Positions 1 to 35,105 of a stretch of 35,105 bases of DNA are shown here, in pieces. This stretch comes from Chamaesiphon sp. 336R_metabinner_41. GTDB lineage: Bacteria; Cyanobacteriota; Cyanobacteriia; Cyanobacteriales; Chamaesiphonaceae. The DNA lies in assembly GCA_025359915.1 (NCBI GenBank), contig JANYDE010000043.1:1-35105 (forward strand), read 5' to 3'. Under the pieces are notes generated by a model. That model did no database searches, was not told where the DNA came from, and saw only the letters and a program-made list of their open reading frames with translations. Positions within the stretch are counted from its first letter, which is position 1; every line of letters begins with the position of its first letter. Both the position numbers and the translations under genes were made by a program.

Positions 1-141
1 ACTTTTAAGGGTAGTCTCAAGCAAAAATCTAAGCGTGCCGCCATGGATAATCGTTATATGCTTACTTTGTTAGCCTCCGCCTTCCCCGCATCCACAACTA
101 CTGCCTCGTTGTCAATAGCGTTTGAGGTGCGCTTACCCTGA
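1..141 (+). CDS. Possible 3' end of an unidentified protein (partial)
   Basis: The first reading frame is open from the window edge for 46 codons and ends at a TGA at 139-141. The peptide has a basic start (KQKSKRAAMDNRY) followed by a mildly hydrophobic stretch rich in Ser, Thr and Ala. I do not recognise the family. It is only a fragment, so the open frame could be chance. A 17-bp sequence resembling one end of the 73-bp element described at 30692 begins at the stop codon, so the original gene end may have been altered by a repeat. Confidence 0.3.
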   Translation, partial: TFKGSLKQKSKRAAMDNRYMLTLLASAFPASTTTASLSIAFEVRLP

Positions 142-238
142 GAATAAAACCGCCGCTTCATGAATTGCCCCTACTAGATTTTTTTAGGATCTACTAAATC
201 AATGGAGAATACGGGCTGATATATCCATCGTAATAATC

Positions 239-268
239 CAATTATCAATTATCAATTATCAATTAATT
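239..268. repeat. Heptamer tandem array, unit AATTATC
   Basis: About four head-to-tail copies of a 7-bp unit lie at the 3' end of mnmA. On the mnmA coding strand the unit reads as TGATAAT and supplies the mnmA stop codon. This is the STRR type known from cyanobacteria. Confidence 0.9.
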
Positions 269-1329
269 ATCGGATCGATAATACCGCCACCAAGCACTAT
301 ATCCCCGTCATACCATACCGCAGCTTGACCTGGAGTAATTCCAAATTGGGGTTCGTCAAAGACTAACTTAATCTTGTTTCCTGCCAGCGGAATTACGCTC
401 ACAGGTACGGCTTCAGAGCGATAGCGAACTTGTACCTCGGCGCGAATCGGGGTAGTTGGTTGGGGGATGGATACCCAATTGACTCGATCGACTGTACACT
501 CGATTCCATGAGTCTCTTCGCGCGAGCCGACGACTACCCGATTTTTGCCTGCATCGAGGGAGACGACATACAGGGGTTCGGGTGCCGCGATCCCGATACC
601 GCGACGTTGACCGATCGTGTAATGATGGATACCTAGATGTTGACCTAATACTGCGCCTTGAGTATTGACAATTTCACCAGGACGTTCGTTGATATATTGG
701 TCGAGAAAAGTTTTCATCGAACCATGTTTTTCGACGAGACAAAGATCTTGACTTTCGGGTTTATCGGCGGTGGATAAATTCAATCCCGCCGCAATTTCTC
801 GTGTTTGAGTTTTGAGCGTATCCCCCAGGGGGAACAGAGTCGCCGCGAGAATATCTTGCTCTAAATCGTAGAGAAAATAAGTTTGATCCTTGGATCTGTC
901 GATCGCCCGTCGTAATTGATACCGTTGTAAATTATCATCATAGGTAATTCGCGCATAGTGCCCAGTGGCGATATAATCAGCCCCTAACACTTCTTTGGCA
1001 TACTTGACCATTGGTCCAAATTTGACCGCCTTATTGCACTGGGAACAGGGCAACGGAGTAATCCCCGCTTCATACCCAGCAACTAAATAATCAATAATAT
1101 ATTGCTCGAAAGTATCGCGACTATCGACAATCTCATGGGTAATCCCTAATTGTTCGCAAATTTTCGCAGCATCTACCATTCCTTCCGAACAGCACTGCCC
1201 CTTACCCCGCATCAACCATAGGGTTAGACCCAGGACATCATAACCTTGTTCACACAGAATGGCAGCGGCAACAGAACTGTCTACCCCACCAGAGAGTCCA
1301 ACGACGACTTTTTTTGTAGATGGCAACAT
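259..1329 (-). CDS. mnmA: tRNA-specific 2-thiouridylase MnmA
   Basis: The enzyme thiolates U34 of the Lys, Glu and Gln tRNAs in the cytoplasm, using ATP and relayed persulfide sulfur. The PP-loop motif SGGVDSS lies near the N-terminus. Two conserved cysteines are visible: one in the CSQC stretch (about residue 98) and one in SQDLC (about residue 197). A GHYAR motif and the C-terminal beta-barrel region are also present. The frame extends upstream to an ATG at 1371, but those 14 extra residues are atypical. The ATG at 1329 follows an AAGAAG purine run and puts the PP-loop at the usual distance. The last residues (PIIN) and the stop codon are encoded by the heptamer array. It stands alone on this strand, divergent from the OPX gene. 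Confidence 0.95.
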
Positions 1330-1922
1330 TAGCTTCTTTTCTATAACTCGCCCACTACTTAAATTTAACACTTATGGCTGGGATTGAACGGCATAAATGT
1401 AAGTACTCCCTTCCCACCCAGAAAATAGACTACTTAGGATCACCGTTACACACGAATAACCCATCCACTGTCTTGAAAAGGTGCTCCCTTGGGGAAACCC
1501 CAAGACCGCACTTTTCGCTATCCACCATTCACTATTCACTCACTATTCTAGATATCTAATTCTTCACTAGGAAGGGAGTAGCTATTTTTTGAGAGCAGAT
1601 TGGGCATAATAAGTGCAACTAGTATGGATAGTTACAAGATCGGGTGTAAGCTACGCAGGGGAACATCAAACAGCCCTTCAGCGTCTTTAAACATCTAGAT
1701 CGCAATTACACAAAAGACAATCCAAAGGCATAAATCGACCAGGTACAATCCATAGTTAATATCCTCACCTCATCTTATTTTCCCGAAGACTCGATCGATC
1801 GAGATTACTTAGGACTAGAATTCTGAAAAGGTACGATAAAACACTGAGGGTAAAATCCAGCTCCAAGCCTTAAACTAGGTTATGAAACGTCAACCCGATC
1901 GCGAATAATATATACATCTTTT
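1330..1922. other. Intergenic region between mnmA and the OPX gene
   Basis: About 590 bp between two divergent genes. It holds one dispersed repeat (1469-1519) and presumably the promoters of both neighbours. The sequence is otherwise AT-rich and without a convincing gene. The 61-codon plus-strand frame at 1374-1559 runs across the repeat and is not believed to be coding. Confidence 0.6.
1469..1519 (+). repeat. Dispersed repeat, element-free copy of the repeat at 30669-30793
   Basis: It starts TGTCTTGAAAAGGTGCTCC and ends GACCGCACTTTTCGCT. The same two halves occur at 30669-30793, where they are separated by the 73-bp element. Here they are joined by only CTT. This copy therefore represents the site without the insertion. 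Confidence 0.8.
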
Positions 1923-3815
1923 ATGAATACTGCTAGTTTGCGGACTTACATCTACAAAAGTCTAATCCTTGGTTTAGTGCCAGTATTGACAGTCGTCAAT
2001 TTTCAGTCAATTAGTGTCGCAGATCCAGTGCAGACAAGTAAGCCAAAAACTTCAGCTAAATCTTTGACGCATAAAGTAATCGCAGCAGCACCAATCAAGG
2101 CAAGCAAACCAAATACTCCAGCCAAGGCACCCAAGAAAGTAGCCACGCCCCCAAATAATAGTAATTTTGCAGATTCCTACACCCTCGGTCCTGGGGACAG
2201 ATTGCGAGTAGATATCTTTAACGTGCCAGAATATAGTGGTGAATTTTATGTACTGGGAGATGGTTCGATCAATCTTCCGGTAGTTGGTTCGATTCCCCTG
2301 CAAGGATTGACTATCCAAAAATCCTCTGCATTACTCACAGCTTATTTCTCTCGCTACGTCAAACGTCCAATTGTCACCATCAGCGTCCTCGCGCCCCGCC
2401 CCGTCCAATTTGCCATTGCCGGAGAAGTCACTCGCGCTGGTTCTTACACCATTCCCTTTACCCCTGAAAACCGAAAATTCCCCAGTATCAGCCAAGCAAT
2501 CCAATTAGCTGGTGGTACTACTCAAACAGCGAATTTACGTCAAGTTCAAGTCCGGCGTGCCGCTACAGGTAGGATTTTGACTGTCAACCTTTTTGATGTG
2601 CTCCAACGGGGCAATACTGCGCAAGACATCACCTTACGCGATGGAGATACCATTTACATTTCTCGCTCTGAAGCTGTCAGCGTTGCCGACAGATTACGAT
2701 TATCAGGCTCTAACCTAGCCAATCAAGATGCTACTGTCAAAGTGGCAATTTTGGGCGAAGTTGGTAAACCAGGTACCTACACACTCAGAGGCGAACCTGG
2801 TGCCTCAGTTGGCGGCAATACTGGAAGGATTACGCCACCGACGCTGACAGAAGCTATTAAAATAGCTGGTGGTAGCACCGCTTCAGCAGATTTAAGCAAA
2901 ATCAGAGTGCGCCGCAATACTCGGACAGGTCCAGGTCAAACAGTGCCAATCAACTTGATGAGTCTGTTGCAATCAGGTGATTTTGGTCAGGATATCATCC
3001 TCCAAGATGGCGATACAATTCTGCTGCCAACAGCATCCGAGATCAACAATGCCAGTAGTGCTTTAGTTGCAGCATCCAACCTCGGACCACAGGCAATCAC
3101 GCCTCCGAAAGTAATTGTGGTAGGTGAAGTCAATCGCCCTGGTACCTATACCGTCAAGAGTGAGAGTAATAATACTAACAATAATACTCAGTTGACTGGA
3201 ACTGTGGCTCTGCCAACCGTTACCAGTGCCATTCAAGCCGCATCTGGCATTAAACCCACGGCGAATATTCGTCAGATCCAATTGATTCGGACTACCCGTA
3301 ATGGCGAACAAAAAATTGCCATCGATTTATTTAAGTTGCTTCAGCAAGGAGATGGTAGTCAGGATATCATTATCCAAGAAGGCGATCGAATTTTTATCCC
3401 CATCGCTCAAACTGCTAATAATCAGGATGTAGAATTGATCGCATCTTCAACGTTCTCCCCTGCGGCGATTAAAGTCAATGTCATCGGTGAGATTGCCACT
3501 AAAGCTGGTAAGGGTGGCACCATCGATGTACCACCAAATACAACTCTCAATCAAGCACTGTTGATTGCTGGTGGTTTTGATAATGTTCGCTCAAATAAAA
3601 ATGAGGTTGACTTTATCCGGCTCAATCCCAATGGGACTGTCACCAAACGGATGATCAAACTCAATTTTGCCAGAGGTATCGATCCTGAGAACAACCCTCG
3701 CTTGCAAAACAATGACACGATTGTAATTGGGCGCAACAACTTAACACGGGTTGGTGATGGCTTCAGTACGATCCTCGCTCCGTTTGGCGGGTTACTTAAT
3801 ATTATCAAGTTCTAG
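1923..3815 (+). CDS. Polysaccharide export protein, OPX family, with several SLBB domains
   Basis: It is predicted to be a periplasmic or outer-membrane component of exopolysaccharide or capsule export. A hydrophobic N-terminal segment (about residues 12-33) looks like a signal peptide, with no lipobox cysteine. A Pro/Ala/Lys-rich linker follows. The Poly_export domain spans about 84-157 (SYTLGPGDRLRVDIF and LGDGSINLPVVG). Three to four SLBB domains follow, each opening with a GEV..PGTYT-type strand near 166, 277 and 401, with a more divergent one near 520. At 630 residues it is longer than Wza because of the extra SLBB units. It is not next to the wzm/wzt locus at 18-20 kb. Serving as that system's outer-membrane exit is an inference. 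The structured repeat at 3828 follows its stop codon. Confidence 0.88.
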   Translation: MNTASLRTYIYKSLILGLVPVLTVVNFQSISVADPVQTSKPKTSAKSLTHKVIAAAPIKASKPNTPAKAPKKVATPPNNSNFADSYTLGPGDRLRVDIFNVPEYSGEFYVLGDGSINLPVVGSIPLQGLTIQKSSALLTAYFSRYVKRPIVTISVLAPRPVQFAIAGEVTRAGSYTIPFTPENRKFPSISQAIQLAGGTTQTANLRQVQVRRAATGRILTVNLFDVLQRGNTAQDITLRDGDTIYISRSEAVSVADRLRLSGSNLANQDATVKVAILGEVGKPGTYTLRGEPGASVGGNTGRITPPTLTEAIKIAGGSTASADLSKIRVRRNTRTGPGQTVPINLMSLLQSGDFGQDIILQDGDTILLPTASEINNASSALVAASNLGPQAITPPKVIVVGEVNRPGTYTVKSESNNTNNNTQLTGTVALPTVTSAIQAASGIKPTANIRQIQLIRTTRNGEQKIAIDLFKLLQQGDGSQDIIIQEGDRIFIPIAQTANNQDVELIASSTFSPAAIKVNVIGEIATKAGKGGTIDVPPNTTLNQALLIAGGFDNVRSNKNEVDFIRLNPNGTVTKRMIKLNFARGIDPENNPRLQNNDTIVIGRNNLTRVGDGFSTILAPFGGLLNIIKF

Positions 3816-3827
3816 GCGTTAGGTTTT

Positions 3828-3889
3828 AGGGTTTAAATCTCCCACCGAAAAGGTTGAATGGTTGTTAGAATGGGGTCGAAGACCTGACT
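3828..3889 (+). repeat. Dispersed hairpin repeat, copy 1
   Basis: It lies 12 bp after the OPX stop codon and aligns with 33892-33950. Both copies start AGGG(G)TTTAAAT, then have a stem-loop with a 5-nt loop (3842-3856 here), then a second stem around GAA (3874-3884 here). The second stem differs between copies but stays paired. It may act as a terminator or RNA-stabilising hairpin. Confidence 0.5.
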
Positions 3890-3898
3890 CTAGCAACC

Positions 3899-3918
3899 CA
3901 ATTATCAATTATCAATTA
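3899..3918. repeat. Heptamer array, unit AATTATC
   Basis: About two and a half copies of the 7-bp unit, between the OPX hairpin repeat and the sufU leader. Confidence 0.8.
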
Positions 3919-3991
3919 ACGTAACTAGCTACTAAAGTGGCGATCGATGATAATGGAGATCTGATTATCGATCGATCTGCTTGAGAATGCT

Positions 3992-4468
3992 ATGAATACG
4001 ACTAATTTGCGAGATCTGTACCAACAGGTCATCCTCGAACACTACAAGAAACCAAAACATCGAGGCAAAACTAATCCAATCGATCGATATCAGAAAGGTC
4101 ACAACCCGTCTTGTGGTGATACGATCGAATTAACATTGCAGCTAGATCCTAGCGGCGAACGCATTGCCGATGTCCAATTTGAGGGCGAAGGGTGTGCGAT
4201 TGCAATGGCTTCTGTGGATCTCATGGCTGGAGCCATCGCTGGCAAAACCATCGACGAAGCTCTAGAACTCGTCAAGATTTTTCAGGGCATGATGAAAGGG
4301 GAAACAGAATTTCCCCTAGAGCAACGCAAGCTCAATGTCATGAAAGGAGTTGCTCAATTTCCCGTCCGGATCAAATGCGCCAACCTCGGTTGGCATACCA
4401 TGAAAGCCGCCCTCCAAATGACTGGTGAGGCTAAAATTGCCGATTTTATTACTAATGAAAACGAATAG
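3992..4468 (+). CDS. sufU: SufU-type iron-sulfur cluster assembly protein
   Basis: A cytoplasmic protein of the NifU N-terminal/SufU family, which handles sulfur or a nascent Fe-S cluster delivered by a cysteine desulfurase. The three family cysteines are visible: C41 in PSCGD (with the conserved Asp43), C68 in GEGCAI and C129 in IKCANLGW. The length of 158 residues is normal for SufU. The insert between the second and third cysteines fits SufU better than IscU. The ATG at 3992 follows a CGATCGAT-rich leader. No desulfurase gene is adjacent, so it is not in a suf operon here. An AATTGAT array starts directly after the TAG stop. Confidence 0.9.
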   Translation: MNTTNLRDLYQQVILEHYKKPKHRGKTNPIDRYQKGHNPSCGDTIELTLQLDPSGERIADVQFEGEGCAIAMASVDLMAGAIAGKTIDEALELVKIFQGMMKGETEFPLEQRKLNVMKGVAQFPVRIKCANLGWHTMKAALQMTGEAKIADFITNENE

Positions 4469-4495
4469 TAATTGATAATTGATAATTATTAATTT
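4469..4495. repeat. Heptamer array, unit AATTGAT
   Basis: Two to three 7-bp units begin at the last base or two of the sufU coding region and continue after its stop. Confidence 0.85.
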
Positions 4496-4521
4496 ATAGA
4501 GGTGGGTAGGTAATTTCCATT

Positions 4522-4553
4522 CCCTTTCCCCTTTCCCCTTTCCCCTTTCCCCT
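4522..4553. repeat. Heptamer array, unit CCCTTTC
   Basis: More than four head-to-tail copies of a pyrimidine-only 7-bp unit end 7 bp before the ycf51 ATG. The normal Shine-Dalgarno position is therefore taken by pyrimidines. Confidence 0.9.
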
Positions 4554-4560
4554 AAAACCT

Positions 4561-5079
4561 ATGATTTCAACCGCTGAATTCTTCAAATACTTCCAATGGT
4601 CGGGAATTGCTACAATCGCTTTTGCCGTGGTGACAATCTTGGCATTATTCCTCAACTGGGCGTTTAAATTCCGCTTAGTCGGCGCGACGGGCTTTATGAT
4701 TGTCCTAACATCGGGCTTATTTGCCCTGGGTTTGGTGCCTATCGTTCATACCAATGTCCCTGGCGCACTGCATTACTCGCTAATTTATGATAACGGTAGC
4801 GATCGAGCTACAATCGTAGTAGCAGCACCTGTCACCGAAGCGGGATTAGATGCAACATTACGTCAAGCCGCAGCCGACCTATATTCTTATGGTCGTTCTG
4901 GCTCCGCTGATAAACAACTGAAAGTCCGTGCTAGAAGTGTCATCCATCCGCGCCCAGGAGTCTCTGAACCGCTAGTATTAGGCGAAGTGACCCGTTCCCT
5001 CAGTGGTGGCGAAGAAGGTGCCTTAGATGTCAGAATCGATCGAGCTAATTTGGCGAAAGTAGTTCAAACAAAAGCTTAA
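4561..5079 (+). CDS. ycf51: Ycf51-family membrane protein
   Basis: This matches the Ycf51 family (DUF2518), found in cyanobacteria and some plastids and of unknown function. Two hydrophobic helices are evident, at about residues 15-33 and 39-60. A soluble part of about 110 residues follows, with the pattern HYSLIYDNGSDRATIVVAAP. The 172-residue length agrees with the family. The start sits directly after a CCCTTTC heptamer array and has no purine-rich ribosome-binding site, so translation may start by another route. Function cannot be inferred from the sequence. Confidence 0.85.
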   Translation: MISTAEFFKYFQWSGIATIAFAVVTILALFLNWAFKFRLVGATGFMIVLTSGLFALGLVPIVHTNVPGALHYSLIYDNGSDRATIVVAAPVTEAGLDATLRQAAADLYSYGRSGSADKQLKVRARSVIHPRPGVSEPLVLGEVTRSLSGGEEGALDVRIDRANLAKVVQTKA

Positions 5080-5164
5080 AATTAATCTATTTGAGTTAGT
5101 GACGCATCTTTCGTGGGAACAATAGGAGAAGTTGTAAGGATAGATATTTTGCACATCTGTCTTG

Positions 5165-5208
5165 CTAGACGCTTTGCGTTTCCAGCAGCTTCTCCCTGAC
5201 GGAGAAAC
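5165..5208. repeat. Small hairpin repeat
   Basis: The stem TTCTCC / GGAGAA (5190-5195 with 5201-5206) encloses a 5-nt loop. Just upstream is an imperfect dyad around GACGCTTTGCGTT. Sequences of this type recur in cyanobacterial intergenic DNA. No gene lies in the gap between ycf51 and the next gene. Confidence 0.5.
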
Positions 5209-5323
5209 CACAACATATCGCCAAGGACGAGGCAATGTTAATAGTATGATTAGCCTCGCCTAAATCGAAACGATACAAGTAGCGTCCGCCTGACTAAAAT
5301 TTAGATAAAAGCTGGTTAACTTC

Positions 5324-6352
5324 ATGAGGATTAATGACCCAAACTTACTTCAACAAGTCGTTAACTACCTAGATAAACATCAAGAGGCAGTTCGCATCAA
5401 AAAAATGCTGTATTGTCTATGTACTGGTAGATGGGAAAAAGACAAAGATTATTTAAACTCGATTAATTTTCAATATTTAATCGAGCAAATAGTTAGAGAA
5501 AATAATACACTAGATCTGTTTAGAGTATTGTTGCAAAACCTGATTGGTACAGTTAATAAACCAAAAAAATATATTGAGGTCGCTAAAGTAATTTACTTAG
5601 CCATCGGACAATTGTACCCTGAATTTAATCAGGAACATGGTGGTCGATCGAAGACAGCTCCACCGAAAGTCGAAGCGGTATCATCACCAATGATACCTCA
5701 ACCAGAGCATACTCATGCAACGATCGATCGCCCTGTGCCTTCGTCATTTCAGCGTGCTTACGCACCAGAACAGACTCAAGCATTGACAAGTCAGCATGTG
5801 CCTTCGTCATTTCAACGTGCTTATGCGCCAGAACAGACTCAGGCATTGACAAGTCAGCATGTGCCTTCGTCATTTCAACGTGCTTATGCACCAGAACAAA
5901 CTCAACAATTTGAAGTTCAAGCACCTATTGATAATGATGTAGATGAGTCTGCATACGAAACTTTTTGTGCGCCAGATCCCTCAGAACAAGGGCAATACGA
6001 CAATCCCGAAGATCGGCATGATGAATTCACCATTCCTGAATACGATCCCTTTGTCTTGCGGCAAAGTGTGATGACCTACGCAAATCCTTTGCGTGCCAAA
6101 ATAATTTTGTTGTTGATGCTGCGACCTGACTTTAACTTTAGCAGCCAGTCGGTCACGATGATGCGAGAATATCAGCTCGACGACCTTTTATTAGAACTAC
6201 TTAAAGCTTACCCCTCAATGCCAGAACTAGAAGAAACCATGACTTTTGTTGTCGAGCAGCTAGCCGAGATTGAGGAGTATGGGAAGGCTGCAAGTGGATT
6301 GCTACAATCTTTAATACCTTTATATACAAGTAAAACACGAGGTGGACGGTAG
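5324..6352 (+). CDS. Unknown two-domain protein with a tandem-repeat linker
   Basis: 342 residues, soluble, no signal peptide. The N-terminal part (about 1-105) is helical and basic (IKKMLYCLCTGRWEKDKDYL). The C-terminal part (about 244-342) is helical and starts near YDPFVLRQSVMTY, with ANPLRAKIILLLML. Between them is a Pro/Gln/Ser-rich linker with 2.7 near-identical copies of a 21-residue unit (about residues 138-195), encoded by a 63-bp tandem repeat. I believe similar N-plus-C pairs occur in other cyanobacteria as hypothetical proteins, but I cannot name the family or function. A strong bidirectional hairpin follows at 6435-6473. Confidence 0.75.
   Translation: MRINDPNLLQQVVNYLDKHQEAVRIKKMLYCLCTGRWEKDKDYLNSINFQYLIEQIVRENNTLDLFRVLLQNLIGTVNKPKKYIEVAKVIYLAIGQLYPEFNQEHGGRSKTAPPKVEAVSSPMIPQPEHTHATIDRPVPSSFQRAYAPEQTQALTSQHVPSSFQRAYAPEQTQALTSQHVPSSFQRAYAPEQTQQFEVQAPIDNDVDESAYETFCAPDPSEQGQYDNPEDRHDEFTIPEYDPFVLRQSVMTYANPLRAKIILLLMLRPDFNFSSQSVTMMREYQLDDLLLELLKAYPSMPELEETMTFVVEQLAEIEEYGKAASGLLQSLIPLYTSKTRGGR
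5735..5908 (+). repeat. 63-bp in-frame tandem repeat
   Basis: The units are 5735-5797, 5798-5860 and a partial one at 5861-5908. They differ at only a few, mostly synonymous, positions. Each encodes a 21-residue segment containing SSFQRAYAPEQTQ. The near-identity suggests recent expansion and likely length polymorphism between strains. Confidence 0.9.
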
Positions 6353-6434
6353 TTATTGAGATTGAAGGTGACGCTCTCACCGCTAATCGGAGTAACACTT
6401 TGGCGGGAGTACCTCGGAGGATGAGATGGAATCG

Positions 6435-6473
6435 AAAAGTGAGGTCTTAGGGTTTCTCCAAGACCTCACTTTT
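6435..6473. terminator. Hairpin terminator, likely bidirectional
   Basis: A perfect 14-bp stem (AAAAGTGAGGTCTT with its complement at 6460-6473) closes an 11-nt loop. It carries a T tract on the right side and an A tract on the left. It lies 82 bp after the stop of the 342-residue gene. Confidence 0.75.
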
Positions 6474-6550
6474 TGAAGACAGATGTGAGTTTGCATAGTT
6501 AATTGAGCTACTCTATTAAACGTTGGCTGTCTTGTGAGAGAAGATTAATT

Positions 6551-7150
6551 ATGGTAAGAACTGCATCGACAATGTTACCTTTGGGCGTGAGTGCGCCAGA
6601 CTTTGAGCTAACTGATGTGGTTAGTGGCGCACCGATTTCCCTGGCGACTTTTGCGGGTAAACCAGCATTGCTGGTGATGTTTATTTCGGTTCACTGTCCA
6701 TTTGTCAAGCACGTTCAAACCCAATTGGCGCAGATTGGCAAGGATTATGCCAGTCAAGGTTTGGCAATGGTGGGAATTAGCCCCAATGACATCGAGAAAT
6801 ATCCTGATGATGCTCCAGAGCATTTACAAGCTTTAGCCCATGCTGAGGGGTTTAATTTCCCACTCTGTTGCGATGCTAGTCAAGCTGTGGCGAAGGTTTA
6901 TACGGCTGCTTGTACGCCTGATTTCTTTTTATTCGATGCCGAACGACATTTAGCTTATCGGGGACAATTAGATGATAGTCGTCCTTCTAATGGTAAACCA
7001 GTTACTGGACAAGATTTACGGGATGCGATCGAATCCTTACTCGCCGGAAAAGATGTAGATCCCAATCAACGCCCCAGTATTGGCTGCAATATCAAGTGGA
7101 TTGAAGGCAATGCGCCGGAGTATTTTACGGGTGTTAGAGCAGAGGAATAG
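6551..7150 (+). CDS. Thioredoxin-fold redoxin (AhpC/TSA-like)
   Basis: A thioredoxin-fold protein of the peroxiredoxin-like class. After a short N-terminal extension it has APDFELTDV, then a beta strand ending in SVHCPFVKH. The active-site motif is C-P-F-V rather than C-x-x-C, which is usual for this subfamily. Further cysteines occur in PLCCD and AACTPDFFLFD. The cis-proline region TPDFFLFD is intact. The C-terminus (IGCNIKW) is also typical. The frame is open from a TTG at 6503, but the ATG at 6551 follows GAGAGAAG at good spacing. The substrate is not known. The TAG stop overlaps the left arm of an inverted repeat. Confidence 0.85.
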   Translation: MVRTASTMLPLGVSAPDFELTDVVSGAPISLATFAGKPALLVMFISVHCPFVKHVQTQLAQIGKDYASQGLAMVGISPNDIEKYPDDAPEHLQALAHAEGFNFPLCCDASQAVAKVYTAACTPDFFLFDAERHLAYRGQLDDSRPSNGKPVTGQDLRDAIESLLAGKDVDPNQRPSIGCNIKWIEGNAPEYFTGVRAEE

Positions 7151-7230
7151 TAGGTTGGGTTGAAGCATGAAACCCAACATCTGGATGTTGGTGTGTTCGT
7201 TGGGTTTTGCTTGCGCGCAACCCAACCTAC
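7150..7230. repeat. Inverted repeat with 12-bp arms (GTAGGTTGGGTT)
   Basis: The left arm is 7150-7161 and the right arm 7219-7230, a perfect 12-bp match. The left half, through AAACCCAACA, recurs almost exactly in reverse orientation at 32877-32906. Together they form a dispersed repeat family. The hairpin could end transcription between the redoxin gene and sqdB. Confidence 0.75.
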
Positions 7231-7347
7231 AGATCTATTTTTATTTCCTATCTGTCTGAATTTAACCAATTCTTAACCGTAATTTCGCGAAATTGCGGTT
7301 TACTGTTCGTGTCTGTCCTGATACATTGAGCGAGTGTTGGCGCGTAA

Positions 7348-8520
<1,173 letters not shown>

Positions 8521-8623
8521 GGGAATAGGGAATAGGGAATAGGGAATGTAAGCCTTCTAAACATTAAAACCATAACCTTCAATCTCTAACCCCTAACCCC
8601 TATCCCCTATTCCCTATCCCCTA
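8521..8623. repeat. Two facing heptamer arrays (GGGAATA and CCCCTAT/CCCTATT)
   Basis: The array at 8521-8547 is G-rich and the one at 8587-8623 is C-rich and roughly complementary. The transcript between sqdB and psbU could therefore fold into a long imperfect hairpin. It may serve as a terminator, but this was not tested. Confidence 0.7.
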
Positions 8624-8674
8624 ATTAAGGTAAGATAATGAAAAATAAGATGCTGTGTTAGGAGAAACATTTTT

Positions 8675-9097
8675 ATGAAACGGTTCGCCCGTCTACTCGT
8701 TGCCTTCAGTCTCTGCTTGACTTGTTTCGTTGGTGTCTCCCAGCAAGCAATGGCGGCTAGTTTGAATACCTCAATGATGTTAGCTGCTGCTCCAGCGGCT
8801 GGAGAAGTCATTACCAATACTGCTGATGCTAAATTAAGTACAGAATTTGGCAAGAAAATCGATCTAAATAATACTAACGTTCGATCGTTCCGCAAGTATG
8901 CTGGTCTGTATCCTGCTATCGCTAAAAAGGTAGTAGACAATGCTCCCTACAAAACTGTCGAAGATGTATTGAACATTCCTGGTTTAAGCGAAAAGCAAAA
9001 AGAAACGCTGACCGCCAACCTCGAAAACTTCACACTGACTACTACCGATGATACCTTTAACGAAGGCGGCGATCGCTATAACAACGGTTATTACTAA
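8675..9097 (+). CDS. psbU: Photosystem II 12 kDa extrinsic protein PsbU
   Basis: A lumenal extrinsic subunit that stabilises the oxygen-evolving cluster. The N-terminus is a signal peptide: basic start MKRFAR, hydrophobic core, and likely cleavage after AMA near residue 27. The mature part carries the PsbU helix-hairpin-helix-like region: [23 protein letters not shown] and [14 protein letters not shown]. The 140-residue length is typical. A clear ribosome-binding site (AGGAGAAA) lies 8-9 nt before the ATG. A rho-independent terminator follows at 9141-9169. Confidence 0.96.
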
Positions 9098-9140
9098 TCA
9101 TAATTTTTGGTAATCGACAAATTTATCCCTATTCCCATTC

Positions 9141-9169
9141 CCCACTCACTTTCAGAGTGGGATTTTTTT
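9141..9169 (+). terminator. Rho-independent terminator of psbU
   Basis: Stem CCCACTC / GAGTGGG with a 7-nt loop, then A and seven T. It lies 44 bp after the psbU stop codon. Confidence 0.85.
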
Positions 9170-9193
9170 GTGTCAATCATCACAGATAATGAA

Positions 9194-9225
9194 GAGATGG
9201 GAGATGGGAGATGGGAGATGGGAGA
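9194..9225. repeat. Heptamer array, unit GATGGGA
   Basis: About four copies of a purine-rich 7-bp unit between psbU and nadB. Confidence 0.85.
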
Positions 9226-9250
9226 GAAGAAAAATATTAGAGCAAAGTCC

Positions 9251-9288
9251 TCCCACACTCCCCTACTCCCACACTCCCCTACTCCCCT
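9251..9288. repeat. 16-bp tandem repeat abutting the nadB start
   Basis: Two exact copies of TCCCACACTCCCCTAC plus a partial third run right up to the nadB ATG. No Shine-Dalgarno-like purines are present. Confidence 0.85.
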
Positions 9289-10983
9289 ATGCCCTTACCT
9301 ACTAGCTTTGATGTCATCGTCGTTGGGGCGGGAGCGGCGGGATTGTACTCAGCGTTGTGTCTACCAGCGGCTCTGAGGGTGGCAATTGTGAGTAAGGCTA
9401 ATTTACCCCTATCGGCGAGTGATTGGGCGCAGGGGGGGATTGCGGCGGTGGTAGATCCCCAAGATTCGGTGGATTTACATATTGCGGATACTTTGCGGGC
9501 GGGGGCTGGTTTGTGCGATCGATCTGCGGTAGAATTTTTAGTCACTCATGCTGCGCCTTGTATTGATTCGCTGGTCGATTTTGGGGTAGCATTCGACAGG
9601 GTTAAGGTGCCCATAGACGGTAGTGGAGTGGGTGAGAAATTAGCATTGACTCTAGAAGCTGCTCATTCTCGCCCGCGTGTACTTCATGCGGCGGATACTA
9701 CGGGGCGAGCCTTAGTTAGTACTTTAGCCGATCGAGTCCTCGCCCAACCAAATATTACGGTATTTACTCATGCTTTCGCGCTGGATTTATGGTTAGAAGC
9801 AGGAGTTTGCAAGGGAATTAGTCTGCTCTATCAAGGGAAAATTACTTGGGTAACGGCTACTGCTGTCGTGCTAGCTACGGGTGGCGGGGGACAGGTATAT
9901 GCTCAGACTACCAATCCTGAAGTTAGTACTGGCGATGGGGTGGCGATGGCGCATCGCGCGGGGGGACTGTTGCGGGATTTGGAATTTGTCCAGTTTCACC
10001 CGACTGCGTTGACAAAAGTTGGTGCGCCGAGATTTTTGATTAGTGAGGCGGTGCGTGGTGAAGGTGCCCATTTAGTGGACGATGATGGATATCGGTTCAC
10101 TTTTGACTATCATCCAGCGGGCGAACTCGCCCCCAGAGATGTCGTCAGTCAGGCGATTTTTAGTCATTTACAGAAACATAGTCCCGATCCCGCGAGAGGC
10201 TGTGTCTGGCTCGATTTAAGCCCAATTCCTGAAGCAAAAATTCGTCATCGCTTCCCCAATATTATTCAAGTTTGTCAGCATTGGGGCATTGATATTTTGC
10301 ATGAATTAATTCCAGTTGCTCCAGCGGCGCATTATTGGATGGGTGGAGTTTATACAGATTTGATGACACAGACGAGTATTCCTGGCGTTTTTGCGGTGGG
10401 TGAAACTACTAGTACAGGAGTACATGGAGCCAATCGATTGGCGAGTAATTCTCTATTGGAATGCGTGGTATTTGGTGCTCAATTGGCTAAACTTTCGATC
10501 GATCCAATTGGTTCAATTTTAAGTAATCCACCGGAGCTAGAGACGCAGACAATAAAAATACCTGAAAATATTGAAGATTGGGCTGAACAAGTGCAATCTA
10601 TCCGGCAAGAATTACCGATTCTGATGTGGCAATCGGCGGGAGTTTGTCGTGAACAAACTAGCCTCGATGCGGCAATCGATCGAGTTAAGATCTTGCAATC
10701 AAAATTTGATAGTTTGCCGATTAGTCAACTAATTGTCAAAATTTTACCACCCCAAACTAATATTTTGCCGTCTGAAATATCCGAACTAGATCTGCGGATT
10801 TGGGGCGAAACTCGAAACTTGTTAGAAATTGGAATGTTGATTTTAACTGGTGCTGCAATGCGGACTGAAAGTCGCGGTGGTCATTATCGGACTGACTTTC
10901 ACTCGATTGATCCAGCATGGCAATTACACACTTATGTCCAAGGTGATTTGTGGTCTAAATCTAGCTTAATAATTGATAATTGA
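9289..10983 (+). CDS. nadB: L-aspartate oxidase NadB
   Basis: A cytoplasmic flavoenzyme that oxidises L-aspartate to iminoaspartate, the first step of de novo NAD synthesis. NadA then condenses the product to quinolinate. The FAD-binding motif GAGAAGLYSAL is at residues 13-23. Other family marks are DWAQGGIAAV, FHPTAL, the active-site RGEGAHLV, and the C-terminal FAD-contact block GANRLASNSLLE. The 564 residues include the full C-terminal helical domain. The ATG lies directly after a C-rich tandem repeat, with no visible ribosome-binding site. The last four codons (IIDN) and the stop are made of AATTGAT repeat. Confidence 0.95.
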   Translation: MPLPTSFDVIVVGAGAAGLYSALCLPAALRVAIVSKANLPLSASDWAQGGIAAVVDPQDSVDLHIADTLRAGAGLCDRSAVEFLVTHAAPCIDSLVDFGVAFDRVKVPIDGSGVGEKLALTLEAAHSRPRVLHAADTTGRALVSTLADRVLAQPNITVFTHAFALDLWLEAGVCKGISLLYQGKITWVTATAVVLATGGGGQVYAQTTNPEVSTGDGVAMAHRAGGLLRDLEFVQFHPTALTKVGAPRFLISEAVRGEGAHLVDDDGYRFTFDYHPAGELAPRDVVSQAIFSHLQKHSPDPARGCVWLDLSPIPEAKIRHRFPNIIQVCQHWGIDILHELIPVAPAAHYWMGGVYTDLMTQTSIPGVFAVGETTSTGVHGANRLASNSLLECVVFGAQLAKLSIDPIGSILSNPPELETQTIKIPENIEDWAEQVQSIRQELPILMWQSAGVCREQTSLDAAIDRVKILQSKFDSLPISQLIVKILPPQTNILPSEISELDLRIWGETRNLLEIGMLILTGAAMRTESRGGHYRTDFHSIDPAWQLHTYVQGDLWSKSSLIIDN

Positions 10984-10997
10984 TAATTATCAATTAT
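10971..10997. repeat. Palindromic AATTGAT heptamer array shared by two convergent gene ends
   Basis: A perfect 22-bp palindrome occupies 10976-10997. The nadB TGA (10981-10983) and the glycosyltransferase TGA on the other strand (10990-10992) sit at mirror-image positions within it. It may also act as a bidirectional hairpin. Confidence 0.9.
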
Positions 10998-12162
10998 TAA
11001 TGGCTACTTGAAGTAAATGATATATTGCCTGCGCACGTCGATCTGTTTGACATAAATCTGCGATCCGTTTACTACCTGCATTCCCCATTTGGGCTGCCAA
11101 ATCTGGATCTAACAACAGTTTGACGATCTTAGCTGCCATTGTTTCATAGTCAAATTCTCTCACCAAAAAGCCCGTTTCTCGATCGATAACTTGTTCGGGA
11201 ATACCATTGTGTAAAGTCGCCACAATCGGTAGACCCAACATTGCGGCTTCAGCCAAGGAAATCCCAAATCCTTCCTGGTCGCCACTGGGAGCTGTCACAC
11301 TATGTTGAGCATACACCCAATGGCGATTGACAATCAGCAAAGCCTCACTTCGAGGTAACGCGCCACAAAGCTGAACCGAATCTTCTAACTTCAATTTTTC
11401 GATTCTGGCTTTGACTCGATTCAGTTCCACTCCATCACCAATGCATGTCAGTCGAGCCGTCGGAACTTGCTGTTTTACGAGCGCGAAAGCTTCAATCAGC
11501 GCGATGGGATTTTTCTTGGGTGTAAAACGACCCATAAACACCACCCCAGGGGGCAATAATCGCCGCTCTTGCCACGATAATGGGATAATCCCTTCAATAT
11601 TGATTCCACAGCGAATCACCTGGATTTTAGCCGCTGGTGCTCCTTCTAGGATGAGCAATCGCCGGATATGATCGGAAGCAACGACTAGAGCCGACGCATT
11701 TGCAAATACTCGATGTAGAGATTCTCGATAATGATGATTTTCGAGCGCGCTAGTGACATCCGCACCATGAAAGTGAACGACAAAGGGAATATTTAGATCT
11801 GCGCAGGCTTGACGGACAAAGACGGCTACTGTCCCAAAATCAACATAAACGACATCTGGTCGATTTTGTTTGAGTGCGGGAATTAACTCTCGATAAGCAT
11901 GATGCAACTGTCGCTCAAAGGTGCGTCGATCTTGTTGTCTATCCCAAAGATAGTCGAACCGATAACTAATTCGATCGAAGATTGAAGTCAAACAGAGGAA
12001 TTCAACTGTTTGGATTTGACATGGTAATAGAATATCATGAGCAGATCGATCGTTGCATAAAATAGTTAATTGTTTTTCTAGACTAGCCAGTCCATAAACT
12101 AGGTCGGTAACGAATGTTTCTGATACTAAACCAACACTGCTGATGATATAAGAGATTTTCAT
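10990..12162 (-). CDS. Glycosyltransferase, GT4-like (GT-B fold)
   Basis: The last gene of the polysaccharide locus. The C-terminal half has the GT-B nucleotide-sugar region: VVFMGRFTPKKNPIALIEAF, then EGFGISLAEAAMLGLPIVAT followed by GIPEQV, with the family Glu residues. The N-terminal half holds an acceptor-type fold including VVHFHGADVTS. The 390-residue length is normal for the family. It starts 13 bp after the stop of the gene before it, suggesting one transcript. The sugar donor and acceptor cannot be read from sequence. Its stop codon is encoded by the palindromic heptamer array. Confidence 0.88.
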   Translation of the reverse strand: MKISYIISSVGLVSETFVTDLVYGLASLEKQLTILCNDRSAHDILLPCQIQTVEFLCLTSIFDRISYRFDYLWDRQQDRRTFERQLHHAYRELIPALKQNRPDVVYVDFGTVAVFVRQACADLNIPFVVHFHGADVTSALENHHYRESLHRVFANASALVVASDHIRRLLILEGAPAAKIQVIRCGINIEGIIPLSWQERRLLPPGVVFMGRFTPKKNPIALIEAFALVKQQVPTARLTCIGDGVELNRVKARIEKLKLEDSVQLCGALPRSEALLIVNRHWVYAQHSVTAPSGDQEGFGISLAEAAMLGLPIVATLHNGIPEQVIDRETGFLVREFDYETMAAKIVKLLLDPDLAAQMGNAGSKRIADLCQTDRRAQAIYHLLQVAINN

Positions 12163-12175
12163 GAATTAATTAAGT

Positions 12176-13201
12176 CTATCGACCGATTAGTTGATGTTTG
12201 AATGAACTTAATAATCGACAGCTATTCGCTCTCAATCGATCGGAAATTTTTGTGATTTTTTCTCGTGTGATACAATACTGCAACTGTTGTCGATCGAATG
12301 GATCTTTTCCGTGAGCTTCGTTCGGTACACGATCTGCAATTACTTGTTGAATTTGTTTTGCTCTTTCAGTAAAGGAGTGATGCCGAATAGCTTCGGTGAA
12401 ACCATTGTTTGCAATCGTTTCTCGTTCGATGCTATTTTTTAAATAGTAAGTTATTTTTGCTTTGAATTCTCCAATATTAGCTACTTCAATTAAATCGACA
12501 CCCGACTGGAATGGATTTTCGGTAGACAATGTTTCGGTTATCACAAAAGCTTTGCAAGCTAGTGCCTCATAAACTCTAGTTTCAGTATCTAAGAAATCTT
12601 CACCATGAATATTCAGAATAATTTTAGCTCGATTAATTAATTCAACCATCTCTCGACCAAAGACGTTTGCCGTCTCGATTGAAAAGCTAGTAGCTAATTC
12701 TGAAATAATTTTTTGTCTGCGTGGTAATAAGGTGCCAACAAAGAGAATATCGATATTTTTCACAGTTTCATTTATCGGTACATGAAAACTAGGATCGATC
12801 GCACTTAATAATAAACTCATTCGCTCTTGTTCCCGCCAACCTTTAGCTAAAGATAAATCTATACATGGTAGAGATCTGAAAAATACATGCTCGAATAACT
12901 GCGATTTTAGTAGATAATGCTGGTCGGGATTGCGAGGAACAAGTTCTGTGAATAACAAAAACTTTGGACGATTAATAGCGGTCAAAATTTCTAGCGGAAT
13001 TAGATACCCGCAGCCTCGTTGCAATAGTACTGCATCAAAATTTTCAGTTATATTGAGCAAGCTTTGAGCTAAGATATAAGCATTCTCTTGATAATCAACA
13101 CAGATTGTTTCAATTCCATTTTCATGCAAAGAGCGGTTGAGAAAAGTTTCCAATCCCCATCCAGTATTTGTATTAATTTTATTAATATATAATAACTTCA
13201 T
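12176..13201 (-). CDS. CgeB-like glycosyltransferase
   Basis: 341 residues, resembling the CgeB/Glyco_trans_1_2 group of GT-B transferases. The segment IDILFVGTLLPRRQKII starts the C-terminal domain. ILNIHGEDFLDTETRVYEAL and ACKAFVITE form the nucleotide-binding part. The N-terminal half begins with KLLYINKINTNTGWGLET. It lies between two other glycosyltransferases on the same strand, with gaps of 13 and 16 bp. The donor sugar is unknown. AT content looks higher than in its neighbours, a common trait of sugar-cluster genes. Confidence 0.7.
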   Translation of the reverse strand: MKLLYINKINTNTGWGLETFLNRSLHENGIETICVDYQENAYILAQSLLNITENFDAVLLQRGCGYLIPLEILTAINRPKFLLFTELVPRNPDQHYLLKSQLFEHVFFRSLPCIDLSLAKGWREQERMSLLLSAIDPSFHVPINETVKNIDILFVGTLLPRRQKIISELATSFSIETANVFGREMVELINRAKIILNIHGEDFLDTETRVYEALACKAFVITETLSTENPFQSGVDLIEVANIGEFKAKITYYLKNSIERETIANNGFTEAIRHHSFTERAKQIQQVIADRVPNEAHGKDPFDRQQLQYCITREKITKISDRLRANSCRLLSSFKHQLIGR

Positions 13202-13217
13202 TAATATCGCATAAAAT

Positions 13218-14411
13218 CTAATTGAATCGTTGGATTTGAGGATTTGTTAGGTCTAAGCTGCTTGTATCCTTGAGCTGCCCACAAAAATCCATCCATGCTT
13301 TTTCAAATGATGCATAGTTATGGCAAAAGTCCAAACACCTTTGCGAATAAGATTCGCGATTGTGGAGCAGTTCCCTGATTGCCGTTGGAATCTCTACCGG
13401 ATGATCGACTAAGACTCCAATCTGAGTATCTCTAACGAATTTCAAAGATGATAAATTAGACGCAATTACCGGAACACCATAAGCTAAACTCCGCATCATT
13501 TTGCCTGAGGCAAAACCCATGTACTCAACATTCGGCCCAGAATTTCGGTAGAGTGCAAAGTTGCCAGCACAATAAGATACTAGCGAGTTGAGAGTATCTT
13601 CTGCTATCGATTCAGAACTCCAAATTACTCTGCCTGGAACTTCCAGGTGAGATAACTGCTGACGATATTGAGATGTTCCGTCACTAGAACGACTATGGAT
13701 AATTAAGACTGTTTTTTCTTCCCAATAGGGGAGACTTGATAAAATTTCAGGAACTTGTGCCCAATCTTTTACCGAGCCTGCATGAAGAAAAGGAGTACAA
13801 TCTTGTGGTATGTTTAATCGCTGATGCCAATTAATTTTTTCAGAGATTGGCTTGACAATGGGAATATTCGGTAGACAAGCATATGGTTTAGAACTTATTT
13901 CCAATTCTAGGCATAACGGCGCAAATCTTTGGATGTCTGGGACGACTACGATGGTTGCTGTTTTGACTAATTGACGTTCGAGTTTTGCCCAAATACTTTC
14001 AGTCCAACAACTGGGGAATTCATCATTAACATAAACAAAGGGACATTTACTCGCAGTCGCAGTAATAGCTGCGAGATACGCGCCGATTTGTCCTAAGCCG
14101 AAAACACACGCATAATCATGATAATATTTAAGCTGAAGACGTAGTATTTCTGGTCTGAGATTGATTCGATCAATGATTCGATCGACTAAGTTATTTGGGT
14201 ATACGCTGACGATCGAATAGTGGATAGTTACATTGTCAGGTAGTAGCTTGCTATAATCACAAGTCGGCTGTTCCCATACAAACAAATCTACTGCCCAGCC
14301 ACAAGTTGCTAAGGCGATAACTGAATTTAATGCAAATGGCATAGTTTCTAACCTTGCACCATTTGGAGTATAGGGATAATGAAAAAATGCTACTTTGGGA
14401 TTATTTTTCAT
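13218..14411 (-). CDS. Glycosyltransferase, GT-B fold
   Basis: Probably a family-1/4-type glycosyltransferase. It opens with NPKVAFFHYPYTPNGARLET. The C-terminal part has LHAGSVKDWAQVPEILSSL and then a region with SGPNVEYMGFASGKMMRSLAYGVPVIAS, typical of the donor-binding domain. The frame extends upstream to 14471. The ATG at 14411 is preferred because it overlaps the TGA of the methyltransferase as ATGA, the same arrangement as the next three junctions. From that start it is 397 residues. Substrate unknown. Confidence 0.78.
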   Translation of the reverse strand: MKNNPKVAFFHYPYTPNGARLETMPFALNSVIALATCGWAVDLFVWEQPTCDYSKLLPDNVTIHYSIVSVYPNNLVDRIIDRINLRPEILRLQLKYYHDYACVFGLGQIGAYLAAITATASKCPFVYVNDEFPSCWTESIWAKLERQLVKTATIVVVPDIQRFAPLCLELEISSKPYACLPNIPIVKPISEKINWHQRLNIPQDCTPFLHAGSVKDWAQVPEILSSLPYWEEKTVLIIHSRSSDGTSQYRQQLSHLEVPGRVIWSSESIAEDTLNSLVSYCAGNFALYRNSGPNVEYMGFASGKMMRSLAYGVPVIASNLSSLKFVRDTQIGVLVDHPVEIPTAIRELLHNRESYSQRCLDFCHNYASFEKAWMDFCGQLKDTSSLDLTNPQIQRFN

Positions 14412-15175
14412 GATTGGCTGATATAAACAACGCCCCAAGTATTTAGACCACTTGCTGCCATAGTCATCCATTCACCACAATCAATTATGTTTAGATTGGA
14501 TTGTGCCATCAGCAACATCAATTCTGGCTTAAATAAGTAACGCATCGTATGAGTTTCCGTTAGCTCTTCTACATCACCAGTGATTTTGTCTTTGATAAAA
14601 ACATGATAATTTACATCCACACAATTTTCATTTGGATGTATTGTTGGCTCGGCAATTCGAGTTACTTGGATTAATTCATCTTCCAATCGTTTAACTCTGA
14701 CGGTGGGAGGATTGCTTAATACGGCAGGGCCATACCAGATATCAAAGATAAATATTCCGCCCGGATTGAGATGGATTTTAGCTGTTTCAAATGCTGCTAA
14801 TAAATCTTCATTGGTGGTTTGATAGCTGATAACATGAAAGAGCGACAAGACAACATCAAATTTTTGATTAAGTCTAACTGTACGAATATCACCTGATGTA
14901 AACTGTAATCTTGCCGCCAATTCTGAGGAGAGTTGAGAACATCGCGATTGGGCATTTTGGAGCATCTCTGGACTAAGATCTACCCCGTGAATATGATAAC
15001 CTGCCTGGGCTAATAACAGCGCGTGACTACCAGTTCCACAACCCAGTTCGAGAATTCTATTGTGATCTGGTGCATTTGCTTGAATTAGTTGATGAATAAA
15101 TTTTGCTTCACCAATATAGTCTTTGTCTTGATATAGTAAATCGTAGTAATGAGCATAGTTAGCAAAGATAGTCAT
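14408..15175 (-). CDS. Class I SAM-dependent methyltransferase
   Basis: 255 residues with the Rossmann-type methyltransferase fold. Motif I is ILELGCGTGSHALLLAQAG (about residues 41-59), followed by HGVDLSPEML. The later motif FDVVLSLFHVISYQTT fits small-molecule or sugar methyltransferases. Placed between a sugar aminotransferase and glycosyltransferases, it probably methylates a sugar or caps the glycan chain. Chain capping by a methyltransferase is known for some Wzm/Wzt-exported O-antigens, so that role is plausible but unproven. It is coupled at both ends by ATGA overlaps. Confidence 0.85.
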   Translation of the reverse strand: MTIFANYAHYYDLLYQDKDYIGEAKFIHQLIQANAPDHNRILELGCGTGSHALLLAQAGYHIHGVDLSPEMLQNAQSRCSQLSSELAARLQFTSGDIRTVRLNQKFDVVLSLFHVISYQTTNEDLLAAFETAKIHLNPGGIFIFDIWYGPAVLSNPPTVRVKRLEDELIQVTRIAEPTIHPNENCVDVNYHVFIKDKITGDVEELTETHTMRYLFKPELMLLMAQSNLNIIDCGEWMTMAASGLNTWGVVYISQS

Positions 15176-16287
15176 TTTAAAATACCTCTGAGCATAGTAG
15201 CCACATGTCTGATTTGTTGATCAGTTAAAGCCAGTCCACTAGGGAGATAAAAACCCCGACGAGCTAATCGTTCCGCTACTGGACAAGATACTCCGGCAAA
15301 TAATCCCATTTTGAGCAAGACAGGTTGTTCATGCATACACCAAAAGAATGGACGAGTACCAATTTTAGCTTCAGCTAGTCTGTTCATCGCGACTTTCGCA
15401 TCCAAGGGAACTTCATCTTCAAGGACAATTCCGTAAACCCAATAAATATTATCAGCGTAGTCAGTTTGAGCCAGTGGTAACTGAATACTGGGAATATCTG
15501 CCAATAATTCGGTATAGAGTTTGCCCATCGCCCGTTTGCGTGCAGCAAACTCATCTAGTCGTTCTAGTTGCGCGACTCCGACTGCGGCTTGAAGGTTGCT
15601 CATCCGCAGATTCCAGCCTAATTCTTCATGGACAAATCGCTGGTGCGGCTGAAAACAGAGGTTTCGCAGAGATTGACAACGTTCGGCTAATTGAGGATCG
15701 TCGGTGACAATGATACCGCCTTCACCCGTCGTAATGTGTTTATTGGGATAAAAACTAAAGGTACTAATATCACCAAAGCTACCACAGGGAAGGTTTTTAT
15801 AAGTTTGTCCGTGAACTTCAGCGGCATCTTCAATAATAGATAAGCCATATTTATTGGCTAAGTTTAGAATCGGATCCAGATTTGTTGGTAAGCCATAGAT
15901 ATGAACTACCATAATTGCTTTGGTACGAGGCGTAATCTTTGCCTCGATTTGACTGATGTCCATATTCCAGGTGATGGGATCTGCATCGACAACGACTGGG
16001 ATCCCTCCCGCTCGAACGATGGCAGCGGCACAGGAAATGATGGTGAAGGTTGGCAAAATTACTTCATCACCTGTGGTGATACCTACGGCAATCACGGCAG
16101 CTTCTAGGGCAGCGGAACCATTGCTAACGGCAATGCCATATTTTCGCCCGACACGAGCTGCAAATTCTTGTTCTAATTGTTTGACAAATGGCCCTTCTGA
16201 AGAAATCCAACCCGTGTCAATACACTCAATTAAATATTTCTTTTCGTTGCCATCTAATCGTGGTTCATTAACAGGAATAGGATTCAT
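15172..16287 (-). CDS. DegT/DnrJ/EryC1/StrS-family sugar aminotransferase
   Basis: A PLP-dependent aminotransferase that converts a nucleotide-linked keto-sugar to an amino sugar. The internal-aldimine lysine is K183 in SFYPNKHITTGEGG. A lysine here argues for an aminotransferase rather than a ColD-type dehydratase, which has His. Other motifs are VSNGSAALEAAV (PLP phosphate contacts), DVDADPITWNMD-like acidic loop (VVVDADPITWNMD) and IIEDAAEVHG. At 371 residues it resembles GDP-perosamine synthases most, but the specific sugar is not certain. It is coupled by ATGA to the cupin gene before it and the methyltransferase after it. Confidence 0.9.
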   Translation of the reverse strand: MNPIPVNEPRLDGNEKKYLIECIDTGWISSEGPFVKQLEQEFAARVGRKYGIAVSNGSAALEAAVIAVGITTGDEVILPTFTIISCAAAIVRAGGIPVVVDADPITWNMDISQIEAKITPRTKAIMVVHIYGLPTNLDPILNLANKYGLSIIEDAAEVHGQTYKNLPCGSFGDISTFSFYPNKHITTGEGGIIVTDDPQLAERCQSLRNLCFQPHQRFVHEELGWNLRMSNLQAAVGVAQLERLDEFAARKRAMGKLYTELLADIPSIQLPLAQTDYADNIYWVYGIVLEDEVPLDAKVAMNRLAEAKIGTRPFFWCMHEQPVLLKMGLFAGVSCPVAERLARRGFYLPSGLALTDQQIRHVATMLRGILK

Positions 16288-16736
16288 ATTGTGTTAGTAG
16301 ATGTTGAATTTAACAACAGAATTTGTGCGCTGGCGATACCTTCAAATCTGGTTTTATCTTGTTCGCCCACATAGGGACCTTGTTTAACCTCAATCATTTC
16401 AATCTCTTCTAAAACTTCAAAGCCATGACCACCCGTCACCAAGAGAATTACATCTCCAGCTTCTAGCAGCCGACTCTCTAAATAGTTTTGTCGATCGCTA
16501 TAAAAGTCTACCCGCAATTTACCATTTTTAATAAATAAAACTTCTTGAGTATAGGTAACTTCACGGGGAACCGGATTGTGGACATGAGGGGGAATGATCT
16601 TGCCTGTCGGATGATGCATATAGGCAAGTTGCTGAGACAAGTCATTGGGTGTAAAAAAATGAATCCCTGGTAGATTGAAACGGTGAGAAACGATAATAGC
16701 TAACAGTCGATCCTGATGAATAATTTGCTCGATCAT
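16284..16736 (-). CDS. Small cupin protein of the sugar locus
   Basis: 150 residues with a single cupin barrel: PPHVHNPVPREV supplies the metal or ligand histidines, and GKLRVDFY plus EAGDVILLVTGGHGFEVLEE the second cupin motif. It ends with KQGPYVGEQDKTRF, similar to the tail of sugar-isomerase cupins. A role in nucleotide-sugar isomerisation or epimerisation would fit the locus, but it is not a clear RmlC or FdtA. It shares ATGA overlaps with the family-2 glycosyltransferase upstream and the aminotransferase downstream. Confidence 0.72.
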   Translation of the reverse strand: MIEQIIHQDRLLAIIVSHRFNLPGIHFFTPNDLSQQLAYMHHPTGKIIPPHVHNPVPREVTYTQEVLFIKNGKLRVDFYSDRQNYLESRLLEAGDVILLVTGGHGFEVLEEIEMIEVKQGPYVGEQDKTRFEGIASAQILLLNSTSTNTI

Positions 16737-17809
16737 TTTGGTTGTTCTATAATACTAAATTCTGGTAGTCGGTAATCCCAGTAATTATCTTTTAGGATCC
16801 AATTCAATAGTTCTGGTTGTTGAAGTACCGCGTTTTGGTGAAAGGCATAACCTGCTTGAAGATTGATTTGAACTTGTTGTTTAACTTGGCTTAATTCTCG
16901 ATCTTCATCTGAATATTTAGTAGAGATTTTTTTAGCGAAGTCACGCACATATTTAATCGATCGATCTGCATATCGACACAGACGATCGATCGATGATTTT
17001 AGCATGTTATCTGTTTGGATTTGTGAGGAAATCTGCTGGTGTTGATGACGAATGGCTGTATAAGAGTTGCAAACTCCTTGAAAAAAAGCTCTGGTTTGGA
17101 AGTATTCAGCAGTTAAGCGTTCTTTGGAGACTTGATGATAAACAAGTGCTTGCGGTTGATAGACAGCTCGATACTTTTGCTGATTTGCTTTGATTGTCAA
17201 CCCAGTTTCCCCATCACCTTGAAGATGCTGCAAATATTTGGGGACACAATCAGGATGAAATCCACCTAATTTAACTAGAATACTCTTCCGAATTGCAAAA
17301 TTTAATCCCCAAATATAATTGGCGTTGATATCTAATAATCGATCGCCTAAATCTAATAAACTCAGATAGCTACAAATTCTACCACCATAGACTGTCGTCT
17401 CCCAAAATCCGGCTAACCATTGTGGCGGGGTGATTTCATATTTAGGTAGATTCTTGCCGCCGACTAATTGAATCGTCGGATCTCCAAAAGTATCGATAAT
17501 CGATCGCAACCAGCCATGATCTGCTTCGATATCATCATCAACAAAGATCAGAATTTCGCCTGTAGCTGCTAATACACCCCGATGACGACCTGAAAGTAAT
17601 CCAGGGATTGGTTCGTAGATATAATGAATTTGATGGGCAGGATAAGCCAATATTGCCGCATCTGTGACATCTTTAGTATTGTCAGTAGAACCATTGTCAA
17701 CCACAATTATTTCATATCGATCGACTGGAAAGTTTTGCTGACAAAAAGAGTCAATCGCTAGCTTGAGTACACTAGCACGATTCATCGTCGGAATAATAAT
17801 TGAATTCAT
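16733..17809 (-). CDS. Family 2 glycosyltransferase (GT-A fold)
   Basis: 358 residues. It opens with NSIIIPTMNRASVLKLAIDS, then EIIVVDNGSTDNTKDV and the metal-binding acidic motif FVDDDIEADHGW near residue 95. NFAIRKSILVKLGGF is also typical of GT2 enzymes. The C-terminal 100 residues are helical and not diagnostic. It starts 3 bp after the wzt stop codon and ends in an ATGA overlap with the cupin gene. It probably adds one sugar of the exported glycan. Confidence 0.88.
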   Translation of the reverse strand: MNSIIIPTMNRASVLKLAIDSFCQQNFPVDRYEIIVVDNGSTDNTKDVTDAAILAYPAHQIHYIYEPIPGLLSGRHRGVLAATGEILIFVDDDIEADHGWLRSIIDTFGDPTIQLVGGKNLPKYEITPPQWLAGFWETTVYGGRICSYLSLLDLGDRLLDINANYIWGLNFAIRKSILVKLGGFHPDCVPKYLQHLQGDGETGLTIKANQQKYRAVYQPQALVYHQVSKERLTAEYFQTRAFFQGVCNSYTAIRHQHQQISSQIQTDNMLKSSIDRLCRYADRSIKYVRDFAKKISTKYSDEDRELSQVKQQVQINLQAGYAFHQNAVLQQPELLNWILKDNYWDYRLPEFSIIEQPK

Positions 17810-17812
17810 TGA

Positions 17813-19060
17813 TTATACATTTAAAATTTCTACCGTCGATGCAGGGACAATATAGCCGTGCTCTGAATGATGTGGAAAACTGCGCCCTAATGTTGGTGAC
17901 TCATTGATTTCAAACATCACTGCTTCCTTCACCCAATCAATTGTTTCTGTATTGTGACTTCCCACCCAAACAGACACTAAATATCGTTCGGGAATTAGTG
18001 GTGGTAATTGGATTGTGATATTGACTGAGTGCTGAGATCGATCGGCTGTGATATAATTTTCGGTAGTGGGAATTGCCTGCATAATACTCATCCCGATCGT
18101 ATTCAAAACTTCGATCGCTAGATGCGCGGATTTGTGTTGTGATAAAGATTCTAAACAGACATTTACTTCTAATTTTATGTCTGGCTGTTTGCCGTGGAGA
18201 TTGATACCGATCTCAGTAATTATCAAGCTGCTAGTTACTTTATCTGACGATCTTTTCCAGGTGGCTGCTCGATCTTGAGAGCTTTCGAGATCGTAAGTTG
18301 CAATGCAATTGCTGATGCTGCCACTACAAACTACCTTACCTTGTTTTAATACCAGTCCTGATGAACAGAGGGTATTAATTGCTGCCATATTGTGACTGAC
18401 AAACAAAATTGTCCGTCCTTCTCCGGCAACACTTTTCATCTTACCCAAACATTTTTTTTGAAACTGGGCATCTCCAACGGCTAAGACTTCATCTACGATC
18501 AAAATTTCAGGTTCTAGATGTGCAGCAACTGCAAACGCCAGCCGTACATACATGCCCGAAGAATAACGTTTTACTGGTGTATCTAAAAACTTGATCACCT
18601 CAGCAAATTCGACAATTTCATCGAATTTACGCTGAATTTCTAGTTTCCCCATCCCCAAAACAGCCCCATTCAGAAAAATATTTTCTCGTCCAGTTAATTC
18701 AGGATGAAAACCTGTACCTACCTCCAATAAACTGGCAACTCGTCCTTTAATACGAATCGATCCTGTTGTTGGCTCAGTAATGCGACTCAGAACTTTTAAT
18801 AGTGTTGATTTCCCAGCTCCATTTCGACCGATAATACCAATTCGATCGCCTTGATTAATATCAAATGAAACATCATTTAATGCCCAAAATTCTTCAAGGT
18901 TAGTATCTGCATCTTTCACTTTTTTCTGTCGAAATGGATTGAGTAACTTCTTGGCACTATTAGCGATCGAATCTCGCAGTGTCGTGTATCCTTGCTGACG
19001 TTGATGTCCAATTGTATATTTTTTACTTAAATTTTCGACGCTAATGATAGGATCGGACAT
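17813..19060 (-). CDS. wzt: ABC transporter ATP-binding protein Wzt, with C-terminal glycan-binding domain
   Basis: The ATPase of a polysaccharide ABC exporter. Walker A is GRNGAGKST, the signature is YSSGMYVRLAFAVA and Walker B is ILIVDEVLAVGD, followed by the H-loop SHNM. After residue 245 there is a second domain rich in beta strands, like the Wzt C-terminal domain that recognises the finished or capped chain in other bacteria. The frame starts at 19075, but the ATG at 19060 gives the usual N-terminus (MSDPIISVENLSKKY). An extended N-terminal insert precedes the Walker A region, as in Wzt. Confidence 0.92.
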   Translation of the reverse strand: MSDPIISVENLSKKYTIGHQRQQGYTTLRDSIANSAKKLLNPFRQKKVKDADTNLEEFWALNDVSFDINQGDRIGIIGRNGAGKSTLLKVLSRITEPTTGSIRIKGRVASLLEVGTGFHPELTGRENIFLNGAVLGMGKLEIQRKFDEIVEFAEVIKFLDTPVKRYSSGMYVRLAFAVAAHLEPEILIVDEVLAVGDAQFQKKCLGKMKSVAGEGRTILFVSHNMAAINTLCSSGLVLKQGKVVCSGSISNCIATYDLESSQDRAATWKRSSDKVTSSLIITEIGINLHGKQPDIKLEVNVCLESLSQHKSAHLAIEVLNTIGMSIMQAIPTTENYITADRSQHSVNITIQLPPLIPERYLVSVWVGSHNTETIDWVKEAVMFEINESPTLGRSFPHHSEHGYIVPASTVEILNV

Positions 19061-19072
19061 AAAGGACTGAAT

Positions 19073-19106
19073 CAATTAATAATTAATAATTAATAGTTAA
19101 TAATTA
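19073..19106. repeat. AT-only heptamer array between wzm and wzt
   Basis: A degenerate array of AATTAAT-type 7-bp units lies in the gap between the two transporter genes. Confidence 0.7.
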
Positions 19107-19148
19107 GGATGTTGAGATGGAGATTTAATACCCTGTTTTTCGTTAAAA

Positions 19149-19991
19149 TTAAATGACATCAGCGAATGTCCGTTCTGTTTTTCGGAAGTGAAAAATTCCC
19201 GTAATTAACAGTAAAAATACTAGCCCCAATGATAGTAGGAAGCCTGGTAAATACAGGGTTGTTTCTCCGCCTAAAATTGACCATCGAAATCCATCAATCA
19301 CACCAACCATTGGATTGAGAGCATAAATAAATCGCCACTGACTGGGAATAATATTGCTACTAAATCCAACGGGCGAAATGTATAAACCTAATTGCACGAT
19401 AAACGGCACAACAAATCGAAAGTCTCGATATTTAACAGTCAATGCTGCCAACCATAAACCAGCTCCAATTGAAGCTGCACAGGCGATCGATATAAACACT
19501 GGTAACACCAAGATCCGCCAACTAGGAACGTAGTTGTAATAAGCCATCAGCCCTAATAAAATGATTCCCGAAATCATGAAATCTACAAAACTAACTACGA
19601 TTGCACTCAAGGGGACAATCAAGCGGGGAAAGTAAACTTTGGAAATTAAATTGGAGTTGCTAATCAAGCTATTACTACACTCCGATAGCGAATTAGCAAA
19701 AAATTGCCAAGGTAGCATCGCCGAGAAAACTAAAATCGGATAAGGGACACCTGCTGATGGCAGCTTTGCTAAATTGCCAAACACGATGGTAAATACCACC
19801 ATTGTCAAAAATGGTCGAATTAATGCCCAGGCAATACCGATTTCAGTTTGCTTATAGCGGACTAAGATATCACGCCATGCTAGGAAGTAAAATAACTCAC
19901 GGTATCGCCACAGATCTTTCCAGTATTGTTGCTCGGTTTTTCCGGCTGCGATAATCAGGATGGGCTGAGAGTCTGTTGTTTTTGGATCCAC
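19149..19991 (-). CDS. wzm: ABC transporter permease Wzm
   Basis: An inner-membrane permease of the ABC-2 type that exports polysaccharide with Wzt. The N-terminal amphipathic region (DLWRYRELFYFLAWRDILVRYKQT) and the following IGIAWALIRPFLTMVVFT helix are characteristic. Five to six further hydrophobic segments follow, including GLYISPVGFSSNIIP and the ending FHFRKTERTFADVI. At 280 residues it has family size. It is the first complete gene of the minus-strand locus. A 3' remnant of an epimerase gene lies 50 bp upstream. Confidence 0.93.
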   Translation of the reverse strand: MDPKTTDSQPILIIAAGKTEQQYWKDLWRYRELFYFLAWRDILVRYKQTEIGIAWALIRPFLTMVVFTIVFGNLAKLPSAGVPYPILVFSAMLPWQFFANSLSECSNSLISNSNLISKVYFPRLIVPLSAIVVSFVDFMISGIILLGLMAYYNYVPSWRILVLPVFISIACAASIGAGLWLAALTVKYRDFRFVVPFIVQLGLYISPVGFSSNIIPSQWRFIYALNPMVGVIDGFRWSILGGETTLYLPGFLLSLGLVFLLLITGIFHFRKTERTFADVI

Positions 19992-20041
19992 GATCTTTAC
20001 TCTCTATATTTTTGCTGAAAATGACGAGCTTGATGCCAATT

Positions 20042-20146
20042 TCAGGCATATTTAATGATCGTAATTGTATCTGGATATTGTGGTTCCCAACCTAATATTT
20101 TCCTTACTTTTTGACTACTCCCAATCAAGATCGCTGAATCGCTTCT
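20042..20146 (-). pseudogene. 3' remnant of a GalE-like nucleotide-sugar epimerase
   Basis: On the minus strand a short frame ends in TGA at 20042-20044. It encodes SAILIGSSQKVRKILGWE, then PQYPDTITIIKYA. This is very like the C-terminus of UDP-glucose 4-epimerases, where a PxxL(V/I)ASS..A...LGW.P.Y block precedes a final helix. No start codon or upstream epimerase domain exists, because the TPR gene ends at 20181. About 30 residues are a small sample, so this rests on pattern recognition. It suggests the sugar locus once began with an epimerase gene. Confidence 0.5.
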
Positions 20147-20180
20147 ACTTTTGTGACATTTATTTCTGGGGTGGGAAGTA

Positions 20181-21764
20181 TTAGGCTTGCATTTTGGTTA
20201 ATAAAGCTTGCGTCAGGGGGCTATCTGACAATCGATCTACTTCGTCAGCATTCACGACTTTCTGGAGAAAACCCAGAAAATTCACTCGAACTTTCTGAGT
20301 CTTCGGATGATCGATCCCAAAATGTTTTACTCTAATTTCTATCGATCGATTATATAGTAATTCTGCCTCACGATACCGCTTCATTGCTTGATAGAGAAAG
20401 GCTAAATTAGTGAGACTTGTAGCAGTTTGAATTCGATCTACCCCAAAGTGCTGCTCCCTGATTGCTAATGATTGAGTGTATAGTCCTTCTGCCTCGCTGT
20501 ATCGTTCCAATTTATAATATAAACTCCCCAAATTATTTAAGCTTTGAGCAGTATGAAGATGATGCTCACCTAGCTGGTGTGTTCTCGTTGCTAGAGCGCG
20601 AACATATAACAATTCTGCCGCATCATAGCGTTTGGTTTTGGAATAGAGTACCGCTAAATTATTCAGTCCTTGAGTCGTATTTGGATGACTCTGTCCTAAC
20701 TGTTGTTCATAGATATTCAGTGCCCGAAGATACAATGGTTCTGCCTCTGGATATTCTTCGATCCGATAGTGCAAACTCGCCAAATTGTTTAGTCCCTGCG
20801 CTGTATAGGGATGATCTTTTCCCAACTGTCGATCGTAAATTTCTAGCGCGCGGATTAATTGAAATCGAGCGTCGGGAAATCTGCCCATCTGATAGTACAA
20901 ATTCGCCAAATTGTTTAGTCCCTGCGCTGTATACACCTGACTGGATCCCAACTCCTGTTTGCAGATCCCGACAGCGCGAACATATAGCAGTTCTGCTTCC
21001 TCATATCGTTGGAGTAATTGATATAAACTGCCAAGATTGTTGAGGCTGGGAATAATATCTACATGACTGGGACCTAATTCTTGATCGTTAATTTTGAGTG
21101 CGCTAGTATACAGAGATTCGGCATCATTGTATCGTTTCATCTCAACATACAAATCAGCCAAATGGTTAATACTTCCTACCATCTCTAAATGTTCTGCACC
21201 TACTTTGTGTTCATAAATTTTGAGTGCGCGAATATTCAGATCTTCGGCGCGTTGATAGAACTTTTGCTCTGAAGAATCAAATTGCCCCATCGCGATATAT
21301 AGCTTGGCAAGATCTTGCAAGCTCTGAGCAGTGTCAAGATGATTTCCGCCTAATTTTTGTTCGTAGATAGCCTGAGAGCTTAAGTACAAAGGCTCCGCCT
21401 CTACATATCGTCCCATCACTAAATATAGCTTTGCCAAATGATTCAAGCTTTGTGCAGTATCAATATGGTTTACGCCTAATTTTTGAACGCAAATATCATG
21501 AGATCGAATATACAAAGGCTCCGCTTCTGTATATCTTCCCATTGCCGTATACAATTGAGCCAGACTGTAGAGACGATGAGCGGTATGTAAATGATTGCTG
21601 CCTAGTCGCTCTTCCGTGGACAATAAAGATCGAGTATAAAATGTTTCCGCCTCTGTATATCTTCCCATCGATTCATACAAAATTCCCAGTTGACTGGAAT
21701 TACCAATATTTCGATGAGATGGCAATAATTGTAACTGAAGAGTGGAATTCGGAACCTCGTTCAT
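20181..21764 (-). CDS. TPR-repeat protein (kinesin-light-chain type)
   Basis: 527 residues, almost entirely made of about 11 tandem 42-residue units. Each has the pattern LNNLA.LY..M.RY.EAE.LY.RAL.I....LG..H, as in the TPR_10/TPR_12 class. The fourth unit has a small insertion (FDSSEQKFYQRAEDLN). There is no signal peptide, membrane segment or partner domain such as an NB-ARC or CHAT. It is therefore probably a cytoplasmic protein-binding scaffold with unknown partners. It lies upstream of the sugar locus on the same strand but is separated by the epimerase remnant. Confidence 0.9.
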   Translation of the reverse strand: MNEVPNSTLQLQLLPSHRNIGNSSQLGILYESMGRYTEAETFYTRSLLSTEERLGSNHLHTAHRLYSLAQLYTAMGRYTEAEPLYIRSHDICVQKLGVNHIDTAQSLNHLAKLYLVMGRYVEAEPLYLSSQAIYEQKLGGNHLDTAQSLQDLAKLYIAMGQFDSSEQKFYQRAEDLNIRALKIYEHKVGAEHLEMVGSINHLADLYVEMKRYNDAESLYTSALKINDQELGPSHVDIIPSLNNLGSLYQLLQRYEEAELLYVRAVGICKQELGSSQVYTAQGLNNLANLYYQMGRFPDARFQLIRALEIYDRQLGKDHPYTAQGLNNLASLHYRIEEYPEAEPLYLRALNIYEQQLGQSHPNTTQGLNNLAVLYSKTKRYDAAELLYVRALATRTHQLGEHHLHTAQSLNNLGSLYYKLERYSEAEGLYTQSLAIREQHFGVDRIQTATSLTNLAFLYQAMKRYREAELLYNRSIEIRVKHFGIDHPKTQKVRVNFLGFLQKVVNADEVDRLSDSPLTQALLTKMQA

Positions 21765-21920
21765 GCAAACACTGGAATTTTGACCGCGATCTTACTATAT
21801 TCGATCGACTTTCGATCGTCTAGTTAATACAAGTAAAAATACTGGATTACTTCAAAATACATCACAATTTTCCGCAGATTTTACTGAGATTAAAGCATGT
21901 CAATGATTAAATATTACATC

Positions 21921-21940
21921 GAGATCGGTATCCCGATCTC
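21921..21940. terminator. Perfect hairpin downstream of the 21985 gene
   Basis: Stem GAGATCGG / CCGATCTC with loop TATC. It is placed to end transcription of the minus-strand gene whose stop is at 21985, but lacks a good T tract on that strand. Confidence 0.45.
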
Positions 21941-21984
21941 TTCCCAAAAACTACCTACGGAAATATTTCAAGCCAGTTGACTGG

Positions 21985-22974
21985 TTATTCGTCGGTGGCT
22001 GCCTGCTTTTTAAATTTAGCGGCAGGTTGGCTGCTAGAATTGCGGTTTTGATTATTAGTTGCTGAAAGCGATTTCTTGCGAGGCTTTTTCCGGGGAGTTG
22101 TCTCTTCAGTTGTTGTCGTGCTAGGTAATGCTTGTAAAACTTGAATCTTTTCCTGATAGATAACTTTGCTATCCTTGCGAATCACCAATCGGTTGGCCGC
22201 GATCGTATAATTAGTATCACCGTTGTCTGCTGAGAACTGGGTGCGATCGTAATAACGCAATCTCAGTGTAATGCCCTGACTTCCATCTTTGGACATGCCG
22301 ACATAATGAGTGGGATTCTTGGTACCGCAAATGTACAGAAAATAACTTTTAGAAGTTGCTCGATAGAGAATTTTGGTATTGTCTGGGCAAACCGAGATAT
22401 TTTCAATATTATCGTCGGCAGTGATATTCGTCGATCTAGTCGGGACGATTGATGTCTTTGCAGGTTTGACGGTAATATTATTTCTATCGCCGCTAGGCGA
22501 CGCGCTGGCGCGATCTACAACTGCAAAGTTGCGAAATTTAGCCGTCGCACTAATGCCACCACTCAGCGCAATTTGCAACAGCGCAATTTGAGTTAAATTC
22601 GTGGGTATTTTGCTAAAGACAAAACTTGCCTTAAACGGAATGTTTTCAATTAGTTCGGTTTTAATTGAGTTGTTTTCACTAGTTCGGTTTGCTAGTCGCA
22701 GACTAGTCGGGTAATATTCATTACCTTCCGCATCGACGATTTTAATACTATTACCATTGAGATCGACAGATCGATCGCTACTTTTGCTAGTTAAGATTGC
22801 TTGGCAAACTAGATCTTGCAATTTTCGACTACAATCTTGAACTACGACTTTGATTCGATCGTCTTCATAACTTTTGATCGTCCCAGGTATCGCTTGTGCT
22901 ACCAATTGGGATGGCAACAGGCAGATGCTTAGGAGTCCCAACAAACCCATTTTGATGATCGAATTGTTAGTCAT
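21985..22974 (-). CDS. Unknown exported protein
   Basis: About 329 residues from the ATG at 22974. The frame itself is open from 22995. The N-terminus is a signal peptide: basic start, core IIKMGLLGLLSICLLPS, and likely cleavage after VAQA. The middle is beta-rich, with an LQIALSGGISATAKFRNF segment. Two pairs of cysteines (VQDCSRKLQDLVCQ and VCPDNTKI..LYICG) may form disulfides. The C-terminal 50 residues are basic and low-complexity (RKKPRKK), possibly for binding polyanions. I do not recognise the family. Confidence 0.7.
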   Translation of the reverse strand: MTNNSIIKMGLLGLLSICLLPSQLVAQAIPGTIKSYEDDRIKVVVQDCSRKLQDLVCQAILTSKSSDRSVDLNGNSIKIVDAEGNEYYPTSLRLANRTSENNSIKTELIENIPFKASFVFSKIPTNLTQIALLQIALSGGISATAKFRNFAVVDRASASPSGDRNNITVKPAKTSIVPTRSTNITADDNIENISVCPDNTKILYRATSKSYFLYICGTKNPTHYVGMSKDGSQGITLRLRYYDRTQFSADNGDTNYTIAANRLVIRKDSKVIYQEKIQVLQALPSTTTTEETTPRKKPRKKSLSATNNQNRNSSSQPAAKFKKQAATDE

Positions 22975-23107
22975 AAGATATACTGGTAGATGCACACTGC
23001 TTTTGGAGGTATCATATCACGATCGATCTAAATAATCGCGATTAGCTAGGGAGAAAGTTTTCAGCTTTTGGTTGTATTGGATATCACAATCAATCGATCT
23101 GTATTAA

Positions 23108-23135
23108 TTACCTATTACTTATTACCTATTACTCA
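23108..23135. repeat. Heptamer array, unit TTACCTA/TTACTTA
   Basis: Four exact 7-bp steps with small variations, 17 bp before the 3' end of the gene that stops at 23152. Confidence 0.8.
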
Positions 23136-23151
23136 TTCAAAGATCCAATCT

Positions 23152-23502
23152 CTAGCTAAATTGTTCCATGAATCGATCGACATCCTCGATGATTCGCGTC
23201 AGTTCAGCTTCACTACTGACGCGAATCCGGTCATCTCTTAATGTAATCAATACCTTGGCGACGAAGGGATTTGCCCAGATATTGGGGTTGCAGAATATCT
23301 CTAAGAACACATCTCCTGTATACTGATACTCGATCGGCTTTGATTGCTTAGGTTTGCCCCCGCCTCCAGATATTTCGGCTGTTTTGGCTTTGAGCACTTG
23401 GACGATCTCGTTGAGCTTTGCTTTCAATTCTGTTGCGGCTGTGGGTGTAAATCCACAGGATACCGAACCACCAGCTAAGTTGAACACCAGTTGAGCTGCC
23501 AT
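23152..23502 (-). CDS. Unknown small protein
   Basis: 116 residues, soluble, with no signal peptide. A helical N-terminal half (AATELKAKLNEIVQVLKAKT) is followed by a Gly/Lys linker (GGGGKPKQSK). A beta-rich part (YQYTGDVFLEIFCNP, KVLITLRDDRIRVSS) and a C-terminal helix (IIEDVDRFMEQF) follow. The start is the ATG at 23502. It is not clearly linked to a neighbour. I cannot name it. Confidence 0.6.
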   Translation of the reverse strand: MAAQLVFNLAGGSVSCGFTPTAATELKAKLNEIVQVLKAKTAEISGGGGKPKQSKPIEYQYTGDVFLEIFCNPNIWANPFVAKVLITLRDDRIRVSSEAELTRIIEDVDRFMEQFS

Positions 23503-23620
23503 AATTTCGATCTAGATATTTGTTTGCGACCTTCTGATTTTACTGCTTATTCGTCCCAGACTATCCTCACAGCTCCAATTTCACTGACAGATTTTCCAAG
23601 TAAGGTGTTGGAATTACGCT

Positions 23621-23653
23621 AAATCCCCGACTTCTTCGAGAAGTCGGGGATTT
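23621..23653. repeat. 15-bp perfect hairpin (repeat type, possible terminator)
   Basis: The arm AAATCCCCGACTTCT and its exact complement flank a TCG loop. This hairpin type is widely scattered in cyanobacterial genomes. It lies in the 298-bp gap between the 116-residue gene and the ParB-like gene, where I see no coding sequence. Confidence 0.75.
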
Positions 23654-23800
23654 GTCTTCTAGTACGCGCGAAGTATAGCTTCTTGATCCACGAAGTCCAG
23701 TATTTAGAAGTTTGCAGTATACTCACATCTTGCACCAATATATAATTACTGTTTTTGATATTAGCTCAAATGCTGATTGTGAGCGTTTTCAACATCGATT

Positions 23801-24643
23801 TTATTTTAACTTATCAATAATTTTCTGAGTTGTTGTAGCTCCTAATCCCTTGACTTTTGCCGTAACAATTTCCCATGTCTCAAACTTTTGTTGGGGCTGA
23901 TTATTTCGAGTGTCAATAATGTTTGCAGCTAATTTTTCGGCATTAGATATCTTTGAATGTTTCATTTTCAGAGTGAGCGGATCTAGATCGAGGGTATTGA
24001 TTAGATTGAGAGTATTAGCTTCTTTGCTAAGAATGGAATTCGTTTCAGCAGGAAGATCGGGTTGAATTATTTCATCCTGCTCGACTTCTTTTTTCGGTAA
24101 TTTGGGAGCGGTTATGATAGGAATAGGTGGTGGTAAAATACTTTCATCTTCATGTTTCCTGCTTACTATCGTTGAATTGTTTGCTGAAGTAACAAGTGTA
24201 TCTAGAAGCTGTTTTTGGATGGCAAGTTGGTCTACAAGTGGTTGAATTTGCTGAGAGAGCGTAGTTAATAGTGGTGGCAATAATTGTTCGATAATTGCAT
24301 GAATAGACTCCGACAATGGAACTGGAGTAGGCAATTTTGCGTCGGTTAGCAATCCTAGTTGTTCGATTGCCGATTGCTGGACATTAGCTCCTATCACAAA
24401 AGCATTAACCATTTCCGCCTTGCTGCTGTTTTTTTCCTTTGCCTTTACCACTGCATAATATTCTCGATGTCCATCGAAAACCGTATATTTCTCGATACCA
24501 CTTGCTTTGAGAATTAATGGACGAAGTAAACCATCAGTTGCTAAAATCAAATCTGCTAATTGCGCTAAGTCTGCTTCGGCAAAACTCGATCTAGGTAAAT
24601 CCGAGCTAATACTATTAACATCGATAAAAAAGCATTTAATCAT
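23801..24643 (-). CDS. ParB-like protein
   Basis: 280 residues. The N-terminal part (about 1-100) resembles a ParB/sulfiredoxin-type domain: LADLILATDGLLRPLILK then YTVFDGHREYYAVVKAKE, where normal ParB has a GERR-like motif. The middle is a Pro-rich linker. The C-terminus ends VKGLGATTTQKIIDKL, similar to a helix-hairpin-helix. There is no recognisable ParB helix-turn-helix, so specific parS binding is doubtful. It starts with a TAATG overlap at the parA stop, the usual parA-parB coupling. Because that parA is broken, this gene may be expressed poorly or may have become independent. Confidence 0.65.
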   Translation of the reverse strand: MIKCFFIDVNSISSDLPRSSFAEADLAQLADLILATDGLLRPLILKASGIEKYTVFDGHREYYAVVKAKEKNSSKAEMVNAFVIGANVQQSAIEQLGLLTDAKLPTPVPLSESIHAIIEQLLPPLLTTLSQQIQPLVDQLAIQKQLLDTLVTSANNSTIVSRKHEDESILPPPIPIITAPKLPKKEVEQDEIIQPDLPAETNSILSKEANTLNLINTLDLDPLTLKMKHSKISNAEKLAANIIDTRNNQPQQKFETWEIVTAKVKGLGATTTQKIIDKLK

Positions 24644-25479
24644 TATTTTAATCCAATTCTGGTTAAGACTTCATTCGCCAAAACTTCAAATTCCATCGCG
24701 GAAGTTTGCGCCGCATTATTTACCTCATCGGCATATTTGAAGATAGATTTGGGATCTGGATATTCAACATCACCAACAATGATAGTTTTATTGAATGACT
24801 CGGACAATGCCGTGCGATCGTAAATCACTGATTCCATTAGTGGCATCTCATATCGCTTGCCAATTACCTCTCGTTGCTTAGGAAAAGTGTACTGGATAAA
24901 GCGGGCATTAGTAGATATTTTTGAGGCTAATACTCCGAGTAACTCAATTGGCTCTTTGCCGAATGTCGAACGGTTTTCATTAATGTCCTTGATGAAATTT
25001 TTAACTGTTGGTAAACCTTGATTAGCAAATGGTTTCAAATCAGAGGGGATAATCAGATAGTCGGCGGTAATTAGTGCGACTTCTGCATAAATATCGCGAG
25101 AGGGTGGTGTATCGATAATCACGATATCGTAACTATTATTGACGTGCTTGAGCTTGTTGAGTAATCTGGTGCGACTCGCCATCGCGGTTGTCAGATCGCT
25201 CTGCTTATCGATCAAATTAATATGTGCGGGAATTACGTCAATTTCTGGGTTGTTAAAATATTGAGAGGCTCGAACAATTTCATGGATAAAATTACTCTCA
25301 CCACTACTAAGGAGAGTGCAGATATTTCGATCGCGTAAATCGTCGTCTTCTTCAAATTGAAACTTAACTAAACCTGTTGCGAAGGTACTATTTGCCTGAG
25401 CATCGATATCGATTAAGAGTACTCGATAACCTCTTTTGCTCAGAGCCGCAGCCAGATTTGTCGAGACGGTAGTTTTACC
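24643..25479 (-). pseudogene. parA: parA-type ATPase, 5'-truncated
   Basis: The frame from 25479 reads NGKTTVSTNLAAALSKRGYR, then LLIDIDAQANST, and continues to the stop at 24643. The Walker A' and A regions, DTPPS (Walker B) and the C-terminal helices are those of a ParA/Soj ATPase. The protein lacks its first ~15 residues: the canonical KGGVGKT is reduced to GKTT. No ATG or GTG is available in frame upstream before a TGA about 65 bp away. The first usable start is a TTG at 25215, which would lose all of the P-loop. I therefore call it a pseudogene. It is joined directly to the restriction-domain fragment upstream. Confidence 0.7.
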
Positions 25480-25745
25480 ATTAAATAATTTTGGAGCTGA
25501 GAAACATGTTTGTCTAAATTCTTGCGTGGATTCTTGGCTTCAATTACTAACCCCACTGGTGAGGGGTTGTTCAATTTGAATGGCAATTTTTGGGTGAAAG
25601 CGAGAAAATCTAGTCGAATCTTCCCAAACTTTACTTCTTGGTGCCACGTGTCGGGAGAATAGCCTAATTTTGGGAGTAAGTAGTGAACGATCAGTTTGCT
25701 TTCAACTTCACTTTCATTTCGGCATAATTCGGGGTTGAAATTCAA
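25440..25745 (-). pseudogene. Fragment of a type I restriction enzyme N-terminal-domain (HSDR_N-like) protein
   Basis: About 90 residues resemble stand-alone HSDR_N proteins: RNESEVESKLIVHYLLPKLGY, then a PD-(D/E)xK-type site with D46, E69 and K71 (IRLDFLAF and LVIEAKNP), then NLDKHVSQLQNYL. The match stops there. The frame then overlaps parA in another reading frame and ends at 25440. The only start is a TTG preceded by a G-rich repeat, and no normal 5' end is seen. It therefore seems cut at the 3' end and probably also at the 5' end. Confidence 0.55.
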
Positions 25746-25838
25746 GAGGGGGAGGAGGGGTGATTGGGGCTACTGTGCATACACAAGTCGGCTAGACTTC
25801 GTTGTCGAGGGGCTTACCCCCCACAACCCCCTTATAAA

Positions 25839-25890
25839 GCGGATGCGCTTACTGTTCGGGTTCCTAGGGCACGTGTAGCGCACCAAGCAG
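25839..25890 (+). repeat. Dispersed repeat, element-free copy of the repeat around 33971-34092
   Basis: It starts GCGGATGCGC and ends AGCGCACCAAGCAG. The same ends flank the 73-bp element at 33984-34056 in reverse orientation. The middle part differs moderately. It lies in a G-rich, gene-free stretch (25746-25968). Confidence 0.65.
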
Positions 25891-25968
25891 GGGGGCTTTA
25901 CCCTCTCCCCGCATCTTCGGGCAGGGTTGGGGTGGGGTAGAAATCTATGCATCATCTCAAATAATGAA

Positions 25969-26289
25969 CTAACGGGTAACTCCTCGAACCACATAGCCTA
26001 GTACTAAACCCGTTGTAAATGTACCCGCTTTTCCCGATTGGAGAAAATCCGTCCAACCATTTTGAATATTACCCAGAATATTAACGTTTTGAAACTGGGC
26101 AATAACTAATCCGTGAGTGGTAGGATCTAATTTTCCAGATAGATTAGCACTAATATCGATCGTTGCTGAAGTCAATAATTCGATCGAGTGAGTGTCGATT
26201 GTCATAGTTAAGATGTTAGATAGCATATATTTAACTAGTACGGTGATTGTGCTTATTATGCCCATAATTGCGATCAGATCGATTGCCAT
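25969..26289 (-). CDS. Small membrane-anchored protein coupled to dacB
   Basis: 106 residues. A hydrophobic N-terminal segment (IDLIAIMGIISTITVLVKYML) could be a membrane anchor. The rest is polar with no motif I recognise, ending near GLVLGYVVRGVTR. The ATG overlaps the dacB TAA as TAATG, so translation is probably coupled to dacB. The function is unknown. A link to cell-wall metabolism rests on position alone. Confidence 0.6.
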   Translation of the reverse strand: MAIDLIAIMGIISTITVLVKYMLSNILTMTIDTHSIELLTSATIDISANLSGKLDPTTHGLVIAQFQNVNILGNIQNGWTDFLQSGKAGTFTTGLVLGYVVRGVTR

Positions 26290-27632
26290 TAGGGAGACTT
26301 AGGCGCGATTGCAATATTACGAGTAGGATCGCCAAAGTAGGCTGAAGGACGATGGTGTTTGGTGACAACTAGTGGTGTGGGTGTTACTTCTCCCCACTCC
26401 TTCACCAGGGATTGGAGCAGGGTATCTTGTTGTTGGCGAAGTTTGGCGATTTGGGAGCCTTTGTTGATAATCACAAACCAAACTAATCCCCGATCGCGGG
26501 TTGGTAATACACCCCCTAGCGCGCTAACCTCGTTTAGGGTACCTGTTTTAATTGTGGTGCCTACAGGTAAATGCCGCTCTTTGAGGGTGCCGATATATTC
26601 GGCTCCAGCGACGGGAAAGATATCCGCAAGGTTCAGGTTGGCGGGTTGGAGGGTTTGATGAAGGGTACGGAAGATTTGACAAACGGCGCGGGGAGAAAGG
26701 CGATTTTCGACTCCCAAACCGGAACCGTTGATCAATTGAATTTCGGCGGGTGGAAATTTAGCAGTTGTCGAGACGATTTTCATCACCTGCTCGGCTCCGC
26801 CGACACTATCAGCGAGGATTTGGGCAATTTCGTTATTGCTGTAGATATTCATCTGCCGCACGATATCAATTAGCGGCAGCGACTGATGGCGGATGAGGGG
26901 GGTAATGCCAGTTGGGGGTTCGCTAGTGACGATGACTTTGCCGAGGATGGATACTTGTGGTAATTTGGTAGTAGTTTCGGCTGGTGCTGTCGGCAATTTG
27001 ACAATGTTTACGTCTTTAAAGTCAGTGTTGAGTAATGCAGGTGGTAAGTTAATTCCAGTTAAGGCTTGTTTGAGTAATTCTCCAGCTTTTTGAGGATCGG
27101 CTTTATAGTTCATGTGGAATTTATCCACCACCAACAGATTGCCACTAACTCGATCGATCCCCAATTGATTTAGACTCTGAGCTAGGGCAAGCGCATCTTC
27201 CCACACAAATAGTGGATCTCCACCACCTTTAATCACTAAATCGCCTTCTAATGTCCCTCGATCGATCTTACCATTGGCACTGACAATCGTCTCGAACTGT
27301 TTATCCAATCCCCATGTGGTAATTGCGGCTAGAGAGGTGGCTGTTTTGGTCAGAGATGCGGCTGAAACTGGAATCGTACCATTTCGATCGATTAGCTGGG
27401 TACTATCCGTACGGAGCCAAACTGCTTGCTGTTGAGGATCCAATCCTTGAGCTTTGAGGGTTTGCAGATATTGGGCGATTGTTTTTTCGATCTTTGGTTC
27501 TACGAGTGTCGGGGGATTAATCCACGATAATCCTTGCCAGGTAATCGCTTGAGCTGGGGATACTGATGATGGATTTACGCCACTTAGATTTAGCCATACC
27601 CCTACCAATCCCGAAGAAACTAATTGCAGCAT
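26289..27632 (-). CDS. dacB: D-Ala-D-Ala carboxypeptidase/endopeptidase, peptidase S13 (PBP4-type)
   Basis: It trims peptidoglycan stem peptides and cross-links in the periplasm. The penicillin-binding motifs are SxxK at S93-K96 (ASLTKTA), SxN at S265-N267 (YSNNE) and KTG at 362-364 (IKTGTLNE). Between them lies a long insert typical of the S13 family (VIKGGGDPLF). The N-terminus looks like a signal peptide, with likely cleavage near PAQA. The length of 447 residues is normal. The small gene downstream is coupled by TAATG. Confidence 0.93.
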   Translation of the reverse strand: MLQLVSSGLVGVWLNLSGVNPSSVSPAQAITWQGLSWINPPTLVEPKIEKTIAQYLQTLKAQGLDPQQQAVWLRTDSTQLIDRNGTIPVSAASLTKTATSLAAITTWGLDKQFETIVSANGKIDRGTLEGDLVIKGGGDPLFVWEDALALAQSLNQLGIDRVSGNLLVVDKFHMNYKADPQKAGELLKQALTGINLPPALLNTDFKDVNIVKLPTAPAETTTKLPQVSILGKVIVTSEPPTGITPLIRHQSLPLIDIVRQMNIYSNNEIAQILADSVGGAEQVMKIVSTTAKFPPAEIQLINGSGLGVENRLSPRAVCQIFRTLHQTLQPANLNLADIFPVAGAEYIGTLKERHLPVGTTIKTGTLNEVSALGGVLPTRDRGLVWFVIINKGSQIAKLRQQQDTLLQSLVKEWGEVTPTPLVVTKHHRPSAYFGDPTRNIAIAPKSP

Positions 27633-27636
27633 ATGA

Positions 27637-27670
27637 AGTCAGTTGACAGTTGACAGTTAACAGTTGACAG
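27637..27670. repeat. Heptamer array, unit CAGTTGA
   Basis: About four 7-bp steps, just upstream of the dacB start. Confidence 0.85.
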
Positions 27671-27863
27671 CGATGGAGATCTGACAGGGAATTTCTGTGA
27701 TTCTAGTCGCTAATCGAGCAGACAATCTTGAGTTTTGCCGCAGATGAAAGATCGTCATGTGCAAATCTGTAATAATTCAGCCAACGACTACTCAGTTTGG
27801 ATCGGATCGGCTATGATATTACCTTATATTTAGGCTCTTTTTTTGATTTAATTTTTTTAATAT

Positions 27864-28286
27864 ATGAAATCAGTTGGGACTGATGAGAAATCCGAGGTCA
27901 ATCGAATTCTAATCGTTGACGACGCTCCAGAAATTTTGTCGATAACTGAGGCAATTCTCTCCTCGGCAGGTTATCAGACTATCGCTTATACCGACGGATT
28001 AATTGCTTTGCAAATTATGCAACTAATGCCGCCAGATCTCATCATTCTGGATATTAACATGCCGAGCATCGATGGATATGAGATGACGAGAAGGATTAGA
28101 AGTAATTCAGATTGGGATAATACGCCGATCCTATTGTATACGGCACTCGATCGATCTCAAGCAGTCTTGGGCTTAGAATGCGGTGCCAATGATTTGCTCC
28201 CGAAACCTTTCTCGATCGAGGAATTGCTTTGCAAGGTCAGTCTATTACTGCGTTATCGTTATTGTCAACAACTTCAGATTGGTTAG
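27864..28286 (+). CDS. Stand-alone response regulator (receiver domain only)
   Basis: 140 residues with a single REC domain. The acidic pair is D19/D20 (LIVDDAPE), the phospho-acceptor is D63 (ILDINMP), the switch Thr is T93 (LYTALD) and the conserved Lys is K114 (LPKPF). There is no output domain, so it should act through protein partners, as in CheY-type or relay proteins. No histidine kinase gene is nearby. It is oriented opposite to both flanking genes. Confidence 0.92.
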   Translation: MKSVGTDEKSEVNRILIVDDAPEILSITEAILSSAGYQTIAYTDGLIALQIMQLMPPDLIILDINMPSIDGYEMTRRIRSNSDWDNTPILLYTALDRSQAVLGLECGANDLLPKPFSIEELLCKVSLLLRYRYCQQLQIG

Positions 28287-28326
28287 ACTCAGATCTTGTG
28301 CCAGAGACAAAATTCCTAGTGAAGTA

Positions 28327-28347
28327 GGGGAAAGGGGAAAGGGGAAA
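28327..28347. repeat. Heptamer array, unit GGGGAAA
   Basis: Three copies, in the gap between the convergent response regulator and aat genes. Confidence 0.85.
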
Positions 28348-28349
28348 AT

Positions 28350-28928
28350 CTAAATATTGAATTTGGATGGTTGTTTGATTGCGGTTTTGAGTAAGTTTTG
28401 ATATGTTGGGGTGTCGATCGTGTAGGCACCAAAACGTTCGAGATGCGGATTGAGCATCTGTGCGTCAAATAGGCTAAATTGCTGCTGGCGGAGATGATCG
28501 ACGAGTTTTACCATTGCTACCTTGGAGCCTTCGGAGATGTGAAAGAACATTGACTCCCCAATAAATGCACCACCAATCGCAATCCCCAATACTCCGCCAG
28601 CTAATTCATTTCCCAGCCAAGTTTCAAAGCTATACGCCCAACCTGCTCGATACAATTCCCCATAAATCTCCTGAAGTTCCCCAGAAATCCAGGTAGTATC
28701 GCGATCGGCACAACCCGCTACAACCGCCTGAAAATCACCATTAATCCTCACTGAAAATCGGTTTTGATTAATCACCCGCCTCAGGGATGTCGGATAGCGA
28801 AATCGATCGTCAAGGGGAATCAGCGCATGTTCGCTGCTAGAATACCACTGAAGATCGAGATCGTCCTCTGCCATCAAGAAGTTACCCTGTGAGTAGCCCT
28901 CGATAATTCCTGGTAGGTGATACTTCAT
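28350..28928 (-). CDS. aat: Leucyl/phenylalanyl-tRNA-protein transferase Aat
   Basis: It adds Leu or Phe to N-terminal Lys or Arg, marking proteins for ClpS/Clp degradation. Family motifs visible are YSQGNFLMAEDDL, WYSS, LRRVINQNRFSVRIN, TWISGELQEIYGELYRAG and GGVLGIAIGGAFIGESMFF. The C-terminus has LFDAQMLNPHLERFGAYTI. At 192 residues it is a short, complete Aat. The ATG follows a GTAATAA heptamer array and no clear ribosome-binding site is seen. Confidence 0.92.
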   Translation of the reverse strand: MKYHLPGIIEGYSQGNFLMAEDDLDLQWYSSSEHALIPLDDRFRYPTSLRRVINQNRFSVRINGDFQAVVAGCADRDTTWISGELQEIYGELYRAGWAYSFETWLGNELAGGVLGIAIGGAFIGESMFFHISEGSKVAMVKLVDHLRQQQFSLFDAQMLNPHLERFGAYTIDTPTYQNLLKTAIKQPSKFNI

Positions 28929-28930
28929 AA

Positions 28931-28962
28931 ATAAGTAATAAGTAATAAGTAATAAGTAATAA
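28931..28962. repeat. Heptamer array, unit AAGTAAT
   Basis: More than four copies, only 2 bp upstream of the aat start codon. Confidence 0.9.
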
Positions 28963-28985
28963 ATTTATCCTATATTTCCCTAATG

Positions 28986-29012
28986 ATTAATTATTAATTA
29001 TTAATTATCAAT
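28986..29012. repeat. Heptamer array, unit TTATTAA
   Basis: Three to four copies, ending a few bases after the hetZ stop codon. Confidence 0.85.
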
Positions 29013-29015
29013 TAA

Positions 29016-30203
29016 CTACTGGTTTCTAATCTGCGCCGCCAATTGTAACAATTCTGACCACCGGAGCTTAAACTTTTTCTCAGTCAAGCGTAGCTCTGCC
29101 ATAATTGACTCATCGCTGTGGTTAGATTGTTTGAGTTGGATCAATGATTGCTGTTCGATCGATAATTGAGCGGCAAATATTTCCCACTGAGTATCCGTCA
29201 ATCCCAGCTTGCGATCCATTTCCGCACCTAGCCATTGATGTACCAATTCCCAATTGGCAACACGGGCAAATTTTTCGATATGGTACTTGAACTTCTGTTG
29301 GAGATAATCTCGCTCTCGCGTCGTCAATCCCAGCGTTTTTTCAATTTCAGGTACAGATAGATCTTCCATCTTCAACAGCAGATAATCAACACAAGCTGGT
29401 TGATTTTGGGCTTCAAAATAGGCAATCAATTCCTTGATGACTCGATCGCGTAATACCCCATCAGTAGGATCGACATTATCTGATACCATCTTCGCACGGA
29501 TCTGTTGCATCATTTTCGATCCAGCATCACCATCTTCATCCCGTGCGGTTTCAAAAGCTTGCTCGATATCTACAGATGTCTCGCTAGGTTGACGTTTGGC
29601 AAAAGTTTGGGCGCGAAGTACGATCAGTTGTTGACTGCTCCCAAACCGGAGATGAATCCGTCGCTTGGCATAGCATTCGGTGAATACCATATACTCGGAC
29701 AATTGGAGTAGACTACGCGGCGTATAGGTATCTCCCAGCTCATTTTCACGACGGAATACTTTGAGCGACTCAGTATAAAATTCCTGCAAGAAATCCTCAA
29801 TCAGAGAATACCTAGCTTGAAATCCTAGTTGCGACTGGGGAATAGTAATATATCTGTAAACGATCGAACTGAGATGACTATGTAGTTCGATCCGACCTTG
29901 ACGAGATCCGAGCTGGTAATAATAAAGACATTTGGATACACGGTGACGAGCTAACCCGACACGCCAAGATTCACTGATTCCTGACTGCTGAATGCGATCG
30001 CTTTTATCACAGATTCGATCGACTTCAACTTCAATTCGCCCTGCCACATCCTGAATTTTATCGACAGATCCCTTGACTTGACTTTGCAGTGCTTCGATGA
30101 GCATCTCTGGCAGTGGCTGCTTACTAGACAGTAATACTACGTTTGGTTGTTGTTGTTGTTGCCTTGTACTAGTAGCTGGTAGACAGTCGTGTTGCGCGTT
30201 CAT
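29016..30203 (-). CDS. hetZ: HetZ-family protein
   Basis: 395 residues. In Anabaena, HetZ is a DNA-binding regulator needed early in heterocyst commitment. Homologues also occur in cyanobacteria without heterocysts, where the role is unclear. The recognisable core runs from YTPRSLLQLSEYMVF through KRRIHLRFGSSQQLIVLRAQTF. Next is TSVDIEQAFE, and then the helical C-terminal part LSVPEIEKTLGLTTRERDYLQQKFKYHIEKFA, which resembles a sigma-like helix-turn-helix. A poly-Gln tract (QQQQQ) is near the N-terminus. The start ATG at 30203 is assumed. No hetR or patU is visible in the window. The assignment is from recall of the family sequence pattern. Confidence 0.78.
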   Translation of the reverse strand: MNAQHDCLPATSTRQQQQQPNVVLLSSKQPLPEMLIEALQSQVKGSVDKIQDVAGRIEVEVDRICDKSDRIQQSGISESWRVGLARHRVSKCLYYYQLGSRQGRIELHSHLSSIVYRYITIPQSQLGFQARYSLIEDFLQEFYTESLKVFRRENELGDTYTPRSLLQLSEYMVFTECYAKRRIHLRFGSSQQLIVLRAQTFAKRQPSETSVDIEQAFETARDEDGDAGSKMMQQIRAKMVSDNVDPTDGVLRDRVIKELIAYFEAQNQPACVDYLLLKMEDLSVPEIEKTLGLTTRERDYLQQKFKYHIEKFARVANWELVHQWLGAEMDRKLGLTDTQWEIFAAQLSIEQQSLIQLKQSNHSDESIMAELRLTEKKFKLRWSELLQLAAQIRNQ

Positions 30204-30668
30204 TTATTGTTCGTCCCTGATGATGTGAGCTGGTAATTGCTTACATATCCGACTGTACGCGCTAAAGCAGGAAAATACGTATGATGTGTGTCACTTTTTT
30301 TACATGAGGTTGATCGGAGCGATCGACCCCCAATCCCTGGAATACAGGATAGTAGTTCAGTTTCAGAGTGGTTTTGGGTCTTCAAAACTTGAGTATGTTG
30401 CTATTTGTAAAATTTTAGCTATGGCACAGTAATGGACAGTTCAGCCACTGGCACACGACTTTGCTGTTTGTGCTGAAATCATTGACAGGTAGCAGTTTGC
30501 ACAGGTTATTAATAGAACTATTCTATACTTTAATCTAAATGTCAAAAAAAGTCAGTATAAAAAGTTGCTTACTCCTCGATCTGACGAGTGAAATTTACTA
30601 CGTCTTTGAAACGCAAAAATCCCCAAGTCTCCCAGTCCCCAAGTCCCCCAGTATCCCATCCCCCCATC

Positions 30669-30793
30669 TGTCTTGAAAAGGTGCTCCACTTGCGGCGTTT
30701 TTATTCTCCTGGGGGAGAGGCTCCGCCAACGGGGGTTCCCCCCGAATAAAAAAACGACAAGACAGGGGAAACCCCAAGACCGCACTTTTCGCT
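30669..30793 (+). repeat. Dispersed host repeat interrupted by the 73-bp element
   Basis: The two halves match 1469-1519: TGTCTTGAAAAGGTGCTCC on the left and GACCGCACTTTTCGCT near the right end. Between them sits the 73-bp element at 30692-30764. This is the filled version of the 1469 site. Confidence 0.8.
30692..30764 (-). mobile_element. 73-bp MITE-like element, copy 1
   Basis: A non-coding element with no open frame of its own. Its ends are GCGGCGTTTTTATTC and GAATAAAAAAACGACAAGACA, which are imperfect inverted repeats (the TTTTTATTC cores pair). The middle is GC-rich and hairpin-forming. It is identical over all 73 bp to the reverse complement of 33984-34056. The strand is defined arbitrarily against copy 2. 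No target-site duplication is obvious. Confidence 0.65.
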
Positions 30794-30868
30794 CCCATCT
30801 CCCATCTCACCGAGATCGACATAAAAAGCCATAAAATTGAGAGTACCAGTGCTATATTTAATTTTCCG

Positions 30869-31753
30869 ATGAATTTTCAATCTGTCGTTGCTACTCTAAA
30901 CCAATTCTGGAGCGCGCAAGGCTGCGCAATCGTCCAATCCTACGATACTGAAAAAGGTGCAGCTACCAAGAGTCATCATACCTTCTTGAGATCGATCGGT
31001 CCCGAACCTTGGTCAGTTGCATATATCGAACCTTGTCGTCGTCCCGGGGATGGACGCTATGGTAATAATCCCAATCGTTATCAACACTATTACCAATATC
31101 AAGTGCTGATCAAACCCTCTCCCGATCACATTCAGGAAATATATCTAGACTCGCTCCGAGCTGTCGGAATTAAACCAGAAGATCATGACATTCGGTTTGT
31201 CGAGGATAATTGGGAAGACGCAGCAATGGGTGCGTGGGGAGTCGGTTGGGAAGTGTGGCTAGATGGGATGGAAGTTACGCAATTTACCTATTTCCAGCAG
31301 TGTGGCGGGATTGATTGTCGTCCAGTATCGATCGAAATTACCTACGGATTGGAGCGGCTCTGTATGTATCTTCAGGGCGTAGATTCGATCGCCAAAATTA
31401 TGTGGAATGATACGCTTACCTATGCCGATATCTATCTCCAATCAGAAATCGAGCAATCTACCTACAATTTTGAGGCATCCAATCCTGAGTTATTATTTAC
31501 ACTCTTTAATCTTTATCAACAGGAAGCCGAACAACTGATTGCCAAAGAATTGGTGATGCCGAGTTTAGATTATGTGCTCAAATGCTCCCACACCTTCAAT
31601 ATGCTGGATGCACGGGGAGTAATATCTGTCACCGAGCGCACTAGATATATTACCAAAGTCCGAAATTTAGCCAGACAAGTCGCTCATCTCTATCTAGCAC
31701 AACGCGAGAAACTAGATTTCCCCCTCCTAGCTAAACTTCCTATTTCCGTGTAG
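30869..31753 (+). CDS. glyQ: Glycyl-tRNA synthetase alpha subunit GlyQ
   Basis: The alpha chain of the bacterial alpha2-beta2 GlyRS. It forms glycyl-AMP and the active site, and the beta chain (glyS) binds tRNA. Signatures include [55 protein letters not shown] and [12 protein letters not shown]. At 294 residues it is full length. glyS is not next to it, so the subunits are encoded apart in this genome. The repeat-rich leader contains the 73-bp element about 105 bp upstream. Confidence 0.97.
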
Positions 31754-31782
31754 GATATCGCTGTTGAAATTTAGTCAAAACC

Positions 31783-31818
31783 GCCGAAACCCATGTGGTG
31801 GGCAATGCCCACCCTACG
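31783..31818. repeat. Small inverted repeat between glyQ and psbN
   Basis: GGTGGGCA and TGCCCACC flank a 1-nt centre. This is another palindromic repeat type of cyanobacterial intergenic DNA, possibly acting as a terminator for the convergent glyQ and psbN. Confidence 0.6.
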
Positions 31819-31841
31819 GCTATCAACTAAACCACTAAACT

Positions 31842-31973
31842 CTAGTCTTCATGATCGTCAAAAGGATCCGAAAGTTGCTTAGATGGAGCACCAAAAGAAA
31901 TGTATAAACCATAGGCAGTAGTGAGAACTACCATTAAGCCTAGTGTAATGCTAAGAATTGTTGAATCTTCCAC
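31842..31973 (-). CDS. psbN: PsbN
   Basis: A 43-residue protein with one transmembrane helix, needed for photosystem II assembly and repair rather than as a core subunit. The sequence starts EDSTILSITLGLM and ends GAPSKQLSDPFDDHED, matching the PsbN tail. The start is GTG at 31973. Upstream in frame there is no ATG before a TAG. A weak AAGG lies about 10 nt before it. It is divergent from psbH, the conserved cyanobacterial and plastid arrangement. Confidence 0.93.
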   Translation of the reverse strand: MEDSTILSITLGLMVVLTTAYGLYISFGAPSKQLSDPFDDHED

Positions 31974-32140
31974 GATCGAGTTACCTTTAGGATGTGACTA
32001 CTCCTATAATGTTACTGAATTTTACAAAAATTTACCAAAATCTCATCATAATTAATATCGATCGATTCTAGCTCGACTCCTAAAACCCAGAATGGAATCG
32101 GTTGTCAAAAACTAGGATTTTCTTTGGTAGACTGAAGGGT

Positions 32141-32155
32141 GTGGAATATTTCCAC
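32141..32155. promoter_or_regulatory. Dyad in the psbH leader
   Basis: GTGGAA and TTCCAC flank TAT, about 40 bp before the psbH ATG. It could be an operator or an RNA hairpin in the leader. Only the symmetry supports it. Confidence 0.3.
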
Positions 32156-32192
32156 CCCATATATATTATCCACTTAACATCATTGGTGACAC

Positions 32193-32396
32193 ATGGCACA
32201 GCGCACTAAATTAGGAGATATTCTCAGACCTTTGAATGCTGAATATGGTAAAGTCGTTCCTGGTTGGGGCACTACCCCAGTCATGGGCGTATTTATGCTA
32301 TTATTCTTGGTCTTTTTATTGATCATCCTCCAAATCTACAATAACTCCCTCGTTCTGGATAGTTTTTCTGTTGGCTGGAGTGGTAGCGGACAATAA
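32193..32396 (+). CDS. psbH: Photosystem II reaction centre protein PsbH
   Basis: A 67-residue thylakoid protein of the PSII core with one transmembrane helix. It has the family pattern [28 protein letters not shown], then a helix at about residues 30-47 ([19 protein letters not shown]) and a lumenal tail ending near SFSVGW. It lies divergent from psbN and is followed by tatA on the same strand 113 bp away. Confidence 0.97.
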
Positions 32397-32509
32397 GTTC
32401 TGCCGTGACTGGAGATTGGGTTTATACTCCCGATCTTCGGTTAATTTGGATACAATAGTGGTACAGGACAGGCAATTATACTGTCAAAGCAATTGGAAGG
32501 AAAAGAATT

Positions 32510-32761
32510 ATGAATTTTTTTGGGATCGGTTTACCGGAAACTATCGCGATCGCGGTTGTCGTATTATTGGTGTTTGGTCCCAAGAAATTGCCAGAAATCG
32601 GGAAGAGTCTAGGTAAAGCAATTAAGGGTTTCCAAGAAGCTTCGACTGATTTTCAATCCGAGTTCAAGAAAGAAGTAGATGCGATTGAATCCGTAGTAAA
32701 AAATCCCAGTCAAATTGAATCGACTGAAGCTATCGATACTAAATCAGATCGGAACCTATAA
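32510..32761 (+). CDS. tatA: Sec-independent translocase protein TatA
   Basis: 83 residues. It forms the pore-like oligomer of the twin-arginine translocase in the thylakoid or plasma membrane. It has an N-terminal helix (IGLPETIAIAVVVLLVFG), the hinge FGPKKLPEIG and an amphipathic helix (GKSLGKAIKGFQEAS). The acidic/polar C-terminal tail is variable in this family. The ribosome-binding site GGAAGGAA sits before the ATG. No tatC is visible in the window. Confidence 0.94.
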   Translation: MNFFGIGLPETIAIAVVVLLVFGPKKLPEIGKSLGKAIKGFQEASTDFQSEFKKEVDAIESVVKNPSQIESTEAIDTKSDRNL

Positions 32762-32776
32762 ACTTCAACAAAAATT

Positions 32777-32807
32777 AGGGGTCTAAGTCCCCCTCCTAAA
32801 AACCTAG
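32777..32807 (+). repeat. Dispersed hairpin repeat, partial copy 3
   Basis: It starts AGGGGTCTAA and continues CCCCCT and CCTAAAAACC, matching the first half of the repeat at 33892. It follows the tatA stop by 15 bp and could end its transcript. Confidence 0.45.
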
Positions 32808-32876
32808 CTATTCTCCGAAGGAGCAACTGAGCCGACGAAAACGTCGTCTAAGGCATGAAAGAAACTTTGTTGGGTG

Positions 32877-32906
32877 TGTTGGGTTTCATTCTTCAACCCA
32901 ACCTAC
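32877..32906 (-). repeat. Copy of the GTAGGTTGGGTT repeat
   Basis: In reverse orientation it matches 7150-7179 with one clear difference. Only this part of the longer inverted repeat is present. Confidence 0.7.
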
Positions 32907-32961
32907 AGATCCTTGTACTGAGCCAATTTCAGCTAAGTTCCTTAGAAGAGGCTCTCAGGAA

Positions 32962-32988
32962 CAACTATCAACTATCAACTATCAACTA
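32962..32988. repeat. Heptamer array, unit CAACTAT
   Basis: Nearly four copies, just downstream of the IscA-like stop codon. Confidence 0.9.
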
Positions 32989-32990
32989 AA

Positions 32991-33356
32991 TTAAGTTGGT
33001 AATTGCCATCGTGCTGATGCTGCATCAGCAGTCAAGATCGAAAAAGAGTTACCACAACCGCAAACACTAGTTGTGAGAGGATTTTCAAACCGAAAACCTC
33101 CACCCATTAGATCTTCCGAGTAGTCTAATTTAAGCTTGTCTAAATATTCTACCTGTAGAGGATCGATCGATACCGAAATACCGCTAACCTCGCAGACTTT
33201 ATCCTCGCCATCGATTGAGTCTACCAGATCGATAGTATAGTAAAAATCCTTGCAACCACCACTAGCAAACCCAATGCGGAATTTGCTAGCAGTTTGCTCG
33301 CGCACTGCCTGCATTCTTTTAATTTCACAGATCGCAGCCTTGCTAATTTCAATCAT
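32991..33356 (-). CDS. Iron-sulfur assembly protein of the HesB/IscA/SufA family
   Basis: 121 residues, an A-type Fe-S carrier. The three conserved cysteines are visible: one in ASGGCKDF and two in VCGCGNSF. The N-terminal IEISKAAICEIKRM helix is usual. The ATG overlaps the cupin gene's TAA as TAATG, so the two are probably translated from one message. Which client cluster it serves cannot be told. Together with sufU at 3992, the window encodes two separate Fe-S assembly factors. Confidence 0.88.
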   Translation of the reverse strand: MIEISKAAICEIKRMQAVREQTASKFRIGFASGGCKDFYYTIDLVDSIDGEDKVCEVSGISVSIDPLQVEYLDKLKLDYSEDLMGGGFRFENPLTTSVCGCGNSFSILTADAASARWQLPT

Positions 33357-33724
33357 TATTTATCAGAATTTCTTGCATAATCATCTTCAAACCGGACAAT
33401 ATCATCTTCACCCAAATACTCACCATTTTGGACTTCGATGATTACCAATGGAATCACACCAGGATTTTCCAATCGATGCTTGGTGCAAGCAGGTACATAC
33501 GTAGACTGATTGCTATGTAAAATCTCTTCCTTACCATTGCACGTCACCATCGCAGTCCCACATACCACAATCCAGTGCTCGCTACGATGATAGTGCATTT
33601 GGAGACTCAATCGATGCCCTGGCTTGACTTCGATCCGTTTAATCTTATGTCCTTTACCTTCTTCCAAGATTGTAAACGAACCCCAAGGACGTAACTCGGT
33701 TGCTGCAACAGTATTGGTAGCCAT
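33356..33724 (-). CDS. Cupin protein of the mannose-6-phosphate isomerase type II group
   Basis: About 122 residues from the ATG at 33724. The frame also offers an ATG at 33766, giving 136. It matches the C-terminal cupin of ManC/type II PMI: LRPWGSFTILEEG, then IKRIEVKPGHRLSLQMHYHRSEHWIVVCGTA (metal-type His/Glu set) and GEYLGEDDIVRFEDDYAR at the end. In full ManC this domain follows a GDP-mannose pyrophosphorylase; here it stands alone. Isomerase activity is likely from the family, but not certain. It is coupled to the IscA-type gene by TAATG. Confidence 0.85.
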   Translation of the reverse strand: MATNTVAATELRPWGSFTILEEGKGHKIKRIEVKPGHRLSLQMHYHRSEHWIVVCGTAMVTCNGKEEILHSNQSTYVPACTKHRLENPGVIPLVIIEVQNGEYLGEDDIVRFEDDYARNSDK

Positions 33725-33891
33725 CTGGGGAGTCAGTGTTAAATCGCTGGTTTGTGTTTTAGTCATAGTTTTAGAGTTAATGGGTCGATCGAGATTTAGA
33801 TATCGTCAATCACTTTACCAAAATCGGTAGATCTCCCGAATCGACAAATATACTGATATTAGCCACAACAATTGATTCGCTAGTAGAAAAC

Positions 33892-33950
33892 AGGGGTTTA
33901 AATCCCCACCTAAACGGTGGATTGTGGTTAGTTTGGGATCGAAATCCCTC
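33892..33950 (+). repeat. Dispersed hairpin repeat, copy 2
   Basis: The stem CCACC / GGTGG has a TAAAC loop (33906-33920). A second stem, GGGAT / ATCCC, surrounds CGAA (33935-33948). It is homologous to 3828-3889. Differences in the second stem keep base pairing. Confidence 0.6.
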
Positions 33951-33983
33951 GCGCGATACAACCAAATTCTCTGCTTGGTGCGC

Positions 33984-34056
33984 TGTCTTGTCGTTTTTTT
34001 ATTCGGGGGGAACCCCCGTTGGCGGAGCCTCTCCCCCAGGAGAATAAAAACGCCGC
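33984..34056 (+). mobile_element. 73-bp MITE-like element, copy 2
   Basis: Identical over 73 bp to the reverse complement of 30692-30764. The flanks differ from those of copy 1 and match the ends of the repeat at 25839-25890. Together with copy 1 this indicates transposition or gene conversion of a short element with inverted-repeat ends. Confidence 0.65.
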
Positions 34057-34119
34057 TAAACCGTCGGGGAACCCGACGAACGCGCATCCGCAATTATCAA
34101 TTATTTTAGTGGCTTCCTG

Positions 34120-35055
34120 CTAATAAAAATACAACCAAACTGGAATCATTGCCAGAAAGATCGCCGTACTAACAATAATACTACTAGCGACGAGATTTCC
34201 ATCAAGATGATACTCCTCCGCCAAAATCAATCCCGCAAACGCACAAGGCATCCCCGACATTAGTACCAAACCGAGCCGAGGATCTCCGCTCATCCCCATC
34301 GCGGTAATGGTGATGCCAACCATCGTTGGCATCACCATTGTTTTGAGAATGGCGGGTAATAATGCCAGCTTGAGACTTTGCCAACCCTTAATCTGACTCA
34401 ATCGAATACCCATCAAAATAAATGCGCCAGGAATAACCACCCAAATCGAGGCATGAAGGCTTGATTCGACTAATTCTGGGAATGGTATCGTCCGCGTCAA
34501 CGAACCTAGTGCAAAGCCCCATAGAGAGGGCACAGAGCAGAGATCTTTCAATTGCATCCACCACTTATTTGTCGCAGTGCCTTGACGACCATAATAGCTG
34601 GAGACTAATACGCCTAAGCCATAAGTACCGAATACATTTTGGGTGACACTGTACAGCACCGCCCAACTTAAATCTGTTGGCGAGACAAAATAGGGGACGA
34701 TTGCCAAGCCGACAAATCCAGTATTCCCCAACATCGAACACAGGAGTAAACTCCCACTTAGTCCAGATGTTGGAGCCGGACGAGTTGGCTGTAGTCTTTG
34801 CCAAAGTTGGAGACTGAGCCAACCCAATCCCAATCCCAACAGCAGCGATGCAATCGTAATTGTCGGTGCTAATTGGGCGCGTTCGTCAAAGGTAGTTTGA
34901 CGTGCTAATGAGAAAATCTCGATCGGGACACCAACCCAATATAATCCACGTCCCAACCAATATGGAAACCTAGTGGGTAGAAACTTCACAGACACAATAC
35001 CTAGCCCCGTCCAACAAATTAGCGGGGTATACGCCTGGATGAGAGGATCGAGCAT
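34120..35055 (-). CDS. AEC-family transporter (auxin efflux carrier type)
   Basis: 311 residues with about ten predicted transmembrane helices. Examples are TIASLLLGLGLGWLSLQL, LLLCSMLGNTGFVGLAIVPYF and VIPGAFILMGIRLSQI. The motif GNTGFVGLAI and the closing GMPCAFAGLILAEEY with LVASSIIVSTAIFL are those of the AEC/PIN-like family. Substrates in bacteria are usually small organic acids; this one's is unknown. Upstream is a G-rich heptamer array, and no neighbour suggests a pathway. Confidence 0.88.
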   Translation of the reverse strand: MLDPLIQAYTPLICWTGLGIVSVKFLPTRFPYWLGRGLYWVGVPIEIFSLARQTTFDERAQLAPTITIASLLLGLGLGWLSLQLWQRLQPTRPAPTSGLSGSLLLCSMLGNTGFVGLAIVPYFVSPTDLSWAVLYSVTQNVFGTYGLGVLVSSYYGRQGTATNKWWMQLKDLCSVPSLWGFALGSLTRTIPFPELVESSLHASIWVVIPGAFILMGIRLSQIKGWQSLKLALLPAILKTMVMPTMVGITITAMGMSGDPRLGLVLMSGMPCAFAGLILAEEYHLDGNLVASSIIVSTAIFLAMIPVWLYFY

Positions 35056-35097
35056 TAATTAGGGGGGAGGGGGGAGGGAGGAGGGGGGAGGGGGGAG
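35056..35097. repeat. G-rich array, unit GGGGGGA
   Basis: A purine-only 7-bp array with small imperfections, directly upstream of the AEC start codon and running toward the window edge. Confidence 0.8.
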
Positions 35098-35105
35098 ATC
35101 GGAAG

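Follow-up and report, generated by a model that had tools for sequence, protein, structure and literature searches.

Element A, a very small tagged mobile hairpin of Chamaesiphon found inside other small palindromic repeats

The mechanism by which the very smallest mobile DNAs (<100 nt and non-coding) are moved is, to our knowledge, an open question. The cyanobacterial SDRs are very small repeats that insert precisely and have other repeats among their targets, and the IS200/IS605 family has non-autonomous palindromic derivatives, the PATEs. REPs and REPINs are associated with RAYT (TnpA_REP) enzymes and carry GTAG or CGTC tags according to three papers (PMC3733652, PMC6006769, PMC3116915), the first of which also reports some GTAG and CGTC REP families inside palindromes, cites Elhai et al. 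2008 for cyanobacterial REP-like families without conserved terminal motifs, mentions Rickettsia palindromic elements (RPE), and names Nezha as a MITE. The SDRs of Elhai et al. 2008 are also cited in PMC3116915, and SDR5 is described in a further paper as inserted precisely inside HIP1 (PMC4390886).

The element described here, element A, occurs twice in the window, the whole 35,105-nt stretch of Chamaesiphon sp. 336R_metabinner_41 DNA that was analysed. It is best read as a kind of element already known, that of REP/REPIN and cyanobacterial SDR, with the tagged hairpins to which A belongs forming a variant. Like REPs and REPINs, the A group comprises short, non-coding, dispersed hairpins, many per genome, each with a conserved tag left unpaired at one side, and A itself is a dispersed hairpin of many copies. 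In contrast to these repeats, A has no GT[AG]G or CGTC foot tag, its tag being TGTCTTG (CAAGACA on the other strand) and its foot CGC (GCG), several unrelated stems stand behind the one tag pair, and no RAYT with tagged hairpins as its own flanks was seen in the flanks of 27 of 28 Y1 matches. The sequence-only reading had named an unusual REP-type element as the alternative to a mobile one; A does behave like a REP with another tag, with no linked RAYT in the loci read, and for this reason the two descriptions are not exclusive.

Like the SDRs, the A group consists of very small cyanobacterial mobile repeats, and A inserts precisely, also into other repeats; compared by description rather than by sequence, the A-group hairpins differ from the SDRs in having conserved terminal motifs. 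A shares with IS200/IS605 elements and PATEs its hairpin form, the lack of target duplication, and tags that give one polarity, however no tnpA or tnpB with A ends was seen, and the left flanks of A hold no common 4–5 nt target, only A or T at position −1. MITEs such as Nezha are likewise small and non-autonomous, but A lacks target duplication, and no IS with A ends was found at the six target types sampled. In the tagged hairpins, sites are available both before and after insertion, the ends are defined, and a single short, conserved tag is combined with many naturally varying stems, such that it becomes directly testable whether an enzyme reads structure or sequence. They also illustrate one route by which composite repeats can grow out of small palindromes in the genomes of cyanobacteria.

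Copies of element A and their hosts in the window

The two 73-nt copies (Table 1) are identical and in opposite orientation, as first noticed in the sequence-only reading, and agree over 74 nt with the next base. The ends proposed there, GCGGCG...GACAAGACA, are correct, with the same ends recurring with other flanks, whereas the 73 bp taken as the unit is not the usual one, which is 49 nt, the longer form being 49 nt plus 24 nt at the hairpin tip. Element A ranges from 49 to 75 nt in Chamaesiphon, and its arms pair as one hairpin that leaves the outermost GCG and CAAGACA unpaired. The DNA fold of the 49-mer has an energy of −16.1 kcal/mol (z = −5.37), and that of uninterrupted B in the window −12.6 kcal/mol (z = −3.85). 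Searching the 73-mer against the whole genome gave 47 matches, most to part of it. Head-to-tail tandems of the 49-nt form are also present (contig C78 of genome G005).

Table 1. Positions of element A, its host hairpins, and related hairpins in the window
Feature	Positions	Strand	Comparison or basis
Element A copy 1, 73-nt form, GCGGCG...GACAAGACA	30692..30764	+	identical to copy 2
24-nt extra piece, tip of copy 1	30707..30730	+	removal gives 49 nt, the commonest A sequence (comparison with 49-nt copies)
Host hairpin B, first half (TGTCTTG... on + strand)	30669..30691	-	uninterrupted B: 1469-1518, L060
Host hairpin B, second half (...CGC on + strand)	30765..30792	-	
Element A copy 2, 73-nt form	33984..34056	-	identical to copy 1
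24-nt extra piece, tip of copy 2	34018..34041	-	same comparison as copy 1
Host hairpin C, first half (CTGCTTGGTGCGC on + strand)	33971..33983	-	
Host hairpin C, second half	34057..34091	-	
Sister element B, uninterrupted, 50 nt: GCG-stem-GGGGTTTCCCC tip-stem-CAAGACA	1469..1518	-	
Sister element C, centre diverged: GCGGATGCGC...GCGCACCAAGCAG, tail CAAGCAG	25839..25890	+	
Decayed B-like hairpin with preserved stem (foot TCG, tail GAAGACA)	6432..6481	+	sequence; repeat family D7

The window repeats that had been put forward as empty sites are sister elements, and the hosts are themselves members of the same tagged-hairpin group. That proposed for copy 1 is another window copy of the split hairpin, although one base short (CCCTT versus CCACTT/GGGG), and an uninterrupted B identical to the host of copy 1 is found in a relative (L060). 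That proposed for copy 2 is related to the split hairpin, but its centre has diverged, making it a weak empty site; counterparts closer to the host of copy 2 occur in relatives (L225 and L110). The composite of A and C is absent from the orthologous spacers of all six relatives readable on both sides, with no exact join there, and the neighbours of the first window site match on different contigs in relatives. Pfam searches with 27 of the window's 38 ORFs of at least 100 aa brought up no transposase, in agreement with the sequence-only reading.

Filled and empty sites in Chamaesiphon

Matches to A were found in 9 of 40 genomes, comprising all nine Chamaesiphon genomes examined and none of the 31 from outside the genus. 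Elsewhere in the order, 35 of 282 genomes matched a combined A and B query, through B among the matches listed, and at 11 such loci both tags were exact in 2, partial in 5, and not kept in 4. No tagged family emerged, save for one weak hit, from 393 kb of five of the matching outside-genus genomes. Plasmid and phage collections gave no match to the hairpins, no such hairpin could be made out by eye in 19 viral contigs that matched tail-bearing patterns exactly, and no paper on this repeat was present among the matches listed from the open-licence literature.

Element A is mobile, often lies inside other small hairpins, and usually inserts without target duplication. At three loci, one or two species carry the element and others lack it; two of the joins are exact, with no duplication of the target, and at the third a base has been lost. 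Upstream of a conserved gene whose product begins MALVPMRLLL, which we take to be a class II fructose-bisphosphate aldolase (the fba-like locus), G000 and G001 carry the 49-mer, G002 shows the exact join, and G007 a join differing by one A; G003, G005, and G006 are without the element and have a diverged right flank, and the locus was not seen in G004 and G008. At the L038 locus, A is present in G003, and in G004 with another hairpin nested inside it, whilst the join is empty in G007 and G006, the remaining genomes not being comparable. In a glycosyl hydrolase 3 (GH3) gene of G002, A is inserted in frame with one base lost and a net gain of 48 bp, adding 16 residues, and seven other genomes are without the insertion. 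This in-frame gain is similar to RPEs, but in another host, with another sequence, and as a single established in-gene case. Furthermore, an empty counterpart that aligns without a gap exists for 78 of 106 A copies, mostly, among the matches listed, other repeats of the same class; nested copies longer than 80 nt, and those less than 60 nt from the end of a locus, were set aside in this count. The target duplication of MITEs was found neither at the orthologous loci nor at the ungapped joins, in keeping with IS200/IS605 derivatives.

The copies, chosen in the same way, fall into 25 target classes with different flanks, which together with the orthologous filled and empty sites bears out the earlier suggestion that the element is tiny, mobile, and non-autonomous, with palindromic repeats as its preferred targets. 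Of the two outcomes named in the sequence-only reading as refuting mobility, neither came about. The long identity between two copies of one window could also be expected of a fixed composite, in which the 73-mer would form a single old repeat together with its surroundings and the supposed empty sites would have arisen by deletion, however the flanks vary from copy to copy, and at orthologous sites the filled species are outnumbered or equalled by empty ones. The presence of empty sites in relatives refutes this explanation, to which we give next to no weight.

The target classes also bear on whether A moves by itself. About 50 of the 106 copies fall, by a rough pattern sort, in four REP-type classes, whose REP families flank RAYT genes, with one A copy splitting a REP just upstream of a RAYT gene (L167). 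Additionally, the A-in-B composite on contig C12 is 96% identical over 155 bp to that of the window, such that some composites may have been copied whole. These observations are consistent with hitch-hiking, in which A would be unable to move by itself and would be spread by RAYT-mobilised GTAG REPs that contain it, or by REP recombination. At the fba-like, L038, and GH3 loci, however, the 49-mer alone was gained, with no REP, which contradicts hitch-hiking as the only route, and the occurrence of A with the same ends in 25 target classes also argues against it; we regard it as improbable. A cellular role, whether as terminator, in mRNA stability, or as an in-frame peptide, with slow spread by rare recombination and incidental mobility, might be read from strong hairpins near genes, one lying ~30 nt upstream of the fba-like start codon and another in frame in a gene. 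This appears highly improbable, with Rfam 15 giving no match at the window elements (gathering scores) or at nine loci (E up to 1), and no protein family in the 25 largest clusters listed recurring widely next to the hairpins.

The base at −1 of the insertion is A in 110 copies, T in 10, and G or C in none (n = 120, omitting 13 right ends without upstream GCGGCG or GCGTCG, some of which are A variants), and by target class is A in 20 and T in 5 (n = 25). The base at +1 is G in 19 of the 25 classes, and both junctions often read A followed by G; the +1 base reads C at both L038 and GH3, and at the fba-like locus T in G000 and the empty G002, and G in G001. Preference for the loop or 3′ arm is modest by a strict count, with the arm starting at 0 to −3 in 3–6 of 25 classes and at other shifts in 0–3. 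One REP point (CCCCTC..GGA/GGGGTG) bears four different stems and also A, and under a strict stem criterion more than one stem family is found in only one of the six site types listed. One A copy is reversed within its REP (L144).

Hairpins with unrelated stems and common tags

Hairpins with unrelated stems have a common foot, GCG, and tail, CAAGACA (CAAGCAG in one), reading TGTCTTG-hairpin-CGC on the other strand, and they are found nested within each other as well as within GTAG REPs of the RAYT-linked kind. Under a strict stem criterion, 1.98 Mb contained 10 matches to GCG...CAAGACA, compared with at most 2 for each of the other 63 three-base feet, and with a mean of 0.42 and a maximum of 7 for 100 permuted tails. 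Looser criteria gave 85 matches, compared with a mean of 22 and a maximum of 43 for 60 permuted tails, and with 73 for the foot AGC.

In the B family, 98.5% of cells are paired, and 5 of 15 pairs have changed on both sides, with a covariation score equalled in 0 of 500 shuffles; another measure, that of further pair types, was equalled in 36 of 500. The outer triplets of the D types are paired in 14 of 15 cases, a result achieved by 2 of 120 permutations (counting the real arrangement), for five distinct types chosen by hand with the C type (3 of 14 rows) left out. An earlier, mis-registered count of D stems gave 27 of 42 pairs against a shuffled mean of 24.0, which is not significant.

A possible enzyme acting in trans

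On balance, we lean towards a model in which A, a non-autonomous mobile hairpin of a sequence-unrelated group with a 5′ foot GCG and a 3′ tail CAAGACA, is mobilised by a trans-acting enzyme that would recognise the tag and the folded stem rather than the stem sequence. Such an enzyme would place the hairpin after A or T, as a rule without target duplication, and landing would often be within other palindromic repeats, at the loop or close to the 3′ arm, such that hairpins come to nest. The REP-like hairpins are best read as non-autonomous and moved in trans, probably in single-stranded form by a Y1/HUH enzyme, and we infer that one common transposase of the RAYT or IS200/IS605 kind may serve the whole group. 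Both orientations of the A tip are found (68 versus 16 among 88), which this model does not explain. A broader proposal, which we consider possible but doubtful, is that any hairpin with the foot GCG and the tail CAAGACA may move irrespective of its stem, the trans-acting enzyme being something other than a linked RAYT or a known IS, and other hairpins being the preferred targets. If true, mobility would be a matter of address rather than sequence, and genomes would accumulate hairpins inside hairpins.

The frequent A and G at both junctions would also fit a one- or two-base core shared by element and target, and thereby an enzyme acting on double strands with little or no duplication, such as an IS110/IS1111-like enzyme or a serine or tyrosine recombinase with a very short core. 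ISPpu9, an IS110 relative, is reported in REPs, and circles could yield the head-to-tail tandems. Such an enzyme is nevertheless unlikely, as IS110 transposases were found in three of nine genomes, some of the others being incomplete, compared with A in all nine, the base at +1 departs from G at the L038, GH3, and fba-like loci, and the compensating stems suggest recognition of folded DNA.

The search for a linked mobiliser covered both genes and targets and gave no candidate. In the flanks, up to 260–420 nt, of 27 of the 28 Y1 matches of the genus (all but L172), no transposase gene bracketed by tagged hairpins was seen, most of the genomes being drafts in many contigs. Whilst G008 has no Y1_Tnp match but carries A, this genome is 77% complete. 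No recurrent transposase was apparent by eye in the 25 largest clusters listed of proteins within 400 bp of tagged hairpins (625 ORFs). An IS with matching ends was found neither in the Y1 flanks nor in the loci sampled at six target types, where 3.16 Mb contained no gene-bearing insertion; one insert of 167 nt was seen, and 26 rows without a left half proved on inspection to be short nested elements, variants, or locus ends. The sole tagged hairpin seen in these Y1 flanks is the A copy at L167. At least 16 Y1 matches adjoin other repeats (by eye), and the 7-mer tag lies within 1.5 kb of some Y1 loci, with an A copy ~0.9 kb from the gene at L173.

Unit length and fold of the element

The sequence-only reading had proposed a 73-nt unit, and whilst the two 73-nt copies of the element (A), on opposite strands of the window, are indeed identical, 73 nt is not its usual size, with 49 nt being commoner among the loci read. 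BLAST of the 73-mer against its own genome (a 4.23-Mb assembly) gave 47 matches, a few of them a single palindrome counted on both strands, with most spanning just positions 39-73. This partial matching is explained by the usual element being 49 nt long (GCGGCGTTTTTATTC-GGGGGTTCCCCCCGAATAAAAAAACGACAAGACA), with sequence comparison showing the 73-mer to be the 49-mer plus 24 nt placed at the hairpin tip. Among 120 A copies with distinct flanks, 85 are of 49 nt, the remainder being of 31, 46-51, 67 and 73-75 nt, or of 96-124 nt where nested. The DNA fold of the 49-mer (-16.1 kcal/mol) has a z-score of -5.37, compared with -2.95 for the 73-mer, and the tip pair 16-28 compensates across 30 distinct 49-nt sequences (GC 17, TA 7, AT 3, other 3).

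The hairpin tip is found both ways round, as GGGGTTCCCC in 68 and GGGGAACCCC in 16 of 88 49-nt copies. At two loci (L019 and L035) the extra tip piece (TCTCCTG..GGAGAGGCTCCGCCAAC), which looks like a separate dispersed module, is inverted relative to the other 73-75-nt copies.

Features of the window and of the interrupted gene
Feature	Position	Strand	Remarks
A copy 1, 73-nt form	30692-30764	+	identical to copy 2
A copy 2, 73-nt form	33984-34056	-	identical to copy 1
B hairpin	1469-1518		GCG-AAAAG...CTTTT-CAAGACA
C hairpin	25839-25890		GCG-GATGCGC...GCGCACC-AAGCAG; tail CAAGCAG
A in GH3 gene (L094)	gene 5670-7463; element 6068-6116	- (gene)	Pfam PF00933, PF18034

Filled and empty sites

The mobility proposed for A is borne out by orthologous loci in the nine genomes of the genus (G000-G008), which are filled in some species and empty in others. 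The 49-mer lies upstream of a conserved gene in G000 and G001, the product of which starts MALVPMRLLL and which we take to be class II fructose-bisphosphate aldolase (fba-like). When filled, this site has the sequence ATCTTT(A or C)^TGTCTTG...CGCCGC^AATAT (^ marking the junctions); G002 has it empty, as ATCTTTA^AATATG, an exact join with no target duplication. G007 has an empty site one A shorter, and G003, G005 and G006 are without the element, their right flank having diverged; this comparison took in G000-G003 and G005-G007, the locus not being seen in G004 and G008. At a second locus (L038), comparable in G000, G003, G004, G006 and G007 but not in the rest, the 49-mer is present in G003 and the join is empty in G007 and G006; in G004 an A element encloses another hairpin (GCGGATTG...CAACCAAGCA), and in G000 a different repeat occupies the site.

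A glycosyl hydrolase 3 (GH3) gene of G002, presumably NagZ-like, contains A with one base lost (net +48 bp), the reading frame being kept open with 16 residues added from A; the element is absent from this gene in all seven other genomes aligned. It sits roughly at the start of the second Pfam match. At the site of copy 2 in the window, the composite of A and C is absent from the spacers of six relatives readable on both sides; these spacers give no exact join, and G008 carries another hairpin at that place. Ungapped empty counterparts, matching at 9 or more of 12 positions both to the left and to the right, were found for 78 of 106 A copies, and none for the other 28 among the loci compared; judged from the matches listed, most of these counterparts are further members of the same repeat class.

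Two contigs of G005 (C78 3983-4080 and C186 43-142) carry 49-mers in head-to-tail tandem with zero spacer, an outcome that would be expected from a circle or from insertion at the element's own end.

Sister hairpins sharing the tags

The two repeats that A splits in the window, B and C, are hairpins with like feet in their own right, and relatives of A. Quite unlike stems stand behind the same tags (GCG-ACGCATCGAACGGGAGG...-CAAGACA, GCG-ACCGAAATCGCG...-CAAGACA). When stems were scored strictly, 10 hairpins with foot GCG and the tail turned up in 1.98 Mb made up of the window and a sample of G006 and G000. None of the other 63 feet gave more than 2, and the 100 permuted tails averaged 0.42, the highest count being 7 for AACGACA, whose hits are probably the same A copies in shifted register. 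Looser criteria, under which chance hits are frequent, still gave an excess, with 22 tagged hairpins in 794 kb (controls: mean 3.1, maximum 9) and 85 in 1.98 Mb (permuted tails: mean 22, maximum 43). In the larger set the foot AGC scored as high as 73, some of these probably being GCG-footed hairpins shifted leftward by one base. The tail is at times repeated as (AAGAC)n in L309, L052 and L281, e.g. CAAGACAAGACA.

Across nine sequences of the B family, some taken from Chamaesiphon and some from other cyanobacteria, pairing holds in 98.5% of 135 cells, compared with at most 63.7% in slid registers, with both sides altered in 5 of 15 pairs; none of 500 shuffles reached the covariation score, and 36 of them equalled the count of further pair types. 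The outer triplets of five stem types (D) pair at 14 of 15 positions, and only 2 of 120 permutations, counting the real one, do equally well. Judged from these alignments, the pairing has been kept even where the bases differ.

Tagged hairpins are numerous in Chamaesiphon. The 73-mer matched 9 of 40 genomes, precisely those of the genus, and none of the 31 outside it. When genome contigs were scanned for exact matches to the last 21 nt of A, 90 stretches came up, of which the 80 listed are all from Chamaesiphon or one uncultured cyanobacterium; with loci from genus-mates, L038 and L084 among them, also matching named Chamaesiphon records, the genus is most likely Chamaesiphon. Beyond the genus, searching 282 genomes of the order with A and B together gave matches in 35, via B among the matches listed; in 11 such loci inspected, both tags are exact in two (L286, L287), partial in five and not kept in four, and 393 kb from five of these genomes held no tagged family. 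In L292-L295, from other cyanobacteria, the B core has different outer arms (GAGC...GCGT for L293-L295), perhaps a second tag pair.

Insertion sites and proposed mobiliser

Base -1 is adenine in 110 and thymine in 10 of 120 A copies, 20 and 5 by target class (n = 25), and 27 and 6 when the 33 strict tagged hairpins are pooled whatever their stem, A itself making up many of them. Among the 25 target classes, 19 have G at base +1, with exceptions including C at L038 and the GH3 gene, and at the fba-like locus T in G000 (G in G001). GTAG REPs are frequent targets (GTAGGGGCAATTCATGAATTGCCCCTAC, GTAGGGGCGGG...CCCGCCC and GGTACCC / GCACCGCC types), all three types also occurring beside genes for RAYTs (REP-associated Y1 transposases). 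By eye, insertion falls close to where the loop of the target hairpin meets its 3' arm; the excess is modest when Watson-Crick pairs are counted strictly (shifts -3 to 0 hold 3-6 of the 25 classes, other shifts 0-3). The REP point CCCCTC...GGA^GGGGTG holds four different stems plus A, with two families left there under the strict criterion, and one each at five other site types listed. The A copy at L144 is reversed within its REP. The window itself holds two copies of a GTAG-type repeat in inverted orientation (GTAGGTTGGGTTGAAGCATGAAACCCAAC; 7143-7179 and 32877-32913), which by eye resemble the repeat next to the RAYT gene in L164.

Cyanobacterial SDRs were reportedly described by Elhai et al. 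in 2008. REPs and REPINs carry GT[AG]G or CGTC tags and come with RAYT genes (PMC3733652, PMC6006769, PMC3116915), tagged repeats inside palindromes are on record for A. variabilis, T. roseum and H. neapolitanus (PMC3733652), SDR5 inserts precisely inside HIP1 (PMC4390886), and some cyanobacterial families are without conserved terminal motifs (PMC3733652, citing Elhai et al. 2008). Given this work, very small, precisely inserting cyanobacterial repeats are already known; among the open-licence papers listed, none was found to deal with this tag, with a membership that does not depend on the stem, or with nesting of this kind, and the tagged hairpins may be identical to a published SDR family.

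Our preferred reading is that A is moved in trans by a Y1/HUH enzyme, owing to the lack of duplication, the one-sided tags and the apparent recognition of a fold, with PMC6006769 describing how such enzymes recognise a hairpin together with the guide found at its foot. Against this, neither a 4-5 nt target nor a linked gene was seen. Y1_Tnp matches occur in 8 of the 9 genomes, and of the 27 (out of 28) with flanks inspected, at least 16 are adjoined by other repeat families (by eye), the sole tagged hairpin seen in these flanks being a copy of A that interrupts a REP close to the RAYT of L167. No transposase-like recurrent protein family lies next to tagged hairpins among the clusters listed, and no gene-bearing insertion was found at six target types in 3.16 Mb. 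IS110 is present in 3 of the 9 genomes.

Elsewhere in the window, 32234-32294 (-) matches the Rfam Plastid-psbN 5'UTR (50.3 against a threshold of 50 bits), and 20491-21680 holds tandem repeats of 126 nt inside a tetratricopeptide-repeat gene.
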